Part shown: piece after piece, positions 1 through 54,696 of the stretch | How the letters are laid out: the number at the start of each line of letters is the position of its first letter | Numbering within the stretch: the first letter of the stretch is position 1 | IMG/VR virus record: IMGVR_UViG_3300049432_000174 | Location: 1 to 54,696 of that record | From: a virus | DNA: 54,696 nucleotides | Reading direction: 5' to 3' (one strand) | Translations under genes and position numbers: made by a program | The notes under the pieces: generated by a model | Database searches by the model: none | What the model saw: the letters and a program-made list of their open reading frames with translations, nothing else | What the model was told of the DNA's origin: nothing

Positions 1-94
1 GGCCCTCCTCGAATCTGCGCCAGCGGCGGCCTTCGCAATCAACCACTACCGACCCGACGGGAGGCTCGGGATCGGTGGACGAGAGCTTCGTCAT
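1..94 (-). CDS. Partial small protein, N-terminus only
   Basis: The gene starts at the ATG at 94 and runs off the left edge, so only about 31 residues are visible, beginning MTKLSSTDPEPPVG and rich in Arg/Trp (RRWRRFEEGR). The visible part is identical to the 67-aa gene at 52753-52956 because bases 1-127 duplicate 52863-52989. The ATG overlaps the stop of the upstream gene as ATGA. Function is unknown. The real C-terminus may differ from that of its copy. Confidence 0.6.
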   Translation of the reverse strand, partial: MTKLSSTDPEPPVGSVVVDCEGRRWRRFEEG

Positions 95-127
95 GGCTCC
101 AGTGTCCCAGCGTCACCCGAACCGTCG
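1..127. repeat. 127-bp direct repeat, left copy
   Basis: Bases 1-127 are identical to 52863-52989 in the same orientation. The block covers the 5' part of the MTKLSS gene and the last codons of the gene upstream of it. Homology stops inside the recurrent gene-end element: this copy continues ATCAG where the other continues TTGAG. It begins at the first base of the window. A length of 127 also equals a common assembler k-mer size, so the left edge could be an assembly-graph breakpoint (inference). Confidence 0.95.
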
Positions 128-306
128 ATCAGTTCGGGCACCACTGGCGTACCTAGCTCGCACCGGCAGGGGTCATCGGAGGTGCCACACTCGCCGCACC
201 AGGAGGCGTCGGTAGGGCCAGGGCGAGGCTCCTTCATCGCCCCCCACGCCCACAGAAGCAGGCAGATGCCGTAGGAGACAACGAGCACCACCGGTAGCCA
301 CGTCAT
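91..306 (-). CDS. Small membrane protein with Cys cluster
   Basis: 71 aa from the ATG at 306, which overlaps the upstream TGA as ATGA. Residues 4-20 form a hydrophobic helix (LPVVLVVSYGICLLLWA). A polar tail follows with CGEC and CRC, a possible metal-binding pair. The C-terminus reads ELIDGSGDAGTLEP: the LIDG codons are the recurrent gene-end element and the GDAGTLEP codons belong to the 127-bp repeat shared with the gene ending at 52953. Function is not recognised. Confidence 0.6.
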   Translation of the reverse strand: MTWLPVVLVVSYGICLLLWAWGAMKEPRPGPTDASWCGECGTSDDPCRCELGTPVVPELIDGSGDAGTLEP

Positions 307-557
307 TTCGGGCAGTTCTTCCGGCCGTGGACGTTGCAGTAGAGCCATTCGCCGTTCCACTCCTTCGCCCGAACCTTGAAGGTGTAGCCCTGACAGAGAG
401 CGTGCTCGGGGCACTTTGGATGGGTTGTCATCCGCAGCCAGCCCCCGAAACTGTCGATGCGAGGTGACTCGATCTTGTAGACGTAGTCGCATTTGCATTT
501 GGTGAGGTCGAGCCATTCTTTGTGACGTTTGAGGCTCTCGGCCGTCGGGTTAGCCAT
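303..557 (-). CDS. Cys/His-rich small protein
   Basis: 84 aa from the ATG at 557. A GTG three codons upstream (566) is possible, but the ATG sits 8 nt after the gene-end element. Visible pairs are CKC near residue 22, CPEHALC mid-protein and YCNVHGRKNC at the C-terminus, consistent with zinc binding. It overlaps the upstream stop by 8 bp and the downstream start as ATGA. No family is recognised. Confidence 0.6.
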   Translation of the reverse strand: MANPTAESLKRHKEWLDLTKCKCDYVYKIESPRIDSFGGWLRMTTHPKCPEHALCQGYTFKVRAKEWNGEWLYCNVHGRKNCPK

Positions 558-774
558 CGGCTTCACCGTCGATTAGTTGCAGGCGGCGCAGGTACTCAGC
601 GGCCCAGCGACGGCGGTCGGGGTGGGTCAGTACGTCCTCGATGAAGTCCTTGATGAGGCTGTCCATTTGAGGTCCGGCCTGGATGATCTGCCCGCCGTGC
701 TTCGTCAGGGCGTTGAGGATCTGACCCTCCAGGTTGAGCATGAGATCGGCCTCGGAGAAGTCTTCAAGATCCAT
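550..774 (-). CDS. 74-aa protein duplicated at 51.2 kb
   Basis: From the ATG at 774 to the TAA at 550. The soluble helical sequence (EDFSEADLMLNLEGQIL..., C-terminus LRRLQLIDGEADG) is nearly identical to the C-terminal half of the 141-aa gene at 51150-51575. Here the domain stands alone; there it is attached to a membrane helix and a Cys pair. The start lies 8 nt after a CTGATCGACGG element. Function is unknown; the duplication shows a mobile cassette. Confidence 0.65.
   Translation of the reverse strand: MDLEDFSEADLMLNLEGQILNALTKHGGQIIQAGPQMDSLIKDFIEDVLTHPDRRRWAAEYLRRLQLIDGEADG
566..769. repeat. 204-bp near-identical repeat, left copy
   Basis: Matches 51169-51372 in the same orientation with four mismatches (positions 574, 697, 724, 730). 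The homology starts at the gene-end element (CCGTCGAT on the plus strand) and ends five bases from the left copy's start codon. It encodes the shared EDFSEADLM domain. The offset (50603) differs from that of the 127-bp repeat (52862), so these are two separate duplications and not one circular-contig overlap. Confidence 0.93.
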
Positions 775-1123
775 CAGGACTCCCGTCGATCAGTTCGGCC
801 TCGACCACTTGTCGAGGGTTGCTGTGACGGGGGCAGTGCGGGTTGTCCGTCCGCTCGCCAGTCTCGGCGTGGTAGATGCAGAAACAAGGCTCGATCCCCT
901 GTTCCTCGAACTGGCGCAACCACCAGGCCATCAGTGTCCGGAGGGCTTCGGCGTCGGGGTGAAGCGTCAACAGTTCCTCGATGGCATCGACCACCGTGTT
1001 GGCGCACCCTGTTGCTATGACGGGGGCAGTGCGTCTCGAATACCGGAGCGCCAATAAGCGAACGAGGTGGTCCTCCACCTGCTTTACGAGGGCAGCACGC
1101 AGAGTGAGGGGAATGTCAGGCAT
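764..1123 (-). CDS. Hypothetical 119-aa protein with CxC/HCxxH motif
   Basis: From the ATG at 1123, 8 nt after GACGACGGG. The N-terminal two thirds is helical (TLRAALVKQVEDHLVRLLALR), followed by EPCFCIYHAETGERTDNPHCPRH, a Cys/His cluster likely to bind metal. It ends ELIDGSPDGS, encoding the gene-end element. It overlaps the next gene by 11 bp. No known family is recognised. Confidence 0.6.
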   Translation of the reverse strand: MPDIPLTLRAALVKQVEDHLVRLLALRYSRRTAPVIATGCANTVVDAIEELLTLHPDAEALRTLMAWWLRQFEEQGIEPCFCIYHAETGERTDNPHCPRHSNPRQVVEAELIDGSPDGS

Positions 1124-1283
1124 CGTCTGTCCCGTCGTCCTGGGCGGCTTCCCGCCAGTAGCGGAACTCCTCGAACGGGCCGTATTTCTGATCGACCCGG
1201 CGTACCTGAGTCAGAAGCCGATTGTTCTCGGCTTGGAGTTCGGCGATGACCGCCTTGATGGCCTCCTGCCCGCTGCCGCTCAT
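1116..1283 (-). CDS. Small coiled-coil protein
   Basis: 55 aa from the ATG at 1283. Heptad-like AIKAVIAELQAENNRLLTQVRR predicts a coiled coil, followed by acidic DDGTDDA. It overlaps both neighbours (ATGA upstream, 8 bp downstream), as expected in a translationally coupled operon. The start lies 9 nt after ATCGACGGG. Function is not recognised. Confidence 0.55.
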   Translation of the reverse strand: MSGSGQEAIKAVIAELQAENNRLLTQVRRVDQKYGPFEEFRYWREAAQDDGTDDA

Positions 1284-1459
1284 GCGCCACCCCCGTCGAT
1301 CCAGGGCTGCCCCTGCGGACGGCACAGCTCCTCGGGGTGCTCGTGCGGGTTGGCGTGGGCACAGCACCACGAGCCTGGACCGCAGCACGAATCACGACAA
1401 CACCAGCCCTCTTCGCTCTGGCGTTCATTCCGTACTAAATCGGCGGGCTGGTCGGTCAT
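1280..1459 (-). CDS. Cysteine-rich 59-aa protein
   Basis: From the ATG at 1459, with GGAGGT six nt upstream as ribosome-binding site. It contains WCCRDSCCGPGSWCC and HANPHEHPEELC: many Cys and His, likely metal-bound. It ends PWIDGGGA (gene-end element). The N-terminal ADLVRNE resembles ADLVRSE of the gene at 53443-53777. The two loci share the 17-bp string TCCGTACTAAATCGGCG, a trace of cassette exchange. Confidence 0.55.
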   Translation of the reverse strand: MTDQPADLVRNERQSEEGWCCRDSCCGPGSWCCAHANPHEHPEELCRPQGQPWIDGGGA

Positions 1460-1638
1460 GGGTACCTCCGAGAGCATCGGGAGCAGACGGCCTCGGTGGT
1501 CGTCTCCCCGTTGGGCCAGCGAACCGGCGTTCGCCTCTCGGTACGGACCTGTCGGCCGCATCCGAAGCAGGGATTTCCGCTCGGGCGGTCGGTCGGGACG
1601 CCCCAGGTGACCCGTACATATTCGGCGCTGTCAGGCAT
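1456..1638 (-). CDS. Zinc-ribbon-like 60-aa protein
   Basis: From the ATG at 1638, preceded by GAGGAGG, a strong ribosome-binding site. CFGCGRQ at about 24-27 and CSRC near the end form a CxxC...CxxC ribbon. Its stop overlaps the next start as ATGA. It probably binds zinc; the target is unknown. Confidence 0.6.
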   Translation of the reverse strand: MPDSAEYVRVTWGVPTDRPSGNPCFGCGRQVRTERRTPVRWPNGETTTEAVCSRCSRRYP

Positions 1639-1672
1639 CGGTGTGGCCTCCTCTTTCCAAGGGTGGGGAGGG

Positions 1673-1729
1673 TCACAGGCCGCAGTCGACGCAGTCACCG
1701 CCGAGCGCGCCGCCGTCGAGGTCGCTCAT
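1673..1729 (-). CDS. 18-aa peptide
   Basis: MSDLDGGALGGDCVDCGL, starting at the ATG at 1729, which overlaps the upstream stop as ATGA. The CVDC pair is the only notable feature. It is supported by tight coupling and lack of overlap with another gene, but is too short for confident calling. Confidence 0.35.
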   Translation of the reverse strand: MSDLDGGALGGDCVDCGL

Positions 1730-1914
1730 CGCGGACCCTTGGGCTTCACTGGGGCGGGATCGTGGGTGTGGCCGGTTCCTTCGTGGCTGTGGGCGTGGTC
1801 GTGGAGGACCTCGAGGTCGGCCCACGCCGCACCGCGCCGGTCGTCGCCATGGTCGTCGGCCAGGTGGCGGCGCAGCGTGTAGGTGGACGTCGGGGCGGGC
1901 ATGGCGTCGCTCAC
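1726..1914 (-). CDS. His-rich small protein
   Basis: 62 aa from the GTG at 1914 (GTGA overlap with the upstream stop); an ATG at 1902 is an alternative. TLRRHLADDHGDD is followed by LEVLHDHAHSHEGTGHTHD: clustered histidines spaced like a degenerate zinc finger. I infer metal binding; no function is assigned. Confidence 0.5.
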   Translation of the reverse strand: MSDAMPAPTSTYTLRRHLADDHGDDRRGAAWADLEVLHDHAHSHEGTGHTHDPAPVKPKGPR

Positions 1915-2090
1915 GTCGCTGCCCCGGACCCCGCTCCGTCGCCGGGCTCGGTGCCGCCGTTGCAGGAACAGGCGCCCGACCCTTCGATGACGTCAACGCC
2001 GTCACCGAGGAAGCGATCGAAGACGAACCAGGCGAGGACGATGGCGACACCGATCGCGGTGCCCCACCCGATGGCATCGGTGAGGCTCAC
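1911..2090 (-). CDS. Small single-pass membrane protein
   Basis: 59 aa from the GTG at 2090, with GTGA overlaps at both ends. A hydrophobic helix at about residues 8-26 (GWGTAIGVAIVLAWFVFDRF) is followed by a Gly/Cys-rich tail with CSC. Coding is supported by the exact coupling of start and stop to both neighbours. Function is unknown. Confidence 0.55.
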   Translation of the reverse strand: MSLTDAIGWGTAIGVAIVLAWFVFDRFLGDGVDVIEGSGACSCNGGTEPGDGAGSGAAT

Positions 2091-2374
2091 GGGACGATGA
2101 AGGTGTTGGTCCCGGGCCGGTCGGGAGGGCCGTCCATGGCGACCACGCCTTTGACCTGGCAGCCGGCGAAGTTGTACGAGTGGTGGGGCCCGTCGACTCT
2201 GGCGACCCAGTTCGTTTCCCGGTCCGACACGTCGAACCCGAGCATCTTCTTGTCTTCGATGATGCTGACGGTCCCAACGAACACGGCGTACATCTGGCCG
2301 TCGAGCGAGTGGGTGAACTCCTTCATGATGACGGCGCCGTAGAACCCTTCGACCTGGAACCGGGCCGCGCTCAC
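2087..2374 (-). CDS. Hypothetical 95-aa protein
   Basis: From the GTG at 2374, coupled as GTGA to the upstream gene. It looks beta-rich and soluble (YAVFVGTVSIIEDKKMLGFDV, then NFAGCQVKGVVAMD). No membrane segment or recognised domain. It lies in the small-gene array upstream of the metal-binding peptides. Confidence 0.5.
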   Translation of the reverse strand: MSAARFQVEGFYGAVIMKEFTHSLDGQMYAVFVGTVSIIEDKKMLGFDVSDRETNWVARVDGPHHSYNFAGCQVKGVVAMDGPPDRPGTNTFIVP

Positions 2375-2574
2375 AGGGTCTTCGCCTCGTCGGTCGTCAC
2401 CGCGACCTGGTTGGGTCCGCGGATGTAGTCCTCGAACGCCTTGGCCGTGGCGACGACGCCGGCAGAGTCACCTACCCCGCCGTGGTGGCGGATGGCCTCG
2501 CCGAGGATGGCCATGCGAAGTTCTTCGTCCGGGGTGAGCCCGCCGGACGCGGCCTCCAGCGTCGACTCGAACAT
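2371..2574 (-). CDS. Hypothetical 67-aa protein
   Basis: From the ATG at 2574, overlapping the DUF2303 stop as TGATG. Helical and acidic (GGLTPDEELRMAILGEAIRHH; AKAFEDYIRGPN). No domain is recognised. It is likely an accessory early protein translated by coupling to the DUF2303 gene. Confidence 0.5.
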   Translation of the reverse strand: MFESTLEAASGGLTPDEELRMAILGEAIRHHGGVGDSAGVVATAKAFEDYIRGPNQVAVTTDEAKTL

Positions 2575-3488
2575 CAGACGTCACCTCCGAGGCGGTGGGC
2601 GGGTTCGCGGCAGACCGCCTGCTTCGGGGCGACCCCGGCGATCGCGGTGAGGCTCAGGGCTTCTTCGACGCCGGAGACGACCGCTCCGGTGAACTCGACC
2701 CGTTCAAGGTCGTCGGGTTGGTCGAGTTTGAATCCGAGGGTGAGTTTCCCTTCCCGGAGCCGCCACCGGAGCCGGGCGGTCGTGGCGACGGGGCCGCCAC
2801 CGACGAACAGGCGGAGGCGGAGGCGGACGGTGGCGGGGATGACCATCTCGCCGGTTTCGCCGCCTTTGGCGTCGATGTCTTCCTCGAAGTTGAATTGGCG
2901 GCGACCGTCGCGCAGCCGGGCCCCCTGCCGGAAATTCGAGGCGACGGTGGCGTGGAACGTCTGGGCGATCTCGAGCATGTCCGCCGCAGCCGGTTCGACG
3001 ATGTCGGCCAGGTGGTCCTCGACGAACTCCGCGAACGCCTCCTGGGAGAGCAGGCCGCCGGCGCAGGTGGCCGTGTCGACGGCCCGCCACGCTTCCCACT
3101 CCGGCGACCGGCGCAGGGCGAGACGAACCCGGTAGTCGCGCCAGCCCGGCGTGACGTCGTGGTCGTCGTTGAGGACCGCCACCAGCGACAGAGCGGTCTC
3201 GTCGGCGTAGATGACCGGGAGGAGCTCGGCCAGGCGCCGCTGGAGCACCGCGGCGGCGAACGACACGGCGTTGTGGACACACACCTCGCCCCGCGACATC
3301 GCCGGGCACGGCATGGCCGGCTCGACAGTGAAGAACTCCCGCTGCCACCCGGCCGGGGTGGTGACGGTCCACACCCCTTCCTCGTCGACTTCGCCGGACA
3401 TCAGGACCGGCTTCCCAAGCCCCGCTTCGTGCACGATCCTGGCCACCGCCTCGACTTCGCTGGCCCCCATGTTGTTCGTCGTGGTCAT
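2574..3488 (-). CDS. DUF2303 (YfdQ-like) family protein
   Basis: 304 aa. The central block GWRDYRVRLALRRSPEWEAWR, then LLSQEAFAEFVEDHLADI and AAADMLEIAQTFHAT, is the hallmark of the phage DUF2303/YfdQ family. A beta-rich C-terminal half follows (RLRLRLFVGGGPV). The family is common in phage early regions and its function is unknown. It is coupled 4 bp to the 110-aa gene upstream and lies in the operon with the replication and RecT genes. Confidence 0.85.
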   Translation of the reverse strand: MTTTNNMGASEVEAVARIVHEAGLGKPVLMSGEVDEEGVWTVTTPAGWQREFFTVEPAMPCPAMSRGEVCVHNAVSFAAAVLQRRLAELLPVIYADETALSLVAVLNDDHDVTPGWRDYRVRLALRRSPEWEAWRAVDTATCAGGLLSQEAFAEFVEDHLADIVEPAAADMLEIAQTFHATVASNFRQGARLRDGRRQFNFEEDIDAKGGETGEMVIPATVRLRLRLFVGGGPVATTARLRWRLREGKLTLGFKLDQPDDLERVEFTGAVVSGVEEALSLTAIAGVAPKQAVCREPAHRLGGDV

Positions 3489-3817
3489 TCGTGCACCTCA
3501 CCGGTCTCACGGTCGAACAGCGCCTCGTTGTACGGGTCGTCTCGGCGGAGGTTCCCGGCGCCATCGACGAAGAACACAGCTGCTTCCCGGTCCGCTTCGG
3601 GAGCCTTGACCGTCACGGCGTCGACGACGAGGACGGTGCGGCCCCGACCCCCGCCGGGTTTCACCGAAATCTTGAGCGACACCGACCCGGCTTTCCCCAG
3701 GTCATGCACCGCGCTGGTCAGCTCGGCCAGCGCGGCGGTGATCTCCAGGTCGAGTTCACCCCGGCGGTGCGCCGCGACCCATTCGCTGAACGGGCGGACC
3801 TTGGTCTCCTCAGGCAT
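3485..3817 (-). CDS. Hypothetical 110-aa protein next to DUF2303
   Basis: From the ATG at 3817. An N-terminal helix (LDLEITAALAELTSAVHDLG) is followed by beta strands (SVSLKISVKPGGG; RTVLVVDAVTVK) and an acidic tail. The stop overlaps the DUF2303 start as ATGA. It may be a partner of DUF2303 (inference from coupling only). Confidence 0.55.
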   Translation of the reverse strand: MPEETKVRPFSEWVAAHRRGELDLEITAALAELTSAVHDLGKAGSVSLKISVKPGGGRGRTVLVVDAVTVKAPEADREAAVFFVDGAGNLRRDDPYNEALFDRETGEVHE

Positions 3818-3844
3818 GTGTTTCGATCCCTTCCGGTTCGGGGG

Positions 3845-4456
3845 TCAGGTGGCGAACCGGCCGGCGAGGACGGCCCGTTCGAGTTCGGTGAGGTCCCACA
3901 CGGCGAGGACGGCGTAGAGGTCGCCACTGATGTGCTTCAGCAGCGCAGGGTCCTTGGGTGCGACCCGCTGCCATTCGGCCTCCCAGAGGATGTGGTAGTT
4001 GCCGATGTTGTCGGCCGGGCGAAGGGCCGGCGGGACGGGCGGGACCATCGCCCGGGCGGTCCACCAGGAGCACGACTGGGTGCCCTCCGGGGGCGTAAGC
4101 GTCTCGGCGGGCAGTGGGATGTAGTTCCGTCGCTCCCCGCTCTTCGGACGGCCCAGGTGGTGGAACTCGACCCGGCCCTGGTCGGTGGTTCTGGCGTGGC
4201 ACCACGGCTGGTCAGCCCGCATGATGGCGAGTTGCGGGAGCCACATCGGCAGGCCGTAGCGGCTCGGCATGGTGGTCGTGCCGCCCTGGCGGATGGTGGC
4301 GGGCAGGTCGATGATCTGCTGGCCTCGGGCGAGGGCCCGGTAGCCCCGCATGATCTGCTCGTCTTCCCGGTTGTGGCGACGGCGGACGGACGCCCGGTAC
4401 TCCTCGAACTTCGACTGTGCTTCGTCCTTGGGCATCGTGATCGTGGTCAGGTCCAT
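3845..4456 (-). CDS. Hypothetical 203-aa early protein
   Basis: From the ATG at 4456; GGAGGCTGACCC upstream gives an AAGGAGG ribosome-binding site. A basic N-terminal helix (SKFEEYRASVRRRHNREDEQI) is followed by Trp-rich segments (LPMWLPQL, SCSWWTARAM) and a helical C-terminus. No known domain is recognised. A gap of 27 bases separates it from the next gene. Confidence 0.55.
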   Translation of the reverse strand: MDLTTITMPKDEAQSKFEEYRASVRRRHNREDEQIMRGYRALARGQQIIDLPATIRQGGTTTMPSRYGLPMWLPQLAIMRADQPWCHARTTDQGRVEFHHLGRPKSGERRNYIPLPAETLTPPEGTQSCSWWTARAMVPPVPPALRPADNIGNYHILWEAEWQRVAPKDPALLKHISGDLYAVLAVWDLTELERAVLAGRFAT

Positions 4457-4459
4457 GGG

Positions 4460-4600
4460 TCAGCCTCCTTCGGTCATGGTGGTGATCTCGATGTCGATGC
4501 GGGCGCCGTGGTGGGCGTCGGCGTGTCGTTCGGCGGCGGCCCAGCTGGCCGACACCTCGCCGCAGGTGTGGCACCGGTACGTGTGCGCTGTGCGGGTCAC
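4460..4600 (-). CDS. C2H2 zinc-finger peptide
   Basis: 46 aa from the GTG at 4600 (GTGA overlap with the upstream stop). Residues C10-x2-C13-x12-H26-x3-H30 give a classic C2H2 finger (YRCHTCGEVS...ERHADAHH). It probably binds zinc and perhaps nucleic acid. It is immediately upstream of the 203-aa protein with an AAGGAGG site inside its own 3' end. Confidence 0.6.
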   Translation of the reverse strand: MTRTAHTYRCHTCGEVSASWAAAERHADAHHGARIDIEITTMTEGG

Positions 4601-5121
4601 GGTTGGAGGTCCCGGTCGATGCGCAGGTCGGGGAGGCTCCCGCCGGTCGGTCCAGCCGGGAGCGCGGCGTGGACCGGCGGGCCGGCGATGGCGTGGCGGC
4701 GGGCCCGTTCGGCGAGCGCCGGGTAGATCTTCAGGAAGTGGGCCCGGGTGATCGCCTCGTCGCCGGCGCAGACGTCCTGCCAGGTGCCGAGCGACTGGAC
4801 GGCCCGGAGGATGAGCGGGTCGGAGAAGTCCCCTTCGGTCGGTGGGGTCATCCAGCCGAGGCGGTGCACGACCCGGTGCACCTCACCCCACGCCTCGCCG
4901 GCGTCGGGCAGCGCCGGGGCGCAGACCGTCTCCCGGAACTCGGCGACGGACGGGAGCCACTTCGCCGTGCGGGCGAGCCGGACCGCGGCGTCGCGGGCAT
5001 CGGCGAAGTCGAGGTCGACGATCAGCTCGGCCCGGATCTCGAAGTCGGACTCGGTAAGTTCCCGGCCAGGCGCGGCCGCCGAGAGGATCACCCAGATGCC
5101 GATCGCTTCGTCTCGGGTCAT
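4597..5121 (-). CDS. Replicative helicase loader candidate (G39P-like)
   Basis: 174 aa from the ATG at 5121. The N-terminal helical block ends in KWLPSVAEFRETV, the pattern seen in phage helicase loader/inhibitor proteins of the SPP1 G39P type (family knowledge). It directly follows the replication-initiator gene with an ATGA overlap, the usual place for a loader. Assignment rests on one motif and context, so a different replisome role is possible. Confidence 0.45.
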   Translation of the reverse strand: MTRDEAIGIWVILSAAAPGRELTESDFEIRAELIVDLDFADARDAAVRLARTAKWLPSVAEFRETVCAPALPDAGEAWGEVHRVVHRLGWMTPPTEGDFSDPLILRAVQSLGTWQDVCAGDEAITRAHFLKIYPALAERARRHAIAGPPVHAALPAGPTGGSLPDLRIDRDLQP

Positions 5122-5951
5122 CGTCGTCTCCCGTCCTGGATCATCCGCAGCCCCGTCTCCGACGAGGAATGCCCCCCGCCCCGCTGGCGGGGCTGGCTGA
5201 TGCTCACCGCCGCGGTGAGGCCGTTGCCGGTCCACGTGACCGGCCCGGCCCGGATGGCCCGGGCCAGGTCGCCTTCGGCCATGCCGGCCCGGAGCGCCTC
5301 TTCGAGCCGGGCCATCACGGCCGGGAACCGCCCTCGAGTCACAGGCTTCACAGGCTGCTCGAACGCGAGCACGGCCAGGCGGTGCGCGGCGCCTTTGACG
5401 GGGTCGGTTTCCGTGACCTTCGACGAGCCGTTTCCGGTGGGCCCCGTCATCGCGGCGTCAGCCGCGAACAAACCGTTCTCTAAAACCGTAGATCTAATAC
5501 AAGGCGCGATCGGCGATTGAGGTCTCACTGGTGAGACCTTTCCCTGTCGTGGATGAGACCTTATTGGCCCCGTTGAGGTCTCATCAGTGAGACCTATTGG
5601 ACCCCCATTAAGGTCTCGTGGTGAGACCTTTTCTTCTCGGTGGTTAAGGTCTCGTGGTGAGACCTCGCTGGGGGTCCAGGACGGGTCACGCACACCGGGG
5701 ATCCGGAACACCGTGAACAGGCCCGGGCGTCGGCCCTTTTCGACAACGACCCAACCTTCCTGACGCAGACGGACCAACGCCCGGAACACCGACGCCCGGG
5801 AGTAGAGCGAGCTCTCCATCATCGACTGGAGGCCTGGATGGGAATGTTCCCCGTCCCGGTTGGCGGCGGCGGCGATGACGAGCAGGACCGACCGCATCGC
5901 CTTGTCGGGCGGCCCGTGCCGGAGCACCCAACCGGCGGCGATGCCGCTCAC
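5118..5951 (-). CDS. Winged-helix replication initiator carrying the origin
   Basis: 277 aa from the GTG at 5951, preceded by GGTGGGGGAGCG; a GTG at 6056 could extend it. The N-terminal winged helix-turn-helix covers about residues 5-95 (SGIAAGWVLRHGPPDKAMR; LVRLRQEGWVVVEKGRRPG). A low-complexity middle is encoded by palindromic repeats (EKVSPRDLN occurs in repeats), and the C-terminal helical domain may contact the loader. The arrangement, with iterons inside the initiator gene, resembles lambda O. Confidence 0.7.
   Translation of the reverse strand: MSGIAAGWVLRHGPPDKAMRSVLLVIAAAANRDGEHSHPGLQSMMESSLYSRASVFRALVRLRQEGWVVVEKGRRPGLFTVFRIPGVRDPSWTPSEVSPRDLNHREEKVSPRDLNGGPIGLTDETSTGPIRSHPRQGKVSPVRPQSPIAPCIRSTVLENGLFAADAAMTGPTGNGSSKVTETDPVKGAAHRLAVLAFEQPVKPVTRGRFPAVMARLEEALRAGMAEGDLARAIRAGPVTWTGNGLTAAVSISQPRQRGGGHSSSETGLRMIQDGRRR
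5470..5665. other. Putative replication origin: iterons plus AT-rich stretch
   Basis: Four AGGTCTC...GAGACCT palindromes lie at 5520-5539, 5576-5595, 5611-5629 and 5647-5665, with a half site TGAGACCT at 5554-5561. Spacing is about 28, 28, 35 and 36 bp. Next to them, 5470-5503 is the most AT-rich stretch of the neighbourhood (TCTAAAACCGTAGATC). All of it lies inside the winged-helix initiator gene, as in lambdoid origins. Origin function is inferred. Confidence 0.65.
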
Positions 5952-6057
5952 CGCTCCCCCACCTGGACGTGCCGATACCGGGAGGGGCCGGGTCCGTAGG
6001 ATGCACTTCCCCGAGCATCTCGTTTTCCGGCCCCCTCCCGGGATCGACACGTCCACG

Positions 6058-6345
6058 TCACCACAGCCGGTCCGTCACTTTCGCCGCCGACGTCTGACGC
6101 CGGCGACACTCAGGGCCGATCCCATCGGCGACACTGACGGGATCGTGCAGTTCCCGACCACAGCACCGGCACCGGCCGAGCCGGCCGAGGAGCGCTTCGA
6201 GTTCCGCCCGGGCGGCGTCCCACTGGTCCGCTTCCCGCTGATCACCCCGGGCCCGGGCCCGGCGGCACTGCTCCGTGACCCACGCCAGTTTCCGGGCCGC
6301 CTTCGTCGGTTTCCGGCCGTAGGTGCGGGCGTAGTCGACCGGCAT
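6058..6345 (-). CDS. DUF6011-type zinc-ribbon protein
   Basis: 95 aa. The basic helical N-terminus (GRKPTKAARKLAWVTEQCRR) is followed by CRCCGRELHDPVSVADGIGPEC, the signature of the DUF6011 phage domain: a Cys4 metal site with the conserved DPxSxxxGIGP loop. The ATG at 6345 directly abuts the RecT stop. Role unknown. The location suggests DNA metabolism. Confidence 0.75.
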   Translation of the reverse strand: MPVDYARTYGRKPTKAARKLAWVTEQCRRARARGDQREADQWDAARAELEALLGRLGRCRCCGRELHDPVSVADGIGPECRRRQTSAAKVTDRLW

Positions 6346-7155
6346 CTAGAACGGCTCGGTTCCGGGGGCGTCGAACGTCTCCCCCGCCGGCGGCGGGGCC
6401 GGCGCTGCGTCGCGGAACACTTCGCCGCTGGCCGGGTCGAACACCTCGCCGTCGGCGGTGACGTGCACCACCTGCTCGTCCTGCTCGATGGCCCGGGCCA
6501 CCTCGGCGGTCAGCGGCAGGAACGGCGCCATGATCCGGATCGCCGTCTTGCGGGCCATCGACGAGTAGTCGTTCTTCCACGCCGGGCTGTCCGGGCTCTT
6601 ACTCCGGGCCCGGTGTTCGTCCACCTCGTCGGGGCCGATCACCTCGAGGTAGTGGCCGCCACCCTTATAGCGGGCCAGGCCATACCACGTGTACGGCTTG
6701 CCCCGCTTCGACGTCGTCAACGGCCGGTGATGGAGAACGTCGCCGTCGAGGCCGTAGCCGTAGTTGAACTCGTCGCCTTCGCGGACCTCCCGGGCGAAGA
6801 TCGCCGCGACGTTCGGCGACCGGTACGCCAACTGGATCATGCCCTTGTAGCCGAGCACGAACGTCGCCTCGTACTGGCCGCTCCTCCCGTCCTTGAACGG
6901 CAGGAGATAGCCATGGCCGAGGGTCTTGCCCGGCTCCAGACCGAGCTGCGCCATCTGCATCACCGCCCCGAGCAGACTGGCGGTCGTGCACTCCATCAAC
7001 CGGGGGACGGTTCGCAGCTCCGTCATCACCAGCCGCAGGAACCGGTCCACGTTCAGCTGCGCCGGCAACGCCCGGGCCAGCTGGCCCTGCTGCCGCTGGA
7101 TCAGGTCCTTCACCCGGTCATGCTGCGACACGCTCCGCTCAACATCGGTACCCAT
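6346..7155 (-). CDS. recT: RecT-family single-strand annealing protein
   Basis: 269 aa. LMECTTASLLGAVMQMAQLGLEPG, GHGYLLPFKDG and ATFVLGYKGMIQLAYRS are core RecT motifs. SSMARKTAIRIMAPFLPLT near residue 200 is the conserved C-terminal part, followed by a Pro/Ala-rich acidic tail. RecT proteins anneal complementary single strands in phage recombination. No RecE-type nuclease lies beside it; the DnaQ-like exonuclease at 9.2-9.8 kb is the nearest nuclease. Confidence 0.93.
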   Translation of the reverse strand: MGTDVERSVSQHDRVKDLIQRQQGQLARALPAQLNVDRFLRLVMTELRTVPRLMECTTASLLGAVMQMAQLGLEPGKTLGHGYLLPFKDGRSGQYEATFVLGYKGMIQLAYRSPNVAAIFAREVREGDEFNYGYGLDGDVLHHRPLTTSKRGKPYTWYGLARYKGGGHYLEVIGPDEVDEHRARSKSPDSPAWKNDYSSMARKTAIRIMAPFLPLTAEVARAIEQDEQVVHVTADGEVFDPASGEVFRDAAPAPPPAGETFDAPGTEPF

Positions 7156-7157
7156 AT

Positions 7158-7475
7158 TCAGGCTCCTTCGGTGATCAGTCGGAGATGGTTGGCAGAGCGG
7201 AACACCTTCGGCGGACCCCCGTCGCCATGGCGGGAGTACCGTGACCCACCGCCGGTTGACGTCCCCCCGGCCGGGGACGCAGGCGCTCCTTCACCCCGAA
7301 AGAGGAAAGGGCTAGCTCTGCCAACAACGAGGCGGCACACCGGGCCCGCCCGGACCTTGTCGGAGAGGCATGGCGTGCACCACCACGGATCGTCCGACGG
7401 CAGGTCCTCGTTCGAATTGATAGAAGGCGGGAACGTCCCCCACCTGGCGAGCACGTCGCAGCCCGGGCACCTCAC
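7158..7475 (-). CDS. Hypothetical Cys-rich 105-aa protein
   Basis: From the GTG at 7475 (GTGA overlap with the DUF5131 stop). MRCPGCDVLARWG and WWCTPCLSDKVRAG give two CxxC pairs, consistent with a zinc ribbon at residues 3-40. The second half is Gly/Ser/Arg-rich and less convincing as a folded domain. It lies between RecT and DUF5131. Confidence 0.5.
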   Translation of the reverse strand: MRCPGCDVLARWGTFPPSINSNEDLPSDDPWWCTPCLSDKVRAGPVCRLVVGRASPFLFRGEGAPASPAGGTSTGGGSRYSRHGDGGPPKVFRSANHLRLITEGA

Positions 7476-8263
7476 GGCGACACCTCAGCGGGGATCGGGA
7501 ACTCCCGCCGCCGCGCCCACGCCGGCCACGACTCCCACCGGGCGCCGTGGGTGTCAGGGCAACCCCATTCCTTCCCCAGCAGCTTCCCGGCCTGCTTCAT
7601 GAACACCGGCACGCCGGCACGGCGGCAGTCGGTGACGATCATCACGATGTTGGCCGGATCGAGCCGGCGCGCGCCCGGCCCCGACTCGCCGCCGACGATC
7701 ACCCAATGCAGATCGTCCAGCCACGACGAGAGATCGATCGGCTCGAGGAGCGGCTCGCATGACAAGAACCGCACCCGGGCCGGGCAGGCAATCAGCGCCG
7801 GGATCCGCTCCTCAGCCCGCCGCTGATCCTCCACCGTCGCGCCGAGCCACACATTGGCCGGCCAGCCGCACCCGTCCCACCAGGCCGGCACGAGGCGCTC
7901 GACGTTCTCCGGCCGCTTCGTGAGCAGCAGCCAGTCGAGCGGCCCCGTGGCGCCGATCAGGTCCCACAGCCGGGCCCGGTCGTCGTCAAGGTCGCGGCGG
8001 TCCTCGAACACGTCGGCCATCGACGCGCAGAACACCCGCCGGCGGACACCGTCCCGCTCGGCCTTCGCCGCCCACCGCAGCGGCTCGTCCCAATGCTTCT
8101 CGCCGAAGAACCGGCGCTCAGCATTCTTGCCCCACACGGCGTTCCCGGTGCGCTTGGCGAACGCCTCGGCATAACAGTTGTTGCACGCCGGGGAGACCCG
8201 GGTGCAACCCCACCACGGGTTAAAACTGTGGTCACACCAGCCGATCGCGGTGGCTTCACCCAT
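7472..8263 (-). CDS. DUF5131 (phage Gp37/Gp68) family protein
   Basis: 263 aa. IGWCDHSFNPWWGC, then TRVSPACNNCYAEAFAKR, RVFCASMADVFED and FLSCEPLLEPI are hallmarks of the Gp37/Gp68 family. Its Cys spacing (C-x7-C-x2-C) suggests an iron-sulfur cluster. The biochemical function is unestablished. It is widespread in actinobacteriophages, usually near recombination genes as here. Confidence 0.88.
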   Translation of the reverse strand: MGEATAIGWCDHSFNPWWGCTRVSPACNNCYAEAFAKRTGNAVWGKNAERRFFGEKHWDEPLRWAAKAERDGVRRRVFCASMADVFEDRRDLDDDRARLWDLIGATGPLDWLLLTKRPENVERLVPAWWDGCGWPANVWLGATVEDQRRAEERIPALIACPARVRFLSCEPLLEPIDLSSWLDDLHWVIVGGESGPGARRLDPANIVMIVTDCRRAGVPVFMKQAGKLLGKEWGCPDTHGARWESWPAWARRREFPIPAEVSP

Positions 8264-8468
8264 GGTTGGCCCCGATGGCGCCGATGAGTTCCCGCCTGGC
8301 CGCCCACGACATCAGGCACGGCAGGCCGCAGAAGTCGAAGACGTCGCTGTCACCGGCGATCTCGAAGTCGCGGCGGTTGTTGCGTTCGACGCGATACCAG
8401 TAGCCGGCGTTGATCGGTTCCAGCTCGGCCATGCAGCCATCGCAGCGGATGCGGTACACGTGGGTCAC
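8256..8468 (-). CDS. Small zinc-binding protein
   Basis: 70 aa from the GTG at 8468 (GTGA overlap). CDGCMAELEP near the N-terminus and FDFCGLPCLMSW later form two Cys pairs, likely one zinc site. Beta-rich between (YWYRVERNNRRDFE). It overlaps the DUF5131 start by 8 bp. Function is unknown. Confidence 0.6.
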   Translation of the reverse strand: MTHVYRIRCDGCMAELEPINAGYWYRVERNNRRDFEIAGDSDVFDFCGLPCLMSWAARRELIGAIGANHG

Positions 8469-8812
8469 GCGACGATCTCACAGTCGTCGAGGGCCCGGTA
8501 GAGACCTTCGATCGTCGCGAAGACGGGGATGCCGGCCCGGTCGGCGGCGTCAACTTCGGCGTCAGCGCCGGTGCTCGCCCCGGGGCGGCGCAGGACGGCG
8601 TCGCAGTGGGCGAGGAGCTCGAGGTCGTAGGCGTACCAGAACTCGACGGGCCGGGGCGAGACGAGGTGCCACAGGAGGCTCAAGTGGGGAACGACAGGGG
8701 TGACCCGGCCGTCATCGACGAGGCGAGACGCGAGCCAGATGACCTGGTGGGTGTTCTCCACCGGGTCAGGGTTGGTATAGGGCGCGGCGATGTAGACGAG
8801 CGGCTTTGTCAT
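8465..8812 (-). CDS. Nucleoside 2-deoxyribosyltransferase-like (DUF4406-type) protein
   Basis: 115 aa from the ATG at 8812. KPLVYIAAPYTNPDPVENT is the typical first strand-loop of the DUF4406/deoxyribosyltransferase-like Rossmann fold. GASTGADAEVDAADRAGIPVF matches the second conserved block (S-x-G-x-x-x-E pattern). It may act on nucleotides during infection (family inference). The substrate cannot be read from sequence. Confidence 0.6.
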   Translation of the reverse strand: MTKPLVYIAAPYTNPDPVENTHQVIWLASRLVDDGRVTPVVPHLSLLWHLVSPRPVEFWYAYDLELLAHCDAVLRRPGASTGADAEVDAADRAGIPVFATIEGLYRALDDCEIVA

Positions 8813-8982
8813 TGTGCCGTCCGTCCCGCGACGGTGAGCTGGGCTTTGCCGCTGGTCGGGTAGTGCTGCTGGTAGGTGAGGTGGCACGGCTCGACGCAGA
8901 TCAGCATGTAGTCGCCGTCACCGACCCGGGTCGTCTCGGTGTCGCCGGTCTGTTCGTCGACCACGGTCACGAGGACGGTCAC
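8809..8982 (-). CDS. Hypothetical 57-aa protein
   Basis: From the GTG at 8982, with a GTGA overlap upstream and ATGA downstream. Beta-rich (TVLVTVVDEQTGDTETTRV, then YMLICVEPCHLTYQQHY). No domain is recognised. Double coupling supports coding. Confidence 0.5.
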   Translation of the reverse strand: MTVLVTVVDEQTGDTETTRVGDGDYMLICVEPCHLTYQQHYPTSGKAQLTVAGRTAQ

Positions 8983-9215
8983 GACGCGTCGCCCCACCGG
9001 TCGGCGTCGGGTTCGCCGCTCCAGTCGTAGGCGGCTGTGGCGGCGCCGTTGACGGACCGGGGCCAGCGGATGATCCGAATGTCGTCGCGCGGCGTCGGGT
9101 CGTCGGCGAGAGCGGCGATGTCGCTGACGAGGTCGAAGCGGCCGGCGATGGTGAACCCGAGGAGGAACCCGAGGGCCGCCACGAGTAGGTATGAGCCGAG
9201 AATGGCGATGAACAT
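8979..9215 (-). CDS. Small single-pass membrane protein
   Basis: 78 aa from the ATG at 9215. Residues 2-24 are a hydrophobic helix (FIAILGSYLLVAALGFLLGF) and the rest is acidic and soluble. A GGGGGG-rich stretch precedes the start without a clear ribosome-binding site. Function is unknown. Confidence 0.55.
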   Translation of the reverse strand: MFIAILGSYLLVAALGFLLGFTIAGRFDLVSDIAALADDPTPRDDIRIIRWPRSVNGAATAAYDWSGEPDADRWGDAS

Positions 9216-9239
9216 GGGGGGACCCCCCGCGGTTGGGTT

Positions 9240-9806
9240 TTAGGTGGTGGCGGGTATTGCGGTGGTGCTGTCGACGCCGGGGTCCGGGGCGTCGACGATC
9301 TCGGCGTCTTGGAAGGCCACGGCGAGGTACACGTCGCGGGCCAGGCGGGCATCAACCAGAGCAGAATGGCGGCCGTCGGGGATGGGGATGCCGAGCGCTC
9401 GGGCGGTGTCGCTCAGGCTGACCGGGAGCGCCCCGAGCCGCCCGGCGGCGTAGGTTTCGACGCACAGGAGACGGTGCGACCAGGCCGGGCAGTAGCCGTT
9501 GGCCCGGAGGAACAGCTCGAGGAACCCGGCGTCGAACGATGGAACGGCGCCGGCCAGGATCTTGTCGGCGGTGAGGTAGGCGATGGCGCCAGCGACGTCT
9601 TCGGGCTGGTCCCACTCGACGATGGCGGCGGTGCGGTCGTAGTAGCCGTTGATCCGCAGCGCGCCCGGCTCGGCGAAGGTCAGGTCAGGTTCGACACGCC
9701 AGATGTGCTCCGTGCCGTCTTCTTCCACCGCCGCGATTTCCCACACCTCGTGGCGGGACGGATCGAGGCCGCTCGTCTCACAATCAATGAAAATGGGGCC
9801 GGTCAT
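9240..9806 (-). CDS. DnaQ-like 3'-5' exonuclease
   Basis: 188 aa. Exo I is FIDCETSGLD (D8, E10), Exo II is AVPSFDAGFL and Exo III is GRHSALVDA (H and D), the complete DEDDh set of RNase T/DnaQ exonucleases. Phage versions trim DNA ends or proofread; no polymerase is visible in the window. Coupled by ATGA to the upstream 156-aa gene. Confidence 0.85.
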   Translation of the reverse strand: MTGPIFIDCETSGLDPSRHEVWEIAAVEEDGTEHIWRVEPDLTFAEPGALRINGYYDRTAAIVEWDQPEDVAGAIAYLTADKILAGAVPSFDAGFLELFLRANGYCPAWSHRLLCVETYAAGRLGALPVSLSDTARALGIPIPDGRHSALVDARLARDVYLAVAFQDAEIVDAPDPGVDSTTAIPATT

Positions 9807-10273
9807 GCGGCGTCGCCCCGGGTCGCGTCAAGGAGAGCACGGGCTTTGTCGGTCGGCCAGTAGCGGGGCCCACCACCGGTGAGATCCGCCGGGGCCGACC
9901 CGAGCAGGGATTGGAGCCGCTCAATTTCGTGCTGCGCGGCGAAGTACAGCGTCCGCCAGTGGGCCACCCACTCGGCCGGGGGATCTTGTCCCTCGGGGGC
10001 GACCTCGAGTCCCCACGACCGGGGCGGGGCCGACGGCGGCAGCCGATCGCCGTGCCCACCCAGACGAGGTCTCGCCCCCGAGGGAGCCTCTATGCCGGCG
10101 AGCTCCTGGACGCCGGCCGCGATTGCTTTCTCCGCTTGCCGTTTCGTCCTGAACGGCCCGGCCAGTTTCTCCACGCTCTTCACGATCCTCACCACGTCGT
10201 ATTCCACCGGGCCCTTTTGGCTGAGCCCGTTGCTGATCCGCCAGCGCACCTCGGTACTGACGACCGTGCTCAT
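9803..10273 (-). CDS. Hypothetical 156-aa protein
   Basis: From the ATG at 10273, with ATGA overlaps at both ends. The N-terminal half resembles a small alpha/beta domain (VEYDVVRIVKSVEKLAGPFRTKRQAEKAIAAG). A Pro/Gly-rich linker and a helical C-terminus (HWRTLYFAAQHEIERLQSLLG) follow. No function is recognised. Confidence 0.55.
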   Translation of the reverse strand: MSTVVSTEVRWRISNGLSQKGPVEYDVVRIVKSVEKLAGPFRTKRQAEKAIAAGVQELAGIEAPSGARPRLGGHGDRLPPSAPPRSWGLEVAPEGQDPPAEWVAHWRTLYFAAQHEIERLQSLLGSAPADLTGGGPRYWPTDKARALLDATRGDAA

Positions 10274-10530
10274 GCGGCGCTGGCCTTTCTCGCGGCGGAG
10301 CCGGTGCCGGTGTGCCACCAGACCCGGCACGGGCGACAATCGAACCGCTGCGTGGGCTTCTTCGGGGTGAACGGCCTGTCGCACACGATGCAACGGGGCC
10401 GCCCATCGGAGAGTGGCGCGGTGGCCGACGGGTGGAGAAGGGCTGCTTCCCGCCGGACCCATTCGTTGTAGGTGAGGGTGTCCGGTTCCGGGAAGGCCTG
10501 TTCGACTCCCCCCCACCGGTCGGTATTCAT
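10270..10530 (-). CDS. Zinc-ribbon small protein
   Basis: 86 aa from the ATG at 10530. RCIVCDRPFTPKKPTQRFDCRPC forms a Cys4 ribbon at about residues 46-68. The first part is helical (YNEWVRREAALLHP). Coupled at both ends. A nucleic-acid role is possible but not shown. Confidence 0.6.
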   Translation of the reverse strand: MNTDRWGGVEQAFPEPDTLTYNEWVRREAALLHPSATAPLSDGRPRCIVCDRPFTPKKPTQRFDCRPCRVWWHTGTGSAARKASAA

Positions 10531-10760
10531 ACGAGCCCGGCCTGCGTAGTGGTGGTGCGGACAATGGCGGCGGTGAGGACCCGGCGGGCCCGCACACACA
10601 GATCGTCAGCAGCGCGGCAGACCTGGGTGATCGCCAACCATGCGGCCTGGACGGCCTCCGGGTCGCCGCCATCGAGGCCGGCCAGGTCGAGCTCATCGAA
10701 CTCGGCGGTGAGATCGTCGAGCGCGACACGGAGATCGGCGAAGGTAAGGGCGGCGATCAC
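10527..10760 (-). CDS. Hypothetical helical 77-aa protein
   Basis: From the GTG at 10760 (GTGA overlap). All-helical and amphipathic (LRVALDDLTAEFDELDLAGL; VQAAWLAITQVCRAADDLC). No recognised family. Confidence 0.5.
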   Translation of the reverse strand: MIAALTFADLRVALDDLTAEFDELDLAGLDGGDPEAVQAAWLAITQVCRAADDLCVRARRVLTAAIVRTTTTQAGLV

Positions 10761-10957
10761 GACTCCGACTCCTTCTGCCCCGGGTCGGTCCATCCGAGCC
10801 TGGCGTTGTGACAGGCGACGGCTTCAGCGGCGAGCGCCCGGGTATCAAGGCAGCCGATGAGGACGTCGGTGTCGCCGACGGTTCGGCCGACGACGACGTA
10901 GATGGTGCGGCCCTGGCTGCGGCCGACGCGCCACGGGAAGTTTTGGTGTTCGGGCAT
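10757..10957 (-). CDS. Hypothetical 66-aa protein
   Basis: From the ATG at 10957, overlapping the upstream stop as TGATG. Beta-alpha pattern (TIYVVVGRTVGDTDVLIGCLD, then helix LAAEAVACHNARLGW). No domain is recognised. Confidence 0.5.
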   Translation of the reverse strand: MPEHQNFPWRVGRSQGRTIYVVVGRTVGDTDVLIGCLDTRALAAEAVACHNARLGWTDPGQKESES

Positions 10958-11169
10958 CAGCCACCACCTCGGCAGGCGGGGCAGGGGACCCCGACGACGC
11001 CGCCGTAGTACGGGTCGTTGGTCCAGCCTGTCCCGTCACAGTTCAAGCAGGGCGGCCTGGGGGGAAGGGACGGACCGTGAGGCGCCCCTCCCCCCCAGGG
11101 GCCTTCGTCCGGGTCGCGCAGCAGGCAGCCGAGGACGACAACGCCGGGGTTCGTGGGGAGGCCGATCAT
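10957..11169 (-). CDS. DnaJ-type zinc-finger-like protein
   Basis: 70 aa from the ATG at 11169, with GGAAGGAAG upstream. CLNCDGTGW and CPACRGGG are the CxxCxGxG halves of the DnaJ central zinc finger. Probably a minimal zinc-binding protein; no J domain is present. Confidence 0.6.
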   Translation of the reverse strand: MIGLPTNPGVVVLGCLLRDPDEGPWGGGAPHGPSLPPRPPCLNCDGTGWTNDPYYGGVVGVPCPACRGGG

Positions 11170-11288
11170 GTCGCTTCCTTCCGGAACCGTCGGTGGGCCC
11201 GCGGCGGGGGGGTGTGCCGGGCCCGTTCCATGGCCCGACCGAACATGTAGGCGACCCACAGGGCGGCGAGGAGCGGCAGGACTCTCAC
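11166..11288 (-). CDS. 40-aa membrane peptide
   Basis: From the GTG at 11288 (GTGA with the ANTAR gene stop). VLPLLAALWVAYMFGRAM is a short membrane helix, and the tail is strongly basic (RAHRRFRKE). Its 3' end carries the ribosome-binding site of the next gene. Function is unknown. Confidence 0.5.
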   Translation of the reverse strand: MRVLPLLAALWVAYMFGRAMERARHTPPPRAHRRFRKEAT

Positions 11289-11641
11289 GCGGTGACTCCC
11301 CATGGCGGCGCGCCGGCAGTTTCGGCGGCGCTGGCGACAGCGGCGGCGCAGACGGCGTGGAGGCGGAGGTTCCGGGTCCGGGCGTACCGGCGCAAGATCA
11401 GGAACGCCGTCTCGGGGTCGACGTTGTTGCGTTCAGCGATGATCCCTTTGGCCTGCTCGATGATGACGCGGCTGACCAGCGCCGCTTGGAGCGACACGTT
11501 TTCGTGTTGGAGTCGTTCCATCTCGATGGTGTCGACCGAGAGGCCGGCGGCCAGGCGGTCGACGTCGGCTCGGAGATCGACAACGTCGTGGCGGAGCCGG
11601 GCGTTTTCTTCCTCGACCCGGGTCCGGTGCCCGGCGGTCAT
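11285..11641 (-). CDS. ANTAR-domain regulator (RNA antiterminator-like)
   Basis: 118 aa. Residues about 8-45 form a coiled coil (EEENARLRHDVVDLRADVDRL). Residues 50-105 match the ANTAR fold: SLQAALVSRVIIEQAKGIIAE, then AFLILRRYARTRNLRLHAV. ANTAR domains bind paired hexaloop RNA hairpins and prevent termination (family knowledge). No sensor domain is present. It follows the HTH gene 11638-11826 with an ATGA overlap. Confidence 0.75.
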   Translation of the reverse strand: MTAGHRTRVEEENARLRHDVVDLRADVDRLAAGLSVDTIEMERLQHENVSLQAALVSRVIIEQAKGIIAERNNVDPETAFLILRRYARTRNLRLHAVCAAAVASAAETAGAPPWGVTA

Positions 11642-11826
11642 GAGGCTTCCCGGTGGCCGTTGTCGCCGTCGACGAGGCGGTGCAGCGCCGCGGCGGGGAT
11701 GAGCCGCCGGCCGCCGACCTTGGACGACGGGAGGGTGCCGTCGGCGATGAAGACGTCGATGGTCCGCAACGAGACACGCAGGAACTCGGCTGCTTCGTGG
11801 CGGGTGTAGGCGTAAGGCTCATCCAT
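11638..11826 (-). CDS. Excisionase/MerR-type HTH protein
   Basis: 62 aa from the ATG at 11826. YTRHEAAEFLRVSLRTIDVFI, then ADGTLPSSKVGGRRLIP, is the canonical helix-turn-helix of the excisionase family: helix, recognition helix, GGRR wing. It may be a recombination directionality factor or a small regulator. First gene after the terminator at 11860-11888. Confidence 0.7.
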   Translation of the reverse strand: MDEPYAYTRHEAAEFLRVSLRTIDVFIADGTLPSSKVGGRRLIPAAALHRLVDGDNGHREAS

Positions 11827-11859
11827 GGGAGGGACCGCCCGGGTCGGGTGAAACAGCAA

Positions 11860-11888
11860 GGGCCCCAGCGCTTGTAGCGCTGGGGCCC
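11860..11888 (-). terminator. Strong hairpin terminator
   Basis: A perfect 12-bp stem GGGCCCCAGCGC (11860-11871) pairs with 11877-11888 around a 5-nt loop TTGTA. On the minus strand it is followed by TTGCTGTTT. It lies between the helicase-methyltransferase stop and the HTH gene, so it probably ends or attenuates the leftward transcript. The 96 bases between it and 11985 hold no gene. Confidence 0.8.
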
Positions 11889-11984
11889 GGGGTCTGGAGG
11901 CCGGTCTTCAATTGGGGGGATGATGAGGCGGTCTCCCCCTGGGGCGTGGGAGATACCGCTGGGGTTTGACGGACCAGGAGGCGT

Positions 11985-14450
11985 TCACCCGAGTGCCTCA
12001 CTGGGGCCCACGTCGTCGATGGGGACGACGTCGAAGAGGGTGGGGACCTCACCGTCGGATTCGGCGGTGGTGAGGAACCGGCGGGCGGTGTCGAAGTAGG
12101 AGCGTTTCAGTTCGATGCCGTAGAACCGGCGTCCCCAGCGCAGGGACTCGACGCCTTCGGAGCCGATCCCGGCGAAGGGGGAGAACACGGTTTCGTCGCG
12201 GTTGGTCCACAGCCGGACGCACCGTTCGATCAGGCCGAGCTGGAGGGGGCAGATGTGACGCTCGTCGTCGTGTTCTTTGCCGAGCGCGGCGTTGAGGACA
12301 TCGGTGGCGCGGATGTCGTACCAGATGTGGTGCGCCCAGGAGATCCACTCGACATTGGAGATGTCGTCGGCGTGGACCTTCGCCGCCGCCTCGCCGGGCT
12401 TGCGGAAGATCAGCAGGCACTCGGACGCCTGCGGGTGCGAATCCAGCGCGTTGCGTTTCAGGGTGACGAAGAGGAGGTTGGCGTCTTTGGTGCGGGTCGC
12501 CTGGACCTGCGGGTCTTTGTCGATGGCGATGCGGGCGTGGTAGCGGAACCCGGCCCGTTCCATCCCGGCCCGGAGGTCGGACGGGTAGTCGTAGGTGTGG
12601 CGGTAGCCGTGGGCCCCGGCGAAGCGGATGACATCCATGCAGTGGACCGCCACGACACGCCCGGCCTTCATGATCCGGAACAGTTCGGGGGCGAAGAATT
12701 CCCATTGGAGGCGGTACTCGTCGTCGGAGCGGACGTTGCCCATGTCGGCCGCTTCGCTCGAGTAGGTGAACAGGTTGGCGAACGGGGGGGAGAACACGGC
12801 GAGGTCCATCGACTCGGCCGCCATGGTCGGCATGTGAGCCACGGCGTCCCCCAGGACGAGGGTCCAACGGTCGGTGCCGTCCCGGTCGAGCTCGACCTGC
12901 GGCTCGGTCATCAACGACTTCCTCTCGGTCGAATCCCGGGGGCGGAGCACCTCGATGTACGCCTGTTCCTGGCGGCCGGCGTCGGCTTCCCAGGTGGCCT
13001 GCTTGGCCAGCACGTTGCGGAGCATCGGCTCGTCGAGTTCGGTCAGCGGGACGTAGACGATCACCGGGCGGGTCTGGCCGTAGCGGTGCGACCGTCGGAT
13101 CGCCTGGTAGAACCGCTCGAACGAATCCGACATTGAGCTGAAGATCTGGATCCGGCAGGCCTGCAGGTTGAGGCCGTGGCCGAGCATGCTGGCCTTGCAG
13201 ATCAGGACCCGGGGCCCGTCACCGGCCCGGCGGAAGGCGTCGATCAGATCGGTGCGGCGCGCCTGCGGGGTCTTCCCCGAGATGACGACGGCGTCGGGGA
13301 TGAGCCGGCCGAGCTGGGTGCCTTCCTCGTCGAACGTGACCCACACGATGACCTGCTCGTCGCCATGGTCGCCGTTGACCAGGCCGGCGATGTCGGCCGG
13401 CTTGCGGGCCGGGAACCGGCGGATCTCCGTGCCGTCGAGTTCGAAGCCGTGGGCGATCTGCATGACCTTGGTGCGCGACGTGATCCCGCCGGGGGTGGCG
13501 CCGAGCAGGGACGGCTGGTCGCCCCGTTCCCACCGCCGGGCCGCGGCCCGCTGGGCGTCGGTCAGGTCGACGCGGGGGTAGCGCATCTCCAGCTTCGGGA
13601 GCGCCTGGCGGTTGTCGGCGAAGTGGTAGGCGGCCGGGCTGCGCATGAACACCGACCACGAGGCGAGGTGGCGGTAGAAGGCCTTCTCGCCGTGGTGTTT
13701 CAGCTGCCAGTTCCCGTCTCGGTTGACGAAGAACATGGCCAGGAACTCGCGGGTGGAACGCACCACTTCGAGGAAGTAGGCGTGCTCGGCGTACTCGAGG
13801 CGGTCGTTCGGGGCGGGAGTGGCTGAGCAGCACAGCTTCCACCGCACCCCCCGGAAGGCGTTGACGAGGCTGGTGCGGCGCACCCCCATGCTGGCCTTGA
13901 GGACCGAGCTCTCGTCGATCACGACCGCCGAGACGGCCAGCGTGTCGGTCGTCCCGTCGATCTTCTCGTAGTTGGTGATCCCGATCCCGGGGCCGTCGTC
14001 GAGCCACGCCTTCAGAGCGGCGCGGTCGCGCAGGTCGGCGATGGGGAGGGTGTCGCCGTAGAAGCGGGCCGCCTCGCCGATGGTCTGGGGGACGACCTGG
14101 AGGGGGGCGAGGATCAGGGTGCGGCCACCGTGGGCTTCGCCGGCGAGACGGGCCCAGTCCAGCTGGATCGGCGTTTTCCCCAGCCCGCAGTCGGCGAACA
14201 CCGCGAATCGTTCCTTGCGGAGAGCGGCTTCGACGACCCACTTCTGGTAGTCGAACAGGTAGCCGGCCGGTTCCCCGTAGGTCGCGGCGGCCAGTTCGGG
14301 GGCCAGGCCGGCGGAGGCGAGATGCTCGGCGGTCGTCTCGATCACCCGGGGGCCGACGAACCGCCACTCGGGCAGCGCCCGGACCTTCAGCAGATCGGGA
14401 TACGCCTCAAGCGTGACAGCGGCCACGTCCCCGCGACGTTCAATCCTCAC
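11985..14450 (-). CDS. SNF2-like helicase fused to DNA methyltransferase
   Basis: 821 aa from the GTG at 14450 (GTGA overlap). The N-terminal helicase has Walker A ADCGLGKT (86-93), motif II VVIDES (177-181), a C-terminal lobe and motif VI QAIRRSHRYGQ. From about residue 514 an amino-methyltransferase begins: SPPF catalytic motif (554-557) and, near the C-terminus, SAM-binding FSPFAGIGSEG. The order catalytic-then-SAM motif is beta-type, and SPPF suggests N4-cytosine. No restriction nuclease is visible, so an anti-restriction role is plausible. Confidence 0.85.
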   Translation of the reverse strand: MRIERRGDVAAVTLEAYPDLLKVRALPEWRFVGPRVIETTAEHLASAGLAPELAAATYGEPAGYLFDYQKWVVEAALRKERFAVFADCGLGKTPIQLDWARLAGEAHGGRTLILAPLQVVPQTIGEAARFYGDTLPIADLRDRAALKAWLDDGPGIGITNYEKIDGTTDTLAVSAVVIDESSVLKASMGVRRTSLVNAFRGVRWKLCCSATPAPNDRLEYAEHAYFLEVVRSTREFLAMFFVNRDGNWQLKHHGEKAFYRHLASWSVFMRSPAAYHFADNRQALPKLEMRYPRVDLTDAQRAAARRWERGDQPSLLGATPGGITSRTKVMQIAHGFELDGTEIRRFPARKPADIAGLVNGDHGDEQVIVWVTFDEEGTQLGRLIPDAVVISGKTPQARRTDLIDAFRRAGDGPRVLICKASMLGHGLNLQACRIQIFSSMSDSFERFYQAIRRSHRYGQTRPVIVYVPLTELDEPMLRNVLAKQATWEADAGRQEQAYIEVLRPRDSTERKSLMTEPQVELDRDGTDRWTLVLGDAVAHMPTMAAESMDLAVFSPPFANLFTYSSEAADMGNVRSDDEYRLQWEFFAPELFRIMKAGRVVAVHCMDVIRFAGAHGYRHTYDYPSDLRAGMERAGFRYHARIAIDKDPQVQATRTKDANLLFVTLKRNALDSHPQASECLLIFRKPGEAAAKVHADDISNVEWISWAHHIWYDIRATDVLNAALGKEHDDERHICPLQLGLIERCVRLWTNRDETVFSPFAGIGSEGVESLRWGRRFYGIELKRSYFDTARRFLTTAESDGEVPTLFDVVPIDDVGPSEALG

Positions 14451-14596
14451 GACTCCTCGGCTCCGCCTGCAGCGCCGGCGCAGAGGTGGACCCCACCAAC
14501 GGTCATGTCGTCGTGGACGTCGTACCAGTGGTCCTCGCCGGGAAGCACGAGGCGGCGGCACCGAGGGCAGGGCATGGGCTCGGTGAGGCGGATCAC
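14447..14596 (-). CDS. 49-aa Cys/His protein
   Basis: From the GTG at 14596. CPRCRRLVLPGEDHWYDVHDD and HLC give a possible Cys/His metal site. GTGA overlaps with both the XRE gene upstream and the helicase-methyltransferase downstream support coding. Function is unknown. Confidence 0.6.
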   Translation of the reverse strand: MIRLTEPMPCPRCRRLVLPGEDHWYDVHDDMTVGGVHLCAGAAGGAEES

Positions 14597-14847
14597 GCCG
14601 CCTGCCCGTCGTCGTCGCCGTCGTCAACGAGCTCGGCGAGTTCCCGCATGCGGATCCCGAGCACCCGGGACAGCGCTACCAGGGCCTTCAGGGTCGGGAT
14701 GGCCTCTCCCCGTTCCCAGGCGGAAACGGTGGGCTGGGTTACGCCGAGCTCGGCCGCCAGCATCTCCTGGCTGGAGTACCCCTCCTCGATCCGGCGGGCC
14801 CGGATGAGTTCCCCAAGCCGAGTCGAGATGAGTCTCTCCTGCGCCAT
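14593..14847 (-). CDS. XRE-family HTH repressor
   Basis: 84 aa from the ATG at 14847. LGELIRARRIEEGYSSQEMLA, then AELGVTQPTVSAWERGEA, is a typical Cro/CI-type helix-turn-helix. An acidic tail follows (VDDGDDDGQ). It heads the leftward early operon and sits directly behind its own promoter and palindrome (14848-14883), so autoregulation is likely. It may be the lytic repressor, opposed by the divergent gene at 14908. Confidence 0.85.
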   Translation of the reverse strand: MAQERLISTRLGELIRARRIEEGYSSQEMLAAELGVTQPTVSAWERGEAIPTLKALVALSRVLGIRMRELAELVDDGDDDGQAA

Positions 14848-14883
14848 TGGCGTAGTTTTACGCCATCGACGTAGGTGGGTCAA
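14848..14883 (-). promoter_or_regulatory. Leaderless promoter with operator for the XRE gene
   Basis: On the minus strand a -35 TTGACC (14878-14883), a 17-nt spacer and a -10 TAAAAC (14855-14860) lie 7 nt before the ATG at 14847, so the mRNA is probably leaderless. A perfect palindrome TGGCGTA-GTTT-TACGCCA (14848-14865) covers the -10 and the start site. Binding there would block RNA polymerase. Confidence 0.75.
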
Positions 14884-14901
14884 GCGTCTGAGTCGTACTG
14901 A

Positions 14902-14915
14902 ATAGGCATGCCTAT
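14902..14915. promoter_or_regulatory. Palindromic site over the start of the rightward gene
   Basis: ATAGGCATGCCTAT is a perfect 14-bp palindrome that spans the ATG at 14908. A protein bound here would block initiation of the divergent gene. It differs from the XRE operator, which suggests two separate regulators at this switch. Confidence 0.5.
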
Positions 14916-15324
14916 AGTCACGCTGATGCCGCTGGAGCCGATTGCCGACCTCGACACGTTCAGAGCAGCTCTACGGCAGGCACTCGATGCCCGCACGAAG
15001 AACCTTGACGTCATCGCCGCCGCGGCCGGCTTCGAGAGCGCCGGGAGCGTCACCGATTGGGCTGGTGGCCGGGTGAAGTCCTTCGACCCAGCGAAGGTAT
15101 TTGCCCTAGAAAAAGCCCTCGGCTGCCACCCGGGCGAGCTGTCCACGCACCTGGGCTATCTGCCCCTGAGCGCCGCCGGGACCGTCGAGGCGGCGATTAT
15201 CCGTAGCGGGGACCTCGATCCCCAGGACCGGGCCTACCTCCTCAAGCTCTACCGGGACCTCCGCCGTCAGCACGAACGCTCCCAGGGGTCGCCGGCCCGC
15301 TCGGCAGACAATTCGGTGGCATAA
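14908..15324 (+). CDS. Divergent repressor-like HTH protein (immunity candidate)
   Basis: 138 aa from the ATG at 14908, nearly leaderless. DVIAAAAGFESAGSVTDWAG, then GRVKSFDPAKVFALEKALG, resembles an HTH of the XRE/CI kind, followed by a helical C-terminal segment (DPQDRAYLLKLYRDLRRQHE). Divergence from the lytic XRE gene and convergence with integrase make it the best candidate for the lysogenic repressor. The HTH match is weaker than that of the XRE gene. Confidence 0.55.
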   Translation: MPIVTLMPLEPIADLDTFRAALRQALDARTKNLDVIAAAAGFESAGSVTDWAGGRVKSFDPAKVFALEKALGCHPGELSTHLGYLPLSAAGTVEAAIIRSGDLDPQDRAYLLKLYRDLRRQHERSQGSPARSADNSVA

Positions 15325-15329
15325 AGGAC

Positions 15330-16769
15330 TCAGCCGAGGGGGATGACGTCCCCTTCGGGTGCGCCGAGCTCGTCGCCCCAGGCGTCGTCGAGGGTGTCGG
15401 CCAGGCCGTCGTCGTCGCCGGGGATGCAGTGCTCGTACCGCTGATGGAGCATGGTCGTCGAGGTCCCGAAGCGCTTGGCCACGCCGGCGGGGTCCTTCCC
15501 CTTCCGGAGCAGGGTGGAGATCCCGTAGTGCCTCATGTCGTACAACCTCATGTCCTCGGGGACCGGGATCCCGGCGGCGACCGCCTTCTCGACGATGCGG
15601 CTGAAGGCCTGGGATGGGCCGTCGGGGTCGACGGGCTTGAGGCAGTCGGGGGCGGTGGCGAACATGTAGGAGCGGCGGGTGAGCTTCTTCCCGAACATCA
15701 GGGCCAGCTCGTCCTGGGCGCGGAGGTGGTCGTTGACGGCGGCCAGGGCCCGGGCGCCGAGCTTGATGACCCGCCGCCGGCGCTTGTCGGTCTCGCCCCG
15801 GCAGACCTTCCCGTCGACGACGCCGACTCCCTCGAGGGCGAGGCGGCCGGTGGTCCGGTCGAGCTGGCCCCGCTGGAGGGCGGCGACTTCCTGGGGGCGG
15901 GGCCCCGACGCCACGAGCAGGGCGAAGGCCAGGAGCTGCCGCCCGGCCCGGTCGGCAGCCTCACGGTCGACCCGAGCGGGGATGGTGAAGGTGTACGGGG
16001 TGCCGTCCTTGCGTTTGCGGGTGACGGTGTGGGCGGCCCGGACCCGGGTGGTCCCGAGGAGGAACGGGAGGAAGACCTCGAGCTCGTCCGGTTCGGGGGT
16101 GGTCGATTCGCGATCCTCGACGCCGGGGAGCCGGACGGTCGCGCAGGGGTTGGCCGTGAGCGTCGATCCCGGCCGGCGGATCTCCTGGTCGAAGGCCTGG
16201 GCCAGATAGCGCTTCGTCTTCCCGACGGTCCCCGGGTCGAGCGGCTGGCCCTTGTTCTTCCGGGTCTTGCCGCTGCCGACGCTGCCGCTGGCCAGGAGCC
16301 CGTCGAAGAAGGCGGCCAGGGAGAACAGGTCGGGGTCAATGGCGGCCTCTTCGGGCCCGACGGTGCCCCGAACCCGCCAGGCGGCCACGTCGGCCAGCTT
16401 GGGGAGGAGGTACGAGTCGAGGTGGGTGCGGGCCGTGCTGGCGGAGGCGAGGTGGCGGGCGTGGGCTTCGTACCACGCCTCGAGGATGGCCCCGACGGTC
16501 CGCTCCCCCTGGCTGGCCACGACGGGCGGGGCGTGGCCGCCTTCCTTGCGGCGGCGCTTCCTCGTGGCGGCGAGGTCATCGGCCCGGCCGACGAGGGTGG
16601 TGAGAGCGACGATGATCTGCTTCTCGGTGGCGTCGACGGCCAGGGTGTCGGAGAGGTAGTCAGCGCGACCGGTGACCGGGTTGACCCCGGCGTAGGCCCG
16701 CAGCTCGAGCCGGTTCCCTTTGGGGCGGACGTGGCCCCGCTGCTGACGGACCTTGTCGGTAATGTTCAT
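15330..16769 (-). CDS. int: Tyrosine integrase (functional copy)
   Basis: 479 aa from the ATG at 16769. An N-terminal AP2-like/arm-binding part and a core-binding region precede the catalytic domain: Arg I in SGPRPQEVAAL, box II YDMRHYGIST (Arg and His; the usual leading His is Tyr) and the nucleophile in LHQRYEH. Longer than typical phage integrases. attP with arm-like repeats lies just upstream. Integration into tRNA-Val is inferred from attP. Confidence 0.9.
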   Translation of the reverse strand: MNITDKVRQQRGHVRPKGNRLELRAYAGVNPVTGRADYLSDTLAVDATEKQIIVALTTLVGRADDLAATRKRRRKEGGHAPPVVASQGERTVGAILEAWYEAHARHLASASTARTHLDSYLLPKLADVAAWRVRGTVGPEEAAIDPDLFSLAAFFDGLLASGSVGSGKTRKNKGQPLDPGTVGKTKRYLAQAFDQEIRRPGSTLTANPCATVRLPGVEDRESTTPEPDELEVFLPFLLGTTRVRAAHTVTRKRKDGTPYTFTIPARVDREAADRAGRQLLAFALLVASGPRPQEVAALQRGQLDRTTGRLALEGVGVVDGKVCRGETDKRRRRVIKLGARALAAVNDHLRAQDELALMFGKKLTRRSYMFATAPDCLKPVDPDGPSQAFSRIVEKAVAAGIPVPEDMRLYDMRHYGISTLLRKGKDPAGVAKRFGTSTTMLHQRYEHCIPGDDDGLADTLDDAWGDELGAPEGDVIPLG

Positions 16770-16888
16770 GTCGTCGCTGCCTCCACATCAGGTGGTGACC
16801 GTGCCCCGGGGCGGTCGCTCGTCGCCGGGGTCTTTCGCGGGTCACTATCCACCCTCCCGCCGACTGACGCAAGCAATCGTCGGTCCCA

Positions 16889-16915
16889 GACCCATGGGAA
16901 AACGATGGGAAAACG
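16889..16915. repeat. attP left arm: tandem integrase-site candidates
   Basis: Two abutting 11-bp copies ATGGGAAAACG (16894-16904, 16905-16915), the first preceded by GACCC, form GACCCATGG at 16889-16897. The same nonamer occurs inverted at 17144-17152 and 17156-17164 on the other side of the core. The symmetric arrangement fits arm-type sites of a tyrosine integrase. Confidence 0.55.
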
Positions 16916-16932
16916 CCCTCTAGGCATGAAGA

Positions 16933-16966
16933 AGGGGCACCTCCCGAACCTCCGGAAAGTGCCCCT
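16933..16966. terminator. Hairpin between integrase and attP core
   Basis: AGGGGCAC (16933-16940) pairs with GTGCCCCT (16959-16966) over an 18-nt loop that itself contains TCCGGA. There is no T-tract, so termination is only possible. It may insulate the integrase from host tRNA-gene transcription in the prophage. Confidence 0.4.
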
Positions 16967-16982
16967 GACCTGCATCGGAACC

Positions 16983-17028
16983 GGTGGGCGATACTGGGAT
17001 CGAACCAGTGGCTTCTGCCGTGTGAAGG
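16983..17028 (-). other. attP: attP core: 3' part of tRNA-Val(CAC)
   Basis: The minus strand reads as the 3' half of a tRNA: anticodon loop TTCACAC (anticodon CAC), stem GGCAG, T-arm ACTGG-TTCGATC-CCAGT, acceptor ATCGCCC and ACC. The 5' anticodon-stem strand (AATCC) cannot pair with GGCAG, so it is a fragment, not a tRNA gene. Phages carry such a copy to rebuild the host tRNA after integration. About 46 bp, 214 bp from the integrase start. Confidence 0.88.
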
Positions 17029-17049
17029 ATTCACCAGGGGTGCGAGGTA

Positions 17050-17164
17050 GCGCAGCGTGATGCACCAAACCCCGTCCGACCTGCGGCGATGTTTTTCTTG
17101 GGGTTGACTGCGCTGCGCTGCGTCACGCTGCGCAAGGGCAAAACCATGGGTCAAACCATGGGTC
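17050..17164. repeat. attP right arm repeats
   Basis: AAACCATGGGTC is repeated twice in tandem (17141-17152, 17153-17164). An 11-bp inverted repeat pairs GCGCAGCGTGA (17050-17060) with TCACGCTGCGC (17123-17133), and GCTGCG recurs between them. Together with the left arm these look like integrase and accessory-protein sites. The remaining bases of 16770-17246 hold no gene. Confidence 0.5.
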
Positions 17165-17246
17165 AACCGCCCCCCGCCCCGTTCGTCCGGGAGTGGTCAC
17201 GATGAGCCATATCTATCCGGGTGGCGACTAGCGCACGGTGGGGTCT

Positions 17247-17741
17247 ATGGACGCGCCCGCCACTCCCCCGCCCGACCACCTGACCCACCGTCAACTCATG
17301 GCCCTCGCCAAAGCCAGCCGGCCCTGGTACGCGGAGAAGCGGTTCTGGGCGCTCGGCCTCGTCGCCTTCTTCGTCACGATGACGGCGCTCGGGGCATCGA
17401 AGACTCCCGCATCGTCGGAGAACGTCGGGGGGGTGAGGACGCTCTCGGTGAACGGGGCCAACCCTCCGCAGGCTGACGTCACGCTGACATCGTGTTCCAT
17501 CGGCGAGTACGGCCTGCCCTCGGTCAAGATTCTGATCACGAACCGCAGCTCGGGGCGGTCGAACTACATCGTGAGCGTGAACCTTCTCGACGCCGCTGGC
17601 ACCAAGATCGGCGAGGGGTTCGCTTCCTCCAACAACGTCGAGGCCGGCCAGTCAGCGGTCGATGATGTCGCTGCCATGGTGAGCGCTGGGACGCTCGCCC
17701 GCTGTGTCGTGACCGAGGTCAACCGGTTCGCATCCCGCTGA
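17247..17741 (+). CDS. Membrane-anchored FxLYD-like surface protein
   Basis: 164 aa from the ATG at 17247. A cytoplasmic N-terminus, one membrane helix at about residues 32-50 (RFWALGLVAFFVTMTALGA), then an exported beta-sandwich. VKILITNRSSGRSNYIVSVNLLD, then AGTKIGEGFASSNNVEAGQS, resembles FxLYD domains. Rightward, next to attP, so it may be expressed from the prophage; superinfection exclusion is a guess from topology and place. Confidence 0.6.
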   Translation: MDAPATPPPDHLTHRQLMALAKASRPWYAEKRFWALGLVAFFVTMTALGASKTPASSENVGGVRTLSVNGANPPQADVTLTSCSIGEYGLPSVKILITNRSSGRSNYIVSVNLLDAAGTKIGEGFASSNNVEAGQSAVDDVAAMVSAGTLARCVVTEVNRFASR

Positions 17742-17769
17742 GGAAGACCGGCCGCGGTCGTTCATGCCG

Positions 17770-17856
17770 TCAGCGGCGGAAGAGCACCCAGAACACGAAG
17801 ATGAGGAAGCAGACGAAGAGGAACCCGCCTCCGAGCACGATCGTCTCGCCGAGCAT
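17770..17856 (-). CDS. 28-aa hydrophobic peptide
   Basis: MLGETIVLGGGFLFVCFLIF, then VFWVLFRR: essentially one membrane helix ending in Arg-Arg. Its ATG overlaps the upstream stop as TGATG. Phage lysis regions often hold such peptides; a lysis-accessory role is only suggested by place. Confidence 0.5.
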   Translation of the reverse strand: MLGETIVLGGGFLFVCFLIFVFWVLFRR

Positions 17857-18110
17857 CACTGGCCGCCTTTCTGAACCCAGTCCCGCATGAACTCCTCGGC
17901 GAAGACGACGTTCTCCCCGAGCGCTTCGTCGATGCTGTCGAGCAAGGTCTTCATGTCGTCGGTGAGTTCCTTGGCGACGGCGCCTCGTACCTTGGCGTCG
18001 GCGATGGCCCGGTCCATGGCGTCTTCGACGAGCTCGTCGATTTCGGCGGCGTGTTGTTCCTCGGCGTCGGTCCGGTTCGAGTGGTAGTGCGCCTGCTCCT
18101 GGGTGGGCAC
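17856..18110 (-). CDS. Hypothetical acidic helical protein
   Basis: 84 aa from the GTG at 18110, with GGGAAGGGGG upstream. Highly charged and helical (AEEQHAAEIDELVEDAMDRA; LTDDMKTLLDSIDEALGEN). No membrane segment. It sits in the lysis/membrane block. Function is unknown. The 69 bases between it and 18180 hold no gene. Confidence 0.5.
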   Translation of the reverse strand: MPTQEQAHYHSNRTDAEEQHAAEIDELVEDAMDRAIADAKVRGAVAKELTDDMKTLLDSIDEALGENVVFAEEFMRDWVQKGGQ

Positions 18111-18179
18111 GTGGCCCCCTTCCCGTTGCGGGTGCGTCCGGGTAACCGCCGGGGTCCGGGGCGGGCGCTGCTCGATGCG

Positions 18180-18353
18180 TCAGCTGGTGCGGCCGGGGCC
18201 CCAGTTGGTCCAGGCGTGGGCGCCGGCGAGAGCGGCGAGCCCGGCGGCGATGACGCGGTGGACCTGTTCGGGGTCGTGCATCGACGAGGCGAAGACGGCC
18301 ACGCCGAGGAAGCAGACGACGGCGACGATGAGGAGGACCAGGCCGCCGTTCAC
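18180..18353 (-). CDS. Two-helix membrane protein, holin candidate
   Basis: 57 aa from the GTG at 18353. Two hydrophobic segments (GLVLLIVAVVCFLGVAVFA and VIAAGLAALAGAHAW) are separated by a short polar turn with SSMHDPEQ. Size, topology and closeness to the endolysin fit a small holin, but sequence alone does not prove it. Confidence 0.5.
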   Translation of the reverse strand: MNGGLVLLIVAVVCFLGVAVFASSMHDPEQVHRVIAAGLAALAGAHAWTNWGPGRTS

Positions 18354-18523
18354 GGTGCGGGGGTCGGGTCGACCGGAGCGGGAAGCACCGGGCTGTTGGT
18401 GCGGGTCATTTCGTGCACTGCGACCTCCATGATGTCGATGAGGGACTCGGTGAACTCGACGGCCCATTCCGGCCAGTCGTCGCGGGGCTGGTCCCGGAAC
18501 GCAGGCCAGAAGACAGGCGCCAT
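18350..18523 (-). CDS. Hypothetical 57-aa protein of the lysis block
   Basis: From the ATG at 18523, with a GTGA overlap at the stop. Trp/Pro-rich start (MAPVFWPAFRDQPRDDWPEW), an amphipathic helix (VEFTESLIDIMEVAVHEM) and a Pro-rich tail. No membrane helix. Function is unknown. Confidence 0.5.
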   Translation of the reverse strand: MAPVFWPAFRDQPRDDWPEWAVEFTESLIDIMEVAVHEMTRTNSPVLPAPVDPTPAP

Positions 18524-18524
18524 G

Positions 18525-18776
18525 TCAGGTGGCCACGGCCGGCACCGGTCGGCCGATCAGTTTGCGCTTCCGCCACCGCTCGATCAGGTTCTGACCGAGC
18601 GCGGCGGCGACGGTGCCCATGGTGATCATCCACGCCGTCTGGTCGGCGGTCGGATCCCAGATGTTGAAGACATGGAAGCCCTGGAGGACGAGAGCTGGGG
18701 TGAGAGCCTGCAGGCCAGTGCGGAGGACCGGGGTGGCCACCGGCCCGGCGGTGAGGATCGGCTGCTGTTCGGTCAT
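18525..18776 (-). CDS. Holin-like membrane protein
   Basis: 83 aa from the ATG at 18776. A hydrophobic segment ([16 protein letters not shown]) and a second ([17 protein letters not shown]) are followed by a basic tail ([10 protein letters not shown]), the arrangement of many actinophage holins. Adjacent to a second candidate at 18180, so which one is the holin is undecided. Confidence 0.5.
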
Positions 18777-19468
18777 CGGTGACCTCCTGGGAGCACCACG
18801 CCGGGTGGCCCGTTCCCCGGCGTCGTAGTCGTGGTGGCTGTCGTCGTGGTGGTGGCGTCCTGGCCGGGCGGTCCCTGGGGCCCCGCCGGGCCAGGGTCGC
18901 CTTGCGGGCCGGGTGGGCCCTGCGCCCCGTCCTTGCCGTCCTGTCCGGCCTGTCCGGCCGGACCGGAAGCGCCGGGTGTTCCAGCCCTGCCCTGGTCGCC
19001 TGCCGCACCAGGGGGCCCTGGGGGCCCGACGGCGCCCTGGGGGCCGGCCACCCCGGGTAGGCCGTTGAGGCCGGCCGGTCCCGGCGGACCGCCCGCCCCC
19101 TCGGTCGGGAGGGCCGCATCGGTGATCTGCTGTCGGATCTCGCTGATCTGGCCGAGGAGGGCCTGCTGGTCAGCGAGGGAAGCGCCGTTCGTCTGGGCGG
19201 CGGCCAGGCGCTTGGTGAGTTCGTCGACCTGGACGGAGAGCTGGCCGACCTGCTGGTTGGAGATGACGAGGGCGGCGTTGACCCGGCGGCTGGTGCCCAA
19301 TGCCTTGCCCTTGGCCCACCACAGGTAGCTCGACAGTAAGAGGAGGGCGACGAGGAGACCGACGAGGCCGGTGACCAGCCAGTCGCGTTTCCCGGCTGCG
19401 GTGGAGCGGTCCATGAGGTCGGCGACGTGTACGTCGAGCTCGTCGCTGCGGGCAGTCGGGTTCGGCAT
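18773..19468 (-). CDS. Membrane-anchored collagen-like protein
   Basis: 231 aa from the ATG at 19468 (ATGA overlap). A membrane helix at about 31-51 ([20 protein letters not shown]), a coiled coil ([19 protein letters not shown]), then Gly-x-y collagen repeats (about 125-205, [13 protein letters not shown] type) and a Thr-rich stretch. The repeats should form a trimer. An anchored collagen stalk inside the lysis block is unusual; it may be a spanin-like or cell-wall-spanning protein (speculative). Confidence 0.6.
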
Positions 19469-19653
19469 CAGCGCTCCCCGGGGCCGCCGCACGGACGCAG
19501 GTCGCGCCGCAGTTCTTCTCCTGCGAGCCAGAGCGCCTCGGTAGCGGGCGCCTGGATCCCCTCGTGGCGGGCTCGGCGATAGTTGAGGACCAGCGTCACG
19601 GCCACCCAGGACGTAAGTCCGCTGACGGCGCAGGCGATGAGGAAGGCAGTCAT
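19468..19653 (-). CDS. Small membrane protein A
   Basis: 61 aa. A hydrophobic N-terminus ([21 protein letters not shown]), then a basic turn and a helix [16 protein letters not shown]. That last part resembles [17 protein letters not shown] of the next gene, so the two look like a duplicated pair. Function is unknown. Confidence 0.5.
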
Positions 19654-19961
19654 CAGCGCTCCAGGAGGTGTTGGCGCAGCGCGGTCAGTTCGGCGCTGAG
19701 CACGACGATCTCGGCTCGGCTGGCGGCCAGGTCGTCGCCGACCGTGGTGAGGGTGGTTTTCACGGCGGCCAGTTCAGCGGCCTGCGCTTTGAGGGCGGCG
19801 GTCAGGTCGTGGCGGATCGATTCGCTCGCTTCCCAGAGGACACTGGCTTCGGAGGTGCGGATCCGCCCGGATGTTTTGCGGTGGGCGGCGATGTAGGTGG
19901 CGGCCCCACCGGCGGCGGTGCCGACGATTGCTGCGATGGCGGGGAGCCAGTCGCCCGTCAC
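19653..19961 (-). CDS. Small membrane protein B with coiled coil
   Basis: 102 aa from the GTG at 19961. An N-terminal membrane helix ([20 protein letters not shown]), then a long coiled coil ([39 protein letters not shown]). It overlaps the paralogous gene downstream as ATG/TGA. A lysis or spanin-like role is possible. The 69 bases between it and the endolysin stop hold no gene. Confidence 0.5.
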
Positions 19962-20030
19962 GCATCGCCCGTCAGTACGTCCGACGGGCCGGCATGTCCG
20001 GCGTGGCTTTCGGCGGCGGAGATTGGCGGT

Positions 20031-20837
20031 TCACCTCGGTGCCCAGACGACGCGGCCGGCGTAGGCGATCGTGCCGAAGGCGAAGATGCCGCCGTCGCGG
20101 CCCATCAGGATGAGGCCCTTCCCGTCCACGGAGACGTCGGCGGCGACGATCGGCTGGTTGAGTGGCGTCCCTCCCACGGAGCCGAGGAACGGGGCACCGC
20201 CGAAGGCGAAGACGCCGCCGTCGGCGGTCACCTCCCAGTAGCCGCCGGTCGGGCAGCACACGATGGCGACCGGTTCGGCGTTGACGGTCGGGTTGGGGTC
20301 GTCAGCCACGTGCCCTCCTGGGAGTTTGGTGCGGACGAGCGCCATGAACGGCTTGCCCGGGAAGTTGGGGCCGGGGTCGGTGTGGTCGGTCTCGTGGAAG
20401 GCGAGGCTGACCTGGGCGTGGGTGGTGACACCGCGCTGGCCGGCCCGTAGTCCAGCGGCGTCGACGAATTCGGCGGGGAGTTTGTAGGTGGCGAGCCAGT
20501 CAGCCACGATGGTCGCCGCCCGGCCGAGCATGGCCCGGCTGTAGGGGTCGTCCCACTCGATCGGTGTCTGGCGGGCGTAGCCGGCCATCTCGAGCTGCAG
20601 TCCGTTGTGATTGGCCCTCGGCGCCGCCCAGGCCACGTCCTTGTCGAGGACGCAGCGGACCTCGGAGTCGGAATCGCAGGCCACGTGGCAGCTCGCTTTC
20701 GTGGCGGTGGTGGCGAAGTAGTTGGCCACGCCTTCGGCCGACGTGGCCGTCTCCGGTACCTCGGCATCGTGGAGGACGACGAGATCGATGATCCGGCCGT
20801 TCGTTTTGGTGAACCAGCGCGCCGGCACGATCTCCAC
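20031..20837 (-). CDS. Endolysin: amidase with GYW-DGG repeat C-terminus
   Basis: 268 aa from the GTG at 20837. N-acetylmuramoyl-L-alanine amidase (amidase_2): Zn ligands H23 (VVLHDAE), H152 and D154 ([13 protein letters not shown]). It cleaves the peptide stem from glycan. Residues 193-262 hold two [15 protein letters not shown]-type repeats that also occur six times in the tail protein at 21675. They may bind the wall. GCTAGC lies 26 nt before the start. Confidence 0.88.
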
Positions 20838-20857
20838 GGCCCGGATGCTCGCCCGCG

Positions 20858-20863
20858 GCTAGC
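20858..20863 (-). promoter_or_regulatory. Late start-associated element, endolysin
   Basis: GCTAGC begins exactly 26 nt before the GTG at 20837. The 3' part before the start reads GCATCCGGGCC, like CCATCAGGGCC before portal. It lies in the gap after the upstream stop TGA. Possible late promoter or coupling element. Confidence 0.55.
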
Positions 20864-20866
20864 GCC

Positions 20867-21655
20867 TCAGCGGTAGGCGTTGGGGCCGGGGAGGCGTGGC
20901 GCGGTGCGGCCGAGGCGGGGCGCGCCCCCGAGAGCGTCGGCCCGTTGGAACTGGCGGAGCGGCAATGGGTCGCAGGGGACCGGAATGCCGGGCAGGATGA
21001 CCTGGATCCCGAATGTGTTGAGGACGTCAGCGGAGGGGCTGCTCAGGTCGGTGAATGCCGTCGACATGAGCACGGTCGGGCTGGATCGGCAGTCCGGATG
21101 GAGCGCCACGACGGACATCGTCGGGTAGTGGGACCCGATCGAGTATTGAGCCTGCCAACCGGGCAGCGTCGGCGGCGTGGAGTAGGAGATGCCGAAGAGG
21201 CCGTAGCCTTTCGACGCCATGAAGACCAGGGCGACGTCCCCGGGCGTGATCGACGAGTCGGTGATCCCGGGGGCGGTGGCAGGAGAGAAATAGCCGCTGA
21301 CCGTGCCGACGCCAACGAGTGTGGGCGCAGCGATGAGGCCCCGGACGACGACGACAATCGCAGCAGGGATGCCGTATCCGGCGCTGCTTCCGGCGTTGTT
21401 GACGGTCCAGGAGGTGGGGTCACCGGTGTGCCACTGGCGGCACCAGAGCTGCATGGTTCCGGCGGCGTCGACGGTCTGGTCGAGGAGCGTCCACCCGGCC
21501 GGGGCCGCCCATGCCCACAGTGTGACGTTCGGCGGGAACATCTGGAAGGCGAACACCCAGTCGCCGTCGCTGGGCCCGACCGAGCCGGTAGGTGTGAGCA
21601 GGCTGGAGATGTTGACCGGGAGACCGGAGCTGAACCCGACGAGCTCGATCGTCAT
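20867..21655 (-). CDS. Minor tail protein candidate
   Basis: 262 aa from the ATG at 21655. A beta-rich, Gly/Ser/Thr-rich protein with many aromatic residues (WVFAFQMFPPNVTLWAWAAP; AAIVVVVRGLIAAPTLVG), as in fibre or receptor-binding proteins. It lies between the tail-tip protein and the endolysin. No domain is recognised; tail location is inferred from order. Confidence 0.55.
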   Translation of the reverse strand: MTIELVGFSSGLPVNISSLLTPTGSVGPSDGDWVFAFQMFPPNVTLWAWAAPAGWTLLDQTVDAAGTMQLWCRQWHTGDPTSWTVNNAGSSAGYGIPAAIVVVVRGLIAAPTLVGVGTVSGYFSPATAPGITDSSITPGDVALVFMASKGYGLFGISYSTPPTLPGWQAQYSIGSHYPTMSVVALHPDCRSSPTVLMSTAFTDLSSPSADVLNTFGIQVILPGIPVPCDPLPLRQFQRADALGGAPRLGRTAPRLPGPNAYR

Positions 21656-21674
21656 CGGAGATCCGCCATCAAGG

Positions 21675-24533
21675 TCAGGTCGGCGGAGGGGTGAGCGACG
21701 GGTACAGGTTGCCGCTCACGGCACAGGTGACGGGGGCCCACAGGGCGACCCACAGCCAAGGCGGCACGAGCGAGGTGAAGTCCCAGGTGGCGGCGTCGCG
21801 CAACAGGCCGGTGACGGAGCCGCCGGCGTCTTCGGCGCCGGGTGAGTAGCCGGCGCTCTGGCCGTCCTGGCCCCAGGCGATCAACAGGCCGCGTTGGGTG
21901 AACTGGTCGGACCACCCGCCGGCGGAAGTGTCGAAGGCGAGGGGGTCGGGGACGACGGCGCTGAGGTCGGCGGGGGTGATCGGCCCGGAGAAGATCGCGG
22001 CGGCGAACGACGACGTGGGCGCGGCGGTGACGATGTGGGTGTCACCGACGGTGCCTTGTTCGGCGACGGGGATCCGGATGACGGACCACAGGCCGCCTTC
22101 GAGGATGAAGTAGGGGATGATCCCGGCGCCGGCGGGGATGTCCCACGGAGCCGCGGTGTCGGGGATGATGCGGCTGGCGCGGTGGTTCTGCGATACGCGT
22201 CGGACGGGGTCGGTGGTGGACCGGTTCCGGGTGCGGATGGCGTGGACGGTGATCAGGTCGCGGGCGTGTTCATCGACGGTGAGCGTGACGGCCCGGCCTT
22301 TGGTGTCCCACGCGATCTGGGCCTGGGCGATGTGCAACATGACGTCGCGACCTTCGTAGCCTTGCAACAGGAGGTTCATCCCGGCCCGCAGGTCGTAGCG
22401 GGACATCTCGTTGACGTCGGCGGTGAGCGTGACGGTGCCGACCACGGCAGGGGTCGAGTCGCGGGCGAGCTCGGCGCGGGCGGAGATTCCGGCGGCGACC
22501 CGGTCGACATGCTCCCCGAAGCTCTCCCACCGCTCGACCCGCAACACCGACCGGTCGAACATCGGGTTGGCGCCGACCTGGGCACCGAACGCGTCGAACA
22601 GGAACGGCTCGACGGTGGGGAGCTCGGCGACGGGTGCGACGTAGGCGCCGGTGAGATCGCCGCTGTTGGCGCCGGTGACGAACGTGGCGGCCCAGGTCTG
22701 GGCACCGACCCGGCCAGTGACCTCCAGGCCGTTGGCGGCTTGGAACGCCCGGGCGGTGTCCTGCGCCTGCCCGTCGAAGCTGGTACCGACGTTGATCTTC
22801 CAGCCGGCGTCGCGCATCGCCTGCGTCCACGTCGCCACGCTGGCGTGGACCGTGCCCAGCTTGAGGACGACGCCGGGCCACACCGGCGGCGCGACGGGCC
22901 GCAGGTTGGGGTACTTCGAGTTGCGCCACGTGTGCCCGGCGGCGTCGGTCCCTTCGCCGTAGATGACGCTCGGGCTGGTCGTCTGGTCGACGTGGAGGTT
23001 CATGGCCACCCCGGGCTGACCGACCCGGACAGTGGCGTGGACCTGCCACCGGTTCTTGAGGCGGACGTCAGGGATCCGCCCCGGCCGCTTCATCAGCGTC
23101 CACCCCTGCCATTCGCCGCTGTTGCCGGGGACCGACCCGTGGAAGACGGCGCTACCGAAGGAGAACACACCGCCGTCTTCGGCCACGACCCAGTAGCCGC
23201 CCCCGGGCGCGGCGATGATCCCCGACGCCGGTGCGTTGATCGGGTCGGGGGTGTTCCCGGCGAAGACCGCGTCGCCGTAGGCGTAGACGTGGCCGGAGTC
23301 GTCGACGAGCCAGTAGCCGAGCCCGGTGGCGGTCGCCGCCATCTCCACGATGGCGGTCGCGCCCGCCCCGCCACCTTCGTAGGACGCGTCGCCGTAGGCG
23401 TAGACGTGGCCGGTGTCGTCGACGAGCCAGTAACCGAGCCCCGTCGGGGTCCCCTCGATGTCGACGATGGCGGTCGTGCCGGCGCCGCCGCCGTGGTAGC
23501 TGGCATCCCCGAAGCCGTAGACGGCCCCCAGATCGTCGACGAGCCAGTAGCCGAGCCCCGTCGGGGTTGCGGCCATCCCGATCACCGCCGATGTCGGCGT
23601 GGCCTCCTCGCCGTGGAACAGGGCGTCACCGAAGGAGAACACCCCGCCATCCTCCGCGCACAGCCAGTAGCCGAAACCCGTCGGGGTGGTCGCCATGCCG
23701 GACACGGCGTTGTTGAGGGGCCGTCCGACCATGCTCCCGCCGTAGAACGTGCGCCCCTCGAACGCGATGACGGTGCCGTCCTCGGCGGCGACCCAGTAGC
23801 CGCCACCATCGGGGCGGGACGCGATCCCGACCACGGCGAACCCGAGCCCGGGCAGCGGCGCGACGGCCGCCTGGCCCAGCAGATCCTGCACGTACCCGTT
23901 GATGAGTTGGGTGCCGGATCCTTTCGAGGCGAGGAGCACACCGGTCGCCACCTCAGCGCAGACCCCGAGGTGCACGGTGCCCGCAGTGGAGCGACTGTTG
24001 AGCTCCGTGGCGATGAGCGTGCCGACGTCGAGAGCCGGTTGGTTCGGGTCGTCGGTGATGGCGAACCCGGGCGGTTTGATGAGCAGATCGGCGGCGTAGA
24101 TCGCGCCGAGGCAGTGGACGACCCGGCTGAAGCCGGTGGAGTCCCCCACGTTCACCTCGCGTACGAGGGCCCGTCCTTCGAAGATCGGGTTGTCATGATC
24201 AGCGGTCCCGTCCGGCCGGACGTGGTAGATGTCGACGTCGACCCCATTGCGCAACCACGACAGCGACCCGGTCCCGGGTGGCTCGAACGGGCCGATCATC
24301 CCGAAGATCAGATCGACCGTGCTGTCCCCGAACGGTTCGTTCCACGTCATCGTGCCCAGCTGGGTGTACTTGTCGCGGAAGAAGGTGACGTCCACTCCGT
24401 CGACGACGATCTGCCAGCGGCCCCACTCCTCCTCCACGCTCGAGGTGGGCACCCACCCGACCGGGAACCCGTTGGCGTCGAGGGTGGGGGCCGGGTAGAT
24501 GTCGGAGCGGCGCGTCAGGTTGACGGTCGTCAC
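21675..24533 (-). CDS. Tail-tip protein with propeller repeats and PG-binding domain
   Basis: 952 aa from the GTG at 24533 (GTGA overlap). The N- and C-terminal parts look like a baseplate hub/tail protein (WQIVVDGVDVTFFRDKY; LTADVNEMSRYDLRAGMNLL). Six GYW..(D/E)DG..FxFG repeats of about 40 aa occupy residues 232-470, probably a propeller or cell-wall-binding module. Residues 558-618 form a peptidoglycan-binding domain (QDTARAFQAANGLEVTGRVG). It is likely to dock the virion to the cell wall. Confidence 0.75.
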   Translation of the reverse strand: MTTVNLTRRSDIYPAPTLDANGFPVGWVPTSSVEEEWGRWQIVVDGVDVTFFRDKYTQLGTMTWNEPFGDSTVDLIFGMIGPFEPPGTGSLSWLRNGVDVDIYHVRPDGTADHDNPIFEGRALVREVNVGDSTGFSRVVHCLGAIYAADLLIKPPGFAITDDPNQPALDVGTLIATELNSRSTAGTVHLGVCAEVATGVLLASKGSGTQLINGYVQDLLGQAAVAPLPGLGFAVVGIASRPDGGGYWVAAEDGTVIAFEGRTFYGGSMVGRPLNNAVSGMATTPTGFGYWLCAEDGGVFSFGDALFHGEEATPTSAVIGMAATPTGLGYWLVDDLGAVYGFGDASYHGGGAGTTAIVDIEGTPTGLGYWLVDDTGHVYAYGDASYEGGGAGATAIVEMAATATGLGYWLVDDSGHVYAYGDAVFAGNTPDPINAPASGIIAAPGGGYWVVAEDGGVFSFGSAVFHGSVPGNSGEWQGWTLMKRPGRIPDVRLKNRWQVHATVRVGQPGVAMNLHVDQTTSPSVIYGEGTDAAGHTWRNSKYPNLRPVAPPVWPGVVLKLGTVHASVATWTQAMRDAGWKINVGTSFDGQAQDTARAFQAANGLEVTGRVGAQTWAATFVTGANSGDLTGAYVAPVAELPTVEPFLFDAFGAQVGANPMFDRSVLRVERWESFGEHVDRVAAGISARAELARDSTPAVVGTVTLTADVNEMSRYDLRAGMNLLLQGYEGRDVMLHIAQAQIAWDTKGRAVTLTVDEHARDLITVHAIRTRNRSTTDPVRRVSQNHRASRIIPDTAAPWDIPAGAGIIPYFILEGGLWSVIRIPVAEQGTVGDTHIVTAAPTSSFAAAIFSGPITPADLSAVVPDPLAFDTSAGGWSDQFTQRGLLIAWGQDGQSAGYSPGAEDAGGSVTGLLRDAATWDFTSLVPPWLWVALWAPVTCAVSGNLYPSLTPPPT
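23276..23560. repeat. In-frame tandem repeats of about 120 bp
   Basis: Units starting near 23279, 23399 and 23516 share GTCGTCGACGAGCCAGTAG and neighbours. They encode the middle propeller blades GLGYWLVDDxGxVYxxGDA. The outer blades are more diverged. Near-identity at DNA level means recent expansion or conversion, so blade number may vary between related phages. Confidence 0.75.
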
Positions 24534-24829
24534 GGGATCGGCCCCGTCGGGCCTGTCACCCCGGTCGGCGCTGTCGGCCCAGTGGCGGAGAAGACGGTCG
24601 GAGGGGGCACGACCGCCGGTGGGACCTGGAGGCCGACGAGGAGGCGGATGTCGACGTTGAGTCGCTGGGACCGGTCGGCGTCCCACGTCTCGAGCTCCGA
24701 CGGCGCGGAGAAGAGCAGGTTCGCGGGGAGGACGATGTCGACGTCGAGGTAACCGACGAGGTTCTGCGGCGACGCTCCGGCAGCGCCGCCGTAGGCGACC
24801 CCGCCGTAGCTACCCGAGCCGTAGGGCAT
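24530..24829 (-). CDS. 99-aa tail-associated protein
   Basis: From the ATG at 24829 (ATGA overlap). A Gly/Tyr-rich start (YGSGSYGGVAYGGAAG), a beta-rich middle (VGYLDVDIVLPANLLF) and a short collagen-like tail (TGPTAPTGVTGPTGPIP). Probably a small fibre or connector subunit of the tail tip. Confidence 0.55.
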   Translation of the reverse strand: MPYGSGSYGGVAYGGAAGASPQNLVGYLDVDIVLPANLLFSAPSELETWDADRSQRLNVDIRLLVGLQVPPAVVPPPTVFSATGPTAPTGVTGPTGPIP

Positions 24830-25599
24830 CAGCCACGAAGGATGTAGAGCCGGGCGAACTCGACGGAGGCGGCCTGATCGGTGTTGTTCTCGAAATACGG
24901 CGAGATGATGGTCCCCGCTGGGTAGAACGACCGTTTGATGACGACCGGGTCGTAGCCGGCGCTGGCGATGTCCCACGACAGGTAGCCGATCATGAACGGG
25001 TCGAGGCCATAGGTGGTGCTCGCCGAGACGTCCACGAACCCGGACGTCGGTGGGGTCACCCACGTGGCGTAGGCGTCGACCTCGATGGTGTAGTTGTCGT
25101 CTTCGGTGAGGGTCACTGCCTGGGTCACAGGGTCGTAACTGGCCCAGTCGGCGTCGGCTTCGACGGTGTCGAGGAGCACGCCGATTGCGCCGCCGGCGCC
25201 AACGGCGAGCGCGACGGGAGACGCTGAGTTCCGCCGGCGGATGTAATGGTCGCCGGGGGTTGGCGGCAGATCGCTGACGGTGGGGCCGTGGACGACCGGT
25301 GCGTCGATGATATGGGCTGCGCCGGTCGATCCTTCCTGGGCCCGCAGGATCGTCCCGGTGGTCGACCCGGCGGTGTAGGCGGTGAGCCACACGATTTCGA
25401 GGACGTTGGTGTCGGGGTCGATGACGAGGGGGAGATAGTCGGGGTCGGCGATGGTGGGCACCGCCACCGCACCGGAGTGCTTGAGGGCGCCGGGGAATGT
25501 GATGCCGGTACCGGTCGGGTTGGTGATCGCCGCGCCGAGCGTGGGCGGGGCGGTGGCGCAGAGGAGCCCGTCGACCCTGATCCTGTTCGTGGGGGCCAT
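24829..25599 (-). CDS. Tail fibre-like protein
   Basis: 256 aa from the ATG at 25599. The N-terminus (RIRVDGLLCATAPPTLGAAI) and ATWVTPPTSGFVDVSASTTY are typical of phage fibre/appendage proteins: beta-strands, few charged residues. A jelly-roll-like C-terminal half is possible. No enzymatic motif. The role is inferred from location in the tail operon. Confidence 0.55.
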   Translation of the reverse strand: MAPTNRIRVDGLLCATAPPTLGAAITNPTGTGITFPGALKHSGAVAVPTIADPDYLPLVIDPDTNVLEIVWLTAYTAGSTTGTILRAQEGSTGAAHIIDAPVVHGPTVSDLPPTPGDHYIRRRNSASPVALAVGAGGAIGVLLDTVEADADWASYDPVTQAVTLTEDDNYTIEVDAYATWVTPPTSGFVDVSASTTYGLDPFMIGYLSWDIASAGYDPVVIKRSFYPAGTIISPYFENNTDQAASVEFARLYILRG

Positions 25600-25600
25600 G

Positions 25601-26023
25601 TCAGGTGCCCGGGCCGGTGATGACGAAGGCGCCGGCGGGGAATCGTGGCGGGTCGGAGGCGGCGTCGATGGCCCGGTGGGTTTGGAGTTCGACCCCGGCC
25701 CGGTAGCCAGTGGGGCCGGTCACCCCGTGGTCGTAGACGGCGGCCCACCCGACGGTCCCCCACGGCCCGGTCGGCTGCGGGAAGGTGATGGCGGTCCCGT
25801 TGGCTTTCTGGCGGGCGGCGGCGGCCGGCCAGTTCGTGTCGTCGTTGTCGACTTCGACTCGGGCGTAGCTCGGCCCTGTCGGCTCGGTCACATTCGATCC
25901 GCTGTTGGTCGGGGCGGTGGTCGACAAGGCGATGTCGTACGACGCTGGGAGCCCGGAGTCGTGGCCGGATCCGAAGAGGAGGTCGAGCACGAGGTTCATG
26001 GTGTCGTCCGAGAGGCGCCCCAT
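25601..26023 (-). CDS. Phage tail fibre-type protein
   Basis: 140 aa from the ATG at 26023. MGRLSDDTMNLVLDLLFG, then YDIALSTTAPTNSGSNVTEP, SYARVEVDND and AITFPQPTGPWGTVGWAAVYD match a common siphovirus tail/fibre family whose members read L..HVLG.., YxALxTxxPTD, YARxxV and ITFPxAT. Preceded by a short gap without a gene. Confidence 0.65.
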   Translation of the reverse strand: MGRLSDDTMNLVLDLLFGSGHDSGLPASYDIALSTTAPTNSGSNVTEPTGPSYARVEVDNDDTNWPAAAARQKANGTAITFPQPTGPWGTVGWAAVYDHGVTGPTGYRAGVELQTHRAIDAASDPPRFPAGAFVITGPGT

Positions 26024-26032
26024 GGCTGCTCC

Positions 26033-26479
26033 TTAGAACGGGCCGGCGAGGGCGGTCGGGTAGCGGTCGAACGTGACGGGGATGATCGCGGCGCGGGCGT
26101 AGACCATCTTGCGGTTGAAGCGCATCCCGTAGGACTTGCGGCGACACGACCAGGAGTACGTGGTTGATGCCACGGTCAGGTCGACCACGAATGCTTTTTG
26201 GGTGAAGGCGGCGAGGACGGCGCCGATGTTGGCTTGGACGGCGCTGTGGTCGGCGCCTCGGACCAGGATCCGCATCTGTTCGGTGACCATCCCGCGGATG
26301 TCGTGGGTGACGACGTTGCCTTCCACGAACGGGGAGGAGACGAGTTCCTGATCGTAGGAAGCGAATGCTTCGGTGATCCCGTCGTCGTCGATTTTGAAGT
26401 CGCCGGTGCCGTCGATAGCGAGCGGCCCGAGCGAGAGCGAAGCCCGGTACACAGTGACGGAGCCGGCCTGGGCGACCAT
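26033..26479 (-). CDS. Tail protein downstream of tape measure
   Basis: 148 aa from the ATG at 26479, coupled to the tape measure stop. Beta-rich, with KIDDDGITEAFASYDQELV and RMVYARAAIIPVTFDRYPT. By order (tape measure, then this) it could be a distal-tail protein, but the sequence gives no clear signature. Confidence 0.5.
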   Translation of the reverse strand: MVAQAGSVTVYRASLSLGPLAIDGTGDFKIDDDGITEAFASYDQELVSSPFVEGNVVTHDIRGMVTEQMRILVRGADHSAVQANIGAVLAAFTQKAFVVDLTVASTTYSWSCRRKSYGMRFNRKMVYARAAIIPVTFDRYPTALAGPF

Positions 26480-28557
26480 CAGAGCGTGGCCACGGCGTCG
26501 CCTGAGAAGTTGGCCCGTTCACCTTCTCGGCGGAGCTGTTCGCGGAGATCGTTGAGGTCGGCCGCTTTGATCGTGACCGGCCCGAGGAGGTTCACGTTGT
26601 GCTGGTCGTTGTAGTGGGCGACGCCGGGGGTGCTGGCCATGCCGGGGGCGGGTTGGGCGGTGGCGCCGACGATGGCGGCCCACGCCGGGTCCATCCCTTT
26701 CGTGTCGATCTTCTTCGTGGGGTTGGGGTACATCTTGGCGATGTCCTCGGAGGTGATGTCGATCCCTTTGTGGAGGGTGGCGGCCCACTGGGTGAGGTCC
26801 TGTTCGCCTTGCCGGGCCGACTCGGCCATCCCTTTGAATTTGCCGCCGATGCCGGGGATTTTCTCGGCCAGCTCGAGGGTGTTGGCGATGCCTTTGGAGA
26901 ACTGGGCGAGGGCGGTGAGGATCCAGCCGATCCCGTCCATGATCCCGTTGGCGGCGGCCTGCGTGGCGATCTTCATCCCCAGGCTGACCTCGGCCCAGTT
27001 CTGGGAGATGAGGTAGATGGCGAGCCCGATCAGGACGAACTCGGCGAGTACGACACCCCACGCCGTCGCCGTCGCAAGCGCCGACGCCTCCGACGCCGTG
27101 CTCATCCCCACCATGTTGGCCACCCACCCGGTCCGCATGGTGGTCCCGTCGGCCAGTACCTGCTTCGAGAACCCGGCCAGTTTCGTGCCGAAACTGCCGA
27201 TCGACAGGATCGCCTCGCCGGTCTTCCCGACGAGGTGGGTCTGCATCAGCCCGCCGATGCCGGCCAGGGCCGGTCCGGCGGCGGTCAGCATCCCGCCGTA
27301 CTTGGCGCCCGACTCGGCGGCGAAGTTGATGATCGCCGCTTTGGCTTCGCGCATGTGACCACCGAAGGTGTCGGCCATGGCGTCGTCGACGCCGTGGACC
27401 TTCCCGGTGATCAGGTCCATCTTCCCGGCGAAATCGAGGGCACCCGCCCCCAGATCCTTCTTGGTGCCCAGCGCGGCCACGTCGGCGGCGGACGCCTTCT
27501 TCGTGGCTTCGGTGACCTCATCGTTGGCTTTGCGGAGTTCGATCGTCTGGCTGACGCTCAGCTTGGTGGTCTTCCCACCGGCGGCCTGGGCGTCATCGAG
27601 TTTCTTCGACGCCGCGGTCACCCCGTTCTGGGCGGCCTGCAACTCCAACGCTTTGGCGGCGGCGGTCTTGGTGCTCCCGGCCAGTGAGGCCTGGACCGTC
27701 TGAAGATGCTGCCCCGCCTTCGCCAGGGCGGCCTGGGCGGCGGTGACCTTCGCCAGGGCGGCGGCGTCTTTTGTGCCCCCCGAGGTGGCCAGCGAGTCCT
27801 TCTGGCGGGCCTTGACATCGGCCAGGTTCTGCTGCGCCTTCGTGAGCGCATCGTGGGCTTTGGTCTGCTCGTCGACGTTCTTCTTCGCCGCCTCACCGGC
27901 CTTGGTGCCCTCGGTGAGGTTGATACCGAACTGCTTCATGGGCCGGGTGCTGCCGGCGAAGATGCTGACGACCAGGTCCGCGGCAGCAGCCAGGCTGATG
28001 TGGCGGGCGGCGCTGATGTCGGACACCGTCCCCGCATACTTGATCGCTTCCGCGCCCGACCCGAGACCGGCAACCAGACGAGCCTGCGACTCCAGGACCT
28101 CCGCCTTCGTCTCGCCGCTGTGCTGCTCCTCCTTCACGACGACCGCCAGCCGGTCCTTGTAGTCGTCGATGCTCTCCCCGATATTTTCGTAGGACTGCTT
28201 CAGTTTGGCGTTGGCGTCCGCTTGGGGTTTGGAGGCGGCCAGGCCGATCGCGCCGATGCCGGCCGCGGCCACCCCGACACCGGTGGTGATCTTCCCGAAG
28301 CTCGTCTTCCCCTTCTCGCCCATCGTGTCGAACGCGCCGGAGATGTGACCGATGAGCCCTTGGAGTTCCCCGAACTGGCCGGGGATCCCCGACGCCGACA
28401 TGCCGGCGGCGAGTCCTTTGAACGCGCCGCCGCCCTTCGCTGGCAGCCCGGCGAGCGCCCCGGTGAACTTCCCCATCTCGCTCTGCACGTTGGCGACGGC
28501 CTTGACCGCGCCGGTGCTGTCCCCACCGAGGACCATCCGCAGGGGCCGGCCGGCCAT
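26479..28557 (-). CDS. Tape measure protein
   Basis: 692 aa. The pattern is diagnostic: long Ala/Lys-rich coiled coils (AAALAKVTAAQAALAKAGQH), Gly-rich hydrophobic stretches (ITTGVGVAAAGIGAIGLAAS) and a membrane-like segment (AEFVLIGLAIYLISQNW). It sets tail length; about 690 residues imply a tail near 100 nm (1.5 A per residue, general rule). It follows the tail-assembly frameshift genes and the gp10-like gene. Confidence 0.85.
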   Translation of the reverse strand: MAGRPLRMVLGGDSTGAVKAVANVQSEMGKFTGALAGLPAKGGGAFKGLAAGMSASGIPGQFGELQGLIGHISGAFDTMGEKGKTSFGKITTGVGVAAAGIGAIGLAASKPQADANAKLKQSYENIGESIDDYKDRLAVVVKEEQHSGETKAEVLESQARLVAGLGSGAEAIKYAGTVSDISAARHISLAAAADLVVSIFAGSTRPMKQFGINLTEGTKAGEAAKKNVDEQTKAHDALTKAQQNLADVKARQKDSLATSGGTKDAAALAKVTAAQAALAKAGQHLQTVQASLAGSTKTAAAKALELQAAQNGVTAASKKLDDAQAAGGKTTKLSVSQTIELRKANDEVTEATKKASAADVAALGTKKDLGAGALDFAGKMDLITGKVHGVDDAMADTFGGHMREAKAAIINFAAESGAKYGGMLTAAGPALAGIGGLMQTHLVGKTGEAILSIGSFGTKLAGFSKQVLADGTTMRTGWVANMVGMSTASEASALATATAWGVVLAEFVLIGLAIYLISQNWAEVSLGMKIATQAAANGIMDGIGWILTALAQFSKGIANTLELAEKIPGIGGKFKGMAESARQGEQDLTQWAATLHKGIDITSEDIAKMYPNPTKKIDTKGMDPAWAAIVGATAQPAPGMASTPGVAHYNDQHNVNLLGPVTIKAADLNDLREQLRREGERANFSGDAVATL

Positions 28558-29048
28558 CAGGCGACCTTCCAGTAGCCGGTGTCGATCAGGACCTGCTCCA
28601 CCGCGTCGATGAGTTCCTGGCCGATCTCGTCGGCCAGCTCGTCACGGGCCTTGAAGGCGAACCGGGGCGGCGCCGCCCCGGTCATGTGGACCTCGTGGTA
28701 TCCCTCACCGACGTGGCCCTGGTCGCTGAACGTCTTCTTCTTCGTCCCTCGGGGCGCCGGCCCGGCCGTCCCCCGGGAAGCCCGCAGGTAGGTTCTCCCC
28801 CACTCCTGAACACCGGCGTACGGTTCGTTCCAGTCGATCGTGATGCGCTTCTCCGTGACCCGGATCGTGGTGTGGCCCGCCAGGTTCCCCGTCTTCCGGG
28901 GGGCGTACACCGCGGCGCGGGTGACGACCCGGCCGGCCGACTTCCGGATCGACCGGCGCGCCGCGAGTTGGATCTTGCGGGGCGCGTCTTTGAGGCCCCG
29001 CATGAAGTCCGTGTAGCCCTCGATCTGGATGAAGTCGCCGCTAGCCAT
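28557..29048 (-). CDS. HK97 gp10-like head-tail protein
   Basis: 163 aa from the ATG at 29048. RSIRKSAGRVVTRAAVYAPRKTGNL, then HTTIRVTEKRITIDW and YAGVQEWG, are the signature of the HK97-gp10/tail-completion family. Codons 2-3 are GCTAGC (29040-29045). Unusually placed between the tail-assembly chaperones and tape measure, not next to the capsid. Confidence 0.7.
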   Translation of the reverse strand: MASGDFIQIEGYTDFMRGLKDAPRKIQLAARRSIRKSAGRVVTRAAVYAPRKTGNLAGHTTIRVTEKRITIDWNEPYAGVQEWGRTYLRASRGTAGPAPRGTKKKTFSDQGHVGEGYHEVHMTGAAPPRFAFKARDELADEIGQELIDAVEQVLIDTGYWKVA

Positions 29049-29240
29049 GGGCGGCCAACTGAGCTTTGAGGTCGTCGTGGGTGCCGGCCCGGGCCCGATC
29101 AGACAGGATGCGCAGCACCTCGTCTGTGACCTCCGCCGGGGCTAGTTCGATGGTGGCGTAGCTGACGCCATTGAGAACGAGGACAGCGGCGGTGAAGGTC
29201 GCGGATCCGGGGCCGTAGGGTCCAGGCCGCTCCCGTTGAG
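29041..29240 (-). CDS. Frameshift extension of tail-assembly chaperone (gpT part)
   Basis: In the -1 frame relative to the 176-aa gene, a conserved-looking peptide reads SATFTAAVLVLNGVSYATIE, then LAPAEVTDEVLRILSDRA, and ends at the TAG at 29041. It has no start of its own, which is the classic gpG/gpGT arrangement. Candidate slip sites lie near the runs of C at about 29200-29215 (GACCCT, GCCCCG); the exact site is not determined. Confidence 0.65.
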
Positions 29241-29672
29241 CGCCACGGCCTCCACCACGAGCGGATCGACGTCGTCGGCCTCGTCTCCCTCATCGTCGGT
29301 GTCGTCAGCCGGGGCCGCTGCGTCGTCGCCGGGGAGGTACTCCATCTCGTCGACCTCCTCCACGAACGTGGCGAACCGGGCCGGGAGCCGGCCAGGGTTG
29401 GCCCGCCGCAGCTGCCGCCACGCGAAGAACGCCATCCACTCGCTTCTTGGGAAGACGGACCCGTCAGGTTCGGGAGGTTCCTCCCCCGCTTCCACGGCGG
29501 CGGCAACGGCGGCCAGGTGCTCGACGGCCTTCCCGGCGGCGATGGAGATGACCGCCGAGCTGATCTTGAACTCCCGCTCGAACGCCACCTCGTCGGACAG
29601 CCCGCCACCGGTGGACCCTTCGGAGATCCACTCGTCACCGTTGAGCATCGTGAACCGCAGTTGGGGTGCCAT
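29142..29672 (-). CDS. Tail-assembly chaperone (gpG-like)
   Basis: 176 aa from the ATG at 29672. The helical body (VAFEREFKISSAVISIAAG; WMAFFAWRQLRRANPG) and a long acidic linker (DDAAAPADDTDDEGDEADD) precede the frameshift window. Its location directly before tape measure is diagnostic. GCTAGC lies 27 nt before the start and also faces the divergent gene. Confidence 0.75.
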   Translation of the reverse strand: MAPQLRFTMLNGDEWISEGSTGGGLSDEVAFEREFKISSAVISIAAGKAVEHLAAVAAAVEAGEEPPEPDGSVFPRSEWMAFFAWRQLRRANPGRLPARFATFVEEVDEMEYLPGDDAAAPADDTDDEGDEADDVDPLVVEAVALNGSGLDPTAPDPRPSPPLSSFSMASATPPSN

Positions 29673-29693
29673 CGACCCTGAAGGTACGGAGCC

Positions 29694-29699
29694 GCTAGC
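29694..29699. promoter_or_regulatory. Late start-associated element, bidirectional
   Basis: GCTAGC lies 27 nt before the ATG at 29672 (minus) and 25 nt before the ATG at 29719 (plus). Being a palindrome, it can serve both. ACCTTCAGGGTCG before the minus start resembles the 3' half of the other late elements. Confidence 0.55.
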
Positions 29700-29718
29700 G
29701 CGGTCTCATCCTTCGGCC

Positions 29719-30156
29719 ATGGCGACAACTTTCAGCGGGACGTACACGAAGAACCTCGGCCTCGAAGCAGCGGCGGGGTCGGTGCTGGTCCGGGCGCTCG
29801 GCGCGACTGGCCCGGCCGCCGCGACGCTCAACGGCTCCGGCCACTACTCGACAGCCATCACGACCGACGAACAGGAGTTCACCGTCGTTGAGAGCGGCGG
29901 CGACTTCGGCGCCGGCCGTTCCTACACCGTGTCGGCCCTCCCGGGCAGCGCCGTCGACACTGGTCGCGACGTCGGCCGGACCGGCACCGCGGCGGTCACC
30001 GTCGGTCCCACCGGACCGGCTGGCGCGGTCGGCGCGGCGGTCACCGGTCCGACCGGTCCGACCGCCACCGGCGCCACCGGGTCGACCGGCGTCAGCGTGA
30101 CCGGGCCGACGGGCGCCACTGGGCCCACCGGCGCGACCGGGGTGACCGGGCCGTGA
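29719..30156 (+). CDS. Collagen-like virion protein A
   Basis: 145 aa from the ATG at 29719. A beta-rich N-terminal domain ([20 protein letters not shown]) is followed by about 50 residues of GPTGPT repeats. First gene of the only structural-like cassette on the plus strand. Closely related to the next gene, so the pair arose by duplication. The Thr-rich repeats are plausible glycosylation targets for the adjacent glycosyltransferase. Confidence 0.65.
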
Positions 30157-30593
30157 GCGTCACGTTCCTCGGCACCTACACCCAGAACGGCGGGCTCGAA
30201 CCGGCCGCCGTCGACATCTCCGTCCGTCCTCTCGGCGGCGAAGCCTCGACGGCCAGCGCTGACCGCACCGGGTCGTACGCCATCGTCATCGACACCGCCG
30301 AGCAGGAATTCACCATCATCGAGGACCCCGGGGTCGGCGCCACCCGCACGTTCGTCGTGCGGGCCGCCGACGGTGCCACGGTCGATACCAGCCGCGACCT
30401 CGGCCGCAACGGTCTCCCCCGCCTCACCGACGGCATCACCGGCCCCACCGGCGGTGGCGGCCATGCCACCACCGGATCCACCGGCGCGACCGGGGCGCAC
30501 CCGACGGGCTCCACCGGTCCCACTGCGGCGACCGGGGCCACCGGCCCAACCGGCCGGACCGGCGCGACAGGAGCAACCGGACCGACCGCCTAG
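30153..30593 (+). CDS. Collagen-like virion protein B
   Basis: 146 aa from the GTG at 30153 (GTGA overlap). A paralogue of the preceding gene: the N-terminal [20 protein letters not shown] and [11 protein letters not shown] match [14 protein letters not shown] and [11 protein letters not shown]. Ends in Gly-x-Thr repeats ([19 protein letters not shown]). Likely a trimeric fibre. Confidence 0.65.
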
Positions 30594-30599
30594 CCCAAG

Positions 30600-32327
30600 A
30601 TGCGGATCGCTGTCTACGCCATCGCCCTCGACGAGGCGAAACACGCCGAGCGGTGGGCCGCGTCCACGGTCGATGCCGACTATCGCCTCGTGGCCGACAC
30701 CGGCTCCACCGACGCGACGGCCGAGCTCCTCGAAGCGGCCGGTGTCACCGTCGCCCCGATCTCGGTGCGGCCGTGGCGGTTCGACATGGCCCGCAACGCC
30801 GCCCTGGCGCTCCTCCCCGCCGACATCGACGTGTGCCTGTCCCTCGACCTCGACGAGGTGTGCGAACCCGGCTTCTTCGATGCTGTCCGGGCGGCGTGGG
30901 ATGAGCATGGCGGGTTCGGCCGGGGCCGCCACTGGATCCACACCGGTACGTGGTGGCGCGCCGAACGTTTGCATGCCCGCCACGGCTACCGGTGGGTCGG
31001 TCCCTGCCACGAAGTGACCGTCCCCTACCACGGCGGCCCCGAAGTCGCCGTCGACGTCGAGGCCCGCCTCCGCCATGTGCCCGACGACACGAAGTCCCGC
31101 GGCCAGTACCTCGGGCTCCTCGAGATGTTCTGCGCCGAAGCACCCCACGACCCGAGAGCGTGGACGTACCTGACCCGGGAGCGGTTCTTCCACCAGGACG
31201 CACACGGCGTCCTCGACGCCGCCGCCCGGGCCCTGGCCCTCCCCGGCGGGTGGCCACCGGAACGGGCCGCGATCTGCCGGTGGGCCGCCTGGGCCGACCC
31301 CGACCACGTCGACGAATGGCTCGCCCGGGGGGTCGTCGAAGCACCCGACGAGCAGGAAGGGTGGCACGCCCAGGCGCTCGTGGCCTACGCCCGGGGCGAC
31401 TGGGCCGAGCTCACCCGTTTCTGCGGCCGGGGCCTCGCCTGCCCGCCGGCGGACCACTACCTCGCCGGCCCCGCCTGGCGGCTCCACGACCTCGCCGCCC
31501 TCGCCGCCCACCACCAGGCCGACCAGGCGGCCGCCGTCGCCCACGGCGAAGCAGCCCTGGCCGGCAACCCGGCCGACGGCCGTCTCGCCGCCAACCTCGC
31601 CTTCTACCAGGCCGGTGTCCCCCGCCGCCCGGCACCGGTCGGGGACCACCCGGCCGTGCCCACCTACGTCGTCATCGCCTCGAAGGACCGGCCCACCATG
31701 CTGGCCAACCTCCGCGCCCAGCTCGGCCCCCAGGTCACCGGTATGTTCATCTTCGACAACGGCTACGACGTCGCACCGAAGGATGTCATAGCGGCCCATG
31801 GCTGGCCGCTGCACCGCATGTGGAACGCCGGGCTCAGCCTCGCCGCAGACGCCGGCGGACCCCACAACGTCCTCGTCATCAACGACGACGTCGAGGTCGA
31901 CCCCGACTTCATCGCCCGTCTCGACGCCGCCCTCCGGGTCGACCCCGACCACTGGATCGCCTACCCCAACCACCAAGGCCTCGCCATCGACCACGACGCC
32001 TGCGCCCGCACCACCAGTGACGAGATGGCCGGCCAGACGATCTCTGGGTGGGCCATGATGCTGCGAGGCGAGGCCGGTCTGCGCTTCGATGAGCGGTTCG
32101 GCTGGTGGTACGGAGATAGCGCCATGGAGCGCGAGGTGCGGGTGGCGGGGAAGCACGTGGTGTGCGCCGGCGGCTGCTTCGCCCGCCACCTAGATCCCTG
32201 CCGGTCCACCTTCACTGACCCGGAGCGGCTGGCCCAAGCGGAGGCGGACGAGGCGCTCTTCGCCGAGCTCTACGGGCTGGACCCGGCGACCCTCTACCTC
32301 GCCCGCGCCCGCCAGGAGGTCCGCTAG
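30600..32327 (+). CDS. Double-domain glycosyltransferase
   Basis: 575 aa. The N-terminal GT-A domain has ADTGSTDAT (33-40) and the acidic motif LDLDE (82-86). A middle Ala/Trp-rich helical region looks TPR-like. From about residue 350 a second GT-A begins, VVIASKDRPTMLANL with VINDDVEVDPDF and GWWYGD. Two transferase domains in one chain suggest sequential sugar addition. It sits between collagen-like proteins and a methyltransferase; virion-protein glycosylation is inferred. Confidence 0.8.
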   Translation: MRIAVYAIALDEAKHAERWAASTVDADYRLVADTGSTDATAELLEAAGVTVAPISVRPWRFDMARNAALALLPADIDVCLSLDLDEVCEPGFFDAVRAAWDEHGGFGRGRHWIHTGTWWRAERLHARHGYRWVGPCHEVTVPYHGGPEVAVDVEARLRHVPDDTKSRGQYLGLLEMFCAEAPHDPRAWTYLTRERFFHQDAHGVLDAAARALALPGGWPPERAAICRWAAWADPDHVDEWLARGVVEAPDEQEGWHAQALVAYARGDWAELTRFCGRGLACPPADHYLAGPAWRLHDLAALAAHHQADQAAAVAHGEAALAGNPADGRLAANLAFYQAGVPRRPAPVGDHPAVPTYVVIASKDRPTMLANLRAQLGPQVTGMFIFDNGYDVAPKDVIAAHGWPLHRMWNAGLSLAADAGGPHNVLVINDDVEVDPDFIARLDAALRVDPDHWIAYPNHQGLAIDHDACARTTSDEMAGQTISGWAMMLRGEAGLRFDERFGWWYGDSAMEREVRVAGKHVVCAGGCFARHLDPCRSTFTDPERLAQAEADEALFAELYGLDPATLYLARARQEVR

Positions 32328-32836
32328 TGCACGAATCTGTTCTCGCCTGGGGTGCCCGGATCGTCGCCGCCTACGGCCTCGACGTCGGCCACCACCACGT
32401 CCTCGAGGTCGGCTCCCAGGACATCAACGGGTCGTTCCGACACCTGTTCAAGGAGACCGGGAGCTACACCGGGATCGACCAGCAGGACGGCCCCGGTGTC
32501 GACATCGTCGGTGACGCCACCGACCTCGCCGGGATCGGCAACCTGTTCGACGTCGTCGTGTCCACCGAGCTCCTCGAACACTGCGACCGGTTCTGGGCCG
32601 CCATGGAAGCGATGGGTGGGGCGCTCCGCCCCGGCGGGTGGCTGCTCCTCACCGCCCGAGGGTGGACCCCCGAGGGGAGGGCCATGTTCGAGCATTCGTA
32701 CCCGCACGACTACTGGCGGTTCGGCCGTCAGGCCGTCCCCCTCCTCGTCGACATGGCCGGCTGCGACCTGATCGAAACCGAGCAGGACACCCAGGCTCCC
32801 GGGTTCATGGCCCTCGGCCGGCGCCGGGCCCGCTAG
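32327..32836 (+). CDS. Class I SAM methyltransferase
   Basis: 169 aa from the GTG at 32327 (TAGTG overlap with the glycosyltransferase stop). Motif I HHVLEVGSQDINGSFR, acidic motif II region SYTGIDQQDGPGVDIVGDA, and FDVVVSTELLEHCDRFW. Small-molecule or glycan O-methyltransferases look like this. Together with the glycosyltransferase, it may cap or methylate a glycan. Convergent with the next gene (4-bp overlap). Confidence 0.8.
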   Translation: MHESVLAWGARIVAAYGLDVGHHHVLEVGSQDINGSFRHLFKETGSYTGIDQQDGPGVDIVGDATDLAGIGNLFDVVVSTELLEHCDRFWAAMEAMGGALRPGGWLLLTARGWTPEGRAMFEHSYPHDYWRFGRQAVPLLVDMAGCDLIETEQDTQAPGFMALGRRRAR

Positions 32837-33246
32837 GGCTGCTTCACGTCGCCCGTGTAGCTCGTCCTGCGGTCCTCGTCGGTGCCGACCTCGTGGATCG
32901 TGTAGGGATCCCGTCCCGGGCCGTGGTTCGGGGCGTAGGGCTTCTCCCCGTCCACGGTGAAGAACTCGGCCGCTTCATGCGTCTCGACGAGACAGATCTG
33001 GTCGAACAGCCACCGCCGCCAGCTGCGCCGGTCGTACGCAGCGGCCGGGACGATGAAGTAGTGCATCACGCTCCGCTGCCGTTCGGGCCGGTAGGAGTCC
33101 TGGGTGGTGATGAGGATACAGAGCGTCAGGCCGGCGCTGCCCTGGCCCCGGTCCAGCTCCTCCAACGTGAACTTCCACAGCGGCTTGTACTCGAGCGTCG
33201 CCACCAGCTCAGCGAGGGCCACGGGGTCCGGCGCGACCTGCTTCAC
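32833..33246 (-). CDS. Hypothetical virion-region protein
   Basis: 137 aa from the GTG at 33246. Alpha/beta sequence (LWKFTLEELDRGQGSAGLTL; QRSVMHYFIVPAAAYDRRSW), ending GEKPYAPNHGPGRDPYTIHEV. Follows the tail tube gene, so perhaps a tail-assembly protein. No recognised domain. Confidence 0.5.
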   Translation of the reverse strand: MKQVAPDPVALAELVATLEYKPLWKFTLEELDRGQGSAGLTLCILITTQDSYRPERQRSVMHYFIVPAAAYDRRSWRRWLFDQICLVETHEAAEFFTVDGEKPYAPNHGPGRDPYTIHEVGTDEDRRTSYTGDVKQP

Positions 33247-33248
33247 GG

Positions 33249-34217
33249 CTAGTAGCTCGGGGTCTGGTTCTTCAGCACCCAGCTGAAGTTGTCGCCACCG
33301 CCGACCTTCACGGCCAGCTTCGCTTCGATCTCCAGCTCCACCGGGCCACCCTCCGCCTTCGCTTCGGGGAACGCCACCATGAACTTGCATTCGGGGGTGG
33401 CGAAATCGAGGGTGTCGGTTGCCCCCGACTTCCACTGCTGAGCGACGGAGCCGTAGTACGGCACCGACGCGATCCCAGTGGTCCCCGTCGACGACCCGAA
33501 GACGACCTTGCGCCAGATGCCGATGTCGTTGGGAATGACCGTGAAGGCCATCTCGACGGTGAGGATGCCCGGGTACTGGTCGATCGGGGTGACCTGGAAC
33601 GCGGCGGCGACCGGGGCGAGGTGGTTGTCGATCTTGATGGAGCCCTTCTGGATGTTCGCCGATGCCCCGTCGATCGTAAACAGGCCGCCACCCATGTTGA
33701 AGTAGCCGTCCTGGACCCGCTCGCTGGCCGGTGGCGTCGGCCACGCCCCGCCGAGCACGGCGAGGGAGCACCCGTCAATCTTCGCCTTCGCCTTCAACGC
33801 CGACGTCTTATCGAACGACAGCTCGAGGGTGTTGACCTTGGCGTCGTTGACCTGGGTGTACTCGCCGCCACCCCGGCCGAACACCGTGAAGTACGGCAGG
33901 GCCGCACCTTCGGTGATCGTGTGGATATAGGGGGCGGTGCCGGTGACGCTGTCGGCCCCGCACGCGCCGAAGAGGAGCTGGCCGATCAGCCCCCGGGTCG
34001 CCACCGCGGTGAACTCGGCGCCGGAGCGGATCTGGGTCCGTTCGAACCCCTCGGTGAGGCGGGATGACCACGTCGGGTTCAGGTCCCCTTCGTCGATCTC
34101 GGTCTGGGCGACGCGCCCATCGAGGACCCCGAACATGATGGCGCCGGTCGTGGCCGGCGACGCCAACGCCGACTGCTTCCCGAGTGCGGCCTGGACGAGC
34201 CTTGACTGGAGCGGCAT
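33249..34217 (-). CDS. Major tail tube protein
   Basis: 322 aa from the ATG at 34217. A tail-tube/major tail protein pattern: FTAVATRGLIGQLLFGACG, YIHTITEGAALPYFTVFG, VNTLELSFDKTSALKAKA, and a C-terminal Ig-like segment. Length and order (before the tail-assembly genes, after the connectors) agree. Hexamers of this protein build the siphovirus tail tube. Confidence 0.75.
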   Translation of the reverse strand: MPLQSRLVQAALGKQSALASPATTGAIMFGVLDGRVAQTEIDEGDLNPTWSSRLTEGFERTQIRSGAEFTAVATRGLIGQLLFGACGADSVTGTAPYIHTITEGAALPYFTVFGRGGGEYTQVNDAKVNTLELSFDKTSALKAKAKIDGCSLAVLGGAWPTPPASERVQDGYFNMGGGLFTIDGASANIQKGSIKIDNHLAPVAAAFQVTPIDQYPGILTVEMAFTVIPNDIGIWRKVVFGSSTGTTGIASVPYYGSVAQQWKSGATDTLDFATPECKFMVAFPEAKAEGGPVELEIEAKLAVKVGGGDNFSWVLKNQTPSY

Positions 34218-34220
34218 CGG

Positions 34221-34466
34221 TCAGTCCTCTCCGCCGGCCGACGTCGCCGGGTCCGGTTCTGGCTGTTCGGGCATGACGTCGTCGGCGGCCGGCGCGTCGC
34301 CGGGCGGCGGGTCGTCGTCGATGAGGGTGGCGTGGCCCCGGGCGGCCATCCCGGCGAGGACCCGTTCCTCGGCGTCGCTGGCCGGGGTCACCGGCCCGGC
34401 GGGCCAGTCGAACTCGTCGTCGCCGTCGCAGACGTGGAACGCCTCGTCGAGGTGGTAGGTCGCCAT
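34221..34466 (-). CDS. Acidic small connector-region protein
   Basis: 81 aa from the ATG at 34466. An Asp/Glu/Pro-rich C-terminal half (DDDPPPGDAPAADDVMPEQP) and little predicted structure. GCTAGC lies 26 nt before the start. Precedes the tail tube; assembly role inferred from place. Confidence 0.5.
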   Translation of the reverse strand: MATYHLDEAFHVCDGDDEFDWPAGPVTPASDAEERVLAGMAARGHATLIDDDPPPGDAPAADDVMPEQPEPDPATSAGGED

Positions 34467-34486
34467 GAGCCCGATGGTGGACGACG

Positions 34487-34492
34487 GCTAGC
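34487..34492 (-). promoter_or_regulatory. Late start-associated element, tail module
   Basis: GCTAGC starts exactly 26 nt before the ATG at 34466. The 3' part reads CCATCGGGCTC, again C-A-T-C-N-G-G-like. It separates the fibre/connector genes from the tail tube pair. Confidence 0.55.
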
Positions 34493-34502
34493 GACCCCAA
34501 GG

Positions 34503-34556
34503 CTCCCCGCCCCGGAGGAGAAGGGCCGTGCGTGGCCCGCCTGCCGGGACGGGGAG
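34503..34556. terminator. Complex hairpin between fibre and tail genes
   Basis: Outer arms CTCCCCG (34503-34509) and CGGGGAG (34550-34556) enclose an inner hairpin GGGCC (34523-34527)/GGCCC (34534-34538). It may end the transcript that crosses the large fibre gene and separate it from the GCTAGC-led unit. The rest of 34467-34612 holds no gene. Confidence 0.5.
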
Positions 34557-34612
34557 TTGACCCACCGTACCGCCCGATATCTGAGTTTGATCCGGCGAAC
34601 TGTCGCGGCCGG

Positions 34613-36697
34613 TCATGCGTTCACCAGGGTGACGACCAGCCCCGCAGCCCCGTCGGTGCCGTTGGATCCGGTGCCGACGCCGTTGCCCTTCGTGCCACCG
34701 TTCGCTGTGGGCGCATTGCCGCTGAACGTGTTGTAAACAACCAACGCAAGTCCGCCCCCGGCGCCGCCGCCTCCTCCAACATTCCCCGTTGCCCGGGTGG
34801 CGCCGTTTCCTCCGTTTGCGGAGATAGTCCCGCTGTTGACAATGCCCTTAGCGGCGATCATCAGGACGCCACCGCCGCCACCGCCACCGCCGCCAGCGTT
34901 GGTGCCGTCGCCGCCGCCGCCGCCACCGCCAGCGCCACCGAATACGGACTGATAGCCGCCGGAGTGGGTGACGGCTCCCATCACTGCGTTCGGGACGAAT
35001 CGGATCGAACCTTGGGCGGCGAGTATCTGTGTAGCGGCACCGCCTGCACCGGCTGTACCAGTCCCCCCAGCGCCGCCCGCCGCCCCGGCGCCCCCGAGTG
35101 CGTTGGATCGGCTACCAGCAGTCGCGCCATTCGTTGCCGACCCGCTGCCTCCACCACTTCCGGAACCGATTGTGTTCGCGGTGAGGGCGGCTCCGGCGCT
35201 CGATCCCGACGCATTATTGCCGTTGTGGTGGACGGCAGCGCTGGCACCGACGGTGAACGTGCCTTTACAGAAGATCCGGAACCCGCCCGTCTTCACAACA
35301 GCGGATCCAGACACCTGAGACCCCCCGGCAAGCAGGACGTCTCTGGTCAGCGTGTAGACCCCGCTCGAAGGGGCGAGGCCAAGGACGGTGGTCGTGCCAT
35401 CGAAATCGACGACCCCATCGGAGCCATCCCCAAAGATGGCATTCCCACCTCCGGCTTCGGCGGCAACTTCGGCGATGGCGGCCTGGACGTCGGTGGCAGC
35501 GATCGTTCCAGTCGGTGTGAAGGTGACGGCCGACGCTATGGGTGTGACGTACTCCAACGCCGTCGCCCCGGCGTTGACCCGGAGCACCTGGAGAGCGCTG
35601 CCCATCGACAGCTTCGACGGGGTGTCGTTGGCCGTGGCGGTGAGGAGATCCCCGGCCGCGTCGAACAGAGACTGCGCGACATATGTGCCCGTGTGCGCGT
35701 GTGTTCCGGCCGCGGCCTGGGCGGGGCCGGTGCCGAGCGTGCGGAGGCTTCCGGTGGCCGCGGCGGCGTCGACCGCCATGGCGTCGGCGCCGGCCGGTTC
35801 GTGGGACGCATGGTGAGGGAGCGTCGCTCCGGTGGGGCCGGTCGGGCCCGCCGCGCCGGTCGTGCCGGCGACTCCTGTCGGGCCGGTGGGGCCGGGAACC
35901 GCTGAATCAGCGCCGGTGGGACCCGTCGCCCCGGCCGGGCCTGTGGCGCCCGCAGGGCCGGCCACCGTTGAATCGGCGCCGGTGGGCCCGGTCGGGCCGA
36001 CTGTTCCCGTAGCGCCCGCTCCGCCGGTCGCGCCGACAGGGCCGGTCGGACCTTGTGCACCGGGGGCACCGTCGAAACCCATCACGCCCTGTGGGCCGGT
36101 GACCCCGGTCGGGCCCGTGGCTCCCGCGGCGCCGGCCGAGCCCGCGGAACCTGCCGTGCCGGTCGAGCCGGTGGGACCCGCCGCCCCGGGCGGGCCTGTG
36201 GCGCCAGCGGGGCCAGCCACCGTCGAGTCGGCGCCGGTCGCGCCAGTAGATCCGGTCGGGCCGGTAGGGCCCGCAGCTCCGGCGGGTCCGGCAGAACCAG
36301 CGGTGCCGGTGGGGCCCGTCGACCCCGTGGGGCCCTGGCCGCCGGCCGGGCCGGTGCCGCCGGTGGTCCCCGCCGCGCCCGTCGAACCCGTAGGGCCGGT
36401 CGTGCCGGCGACACCGGTCGGCCCGGTCGGGCCTTGCTGGCCGGCGGCGCCCGCGGCGCCGGTCCCGCCGGTGGGTCCGGTTCCGCCGGCCACGCCAGTT
36501 GACCCGGTCGCGCCGGAGGGGCCCGTGCCGCCGGTGGGTCCGGTCCGGCCCGTCGGGCCGGTGACCGTCGAGTCCGCCCCGGTGGGGCCAGTCGCGCCGG
36601 GCGGACCGAGGCCGCCGGAACCCACGACCGTGACGATCGGTTCGGCCGGGCCGATGTCGACGATGACCTCGCCGGCGACAAGATCGATGATGGTCAC
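34613..36697 (-). CDS. Large collagen-like fibre protein
   Basis: 694 aa from the GTG at 36697. Residues about 30-290 are Gly-x-y repeats (GPTGPTG, GATGPTG). A fibre neck follows ([32 protein letters not shown]), then a Gly-rich C-terminal domain ([15 protein letters not shown]). It is a trimeric head or tail fibre of the kind common in actinophages. It lies between connector candidates and the tail tube, so it may decorate the head-tail region. Confidence 0.75.
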
Positions 36698-37050
36698 GGC
36701 TCGTCCCGGGTGACGTCGTCGTCGACGGTCCAGGCGCCGGCCAGGATCGTGCGGCGCTGCCCGGCGATGATCTGCTCGAAGTCCCAGGCGTACGGCCCGG
36801 AGAGGGACAGGGACACGTCCTCGGCCAGCACCACCACGAGCACGCCGTTCTCGGGGTCGGTGGCGGTGACCGTCAACTCGGCGGAGACCGTCGCGGCCGG
36901 TTTGCGACGCAGCTGCGCCCGGTAGGTCCGCCCGGAGATATCGACTGCCTCGCCGCCCTCTTGGATGGTGACCTGGAACGTCGCCGGGTCACCCCGTCGA
37001 TGATGGACATCGAGGCGGCCGGGTCGCAGATCAACCAACGCTGCGGCCAC
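36694..37050 (-). CDS. Fibre attachment (BppU-like) protein
   Basis: 118 aa from the GTG at 37050. A beta-sandwich pattern ([39 protein letters not shown]) close to the N-terminal domain of baseplate/fibre-anchoring proteins. Coupled as GTGA to the collagen-like gene, so it may anchor that fibre. Confidence 0.6.
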
Positions 37051-37051
37051 C

Positions 37052-37975
37052 TCAGATCACGACCGTCGAGGCATAGCGGCGCAGCACGGAGTCGACCTCG
37101 GGGAGGCCGGTGGGCCGCTCCGGGGTCGGCACCGCGAACACGATCACGGCACCTTCGGTGGTCAGCGACGCTGTCCGTTCCGGCAGCAGCGAGTTCATCT
37201 TCCCCGCTGTGATCTTCCGTTTGGCGGTGTAGCGGGCCAGGGTGGCGGCGGCGTCGCGCAGGTCACCCGGCACGAACGGCATCCCATGCGACAGCCACAT
37301 CTCGTAGTGCCCGGCCGGCCATGCCCGCTGCCCCGACCAGATGAGATAGCCGGGGCCGGGCCGGAACTCGGCCACCACCTCGACGCCGGCCGGCGCCCCG
37401 TTGACGGACAGGGAGAACACCTGGCGGGGCCGGGCGATACCGGGGACAACGAGACGTTCCCCGCCGCCGCCGGCCGAGCCGACCCCCGACGTAATGATCG
37501 ACCCTGACGACGCCTCGGCAAACGTTCCCCGCCGGGCGTCCCAGTCGACCCGGATCCCCTCGAGCACCGCCGGGTAGCCGATCACGTCGGCCAGGAGATC
37601 CTCGACCGAGTCGAGCACCTCCGACCGACGGGCCGGAGTGAGCGACTGCAGGACATCGTCGGCCGCGATGTCCGCCGGGGACAGGACACGGTTCCCGACA
37701 AGGCGGAGCGTGTCGGTGATCGTCTCGTCGTAGCCGGAGACAGTGGCATGCCAGACCACGTCGAACGTGTCGAGCTCCGCCCGGGGTTCGAGGACGTAGG
37801 TGTACACGCCGGCCACCGGATCGTCGGTGGCCACCCCGCCGGCCAGGACGGCCACACCGGCGCCGTCGTAGATGTCGACGGTCACGGCCGTGTCAACGTC
37901 GACCTGGGTCGGGTTCCCCAACGCGTCGGCGACCATCACCGTCAGCGTCGTGGGGCGGCCGACGACGGCACGCAC
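37052..37975 (-). CDS. Head-tail connector candidate with Ig-like N-terminus
   Basis: 307 aa from the GTG at 37975. Residues 1-95 look like an Ig-fold (RPTTLTVMVADALGNPTQVD). Residues about 110-300 are helical/beta and include LRDAAATLARYTAKRKITAG, as in gp6-like connectors that bind under the portal. The order capsid, this gene, fibre supports a connector role. Confidence is moderate. Confidence 0.55.
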   Translation of the reverse strand: MRAVVGRPTTLTVMVADALGNPTQVDVDTAVTVDIYDGAGVAVLAGGVATDDPVAGVYTYVLEPRAELDTFDVVWHATVSGYDETITDTLRLVGNRVLSPADIAADDVLQSLTPARRSEVLDSVEDLLADVIGYPAVLEGIRVDWDARRGTFAEASSGSIITSGVGSAGGGGERLVVPGIARPRQVFSLSVNGAPAGVEVVAEFRPGPGYLIWSGQRAWPAGHYEMWLSHGMPFVPGDLRDAAATLARYTAKRKITAGKMNSLLPERTASLTTEGAVIVFAVPTPERPTGLPEVDSVLRRYASTVVI

Positions 37976-37977
37976 GG

Positions 37978-38388
37978 TTAGGTCTTCGGGTTCGGCAGCT
38001 TGGTGGTCCGCACCCGCTTCCCGACCTGCGGGGTCACCAACGGTTCCACCTCCGCCGCCTCGACCGGCGGCTCGGGGACGTCAGGGGCGGGTTCGGCGGC
38101 CACGTCGGCGGGAGGAGCGACGAGCCCGAGACGGACAGCGTCAGCCAAGGAGATCACAGTCCCTTCGCGGTGCATCAGCCGGCGGCCTCCACCGGGCGCT
38201 TCGTCGAACACGTTGTGGGGCACGATGAACGGCACCGCCTCGGCCGGGACGGCATCTCCGGCGACGAGCCCCTCAGCAACCGCAGTCGCCCAAGGGATCT
38301 CGTCACCCGCGCCGTGCAGGAGCTGCCGGTAGCCGAACTCATCCGGGGCCGAGTAGATACGCTCGGGAACCCGGAACGTCCCCTTCAT
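37978..38388 (-). CDS. Hypothetical protein next to capsid
   Basis: 136 aa from the ATG at 38388, overlapping the capsid stop as TGATG. The N-terminal part is structured (FRVPERIYSAPDEFGYRQLL). The C-terminal third is acidic/Pro-rich (AEPAPDVPEPPVEAAEVEPL). Typical genes in this slot are head-completion or head-decoration proteins, but no signature is visible. Confidence 0.5.
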   Translation of the reverse strand: MKGTFRVPERIYSAPDEFGYRQLLHGAGDEIPWATAVAEGLVAGDAVPAEAVPFIVPHNVFDEAPGGGRRLMHREGTVISLADAVRLGLVAPPADVAAEPAPDVPEPPVEAAEVEPLVTPQVGKRVRTTKLPNPKT

Positions 38389-39752
38389 CAGGGAGTGACG
38401 CTGGCCAGGGAGCTGACCTCGCAGAACGCGAACGGGCGCTCAACAGCGAAGGCGGCTCGGATCTGGGCGAGGATGGCCACCAGCCCGGCGGAGAAGTAGT
38501 TGACGCCGCTCGGCACGTCGGTGTACCCGTCGGTGGCGGTGATGACCACGTCTTCGCGGAGCCACATCGTGGCGCCCATGCGGAAGTTCCCGACGAGGCC
38601 GGTGCCGGCCGTGAAGACCGGGGTGGCCACCGCCGGGAACCCCCAGATGCTGGCCTGGTCCTCGGTCGGCGAGAAGATGTAGCGGCCCTGCAGATCCTTC
38701 TGCAGGATGATCTTCTCCAGGTCGACAGGGTGCAGACCGATGGCGTCGGGATCCTCGAAGAGGTGGAGACGGACGTAGGTGATGCCCCGGTGGATGGCGT
38801 CGAGGGCGTACTCGTCGGCGACGTCGCCCTGGGCCAGCGAACCAATCGAACCGGTGTGGAGGATCCCGTCGAAGTTCTCCCCCGACCCGTTCCCATTGAG
38901 GACCTGCGCTTCGACCGTGAGCCGGGCGTCGGTCATCAACTGGCGGTCGAGGATGCCCTGCACCCGACCCTCGTCGGCGAGGACTTCCTTCGGGGCGGTG
39001 AGCAGCACCGGGATCCGCCTCACGTTGTTCGTGACCCGCTCGAACGCCAACGTCGCCTGCGGGGCGTTCACCCCGGTGGCGGTGGGGGCGGCGGCCAGGG
39101 TGCGGACCGTCTGCCTCGTCCACACCACGGCGTCGCTGTCGGTCGTCTCCACGTTGATCAGGTCGATGAGGCGGACCTGGCGGACGGGGAGCTCCACCGG
39201 CGGGATCAGCGAAAACTCGGGGGTGACCATCGCCTGACCAGATGTCAGGTCGAGACCGGCCCGCTGGCGGATCAGGTCCTTGAACTCGTCGCGGGTGTAG
39301 GCCGTCGCCGGACCCATCCGGACCTGCGCCTCGGCCATGCTGGCGGCCCCGGACCGCTTCACGGTCTGGTACGCCTCCGATTCCACGATGCGCCGCCCGA
39401 CCGTGGTGCGGCGCGCCAGACCCGGGCCTGCCCCGGGGCCGCCACCGGCGGGGCCAGTCCCCGCCCCGCCCGCGCCGTTGGCCCGGCCGGTCCACCCGAA
39501 CGTCCGCTCGAGCCGCTTACGCAACTCGCAGACCTGGTCGACCCGCAGGTCGGCTTCCTTGTACGCCTCGTCGATCTTCTCGAAGGCGTCCACGTCATCC
39601 TCATGCAGCGAGGAGAGGTTGACCCCCGAATCGGCCATGTCCTGACGAAGCTTGTCGGCCGCGGCGCGCTTCTCCACCGCTTCCTTGTTCAGCCGGTCGA
39701 TCTCAGAACGAAGCTTGAGGACGTCACCCTCGACGTCAACGATGTCGGGCAT
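38388..39752 (-). CDS. HK97-fold major capsid protein
   Basis: 454 aa from the ATG at 39752 with a strong AGGAGG. Residues 1-70 form the coiled-coil delta domain (LRSEIDRLNKEAVEKRAAAD) usually cut off by the protease. The body has EFSLIPPVELPVRQVRLIDL, AFERVTNNVRRIPVLLTAPK and the C-terminal VNYFSAGLVAILAQIRAAFA, family features. Order portal, protease, capsid is canonical. A Gly/Ala-rich linker follows the delta domain. Confidence 0.9.
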   Translation of the reverse strand: MPDIVDVEGDVLKLRSEIDRLNKEAVEKRAAADKLRQDMADSGVNLSSLHEDDVDAFEKIDEAYKEADLRVDQVCELRKRLERTFGWTGRANGAGGAGTGPAGGGPGAGPGLARRTTVGRRIVESEAYQTVKRSGAASMAEAQVRMGPATAYTRDEFKDLIRQRAGLDLTSGQAMVTPEFSLIPPVELPVRQVRLIDLINVETTDSDAVVWTRQTVRTLAAAPTATGVNAPQATLAFERVTNNVRRIPVLLTAPKEVLADEGRVQGILDRQLMTDARLTVEAQVLNGNGSGENFDGILHTGSIGSLAQGDVADEYALDAIHRGITYVRLHLFEDPDAIGLHPVDLEKIILQKDLQGRYIFSPTEDQASIWGFPAVATPVFTAGTGLVGNFRMGATMWLREDVVITATDGYTDVPSGVNYFSAGLVAILAQIRAAFAVERPFAFCEVSSLASVTP

Positions 39753-39765
39753 GTGATGTCCCCTC

Positions 39766-40794
39766 CTAAACGGGTGTGGTGCTGTTGGTGGGTGAGGATG
39801 GAGAACCGCTAGCGGAACTGGCCCGGGCCCGCATGGCGTCGCGGCCAGCGCGGGTAGCGAAAAAACGGCTGCCGAGGGCCACTGCGGCGGGGTCGGCGGC
39901 TGGGACCTCGTCAGCGACCTCAGCCGCTCCTGCTTCGGCGGCCTCGGTGTCGGCCGCTTCGGCGGCGTCCAGCTCGTCGAGGATCTCGTCGAGGATCCCC
40001 GCCTCTTCCGGCGACTCGCCGGGCGTGTCGTCGGAGCGGAGCTTCGCCAGCCGGGCCCGGGCCCGGACGAGACGGTCCCGCGTCGGCGGCGACTCGGCCG
40101 CCTCGCCACCAGGGGCAGCGGCGCCGCCGACGCGGACCTCGACGGCCGTGGTCCCGGCCGTGGCCGGCACGCCGTTGATGACCAGCGAACCTGTAGTCGA
40201 CGTCACGGTGGCCGCCGGGATCTCCGGCACCGAGAACAGTTTCCGGAGGCGCACCACCTCAGCCTTGGCGTCGCCGTCGACGGTCACGACCGGGGCACCC
40301 CGCAGGTCCAGCGTCTCCGTCCCCGGGTTCGCACCCCGGAAACAGGCCGTCGCTTCGATCAGGTCGCCCCGCTCGATCAGGTCGCAGTACGGCTCCTCCT
40401 CGTCGTTGACGATCCGCTCCGGGAAGAAGGCGATCGACCATTCCTCGACGGCCCGGGCGACCATGGACCGCCACACCCGCTGCACCAGCGGGTCGAGATC
40501 GAGGTACAGCTCCCCCCGGACGATCAGGCCGAGGTCGAGTTCCTGAGCGGCGCCGTGACCGATCGGGCCGGCGCTCCACTGGTGGTTCCAACAGATCGGG
40601 ATCGTCGGGTGCTCGGCGATCGAGTCGGCGAAACAGCCGGCAACGATGCGCTCGGTCCACCCCCAGCCGATCTCGTAGGTCTCGGCGTAGGACGACACGA
40701 TCGCTTCGAAGGTGCCTTCCCCGACATCGGGTGTGGCACGAACCGAGGCGCGCATCCTGCGCCGGGCGATGGGAGGAGCGGCAGCCGTAGCCAT
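39766..40794 (-). CDS. HK97-type prohead protease with scaffold-like tail
   Basis: 342 aa. Catalytic His in ICWNHQW (H71) and Ser in EEWSIAFFP (S120) define the U35-type serine protease. Residues 200-342 form a long Ala/Glu-rich tail (ILDEILDELDAAEAADTEAA), as expected for a fused scaffold. GCTAGC lies 26 nt before the start. Within its own 3' end there is another GCTAGC (39808-39813, codons of SASGS). Confidence 0.88.
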   Translation of the reverse strand: MATAAAPPIARRRMRASVRATPDVGEGTFEAIVSSYAETYEIGWGWTERIVAGCFADSIAEHPTIPICWNHQWSAGPIGHGAAQELDLGLIVRGELYLDLDPLVQRVWRSMVARAVEEWSIAFFPERIVNDEEEPYCDLIERGDLIEATACFRGANPGTETLDLRGAPVVTVDGDAKAEVVRLRKLFSVPEIPAATVTSTTGSLVINGVPATAGTTAVEVRVGGAAAPGGEAAESPPTRDRLVRARARLAKLRSDDTPGESPEEAGILDEILDELDAAEAADTEAAEAGAAEVADEVPAADPAAVALGSRFFATRAGRDAMRARASSASGSPSSPTNSTTPV

Positions 40795-40814
40795 GCCCCG
40801 GAGGGTCCCAACCG

Positions 40815-40820
40815 GCTAGC
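40815..40820 (-). promoter_or_regulatory. Late start-associated element, protease
   Basis: GCTAGC starts exactly 26 nt before the ATG at 40794, within the 30-bp gap after the upstream gene. The 3' half reads CCCTCCGGGGC. It resembles the portal and endolysin copies in both sequence and spacing. Confidence 0.6.
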
Positions 40821-40824
40821 GGCT

Positions 40825-41088
40825 TCAGACCAGAGGTGGCCAGTGCCAGGTGCGCGGCGCCGGCTCGTCGCTGTCGTCGTAGGGGACGGACAGCTCGGCG
40901 TAGTCGACCCCCGGGGAGAACACCCGGAGGTGGACCGTCGACCCCGCCGGCGCCTCCAACGGGCTGCCCTCGGCGTGGTTCTCCTCGGTGACCACGATGA
41001 TCGCCGGGAGGATGTACCGGAACCCGCCCCGGCCGTCGGTCTGGTAATGGACAATCCGGCCCGGTGTCGGCCGGCCCCGCTCGGCCAT
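40825..41088 (-). CDS. Hypothetical 87-aa protein between portal and protease
   Basis: From the ATG at 41088. GRIVHYQTDGRGGFRYILPA, then IIVVTEENHA, VHLRVFSPGVDYAEL and TWHWPPLV: a small beta-barrel-like family often seen in phages (xPGRIVHY...W.WPP pattern). Function is unknown. It lies between the portal and the GCTAGC before the protease. Confidence 0.6.
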   Translation of the reverse strand: MAERGRPTPGRIVHYQTDGRGGFRYILPAIIVVTEENHAEGSPLEAPAGSTVHLRVFSPGVDYAELSVPYDDSDEPAPRTWHWPPLV

Positions 41089-41090
41089 TC

Positions 41091-42467
41091 TCAGTCCTCC
41101 TCGTCGTCGACGTCGTCGGGATCGGGGTCGCCGCCGCCCGGCAGCAGCTCGCCGTCAGCGATGTCGTCGTCGCCCTCGACGCCGCTGGTCGTCGTCGGTG
41201 TCCCGAACCCGAGCGGGATCGTGCCCGACCCGGCCCAGATGGTGTCCGCCTCGGGGTATGGCAGGTCCGGGAGGTTCTCCTTCCGGCGCCGCTCGTTCGG
41301 GGTGTAGGTGGGGCCCATCTGGGCGTAGGCCTGGGCCCGCTCCAGGAGGTCGGGGCGGAGCCGCTCGTCGAGGTCGAACTCGGACCAGTGGTAGTCCCAC
41401 AGCGGATTCTGGGAGATCATCTGCGCCCACCACTCGTCCTCGAACAGCGTCGCCCACGGCCCGAGGGTGTCTCGCACGTACTTCCCGCGGGTCTCGGCGA
41501 TGTTGGCCTTGATGGCGTGGTCGTAGATCCCCACCATCGGCGGGTCAACGCCGTACACCCCGAACACCTCTTCGCGGGACAGGCGGATCAGCTCGACGAG
41601 GGTCGGGACCCCGGTCGCTTCTGCGATCGGCTGGTATTCGGCGCTGGTGATGATCACGTTGCCGGACTGCTCCGGCGCCGTGTAGAGCTGGCGGAACTGC
41701 TCCCGGATCCGCTCCACGTCGTCGTCCTTCGGCATCTGCGACAGCCGCAGGATCCCCGACGGGCGCGCCGCGTTGCCGTAGTAGGAGACGAGGTGCCGGT
41801 CGATGGCGTTGTGCAGCGCGATCGTGTACTGCAACGACTCGATGGGCGACACCCCGACGACCGACTCCGGGTCATCCCCCCAGGTGATGTGCACGCACTC
41901 CTCGGGGGCGAGCATGCGGCTCCCGCCGGCGCCCCACGCCTCCCACCACAGCACCGACATCGGGTCTTCCGTGACGACCCGGATGCGCCGCCACGGCACA
42001 GGCCACAACTCGTCCGGGCCGTAGTTCCCCCAGTTGAACGTCTGGAGGGCGTTGCCGAACACGCAGACGTCGATCATCGCCCGGAAGATCAGCCTGCGGC
42101 GCGACACCCTCGGCGCCGGCTGGCGGAACAACCGGTCGAGCGCCAGCCCGGCGGCGGGCGGCCGGGCTGAGCTGTCCGGGGGGAGGTCGGACCGGACCCG
42201 GCGCCGTTCCCCGTTGGCGGCCGCGGTGTAGCTCCGCACCGGGATCGACGACAGACCGCGGGCCAGGAGGTGGCAACAGGCGTACACCAGCGGGTTGGTC
42301 CGGTACACCCGCGACAACGCCAGCATCCGCATCTCGCCGGTCGGTAGCCGGGTCAGAGGAATCGACTGGGCTCCCGGCGACCGGATCTGCTGCACGTCGA
42401 TCCCACCCAGCGGGTAGGACCGCTGACGGATCTGCTCGAGCTGGCCGGCGGCCGACAGGACCTGCAC
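41091..42467 (-). CDS. Portal protein
   Basis: 458 aa from the GTG at 42467. MRMLALSRVYRTNPLVYACC, then LSSIPVRSY, FGNALQTFNWGNYG, ESLQYTIALHNAIDRHLVSY and GVYGVDPPMVGIYDHAIKAN are portal-family blocks (HK97/SPP1 type). The C-terminus is acidic (DDIADGELLPGGGDPDPDDV). It forms the dodecameric DNA gate. GCTAGC lies 26 nt before the start. Directly downstream of the terminase cluster. Confidence 0.88.
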   Translation of the reverse strand: MQVLSAAGQLEQIRQRSYPLGGIDVQQIRSPGAQSIPLTRLPTGEMRMLALSRVYRTNPLVYACCHLLARGLSSIPVRSYTAAANGERRRVRSDLPPDSSARPPAAGLALDRLFRQPAPRVSRRRLIFRAMIDVCVFGNALQTFNWGNYGPDELWPVPWRRIRVVTEDPMSVLWWEAWGAGGSRMLAPEECVHITWGDDPESVVGVSPIESLQYTIALHNAIDRHLVSYYGNAARPSGILRLSQMPKDDDVERIREQFRQLYTAPEQSGNVIITSAEYQPIAEATGVPTLVELIRLSREEVFGVYGVDPPMVGIYDHAIKANIAETRGKYVRDTLGPWATLFEDEWWAQMISQNPLWDYHWSEFDLDERLRPDLLERAQAYAQMGPTYTPNERRRKENLPDLPYPEADTIWAGSGTIPLGFGTPTTTSGVEGDDDIADGELLPGGGDPDPDDVDDEED

Positions 42468-42487
42468 GGCCCTGATGGTGCGGGTGG

Positions 42488-42493
42488 GCTAGC
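42488..42493 (-). promoter_or_regulatory. Late start-associated element, portal
   Basis: GCTAGC overlaps the TAG stop of the upstream gene and starts exactly 26 nt before the GTG at 42467. The 3' half reads CCATCAGGGCC. Because portal, protease and endolysin share spacing and sequence, chance is unlikely. Confidence 0.6.
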
Positions 42494-42953
42494 GCTTGGC
42501 CGCCCCGTTCGTGGCCGGGCCCGCCCGGGGCGGCACCTGCGTGAACGCCACCCGCTCCCGGGCCACGAACACCTCACCACCCAGCGGCACATTGCGGTCC
42601 CCGAGGTACTCCGCCGCGGTCAGCAACACCCCATCGTCGGTCACCTCGAGCACCACCCCCCTGATCGTCGTGTCATCCGTCAGGTGCACCATCAGCTGCT
42701 GGCGCCGCATCGTCGCCCACCACGACCGGGGCTCCGCCGCCCGCTCCGCCGCCAGCCGATGCCGCGTCTGCGCGCCCCGGGCCCGGGCCGCGGCCACCTC
42801 CGCTGCCGCTCGGCCGGCCGCCTCGTCTGCCCGGGCCGCCTCGGACTCCTCCAGCAGCACCATGAGGCGTGTCGTGGTGCGCAGCGACAGCCACACCGCC
42901 ACCAGCGCGGCGGCCAGGCCGACCAGCGCGGCGCACAGGATCGACGTGGTCAT
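42489..42953 (-). CDS. Membrane/coiled-coil protein with Sm-like domain
   Basis: 154 aa from the ATG at 42953. A membrane helix (CAALVGLAAALVAVWLSL), then an Ala/Arg-rich coiled coil, then about 45 residues LMVHLTDDTTIRGVVLEVTD, then DGVLLTAAEYLG: a small barrel resembling Sm-like domains. Such genes are common between terminase and portal. Function is unknown. Confidence 0.55.
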   Translation of the reverse strand: MTTSILCAALVGLAAALVAVWLSLRTTTRLMVLLEESEAARADEAAGRAAAEVAAARARGAQTRHRLAAERAAEPRSWWATMRRQQLMVHLTDDTTIRGVVLEVTDDGVLLTAAEYLGDRNVPLGGEVFVARERVAFTQVPPRAGPATNGAAKR

Positions 42954-43237
42954 TGGTGCGCCTTCTCCTTGACCCGGGGCGAGACGAAGGTCCGGCCCCG
43001 GCTGTAGTGGGGCACCGGGTCGGCGATGAACCGGCCATTGATGTCCTTCGCTCGCACCATGAACGCGTCGGCCTGGTCGACGTGCCAAAAGGCCTCCTGC
43101 AACTCCTCGAGGCAGGCGACGAAGCGGTCCTGCCACTCCAGCGGCATCGACTGAAGCAGGGTCCGGGGAAGGACCTGATAGTTGGCATACGTCAGACCGA
43201 ACCAGAGGTGGACCGCCCCGTCCGGCGCGGAGGTCAC
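42950..43237 (-). CDS. Hypothetical protein downstream of terminase
   Basis: 95 aa from the GTG at 43237 (GTGA overlap with terminase). HLWFGLTYANYQVLPRTLLQ, then EWQDRFVACLEELQEAFWHV and FMVRAKDINGRFIADPVPHY. It is common in actinophage packaging clusters. Role unknown. Confidence 0.55.
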   Translation of the reverse strand: MTSAPDGAVHLWFGLTYANYQVLPRTLLQSMPLEWQDRFVACLEELQEAFWHVDQADAFMVRAKDINGRFIADPVPHYSRGRTFVSPRVKEKAHQ

Positions 43238-45897
43238 GATGCCTCCCCACCGGCCGCCGGCGCCGGCGCCTGTGGCTGGCCGAGGAAGATGGCGAAATCG
43301 GCGGTGCCTTCGTCGTCCATCATCGCCTTCATCGCCAACACGTCGGCCACCACCCCGTCGATCTTGTCCTTCGACCTGGCCTTGTCCGGCTTCACGTTCT
43401 CCCCCGAGTCGTACACCGGCACCACGTTCGTCGCCATCCACCGCAACACCGGGTTGCCGCCGTGGCGGAGCTTCCGCTCGTTGACGAGCCGCTCGTAGTT
43501 CTTCGCCGGCGCCGACAACGCCGCGATGGTCTGCGGATACGGCACCATGCGGATCCCCTCATCCTCGAGTTCCTGGACGACCTTGATGGCGTTCCACCGG
43601 TCGTAACCGACCGCCCGCAGGTCCAGCGCGGCGGCGTCGACGATGATCTGCGCCTTGATCACATCGAAATTCGTGGTCTTCCCCGGTGTCACCGTCAGGT
43701 AGCCGGCCGCCGCCCACATTCGCATCGTCGCCTGCATCTCCCCCCGCCGGGCCAACGCCACCTCCGGCAAGAAGAAGCGGGACAGGACCGTGACGGTGCC
43801 GTCGTCGTGGGGGATGGCGATCTTCCATGCGGCGAAGTCGGCGCTCGACGCGAGGTCGAGGCCTCCCCATGCCGGCGCGCCCGACAAGTCCTCATCGAGG
43901 AACCCGGGGCACCCATCCCACGCCTCCAGGTCCAGCCACACCGCCGTCGTCGGCCGCGACCGGATCCCGAGATGGAGCCGCTTGAACGTCGGGAGGAACG
44001 CCGGGGAACTCTCCGCCTTCAGCGCCTTCGACGCCAGGTAGTTCCGCATCACCGACCGGTCGATCCCCGGGTTCGCCGCCTCCCACGTCGCCTCGGCGAA
44101 CGGGTCGGCGTCATCCGCCGCGGCGAACACCACCCCGTAGACCGAGGGGTCGACGATGATCCCGTCGGCCAGACGCTCGACGTAGCTGCGCTTCTCGTCG
44201 TAGATCGAGGTGCGGTCGTCTTCGTCGGCGGTAGTGATGTAGATGATGAGCGGCTGGCGCCGGCTGCCGGTCGCCGTGTCGACCGCGTCGATCAGGTCGC
44301 GGGTCTTATGCACGTGGACCTCGTCGACGATGGCGCCGTGGACGTTGAGGCCGTGCTGGAGACCGGCGTCGGAGGCCAGCACCTCGAAGAACCCGTTGGT
44401 CTCTCGGTACTCGATGACGTTGCGGTGGACCAGCAGCCGGTCGCGGATGTCTTTGCTGCCGGAGCGGACCATCGCCCGGGCCGGGTCGAACACCTGTCGC
44501 GCCTGACGCTTGGCTCCCGCCAGCGCGTAGACCTCGGCCCCCGGCTCCCGGTCCGCCGAGAGGAGGTACAGGCCGACCCCCGACCCAATCGTCGAGTTGT
44601 GGGTCGGGACGAACGACCGACCGACGAGGTACATGCCGTGGGGGTCGGCGATCTGGATGCACTTCACCGGCACCGACGGGACCGGCTCGACGGACACGAC
44701 CTGGCGGCTGCGCGACCGGGCCCGTCGGGCGACTGGCGGTGGAGCGAGACGTTGCAGCTTGCGGGTCAGGCGGAAGACTGGCCGGTCGGCGTAGGTGGTG
44801 AAGGCGATGTCCCAGACGGGGCCGCAGTCCTTCCCGCTGAGGGTGGCCCGTGTCTCCCGTACGGTTGCCTTGAAGCCGAGGGAGCGCACCAGTTCGGCGA
44901 CGTCCGCCGCCAGGCGCATCGAGGTGCTGGTGTAGATGCACTGGGTGATGTTGTGCTTGACGCCCCTTCGGCTCACGGTGCCGTCGGTGTCCATGAGCCC
45001 CTGAAGGAGAGCTAGCCGCTGCGGCGCCGATGCCCGCAGGTACTCGGTGGGGATGTGCTTCGCTCCGAGCACGCCGAGGTCTCGCAGTTCGGCGAGGAGG
45101 CCGTAGATGCCCCACAGGTAGGAGGCCTTGCGTTTGACGACCCTGTATCCGGCGCCGATGATTTGGTCGATGACCTCTTGGTCAGCCGACGTGATCGAAC
45201 CGCCCGCCGTCGTGCCGTCGCCGAGCCAGGCACCGAGGACGTAGGGGTTAACGACCAGCTTCGCCTCGGGCAGCTCGAGAGCGCCGGCGATGGTCACTGC
45301 GTGGTTCCGGTCGTTGCGGGGCCCGTAGGTGACCGTCTCGGCGAGTTCTCGGGTGGTGTGAAGACCGGTCGCCTCGGTCTGGAGCCCTTGCTTGCGCATC
45401 TGGGTCCGCCAGAGGTGGCCTGCGTCAGCGATGAGCGACTCGCCGTCGGAGAAGGTGACCCGGTAGCACGGCCGGCCCCACATCGTGTTCGTGACGCCAG
45501 CGACCGTGGTGACCCGTCCCTCGTCGGTGAACACCTCGTCGCCAACCTCGAGCGCACCGTGGTTTGTCCACCCATCAGGCGTCGGAACAGGCGTGTCAAA
45601 AGCCAAGGCCTTGGCGTTCTTGCGGGGCATCTCCCACCACGCGTCGCGCACGATCCGGTACCCCTGGGCGTTCTTCCAGCCGAACACCGGGGCGATCAGG
45701 TACTCGATCTGCCAGTCGTCGAGGACGAGGAGGTGACCGCCGAGCTCCCCCTTGATGTGGCGCAGCTGGGCGAAGAACCGCACCACCCGGTCCACCGCCG
45801 CCTCGTCGAACCAGGCACCCGGCACGTCGACCGGCGGCGGCGTCTGGATCAGCGGCCGGCACCCCACCGGCACCACCAGCCCGCCGGCGGCGGTCAC
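43234..45897 (-). CDS. Terminase large subunit interrupted by an intein
   Basis: 887 aa from the GTG at 45897 (GTGA with the small subunit). The extein Walker A is PRKNAK-STIG (91-96 then 435-438), split by the intein exactly before the Ser. Walker B is GAIVDEVHVHK, followed by IYITTADEDD. The nuclease domain begins near GGLDLASSADFAAW. The mature extein is about 549 aa, normal for TerL. Splicing must occur before packaging. Confidence 0.92.
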   Translation of the reverse strand: MTAAGGLVVPVGCRPLIQTPPPVDVPGAWFDEAAVDRVVRFFAQLRHIKGELGGHLLVLDDWQIEYLIAPVFGWKNAQGYRIVRDAWWEMPRKNAKALAFDTPVPTPDGWTNHGALEVGDEVFTDEGRVTTVAGVTNTMWGRPCYRVTFSDGESLIADAGHLWRTQMRKQGLQTEATGLHTTRELAETVTYGPRNDRNHAVTIAGALELPEAKLVVNPYVLGAWLGDGTTAGGSITSADQEVIDQIIGAGYRVVKRKASYLWGIYGLLAELRDLGVLGAKHIPTEYLRASAPQRLALLQGLMDTDGTVSRRGVKHNITQCIYTSTSMRLAADVAELVRSLGFKATVRETRATLSGKDCGPVWDIAFTTYADRPVFRLTRKLQRLAPPPVARRARSRSRQVVSVEPVPSVPVKCIQIADPHGMYLVGRSFVPTHNSTIGSGVGLYLLSADREPGAEVYALAGAKRQARQVFDPARAMVRSGSKDIRDRLLVHRNVIEYRETNGFFEVLASDAGLQHGLNVHGAIVDEVHVHKTRDLIDAVDTATGSRRQPLIIYITTADEDDRTSIYDEKRSYVERLADGIIVDPSVYGVVFAAADDADPFAEATWEAANPGIDRSVMRNYLASKALKAESSPAFLPTFKRLHLGIRSRPTTAVWLDLEAWDGCPGFLDEDLSGAPAWGGLDLASSADFAAWKIAIPHDDGTVTVLSRFFLPEVALARRGEMQATMRMWAAAGYLTVTPGKTTNFDVIKAQIIVDAAALDLRAVGYDRWNAIKVVQELEDEGIRMVPYPQTIAALSAPAKNYERLVNERKLRHGGNPVLRWMATNVVPVYDSGENVKPDKARSKDKIDGVVADVLAMKAMMDDEGTADFAIFLGQPQAPAPAAGGEAS
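44596..45609 (-). other. Class 3-type intein with LAGLIDADG endonuclease in TerL
   Basis: 338 aa (residues 97-434). It starts with Ala instead of Cys (ALAFDTPVPTPDGW) and ends VPTHN before the +1 Ser. Block B has GHLW (Trp), block F has VKCIQIADPHGMYLVG (Cys), and block G has Thr: the W-C-T set that defines class 3 inteins. Endonuclease motifs YVLGAWLGDG and LLQGLMDTDGT are intact. The insertion site is the ATPase P-loop, a usual target. Confidence 0.85.
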
Positions 45898-46355
45898 GTA
45901 TCAAACAGGTCATCGGACGGGTCGGGTTCCTCCACCGCCAACGTCGTCCGGAGGCGGGCGACCGGGACCATCCCGAACTGCTTGGCGTACTCGAGGAACG
46001 AGGCGGAGTGGAGCCGCAGCGCGTCGCTTGCCGGGTTGCGCGACAGGCGGTTCTGATGGCCCGGGTCCCTCACCACGGCCCCCTCTTCGAGGATCTTCTT
46101 CGACGCCGCGACGGCCACCTGGTAGTGCTGAATGGCGAGGGCCAGCGCCAGATCGTCGGCCGGTGAGTACAGGCCGGCGGCCTGAAGCTCCTTCGCCTTC
46201 TTCCGGAACAGGACCCCGCCGCCGGCGTTGAGACTGCCCGGCGCCTTGATCGGACCGGCCGGGACCACAGGATGCGCCGGCGCGGCTTTCCCGCCCGGGT
46301 TGGCCCGGCGGAGACGGACTACGTTGCTCTGCGGGAGCGGGCCTCGGGCACCCAT
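45894..46355 (-). CDS. Terminase small subunit (P27-like)
   Basis: 153 aa from the ATG at 46355. MGARGPLPQSNVVRLRRANP is the typical P27-family N-terminus. The body LYSPADDLALALAIQHYQVA, then NPASDALRLHSASFLEYAKQ, then FGMVPVAR matches the family. Placed directly before the large subunit. Confidence 0.85.
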   Translation of the reverse strand: MGARGPLPQSNVVRLRRANPGGKAAPAHPVVPAGPIKAPGSLNAGGGVLFRKKAKELQAAGLYSPADDLALALAIQHYQVAVAASKKILEEGAVVRDPGHQNRLSRNPASDALRLHSASFLEYAKQFGMVPVARLRTTLAVEEPDPSDDLFDT

Positions 46356-46357
46356 CG

Positions 46358-46639
46358 TCAGCCTCCTGGCTGACGGTAGCGGCGCCCACCGTCCGTTTGG
46401 CCGGAGTGCCGTGGGCAGAGCAAAACCTTGTTGTCGACGTCGTTCCCGCCACCCATCCGCTCGGGCACCACGTGGCCCTGGATGAGACCCTTGCCCTTCC
46501 CGTCGCTGCCCATATTGACGACCCCTTCGGCGGCGCAGAGCACACAGCCGCCGTCCCGGGCGAGGAGCTGCTGCTTGTCGGTTGTCCGCCACTGGTTCTT
46601 GAAGCGGTAGCCCCGCCGGTTCCCTTCGCTGTCAGGCAC
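46358..46639 (-). CDS. HNH endonuclease (packaging-associated)
   Basis: 93 aa from the ATG at 46639. LLARDGGCVLCAAEG, QGHVVPERMGGGNDVDNKVL and CPRHSGQ form the HNH motif with a Cys4-type zinc site. Small HNH proteins adjacent to terminase are needed for cos cleavage in HK97-like phages (family knowledge), so cos packaging is likely. Confidence 0.85.
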   Translation of the reverse strand: MPDSEGNRRGYRFKNQWRTTDKQQLLARDGGCVLCAAEGVVNMGSDGKGKGLIQGHVVPERMGGGNDVDNKVLLCPRHSGQTDGGRRYRQPGG

Positions 46640-47096
46640 TGGCCTCCGCCTCCTCCTGCTTGGCCGCCTCGCGGCGCTGCTCCCGCCACGCCTGGCCGTG
46701 GCTGTTCCACCAGCGCCGCTGCCGGGCCTTCTCCCGCTCTCGGCGTTCGTCCTCGGCGATCTGCGCTTCGCTGGTGCAGGACGTGCACCAGGCCGCCGCC
46801 GACGCCGGGTCGATGCTGCGCCGGCTACACCGTGGGCACAGGTCGGGGGCCCGGTCGAGCTGGCGGCGGGTCATCCACTGGGCCAGCTCGTCGGCGAGGC
46901 CGTTCTCGCCGTTGATGACCCGCCGGACTTCTGTGACGGCGATGCGCACGGTCGCTGCCCGCCGAACGTCGCCGGGCATGGTCATGGCGGCGAGGCGGCC
47001 ACTGTGGACCCAGCGGAGCACGGTGGTCCGGTGGACGCGCAGGAGGACGGCCACCTCGGTGGGGGTCATGAACTCGGTGGGTAGGTCAGGCGCCAC
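46632..47096 (-). CDS. HTH plus zinc-ribbon protein
   Basis: 154 aa from the GTG at 47096. An excisionase-type HTH (MTPTEVAVLLRVHRTTVLRW; VHSGRLAAMTMPGDVRR), a Cys4 ribbon (LCPRCSRRS... WCTSCTSE) and a charged C-terminal helix (EDERREREKARQRRWWNSHG). First gene of the packaging cluster; it may bind DNA at the late promoter or cos region. GCTAGC lies 26 nt before the start. Confidence 0.65.
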   Translation of the reverse strand: MAPDLPTEFMTPTEVAVLLRVHRTTVLRWVHSGRLAAMTMPGDVRRAATVRIAVTEVRRVINGENGLADELAQWMTRRQLDRAPDLCPRCSRRSIDPASAAAWCTSCTSEAQIAEDERREREKARQRRWWNSHGQAWREQRREAAKQEEAEASA

Positions 47097-47418
47097 GATC
47101 GACAGCGTCCCCGACTGCTAGCGGCCGGTGCATCCGGTGCACTTGATGCACCGCCCCGGAGCTAATCATCCAGACCCGCCGCTGCAGGCGCCGGGCGATC
47201 CGGGCCCGCTCATCGTCGTTGGCTCCCCCGAACACCCCGCCGGCGAGACCCTCGTCGATGGCCATGTCCAGGCATGGCATCCGCACCGGGCAGCCGACGC
47301 AGATCCTCTTCGCCTCGGCCTCCGCCTCCACCGTTGACTTCGGCGGGAAGAAGATCTCGGGTCCCATGTCTCGGCAGGCCGCCGACCGGCGCCACGCTGC
47401 GATCTCCAAGGCCCGCAA
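47086..47418 (-). CDS. WhiB-like iron-sulfur regulator
   Basis: 110 aa from a TTG at 47418; no ATG or GTG is in frame nearby, so the start is uncertain. Four Cys: SAACRDMG, then CVGCPVRMPC, as in WhiB proteins. The turn GVFGG replaces the usual G[VI]WGG. WhiB proteins work with sigma factors in Actinobacteria; phage homologues alter host transcription. Its 3' end holds the GCTAGC of the next gene. Divergent from the 149-aa gene. Confidence 0.8.
   Translation of the reverse strand: MRALEIAAWRRSAACRDMGPEIFFPPKSTVEAEAEAKRICVGCPVRMPCLDMAIDEGLAGGVFGGANDDERARIARRLQRRVWMISSGAVHQVHRMHRPLAVGDAVDRGA
47117..47122 (-). promoter_or_regulatory. Late start-associated element, packaging cluster
   Basis: GCTAGC, inside the last codons of the WhiB-like gene, starts exactly 26 nt before the GTG at 47096. 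The downstream half diverges (CGCTGTCGATC), so it is the least similar copy. Confidence 0.45.
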
Positions 47419-47444
47419 CGTAACCCCGTGGTGCGACAGGGACG

Positions 47445-47450
47445 TACCAT
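47445..47450 (+). promoter_or_regulatory. Candidate leaderless promoter
   Basis: TACCAT fits the actinobacterial -10 pattern TAnnnT and ends 7 nt before the ATG at 47458, so transcription could start on the A of the start codon. No good -35 is seen (GTAACC near 47420). Confidence 0.4.
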
Positions 47451-47457
47451 TCCGAGC

Positions 47458-47907
47458 ATGGACACCCCGAACGTGGTCGACCTGTGCGACACCATCGCCG
47501 ACGACCTGGCCGACATCGCCCGGGCCATCGCCCCGGACTACATGGACTGGCGCCACATGCACCCCGACGTCCTCCAGGCCGAGAATGCCCCCTGGCTGGC
47601 CGTATATTCACCAGCGACCACACACCTCCTGGTGGCGACGCCCGGGCAGTTCTTCGACGATGACGAGATCACGATCGAGTGGGCCGTCAGCATCGCGTCC
47701 GACGACCAGGGCGGCGTCGACACACCCGCCGTTGTCCGTGACGCCATCCTCGCCGCCGCGCCGTTCCTCGATCGGCTCAAGTCGTACGCCGAAGGCCTCC
47801 CCGGCCTCGGCAACCAGCTGGTCGGCACCCTGGCCAGCACCGCCCGCGCCACCGACGTCGGGCTGGTCTGGCGTCAGACCAGCCGGCTGGTCGTCAACAC
47901 GCCCTAG
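47458..47907 (+). CDS. Hypothetical 149-aa protein
   Basis: From the ATG at 47458. An acidic helical start (VDLCDTIADDLADIARAIAP), a beta-sheet middle (PWLAVYSPATTHLLVATPGQ; ITIEWAVSIASDD) and a helical end. One of few plus-strand genes, divergent from the WhiB-like gene and perhaps controlled with it. No recognised domain. Confidence 0.6.
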   Translation: MDTPNVVDLCDTIADDLADIARAIAPDYMDWRHMHPDVLQAENAPWLAVYSPATTHLLVATPGQFFDDDEITIEWAVSIASDDQGGVDTPAVVRDAILAAAPFLDRLKSYAEGLPGLGNQLVGTLASTARATDVGLVWRQTSRLVVNTP

Positions 47908-48114
47908 ATGTCCGGTTCGCCCGACATGCCCGGCCCGACCTGTCCCCGAATGTCCGAATCGCCCCACTATGGGGGGGTGGATTCGTCACCTTTGTCCGGT
48001 TTGTCGCACCCCCACGTAGCCGAACGCGCACGCCGGACGGTTTCCCCAAACAGGGTGGGAGATCGGCCGAAATGGGGTCAAACCGGGACAAACCGCCCAG
48101 CAGTCGGGCCGACG
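47908..48114. promoter_or_regulatory. Convergent intergenic region with inverted repeats
   Basis: 207 bp between two converging genes hold no supported gene. TTTGTCCGGTTTGTC (47991-48005) and an inverted copy GTCAAACCGGGACAAACCG (48078-48096) lie 73 bp apart, and TGTCC occurs several more times (47929, 47941, 47951). They may form a bidirectional terminator or be operator sites. Confidence 0.45.
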
Positions 48115-49059
48115 TCACCGGACGAAGCGGTAGACGCGGTCCTTCAACACGAGGGGGGCATCATCAGGTCCCTTCACGTGCGGCGCGATCCACACTGGCC
48201 GGTGTTCCTCGCTGGAGGGGTACCACTGCTGGCGCCAGTGCCCGTCGACTACCCAGCGGCACGACCACTCGGTGTGCTGCCCCTCGGCGGATGGTTCGGT
48301 TTTCGACGGTGCCTGTCGCCGCAGCGTGACGACGCGGATGCCGTCCTCGACGTCGAGGGGAAGCCCGAGACGCTCGGCCCGGCGTCGACGCCCACGATCG
48401 ACGTGCCCGCGGCTGATCGACGCGACCCGCTGCTGGCACAGGATCCAGTAGCTGAGGAGGACGCCGTGAGTCACGCTCTCTACGGCCCCTGGGCTCAGCT
48501 GGCCGAACGGGATTTCCTCGTATCGGGCGGGCACGGGGTCGGGGACATGGACATCACCGGGTTGGCGGACGCGACTGATGTCGTCGTGAAGGCAGACGAA
48601 GGCGCCGACCTCGCCGTTGGCGAGCTCGGTGGTGCTCCATGAGATGGCGATGACGTGCATCCCTGTCGGCGAGGAGGCCGCTACGGGCGCGATGGACTGG
48701 CCCTCGATGAACCAGTCCTTGGCGAAGTAGGCGAAGCCTGATGGTGAAGGAAGGTGGTCCGGGGTGAAGTTGACACCGGGCATGCTCTTGCCGGCGGCGA
48801 GGACGAGGTCGACCATCTCTGGGGCGATCCAGTATGTGGCGCCTCGGAGCCAGCTGTCCTTGAGCAGCCCGATGACGTGTTCGGGCTTCCAGGCGAGATA
48901 GCTGGGCTCCCATGGTCCGTTCTCACCGCCGCCGTGATAGGCCATTTCGAGGCCGAGCTGACTCTCGACGATGTCGTGGCAGGCTCGGCTGTCGGACCAG
49001 CGGATCAGGTCGAGCTGTGCCTCCAGGGCGACCATCCATGGCGGGGTACGCTCAGCCAT
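48115..49059 (-). CDS. Conserved actinobacterial hypothetical protein
   Basis: 314 aa from the ATG at 49059 with AGGAGGT. The C-terminal HRPVWIAPHVKGPDDAPLV, then LKDRVYRFVR resembles a phage/prophage and actinobacterial family of unknown function (from memory). The middle is alpha/beta (MHVIAISWSTTELANGEVGA). It lies next to the broken integrase, so it may be integrated with the lysogeny genes or be a late addition. Confidence 0.6.
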   Translation of the reverse strand: MAERTPPWMVALEAQLDLIRWSDSRACHDIVESQLGLEMAYHGGGENGPWEPSYLAWKPEHVIGLLKDSWLRGATYWIAPEMVDLVLAAGKSMPGVNFTPDHLPSPSGFAYFAKDWFIEGQSIAPVAASSPTGMHVIAISWSTTELANGEVGAFVCLHDDISRVRQPGDVHVPDPVPARYEEIPFGQLSPGAVESVTHGVLLSYWILCQQRVASISRGHVDRGRRRRAERLGLPLDVEDGIRVVTLRRQAPSKTEPSAEGQHTEWSCRWVVDGHWRQQWYPSSEEHRPVWIAPHVKGPDDAPLVLKDRVYRFVR

Positions 49060-49117
49060 TTCGACCTCCTATCCGAGGTTCGGCCAATGCCCGCTGAGCA
49101 GCGTGATGGGGCCCCGG

Positions 49118-50069
49118 CTAGTTGCTGACACCGCCGGTGGCCCCGGCGACGAACGCGGCGAGGATGTAGGTGGGGTGACGATCGAGGTTCTTGCGGTTCC
49201 GGTCGTAGTGGATCGTGGTCCGTGGGTCGGCGTGGCCGGCGAAGAATTGGGCGTCTCGGATGTCGACTCCGGCGTCGAGGACGGCGGTGACGGCGGCGTG
49301 GCGGATGCTGTGCGGGCTGATGCGGTGGTTGATCCCAGCCTTCTTGGCGAGGCGTTTGACGATGCGGTAGGCGGCGCCTCGGTTGAGGCGGCCGCCGTTG
49401 TTGGCGAGGAGGATCGGTCCTTCGCAGCGTTCGCCGATGGCGAGGTCGATGGCTCGGGCGGTGCGGGGCGCGAGGGGGATGAGTTCGTCCCAGCCGCCTT
49501 TGCGGAGCACGGTGACGGTGCGGTGGCCTTTCCCGGTGGCCATGTCCTCGATGTTGGCGTTGCAGGCTTCGCTGACCCGGAGGCCGTTCATGGCCAGGAG
49601 GACGCACAGGGCGTGGTCTCTCGGGGAGGAGAGGCCGGCTTGGACGAGGAACGCGCCGAGCCCGAGGGTGGTCGAGCCCGAGGGTGGTCGAGACGCGGTC
49701 GGCCTTCGGACGCCGGACGTGGGCGGCCGGGTTCTTGACGATCAGGTCCTCTTCGTCGCACCACTTGTAGAAGCAGCAGATGGTGCTGAGGCGGCGGCCG
49801 ATGGTCGGCCGGGCGTAAGGGACGCCCTGCCATTTCCCGGGCCGGTAGAGGCCTTCTTCGAGGCTCCGGACGTACAGCTCGATGTGGGGGCGGCGGGCCT
49901 CGAAGATGGGGATGTCGTGCCGGGCGGCGAACTCGAACCAGCCTCGGAGGTCGATCTTGTAGCCGGTGAGGGTCGTGCCGCTGTAGCCGGCGAGGAACCC
50001 GGCGGCGGCCATGTATGCCGCATCGAACGGGTCGGCAGAGGGTGCTTCGAGCGCGTAGATTTGCGCCAT
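49118..50069 (-). pseudogene. Second tyrosine integrase, frameshifted
   Basis: From the ATG at 50069 (GGAGG upstream). N-terminal SAM-like domain (GFLAGYSGTTLTGYKIDLRG), then RRPKADRVSTTLGL. Here the frame is lost. The second part begins in LLAMNGLRVSEAC (Arg I) and has GHRTVTVLRKGG, HSIRHAAVT, FAGHADPRTT and the Tyr of IHYDR. Removing one 16-bp repeat unit (49658-49689) restores a 311-aa reading frame with all catalytic residues. It is either a pseudogene, phase-variable or an assembly artefact. Confidence 0.8.
49658..49689. repeat. 16-bp tandem duplication in integrase 2
   Basis: GAGCCCGAGGGTGGTC occurs at 49658-49673 and again at 49674-49689 (plus strand). Because 16 is not a multiple of three, it shifts the frame. 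No other tandem duplication of this kind is seen in a coding gene of the window. Confidence 0.95.
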
Positions 50070-50144
50070 GTCGGGACCTCCATGGGGTCTCGGCCGGGCC
50101 CCGGGCTGTCGCAAGCAGCGCCGGGGCCACCTGGGTGGGGCAAC

Positions 50145-50345
50145 CTATTTAGCCCCGCTCGAATGGGCTGTCAAGAGCGCGCTGATCGGCTGGAGTGGGC
50201 GGGTCACGAGGCATCGGGTCGGGGCGGATACCCGTGTCGCTGCGCCGCCCGGTTGTCGATCGAGTTGGGCACCCCATCCGGCGGGGTGCAGCTCGGCGGT
50301 CCAGGCGCATGGGTCGTCGTAGCTGTAGACCTGAATCCAAGTCAT
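50145..50345 (-). CDS. Small hypothetical protein upstream of integrase 2
   Basis: 66 aa from the ATG at 50345 (MTWIQVYSYDDPCAWTAELH). The first half looks like a real protein (Trp/Asp-rich). The second half is low quality. Its stop is inside the -10 of the strong promoter, so it may be a remnant. No function. Confidence 0.35.
   Translation of the reverse strand: MTWIQVYSYDDPCAWTAELHPAGWGAQLDRQPGGAATRVSAPTRCLVTRPLQPISALLTAHSSGAK
50146..50174 (-). promoter_or_regulatory. Consensus sigma70-type promoter for integrase 2
   Basis: On the minus strand TTGACA (50169-50174), a 17-nt spacer and TAAATA (50146-50151): the best promoter match noticed in the window. It points to the frameshifted integrase at 50069, with a leader of about 70 nt. 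Confidence 0.75.
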
Positions 50346-50391
50346 GGCCCTATTGTCCCAGCGCCGTCAGCCCGGCTGGACTGGTTGGGTC

Positions 50392-50613
50392 TCATGAACA
50401 CCGAGGGCAGGGCACGAGACCGGGCTGTACGGCCCTGTGACAGGAGCAGGGGCACACTTCGGCCCTGGCTTCGGCAAGGAGCCGGCGGGCCTCCTCGGGG
50501 CCAATCATGTCTTCTCGGAGGATCTTGTCGAGGAGGCTGATGGCGCAGTCGTGATGGGCGCGCCAGCAGTTCTGCCAGTGGGTGCCCTGGCGTTCGTCAG
50601 CGGGCGAGAGCAC
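50392..50613 (-). CDS. Cys/His-rich 73-aa protein
   Basis: From the GTG at 50613. NCWRAHHDC in the middle and CPCSCH ... CPRC at the end give a possible two-site zinc protein. DKILREDMIGPEEARRLLAE is helical. It overlaps the 33-aa gene. Last gene of the right small-gene array; 46 bases separate it from the next feature. Confidence 0.5.
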   Translation of the reverse strand: MLSPADERQGTHWQNCWRAHHDCAISLLDKILREDMIGPEEARRLLAEARAEVCPCSCHRAVQPGLVPCPRCS

Positions 50614-50915
50614 AGACCGCCTCCACCTCGCCGAGGAGCTGATCCCACCTCGGTCCGTGAGGTTCTCTTCCCGCCACGGTGATCTTGGCCTCGTCCACGG
50701 CCCTTCTTCCGCTCCCACTCGGACTCCTCCTCCCGGCGGGACTTCTGGATCTTGAGTTCCTCGACTTCGGTCCGCAGTCCGATGGCCTCCTCGGCCAGCT
50801 TCCGGCGGTCGGCGATGGCGTCGTGCTCGCCCTTGAGGGCAGCGACTTGCTTGGACAGCCGGCGCACCTCCTCGAGCAGCTCCTGGGCCACCGGATCGGT
50901 CTGGCTCTTGAACAC
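50505..50915 (-). CDS. Coiled-coil protein with doubtful C-terminus
   Basis: From the GTG at 50915. Residues 1-76 are a clean coiled coil (LLEEVRRLSKQVAALKGEHD; VEELKIQKSRREEESEWERK). Beyond that the frame becomes Gly/Arg/Thr-rich and overlaps two better frames (50597-50698 and 50392-50613). An indel or a natural frameshift may join the coil to VDEAKITVAGREP. The start follows RIDGSISEEGS and TGACGTG. Confidence 0.45.
   Translation of the reverse strand: MFKSQTDPVAQELLEEVRRLSKQVAALKGEHDAIADRRKLAEEAIGLRTEVEELKIQKSRREEESEWERKKGRGRGQDHRGGKRTSRTEVGSAPRRGGGGLCSRPLTNARAPTGRTAGAPITTAPSASSTRSSEKT
50597..50698 (-). CDS. 33-aa protein or C-terminus of the coiled-coil gene
   Basis: From the GTG at 50698: MDEAKITVAGREPHGPRWDQ, then LLGEVEAVCALAR. 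It overlaps the coil gene in another frame. The sequence looks more like real protein than the coil gene's own frame there, so it could be its true end after a frame change. Confidence 0.4.
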   Translation of the reverse strand: MDEAKITVAGREPHGPRWDQLLGEVEAVCALAR

Positions 50916-50916
50916 G

Positions 50917-51153
50917 TCAGCTCCCTTCTTCTGAAATAGACCCGTCGATACGCGCGCTCGGATGGTCGACCGTCGTCCAGATAGCGGCGAAGTCGTGGTT
51001 GCCCCAGCAGTCGGGCTCGTAAAGGTGGTCGCCGTCGTGTTTTCGGTACTTGAGGCAGCGCCAGTCCGTCCCAAACGGGCCTAGCTGCCACTGGTGACAA
51101 CGGTCGGGGAAGAGGGTCCGGGCAAAGCTGTCCATCCAAGTGAAGGCTCTCAC
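50917..51153 (-). CDS. Hypothetical 78-aa protein
   Basis: From the GTG at 51153, 15 nt after a CTGATCGACGG element. WMDSFARTLFPDRCHQWQLG, then YRKHDGDHLYEPDCWGNHDF: aromatic, with Cys/His pairs. Ends SARIDGSISEEGS (gene-end element). Function is unknown. Confidence 0.55.
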   Translation of the reverse strand: MRAFTWMDSFARTLFPDRCHQWQLGPFGTDWRCLKYRKHDGDHLYEPDCWGNHDFAAIWTTVDHPSARIDGSISEEGS

Positions 51154-51575
51154 GTCGCCTCTCCAACCCCGTCGATCAGTTGCAGGCGGCGCAGGTACTC
51201 AGCGGCCCAGCGACGGCGGTCGGGGTGGGTCAGTACGTCCTCGATGAAGTCCTTGATGAGGCTGTCCATTTGAGGTCCGGCCTGGATGATCTGCCCGCCA
51301 TGCTTCGTCAGGGCGTTGAGGATCTGGCCCTCTAGGTTGAGCATGAGATCGGCCTCGGAGAAGTCTTCAAGAACGTACTCCTCGGGGTGGCGGTAGAACA
51401 AGGTCGTCTCGATGTCGGTGAACTCGGGGTCGAGTCGCGCCTGGCAGTAGCGGCAACGGTTCTGGGAGCGGTACCAGCGAATGTCTTCGATCGTGTCGAG
51501 ATACATCCAGCGGAGCGCCCGCCAGCACTGCCAACCGAGACCGACCATGGCTACCGCCAGCACGATCTCAACCAT
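51150..51575 (-). CDS. Membrane protein with Cys pair and shared C-terminal domain
   Basis: 141 aa from the ATG at 51575, 8 nt after CTGATCGACGG. A membrane helix (MVEIVLAVAMVGLGWQCW), then RCRYCQARLD (CxxC), then the EDFSEADLM domain identical to that of the 74-aa gene at 550-774. Ends RRLQLIDGVGEAT. The free-standing copy shows that the domain moves as a cassette. Confidence 0.65.
   Translation of the reverse strand: MVEIVLAVAMVGLGWQCWRALRWMYLDTIEDIRWYRSQNRCRYCQARLDPEFTDIETTLFYRHPEEYVLEDFSEADLMLNLEGQILNALTKHGGQIIQAGPQMDSLIKDFIEDVLTHPDRRRWAAEYLRRLQLIDGVGEAT
51169..51372. repeat. 204-bp near-identical repeat, right copy
   Basis: The copy of 566-769 (four mismatches). Homology begins at the element CTGATCGACGG and stops where the longer gene's N-terminal part begins. 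See the left copy for the comparison. Confidence 0.93.
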
Positions 51576-51738
51576 GGTCAACCCCGTCGATCAGGGCGGC
51601 CCTGGCCTCAATGAGGCCCTGGTACCAGCAGTTGTAGAGCCAGGCTTCCAGGTCCTTCTCGGACAGCTCTCCGAGGCGTCCGAGGACCGCCTCGCATTCC
51701 TCCACCAATCGCTCCAGGGCCACACGCTCGGCGCTCAT
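51568..51738 (-). CDS. Small helical protein
   Basis: 56 aa from the ATG at 51738, 6 nt after CTGATCGACGG. ERLVEECEAVLGRLGELSEK, then LEAWLYNCWYQGLIEARAAL: helical. Ends LIDGVDHG (gene-end element). ATGA overlap upstream. Function is unknown. Confidence 0.55.
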   Translation of the reverse strand: MSAERVALERLVEECEAVLGRLGELSEKDLEAWLYNCWYQGLIEARAALIDGVDHG

Positions 51739-51884
51739 TGGGAGCCGTCGATCAGTACGTTGCACAGGACACAGATGCCGTCCTCGTCAAGGTCGTGCTC
51801 GCAGTACCGGGTAGGGCAGGCAGTCTCGTGACGGGTCTCGTCGCCCCCGCACCCGGGGCATACATAGTCGGCGTTGTCAGGCAT
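51735..51884 (-). CDS. Zinc-ribbon peptide
   Basis: 49 aa from the ATG at 51884. YVCPGCGGDE, CPTRYCEHD and ICVLCNVLIDGSQ give several Cys pairs, a treble-clef-like small zinc protein. 8 nt after TACGACGGTGATCC. No target known. Confidence 0.6.
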   Translation of the reverse strand: MPDNADYVCPGCGGDETRHETACPTRYCEHDLDEDGICVLCNVLIDGSQ

Positions 51885-52014
51885 GAGGATCACCGTCGTA
51901 CTGTTCGCCCACCTCGGCAGCGACTCGGCAGCGTCGGCAGTCCTCACAGATGGTGGGTTCGGGTCCGTCGCCGTGACCCCAGATGCGTCCGCAGTCGATG
52001 CACTTGAACATCAT
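51877..52014 (-). CDS. 45-aa zinc protein
   Basis: From the ATG at 52014 (a second ATG follows at once). FKCIDCGRIWGHGDGPEPTIC, with EDCRRC, forms a Cys4+ ribbon. Ends EQYDGDPHA, where YDG is the gene-end variant. Overlaps the next gene by 8 bp. Confidence 0.55.
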   Translation of the reverse strand: MMFKCIDCGRIWGHGDGPEPTICEDCRRCRVAAEVGEQYDGDPHA

Positions 52015-52244
52015 CGGGCGCCGTCCTCACCGTCGGAATGGTCGGTCCACCAGCGGGCCTGCCGGTGCTGGAGCGGGTAGGCGGCGATCACGGCGTGGGT
52101 TGGCCCGCAGGCGCTCTCTCGGAAGGGCTGTCCGCACTGGGTGCAGGGCGGCATGAAGGCGTCGACCATCGCCATGAGCCGAGCGAGGGCCTGCTTGACC
52201 TCGTCGTAGTCGGCCAGGCGGACGGTGACCTCAGCCTTCGCCAT
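52011..52244 (-). CDS. Small Cys/His protein
   Basis: 77 aa from the ATG at 52244. A helical start (VTVRLADYDEVKQALARLMA), then PPCTQCGQPFRESACGPTH, a zinc motif. Ends HSDGEDGAR. Its start lies 11 nt after CAGAGCGACGG. Confidence 0.55.
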   Translation of the reverse strand: MAKAEVTVRLADYDEVKQALARLMAMVDAFMPPCTQCGQPFRESACGPTHAVIAAYPLQHRQARWWTDHSDGEDGAR

Positions 52245-52278
52245 CGCCGATCCTCCCGTCGCTCTGGATCTCAGGCAT
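52231..52278 (-). CDS. 15-aa leader peptide candidate
   Basis: MPEIQSDGRIGDGEG from the ATG at 52278; its stop lies inside the next gene's start region. Supported only by the QSDG element at 52256-52266 and coupling. It may be a translational leader rather than a protein. Confidence 0.3.
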   Translation of the reverse strand: MPEIQSDGRIGDGEG

Positions 52279-52756
52279 CTTCGCCACGCTGGCTCCCGTC
52301 GTTCAGTCGCTCGCATTCGGCGGCTTCGTACATCGTTGCGTGGCGATGCTCAGGGTCCTGGAGGGTCCGCTGGCATGCGAAGGTGTCGCCTTCCCCAGGA
52401 CCGTCGGAGTGTGCGGCCTGCCGCTTCTCGTGCTCGACCCACTTGTTGGCCGCATCGACCAGTTCCTGAAGGGCGTTGATCCCTGGGAGCATGATGTCGA
52501 TTTGCGTGCCGTGCATCCTCAGAACCGTTTGCCCATACCGCTCAACGTCGAGCGTGAACTTCATCGGGGACAGGACGACAGACTTGCGGGCATCGAAGGG
52601 TTGCCACTCATCGAACTCACGGTGACCGTCGAGGCTGACCGAGAAGGGTTCTACTGATTCGGCGTACCGGGGAGGGTCGTCGGGGCAAGGGTCCTTGTCG
52701 TCGTAGGGCTCGCCGTGAGGGCAATACCCTGCGACTGATCCGGCGTCCTGGGTCAT
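52271..52756 (-). CDS. Hypothetical 161-aa protein
   Basis: From the ATG at 52756, 9 nt after CTGATCGACGG. Start YCPHGEPYDDKDPCPDD (Cys/His pair), a beta-rich middle (RKSVVLSPMKFTLDVERYGQ) and ends AAECERLNDGSQRGEDA (LNDG element). The largest gene of the right array. Function is unknown. Confidence 0.55.
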   Translation of the reverse strand: MTQDAGSVAGYCPHGEPYDDKDPCPDDPPRYAESVEPFSVSLDGHREFDEWQPFDARKSVVLSPMKFTLDVERYGQTVLRMHGTQIDIMLPGINALQELVDAANKWVEHEKRQAAHSDGPGEGDTFACQRTLQDPEHRHATMYEAAECERLNDGSQRGEDA

Positions 52757-52956
52757 GATTTGGTCCCGTCGATCAGGAGCACCGGGCCGTAGTTTCCGGC
52801 GACTCTTGTCCATGATTCGGTGTCGTCATCTATGTCGTCGCCGACCTGGGCCCAGGAGCGGCGGCCCTCCTCGAATCTGCGCCAGCGGCGGCCTTCGCAA
52901 TCAACCACTACCGACCCGACGGGAGGCTCGGGATCGGTGGACGAGAGCTTCGTCAT
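52753..52956 (-). CDS. 67-aa protein duplicated at the left edge
   Basis: From the ATG at 52956. Trp/Arg-rich (GRRWRRFEEGRRSWAQVGDD), then TESWTRVAGNYGPVLLIDG. The 5' part is within the 127-bp repeat. Function is unknown. Ends LLIDGTKS. Confidence 0.55.
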   Translation of the reverse strand: MTKLSSTDPEPPVGSVVVDCEGRRWRRFEEGRRSWAQVGDDIDDDTESWTRVAGNYGPVLLIDGTKS

Positions 52957-52989
52957 GGCTCCAGTGTCCCAGCGTCACCCGAACCGTCG
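52863..52989. repeat. 127-bp direct repeat, right copy
   Basis: Identical to 1-127. Encodes the N-terminal part of the MTKLSS gene and GDAGTLEP of the gene upstream. The right homology edge is inside the element (CTCAA here, CTGAT at the left copy). Recombination between the copies would circularise or delete 52,862 bp. Confidence 0.95.
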
Positions 52990-53150
52990 TTGAGTAGCAC
53001 CTCGGAGCAGATCGTCGTCGTACCTGCCACAATCGTGGGCTCGGGTGGGTAAAGCGGACGACCACACTTGTGGCAGCAACCGTTTGGTGCCGGGACGTGT
53101 TCGGCCCAGGGGCACTCCTGGTCGTAGTCCTCACCGTCGTACCGTCCCAT
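52953..53150 (-). CDS. Cys-rich 65-aa protein
   Basis: From the ATG at 53150. CCHKCGRPLYPPEP is a zinc knuckle. Ends EVLLNDGSGDAGTLEP; the last residues come from the 127-bp repeat also present at 91-127. GGGAGG lies 5 nt before the start. Confidence 0.6.
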   Translation of the reverse strand: MGRYDGEDYDQECPWAEHVPAPNGCCHKCGRPLYPPEPTIVAGTTTICSEVLLNDGSGDAGTLEP

Positions 53151-53443
53151 CACGCCTCCCGGGGGCCGTCGAGGTGCCCGGCGTGGTCCTGAGGTGAGTT
53201 GCAACCAGCCTCGTCACAGGCGAGCCAGTCGAAGACCTCAGGTGAAGCAACAGGAATGCCTGACAAACGATCGTCGGGGCCATCCTTGATGCCGCACCAC
53301 TCACGAAGGGCGGGGCGCTCAAGCGCCATCTGCGCCCGTTTCGCTGCCCGGAGGCACTCTCCGACCACCCTGGCGGCGGGCATGTCGGCCTTGATGTTGG
53401 CTTTGTCGAGTTCCATCTTGAACTGCTCGTAGAAGTCGGCCAT
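53150..53443 (-). CDS. Hypothetical 97-aa protein
   Basis: From the ATG at 53443 with GGGAGGTG upstream. A helical N-terminus (YEQFKMELDKANIKADMPAA), then FDWLACDEAGCNSPQDHAGH (Cys/His). Ends HLDGPREA (gene-end variant). Function is unknown. Confidence 0.55.
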   Translation of the reverse strand: MADFYEQFKMELDKANIKADMPAARVVGECLRAAKRAQMALERPALREWCGIKDGPDDRLSGIPVASPEVFDWLACDEAGCNSPQDHAGHLDGPREA

Positions 53444-53777
53444 TAGCGCACCTCCCGGCTGACGTGGAGAGGGAGCATCGGCAGCAGGCAGGCCACAGAT
53501 CGAACCTCCAGGGGGTCCGTTTCCAGAACACCCCGACCCAGCAATCCTGCGGCTTCCATTCGAGGCGGATCACCCACAACCACTTGTCGGTGAAGATCGA
53601 CAGACGCCTGTGGGACAGGTCGAGGGGCCACACCGGTTCGGCTGGACGGTGGTTCTCGGGGATGTCTAGGCGGCCCATGTTGTGACCTCTCATGAGGGTG
53701 CAGCCGAAGCTGCCACATCGCTCGAAATCGACACCCTCAACCATTGGTTCACTCCGTACTAAATCGGCGCTACTCAC
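53443..53777 (-). CDS. Trp-rich protein with possible frameshift end
   Basis: From the GTG at 53777 (ATG at 53744 possible). SADLVRSEPMVEGVDFERCG, then RLSIFTDKWLWVIRLEWKPQ, then WVGVFWKRTPWRFDLW. In its own frame it continues to 53319, through the next gene. A -1 shift near 53495 gives the natural-looking end ACLLPMLPLHVSREVR at 53443, directly before the next ATG. The coordinates given assume this shift. Confidence 0.4.
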
Positions 53778-54021
53778 CAGAACCACCCCCGTCGTTGTGA
53801 AGCAGGGCCTCGATCCACACGGCCTTCGTGGGGTCGTCAACCTGATCAAATCCAACCCAGGCTCCGAAGCAACCAGTGGGGTGGGGGATGTCATCGAAAG
53901 CATTGGTGACGTAGTAGCCGTCGCTCTTGCTCACCGTGGTGATGCGGGCGGTGTCAGTCACCTTGGTGCCCCAGTGGACCAGCACGTCGTCGTTGACCTT
54001 GCGTACAGCGCTATCGGGCAT
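53770..54021 (-). CDS. Hypothetical 83-aa protein
   Basis: From the ATG at 54021. A beta-rich start (VRKVNDDVLVHWGTKVTDTA; ITTVSKSDGYYVTN), then GCFGAWVGFDQVDD. Ends LLHNDGGGSGE (element variant). 8 nt after CTCAACGACGG. Function is unknown. Confidence 0.55.
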   Translation of the reverse strand: MPDSAVRKVNDDVLVHWGTKVTDTARITTVSKSDGYYVTNAFDDIPHPTGCFGAWVGFDQVDDPTKAVWIEALLHNDGGGSGE

Positions 54022-54205
54022 CCGCGTCTCCGTCGTTGAGTCGCTGCTGATCCAGGCGGGCGAAGAACTCGTCGCACACCTTCTCGGCCAAGCAATCGCA
54101 GGTGGGCAACCGAACTGGCCCGTTCATCTTCACGACGACCTCGGTCGGAGCGCCGCACTCAGGGCACACACTCTCGGCGATCAATCTGGGGTCGTCGGTT
54201 GACAT
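54011..54205 (-). CDS. Zinc-binding 64-aa protein, first of the array
   Basis: From the ATG at 54205. SVCPECGAPTEVVVKMNG, then LPTCDCLAEKVCDEF: Cys pairs. Ends RLNDGDADAR. First gene of the leftward array, behind the promoter at 54212-54240. Function is unknown. Confidence 0.6.
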   Translation of the reverse strand: MSTDDPRLIAESVCPECGAPTEVVVKMNGPVRLPTCDCLAEKVCDEFFARLDQQRLNDGDADAR

Positions 54206-54211
54206 CGGCCC

Positions 54212-54240
54212 ATCATGAGCCGCACACTCCGCCAATGCAA
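54212..54240 (-). promoter_or_regulatory. Candidate promoter for the right small-gene array
   Basis: On the minus strand TTGCAT (54235-54240), a 17-nt spacer and CATGAT (54212-54217), 6 nt before the ATG at 54205, so it may be leaderless. Divergent from the helicase. The -10 is imperfect. Confidence 0.4.
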
Positions 54241-54252
54241 GGATCTTCTAAC

Positions 54253-54696
54253 ATGTTGCGCCCGTATCAAGAAGAGGCTGTTGAGTTTCTCCTGTCACAT
54301 CGGCGTTGCATCTACGGGCATGCAGCTGGGAGTGGCAAGACGCCCACCACCCTGGTGGCCCTGGGGAAGGCTGGCCCATGGCGGACCCTGGCCGCGGCCC
54401 CCAAATCGGTCCTCTCCCACTGGGTGGATGAATCTTCTACATGGTTTCCCGGTCTTCGAGTCGTCGAGGGCTGGGGCACGGCGGCGCAGCGCCGGGCGGC
54501 CCGGGACGAGGTGGCTGGCATGCCGGAGCAGCCGACCATGCTGCTCATGAACTATGAAGCTGTCCGCCAGGACGTCAATGAGCTAGCAGAAATTACCTGG
54601 GGCGCGTTGATAGCTGATGAGTGCCATCGCGCAAAGAACCGGAACGCTCAGATAACCAAATCACTGAACAAATTAGTGAAGCACCCTCGCATGTGG
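54253..54696 (+). CDS. SNF2/DEAD-like helicase, N-terminal part
   Basis: 148 codons from the ATG at 54253 (AAGGA upstream); the right edge cuts the gene. MLRPYQEEAVEFLLSHRRC is the Q-motif-like start; Walker A is GHAAGSGKT; LIADECHRAKN is motif II (DECH). AT-richer codons (AAATTAGTGAAG at the end) than the rest of the window, suggesting a recent acquisition. It is the second SNF2-type helicase of the window. Confidence 0.85.
   Translation, partial: MLRPYQEEAVEFLLSHRRCIYGHAAGSGKTPTTLVALGKAGPWRTLAAAPKSVLSHWVDESSTWFPGLRVVEGWGTAAQRRAARDEVAGMPEQPTMLLMNYEAVRQDVNELAEITWGALIADECHRAKNRNAQITKSLNKLVKHPRMW

What the first reader, a model, noticed from the sequence alone, without database searches (positions are those of the whole stretch)
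5470..5665. Lambda O-like origin inside the initiator gene
Four palindromic AGGTCTC/GAGACCT iterons and one half site, at regular 28-36 bp phasing, next to an AT-rich stretch, lie in the middle of a winged-helix initiator gene whose downstream neighbour looks like a helicase loader. This matches the lambdoid layout, with unrelated sequences.
Basis: partly seen in the sequence, partly recalled or inferred. Interest (0 to 1): 0.75.

Follow-up and report, generated by a model that had tools for sequence, protein, structure and literature searches.

The report
Lambda-type replication origin inside initiator gene
A virus of an unknown bacterium carries its probable DNA replication start site, four near-identical palindromes beside an easily melted stretch, inside the gene for the protein expected to bind it, the same layout as in phages lambda and SPP1; it is a sound but ordinary new example of a known design.

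Summary
At 5520-5665, inside a minus-strand gene, are four perfect palindromes (AGGTCTC-5/6 nt-GAGACCT) and one half site, far beyond chance. The gene (GTG at 5951 to stop at 5118) encodes a predicted winged-helix-like domain, a disordered linker and a C-terminal helical domain. The palindromes, and the least stable 40 bp of the contig apart from its extreme end (5466-5505), code only for the linker. The repeats lie in all three codon phases, so selection is on DNA. The next gene overlaps by ATGA and encodes a lambda P-like helicase loader. Lambda, analysed side by side, has almost the same layout: iterons at nt 349-433 of O and the AT block at 436-474; here 287-432 and 447-485. Six other initiator genes also carry linker repeats, of unrelated sequence. 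Best explanation: an initiator dimer binds each palindrome, the adjacent AT stretch melts, and the P-like loader delivers host DnaB. This is a new member of the known lambda/SPP1 in-gene origin kind; its one oddity is 34-36 bp iteron spacing instead of 20-24. Binding and replication start are untested.

The parts
5118..5951 (-). initiator gene, GTG start at 5951 with GGGGAG just upstream, stop TGA at 5120-5118; 277 aa: winged-helix-like domain (to about aa 86), disordered linker (about aa 88-181), C-terminal helical domain (aa 184-252)
   Evidence: HTH_36 match below cut-off; PHROG replication initiation families 6643 and 1032, E about 1e-5; AlphaFold model, low confidence; start chosen by alignment with homologue L003
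5647..5665 (-). iteron 1, AGGTCTCACCACGAGACCT (gene nt 287-305)
5611..5629 (-). iteron 2, AGGTCTCACCACGAGACCT (gene nt 323-341)
5576..5595 (-). iteron 3, AGGTCTCACTGATGAGACCT (gene nt 357-376)
5555..5561 (-). half site AGGTCTC (gene nt 391-397), 22 bp from the same arm of iteron 4
5520..5539 (-). iteron 4, nearest the AT-rich stretch, AGGTCTCACCAGTGAGACCT (gene nt 413-432)
5466..5505 (.). AT-rich stretch, presumed DNA unwinding element (about 60% AT in a 69% GC genome)
   Evidence: composition and nearest-neighbour stability scans
4597..5121 (-). P-like helicase loader gene, start codon overlapping the initiator stop (ATGA)
   Evidence: PHROG 109 P-like helicase loader E 1.6e-4; Foldseek ranks 1-4 all lambda P chains, E 0.04-1.9
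6346..7155 (-). RecT-type annealing protein, upstream neighbour in the replication/recombination module
   Evidence: PF03837 E 8e-43

Best explanation
The segment 5466-5665 is the phage's replication origin, placed in the linker-coding part of its own initiator gene. Dimers of the initiator bind the four palindromes through the N-terminal winged-helix domain, and a fifth, weaker contact is made at the half site. The array forms a complex comparable to the lambda O-some and the AT-rich stretch at 5466-5505 melts. The C-terminal domain recruits the P-like loader encoded by the next gene, which brings the host DnaB helicase. Shown here: the sites, their DNA-level (not protein-level) conservation, the AT-rich flank, the domain layout and the loader relationship. 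Inferred: binding, melting, helicase delivery and that replication starts here.
For: Palindrome cluster beyond chance and in all three codon phases. AT-rich flank on the same side as in lambda, with the same AT excess over its gene, 0.28 in both. The linker encoded by this DNA is the unstructured segment of the model, residues 88-181. Initiator matches to PHROG replication initiation families; its homologue in L003 matches the O-like family phrog_391, which lambda O also matches. Loader: phrog_109, lambda P's own family, and the four best PDB structure matches are all lambda P. ATGA overlap of the two genes as for lambda O/P. Repeats in the same linker position in L003, L004, L005/L006, L009, Moorella phage MCACPph1 and Faecalibacterium phage Lagaffe, each of different sequence.
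Against: No functional data. No DnaB gene was recognised among the proteins scanned, so a host helicase is assumed. No clear GC-skew switch at 5.5 kb. Direct profile comparison of the initiator and loader alignments with single lambda O and P sequences was not significant. Foldseek E-values for lambda P are weak (best 0.04). The initiator model has low confidence (mean pLDDT 50). The Moorella repeats are weak (10/300 codon shuffles reach them).
Confidence: 0.87

Rival explanations
1. The palindromes are operators: the initiator, or another phage regulator, binds them to shut off its own operon, and replication starts elsewhere.
For: Palindromic sites with a winged-helix protein are also the form of repressor operators; Foldseek weakly lists MarR/Fur-like regulators for the initiator model.
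Against: Sites lie about 290-430 nt inside the gene, not at its promoter; an AT-rich stretch and a P-like loader gene adjoin them; relatives keep repeats in the same linker although the sequences are unrelated. Autoregulation could still be a second role.
Confidence: 0.06
2. The repeats encode a repetitive protein linker and the DNA palindromes are a by-product.
For: Two repeats read as EVSPRDLN/KVSPRDLN.
Against: The repeats fall in all three codon phases and give different peptides; codon-preserving shuffles never match the repeat density.
Confidence: 0.02
3. The palindromes act as RNA hairpins (attenuators or processing sites) in the early transcript.
For: The segment has the lowest minus-strand folding z-score of the 120-nt windows scanned (-6.6).
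Against: Hairpins follow automatically from palindromes; no U-tract for termination; no Rfam match; identical arm sequence across sites is not needed for hairpins, whereas it is for a binding protein.
Confidence: 0.03
4. A centromere-like (parS) or other segregation site.
For: Clustered palindromes are typical of such sites.
Against: No ParA/ParB family turned up among the proteins scanned, though not every small gene was scanned; the phage encodes integrases, so it need not be a plasmid prophage.
Confidence: 0.02

Closest known systems
phage lambda ori within gene O, with O initiator and P helicase loader (PMC6022878, PMC7466680)
   Same: Four palindromic iterons then an AT-rich block in the middle of the initiator gene; same position in the gene, same order, sites in different codon phases; next gene a P-family loader overlapping by ATGA
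   Different: Iteron sequence unrelated; dyad spacing 34-36 bp (plus one half site at 22) against 20-24; palindromes of 19-20 bp against 18 bp; no significant direct sequence similarity between the initiator and lambda O
Bacillus phage SPP1 oriL within gene 38, with gp38, gp39, gp40 (PMC6316719)
   Same: Origin of repeats plus an AT-rich unwinding element inside the initiator gene, in a system with a dedicated helicase loader
   Different: SPP1 repeats are described as direct repeats; SPP1 has a second origin oriR, none found here; SPP1 encodes its own DnaB-type helicase, none recognised here; SPP1 was not in the collection under the accession tried, so not compared directly
winged-helix-type phage initiators with linker repeats in L003, L004, L005, L006, L009, Moorella phage MCACPph1 and Faecalibacterium phage Lagaffe
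   Same: Repeats in the linker-coding DNA of the initiator gene; in L004-L006, MCACPph1 and Lagaffe a gene related to the window's loader follows, in L003 a candidate one
   Different: Repeat sequences all different; L003-L006 and L009 have 22-23 bp spacing; L009 carries another C-terminal domain and a helicase-like next gene

Membership tests
lambda-type in-gene phage origin | several copies of a specific, palindromic repeat inside the initiator gene | tested here: met
   four full sites and one half site
lambda-type in-gene phage origin | AT-rich unwinding stretch adjoining the iterons | tested here: met
   presence of the AT-rich stretch: gene nt 447-485, lambda 436-474; melting itself not testable
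lambda-type in-gene phage origin | gene encodes a DNA-binding initiator with N-terminal binding domain, linker over the origin, C-terminal domain | tested here: met
   model and PHROG matches; confidence of the model is low
lambda-type in-gene phage origin | adjacent helicase-loader gene | tested here: met
   phrog_109, Foldseek lambda P
lambda-type in-gene phage origin | initiator binds the iterons and replication starts there | not testable with these tools
   needs binding and replication assays
lambda O protein family by sequence | significant sequence match to lambda O or its families | tested here: inconclusive
   phrog_391 E 0.094 for the window protein, 6e-6 for its homologue L003; direct hhalign with lambda O not significant
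lambda P-like helicase loaders | profile or fold match to lambda P | tested here: met
   phrog_109 E 1.6e-4 over residues 51-160; Foldseek top four hits lambda P, best E 0.043, probability 1.00; direct hhalign with one lambda P sequence not significant

The most novel reading that the evidence does not exclude
The origin is built to a different geometry from lambda: palindromic sites about one helical turn further apart (34-36 bp), not on one DNA face, with centres of 5 or 6 nt, so that the initiator array wraps or loops DNA differently from the lambda O-some, with the half site at 22 bp acting as a distinct contact next to the melting side.
Probability: 0.3. Interest if true: 0.4.

Novelty: new member of a known kind. 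Interest (0 to 1): 0.32.

Why it matters
It extends the lambda/SPP1 plan of an origin nested in its initiator gene to a 69% GC phage whose initiator has no match in the phage collection, and shows that the plan is kept while iteron sequences turn over completely. That makes initiator-iteron specificity testable across unrelated phages and gives a simple rule for locating phage origins: look for repeats in the DNA that codes for the linker of a winged-helix initiator next to a loader gene.

Tried and rejected
A pattern scan of viral contigs for the iteron array found only L007, a chance match in tail genes. The genome-contig scan gave only L010, a spurious reading frame opposite a glycosidase-type gene, so no bacterial host or prophage relative was identified. 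RecT relatives L011 and L012 showed no comparable palindromic array. PDB sequence searches with initiator and loader gave nothing. Foldseek on the initiator gave only weak winged-helix regulators, including the N-terminal domain of the initiator RctB at rank 21. A hairpin upstream of the initiator is not shared by L003, so it was not made part of the origin. One search used a wrong spacer length and is superseded.

Full report
OBSERVATION. The window is a virus record of 54,696 bases, about 69% GC, with terminase, portal, head protease, major head, tail, endolysin and integrase genes: a temperate tailed phage. At 5520-5665 there are four perfect palindromes with AGGTCTC/GAGACCT arms and one half site. 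Nine of 13 copies of the heptamer in the window are in these 146 bp; the Poisson estimate for such clustering is about 1e-12 after correction for all positions and all heptamers. No second array exists in the contig.

THE GENE. All of this lies on the minus strand in an ORF 6056-5118. Homologue L003 (35% identity) and a GGGGAG motif point to the GTG at 5951 as start, giving 277 aa. Matches: HTH_36 (weak, below cut-off) and PHROG 6643 and 1032, replication initiation proteins (E about 1e-5). The predicted structure has an N-terminal helical domain with a two-strand wing (to residue 83), no confident structure at residues 88-181, and a C-terminal helical domain at 184-252; overall confidence is low, mean pLDDT 50. 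Residues 88-181 correspond to DNA 5690-5409, so the iterons and the AT stretch both fall entirely in linker-coding DNA.

DNA-LEVEL SELECTION. The AGGTCTC arms lie in codon phases 1, 1, 2, 0 and 1, so the repeated unit is the DNA and not the peptide. Shuffling synonymous codons while keeping the protein never reached the observed repeat density in 300 trials.

AT-RICH STRETCH. 5466-5505 is the least stable 40 bp of the contig apart from its extreme 3' end, and 5466-5565 is the least stable 100 bp of all.

LOADER. The next gene starts at the ATG of an ATGA overlap (4597-5121; sequence). It matches phrog_109, P-like helicase loader, at E 1.6e-4, the family to which lambda P itself belongs. The structure model (mean pLDDT 64) has as its four best matches in the PDB four chains of lambda P in complex with DnaB (entries 9oa1 and 9oa2; best E 0.043, probability 1.00). 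Direct hhalign with one lambda P sequence is not significant, so the relation is distant.

SIDE BY SIDE WITH LAMBDA. Lambda O is 900 nt with iterons at nt 349-433 in phases 0, 2, 2, 1 and its most AT-rich 39 bp at 436-474; here the gene is 834 nt with iterons at 287-432 and the most AT-rich 39 bp at 447-485; the AT excess over the gene is 0.28 in both. O and P also overlap by 4 bp. [quoted passage not shown] PMC7466680 describes the same layout in related phages with six iterons. SPP1 oriL likewise lies within gene 38, in a system with the helicase loader gp39 (PMC6316719).

RELATIVES. Initiators in L003, L004, L005 (L006 is nearly the same), L009, Moorella phage MCACPph1 (L013) and Faecalibacterium phage Lagaffe (L014) all carry repeats in the linker part: GGTCGAAAAACGAATC in L003; ACCCCAAAATGG in L004; GGTCAAAATGACC palindromes in L005; GGGTCCCTCATGGTGAGGGA palindromes in L009; TGCCGCAAAATGCCA in L013; AGAGTAGACC in L014. 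Codon shuffles never reach the observed density in six of the seven genes tested and do so in 10/300 for L013. In L003, L004 and L005 the AT maximum of the gene is at or just after the repeats. L003-L006 and L009 have 22-23 bp spacing; the window's 34-36 bp is the exception. L004-L006 also have a loader related to the window's, and L005 and L006 a RecT-like ORF upstream (judged by eye).

MECHANISM. Best-supported: an initiator dimer on each palindrome, an O-some-like complex, melting of the AT stretch, loading of host DnaB by the P-like protein. Sites, layout and relationships are shown; binding, melting and start of replication are inferred from the lambda and SPP1 precedents.

VERDICT. It is a new member of the lambda/SPP1 in-gene origin kind, with divergent iterons and wider spacing.

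Noticed in passing
window 43234-45897 (-): The 887-aa terminase large subunit appears to be interrupted by an insertion (roughly residues 100-434) with LAGLIDADG homing endonuclease matches, probably an intein. This also explains its matches to 'DNA primase' in PHROGs.
   Followed up: partly
window 1-127 and 52863-52989: The first 127 bases recur exactly at 52863-52989, then the sequences diverge. 127 is a common assembler k-mer length, so the genome may close as a circle of 52,862 bp with the last 1.7 kb an alternative branch.
   Followed up: partly
window 5958-6055: Long hairpin (RNA fold -71 kcal/mol, z -5) between the preceding gene and the initiator's ribosome-binding site; no U-tract; not present upstream of the L003 homologue.
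   Followed up: partly
window 5174-5467: Five further, mutually unrelated short palindromes in the 3' half of the initiator gene; the ORF has nine with arms of 7 or more, codon shuffles reached at most four in 3000 trials.
   Followed up: partly
window 11985-14627 (-): Helicase (DEAD/Helicase_C) fused to an N6/N4 DNA methyltransferase in one 880-aa ORF.
   Followed up: no
window 15330-16769 and 49005-50114 (-): Two tyrosine integrase-like genes in one phage contig.
   Followed up: no
window 5521-5664: Each iteron arm contains GGTCTC (a BsaI-type site): nine within 150 bp, while the window as a whole has fewer such sites than expected (40 against 56.5).
   Followed up: no
window 30600-32327 (+): Glycosyltransferase-like gene on the opposite strand within the structural region.
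   Followed up: no
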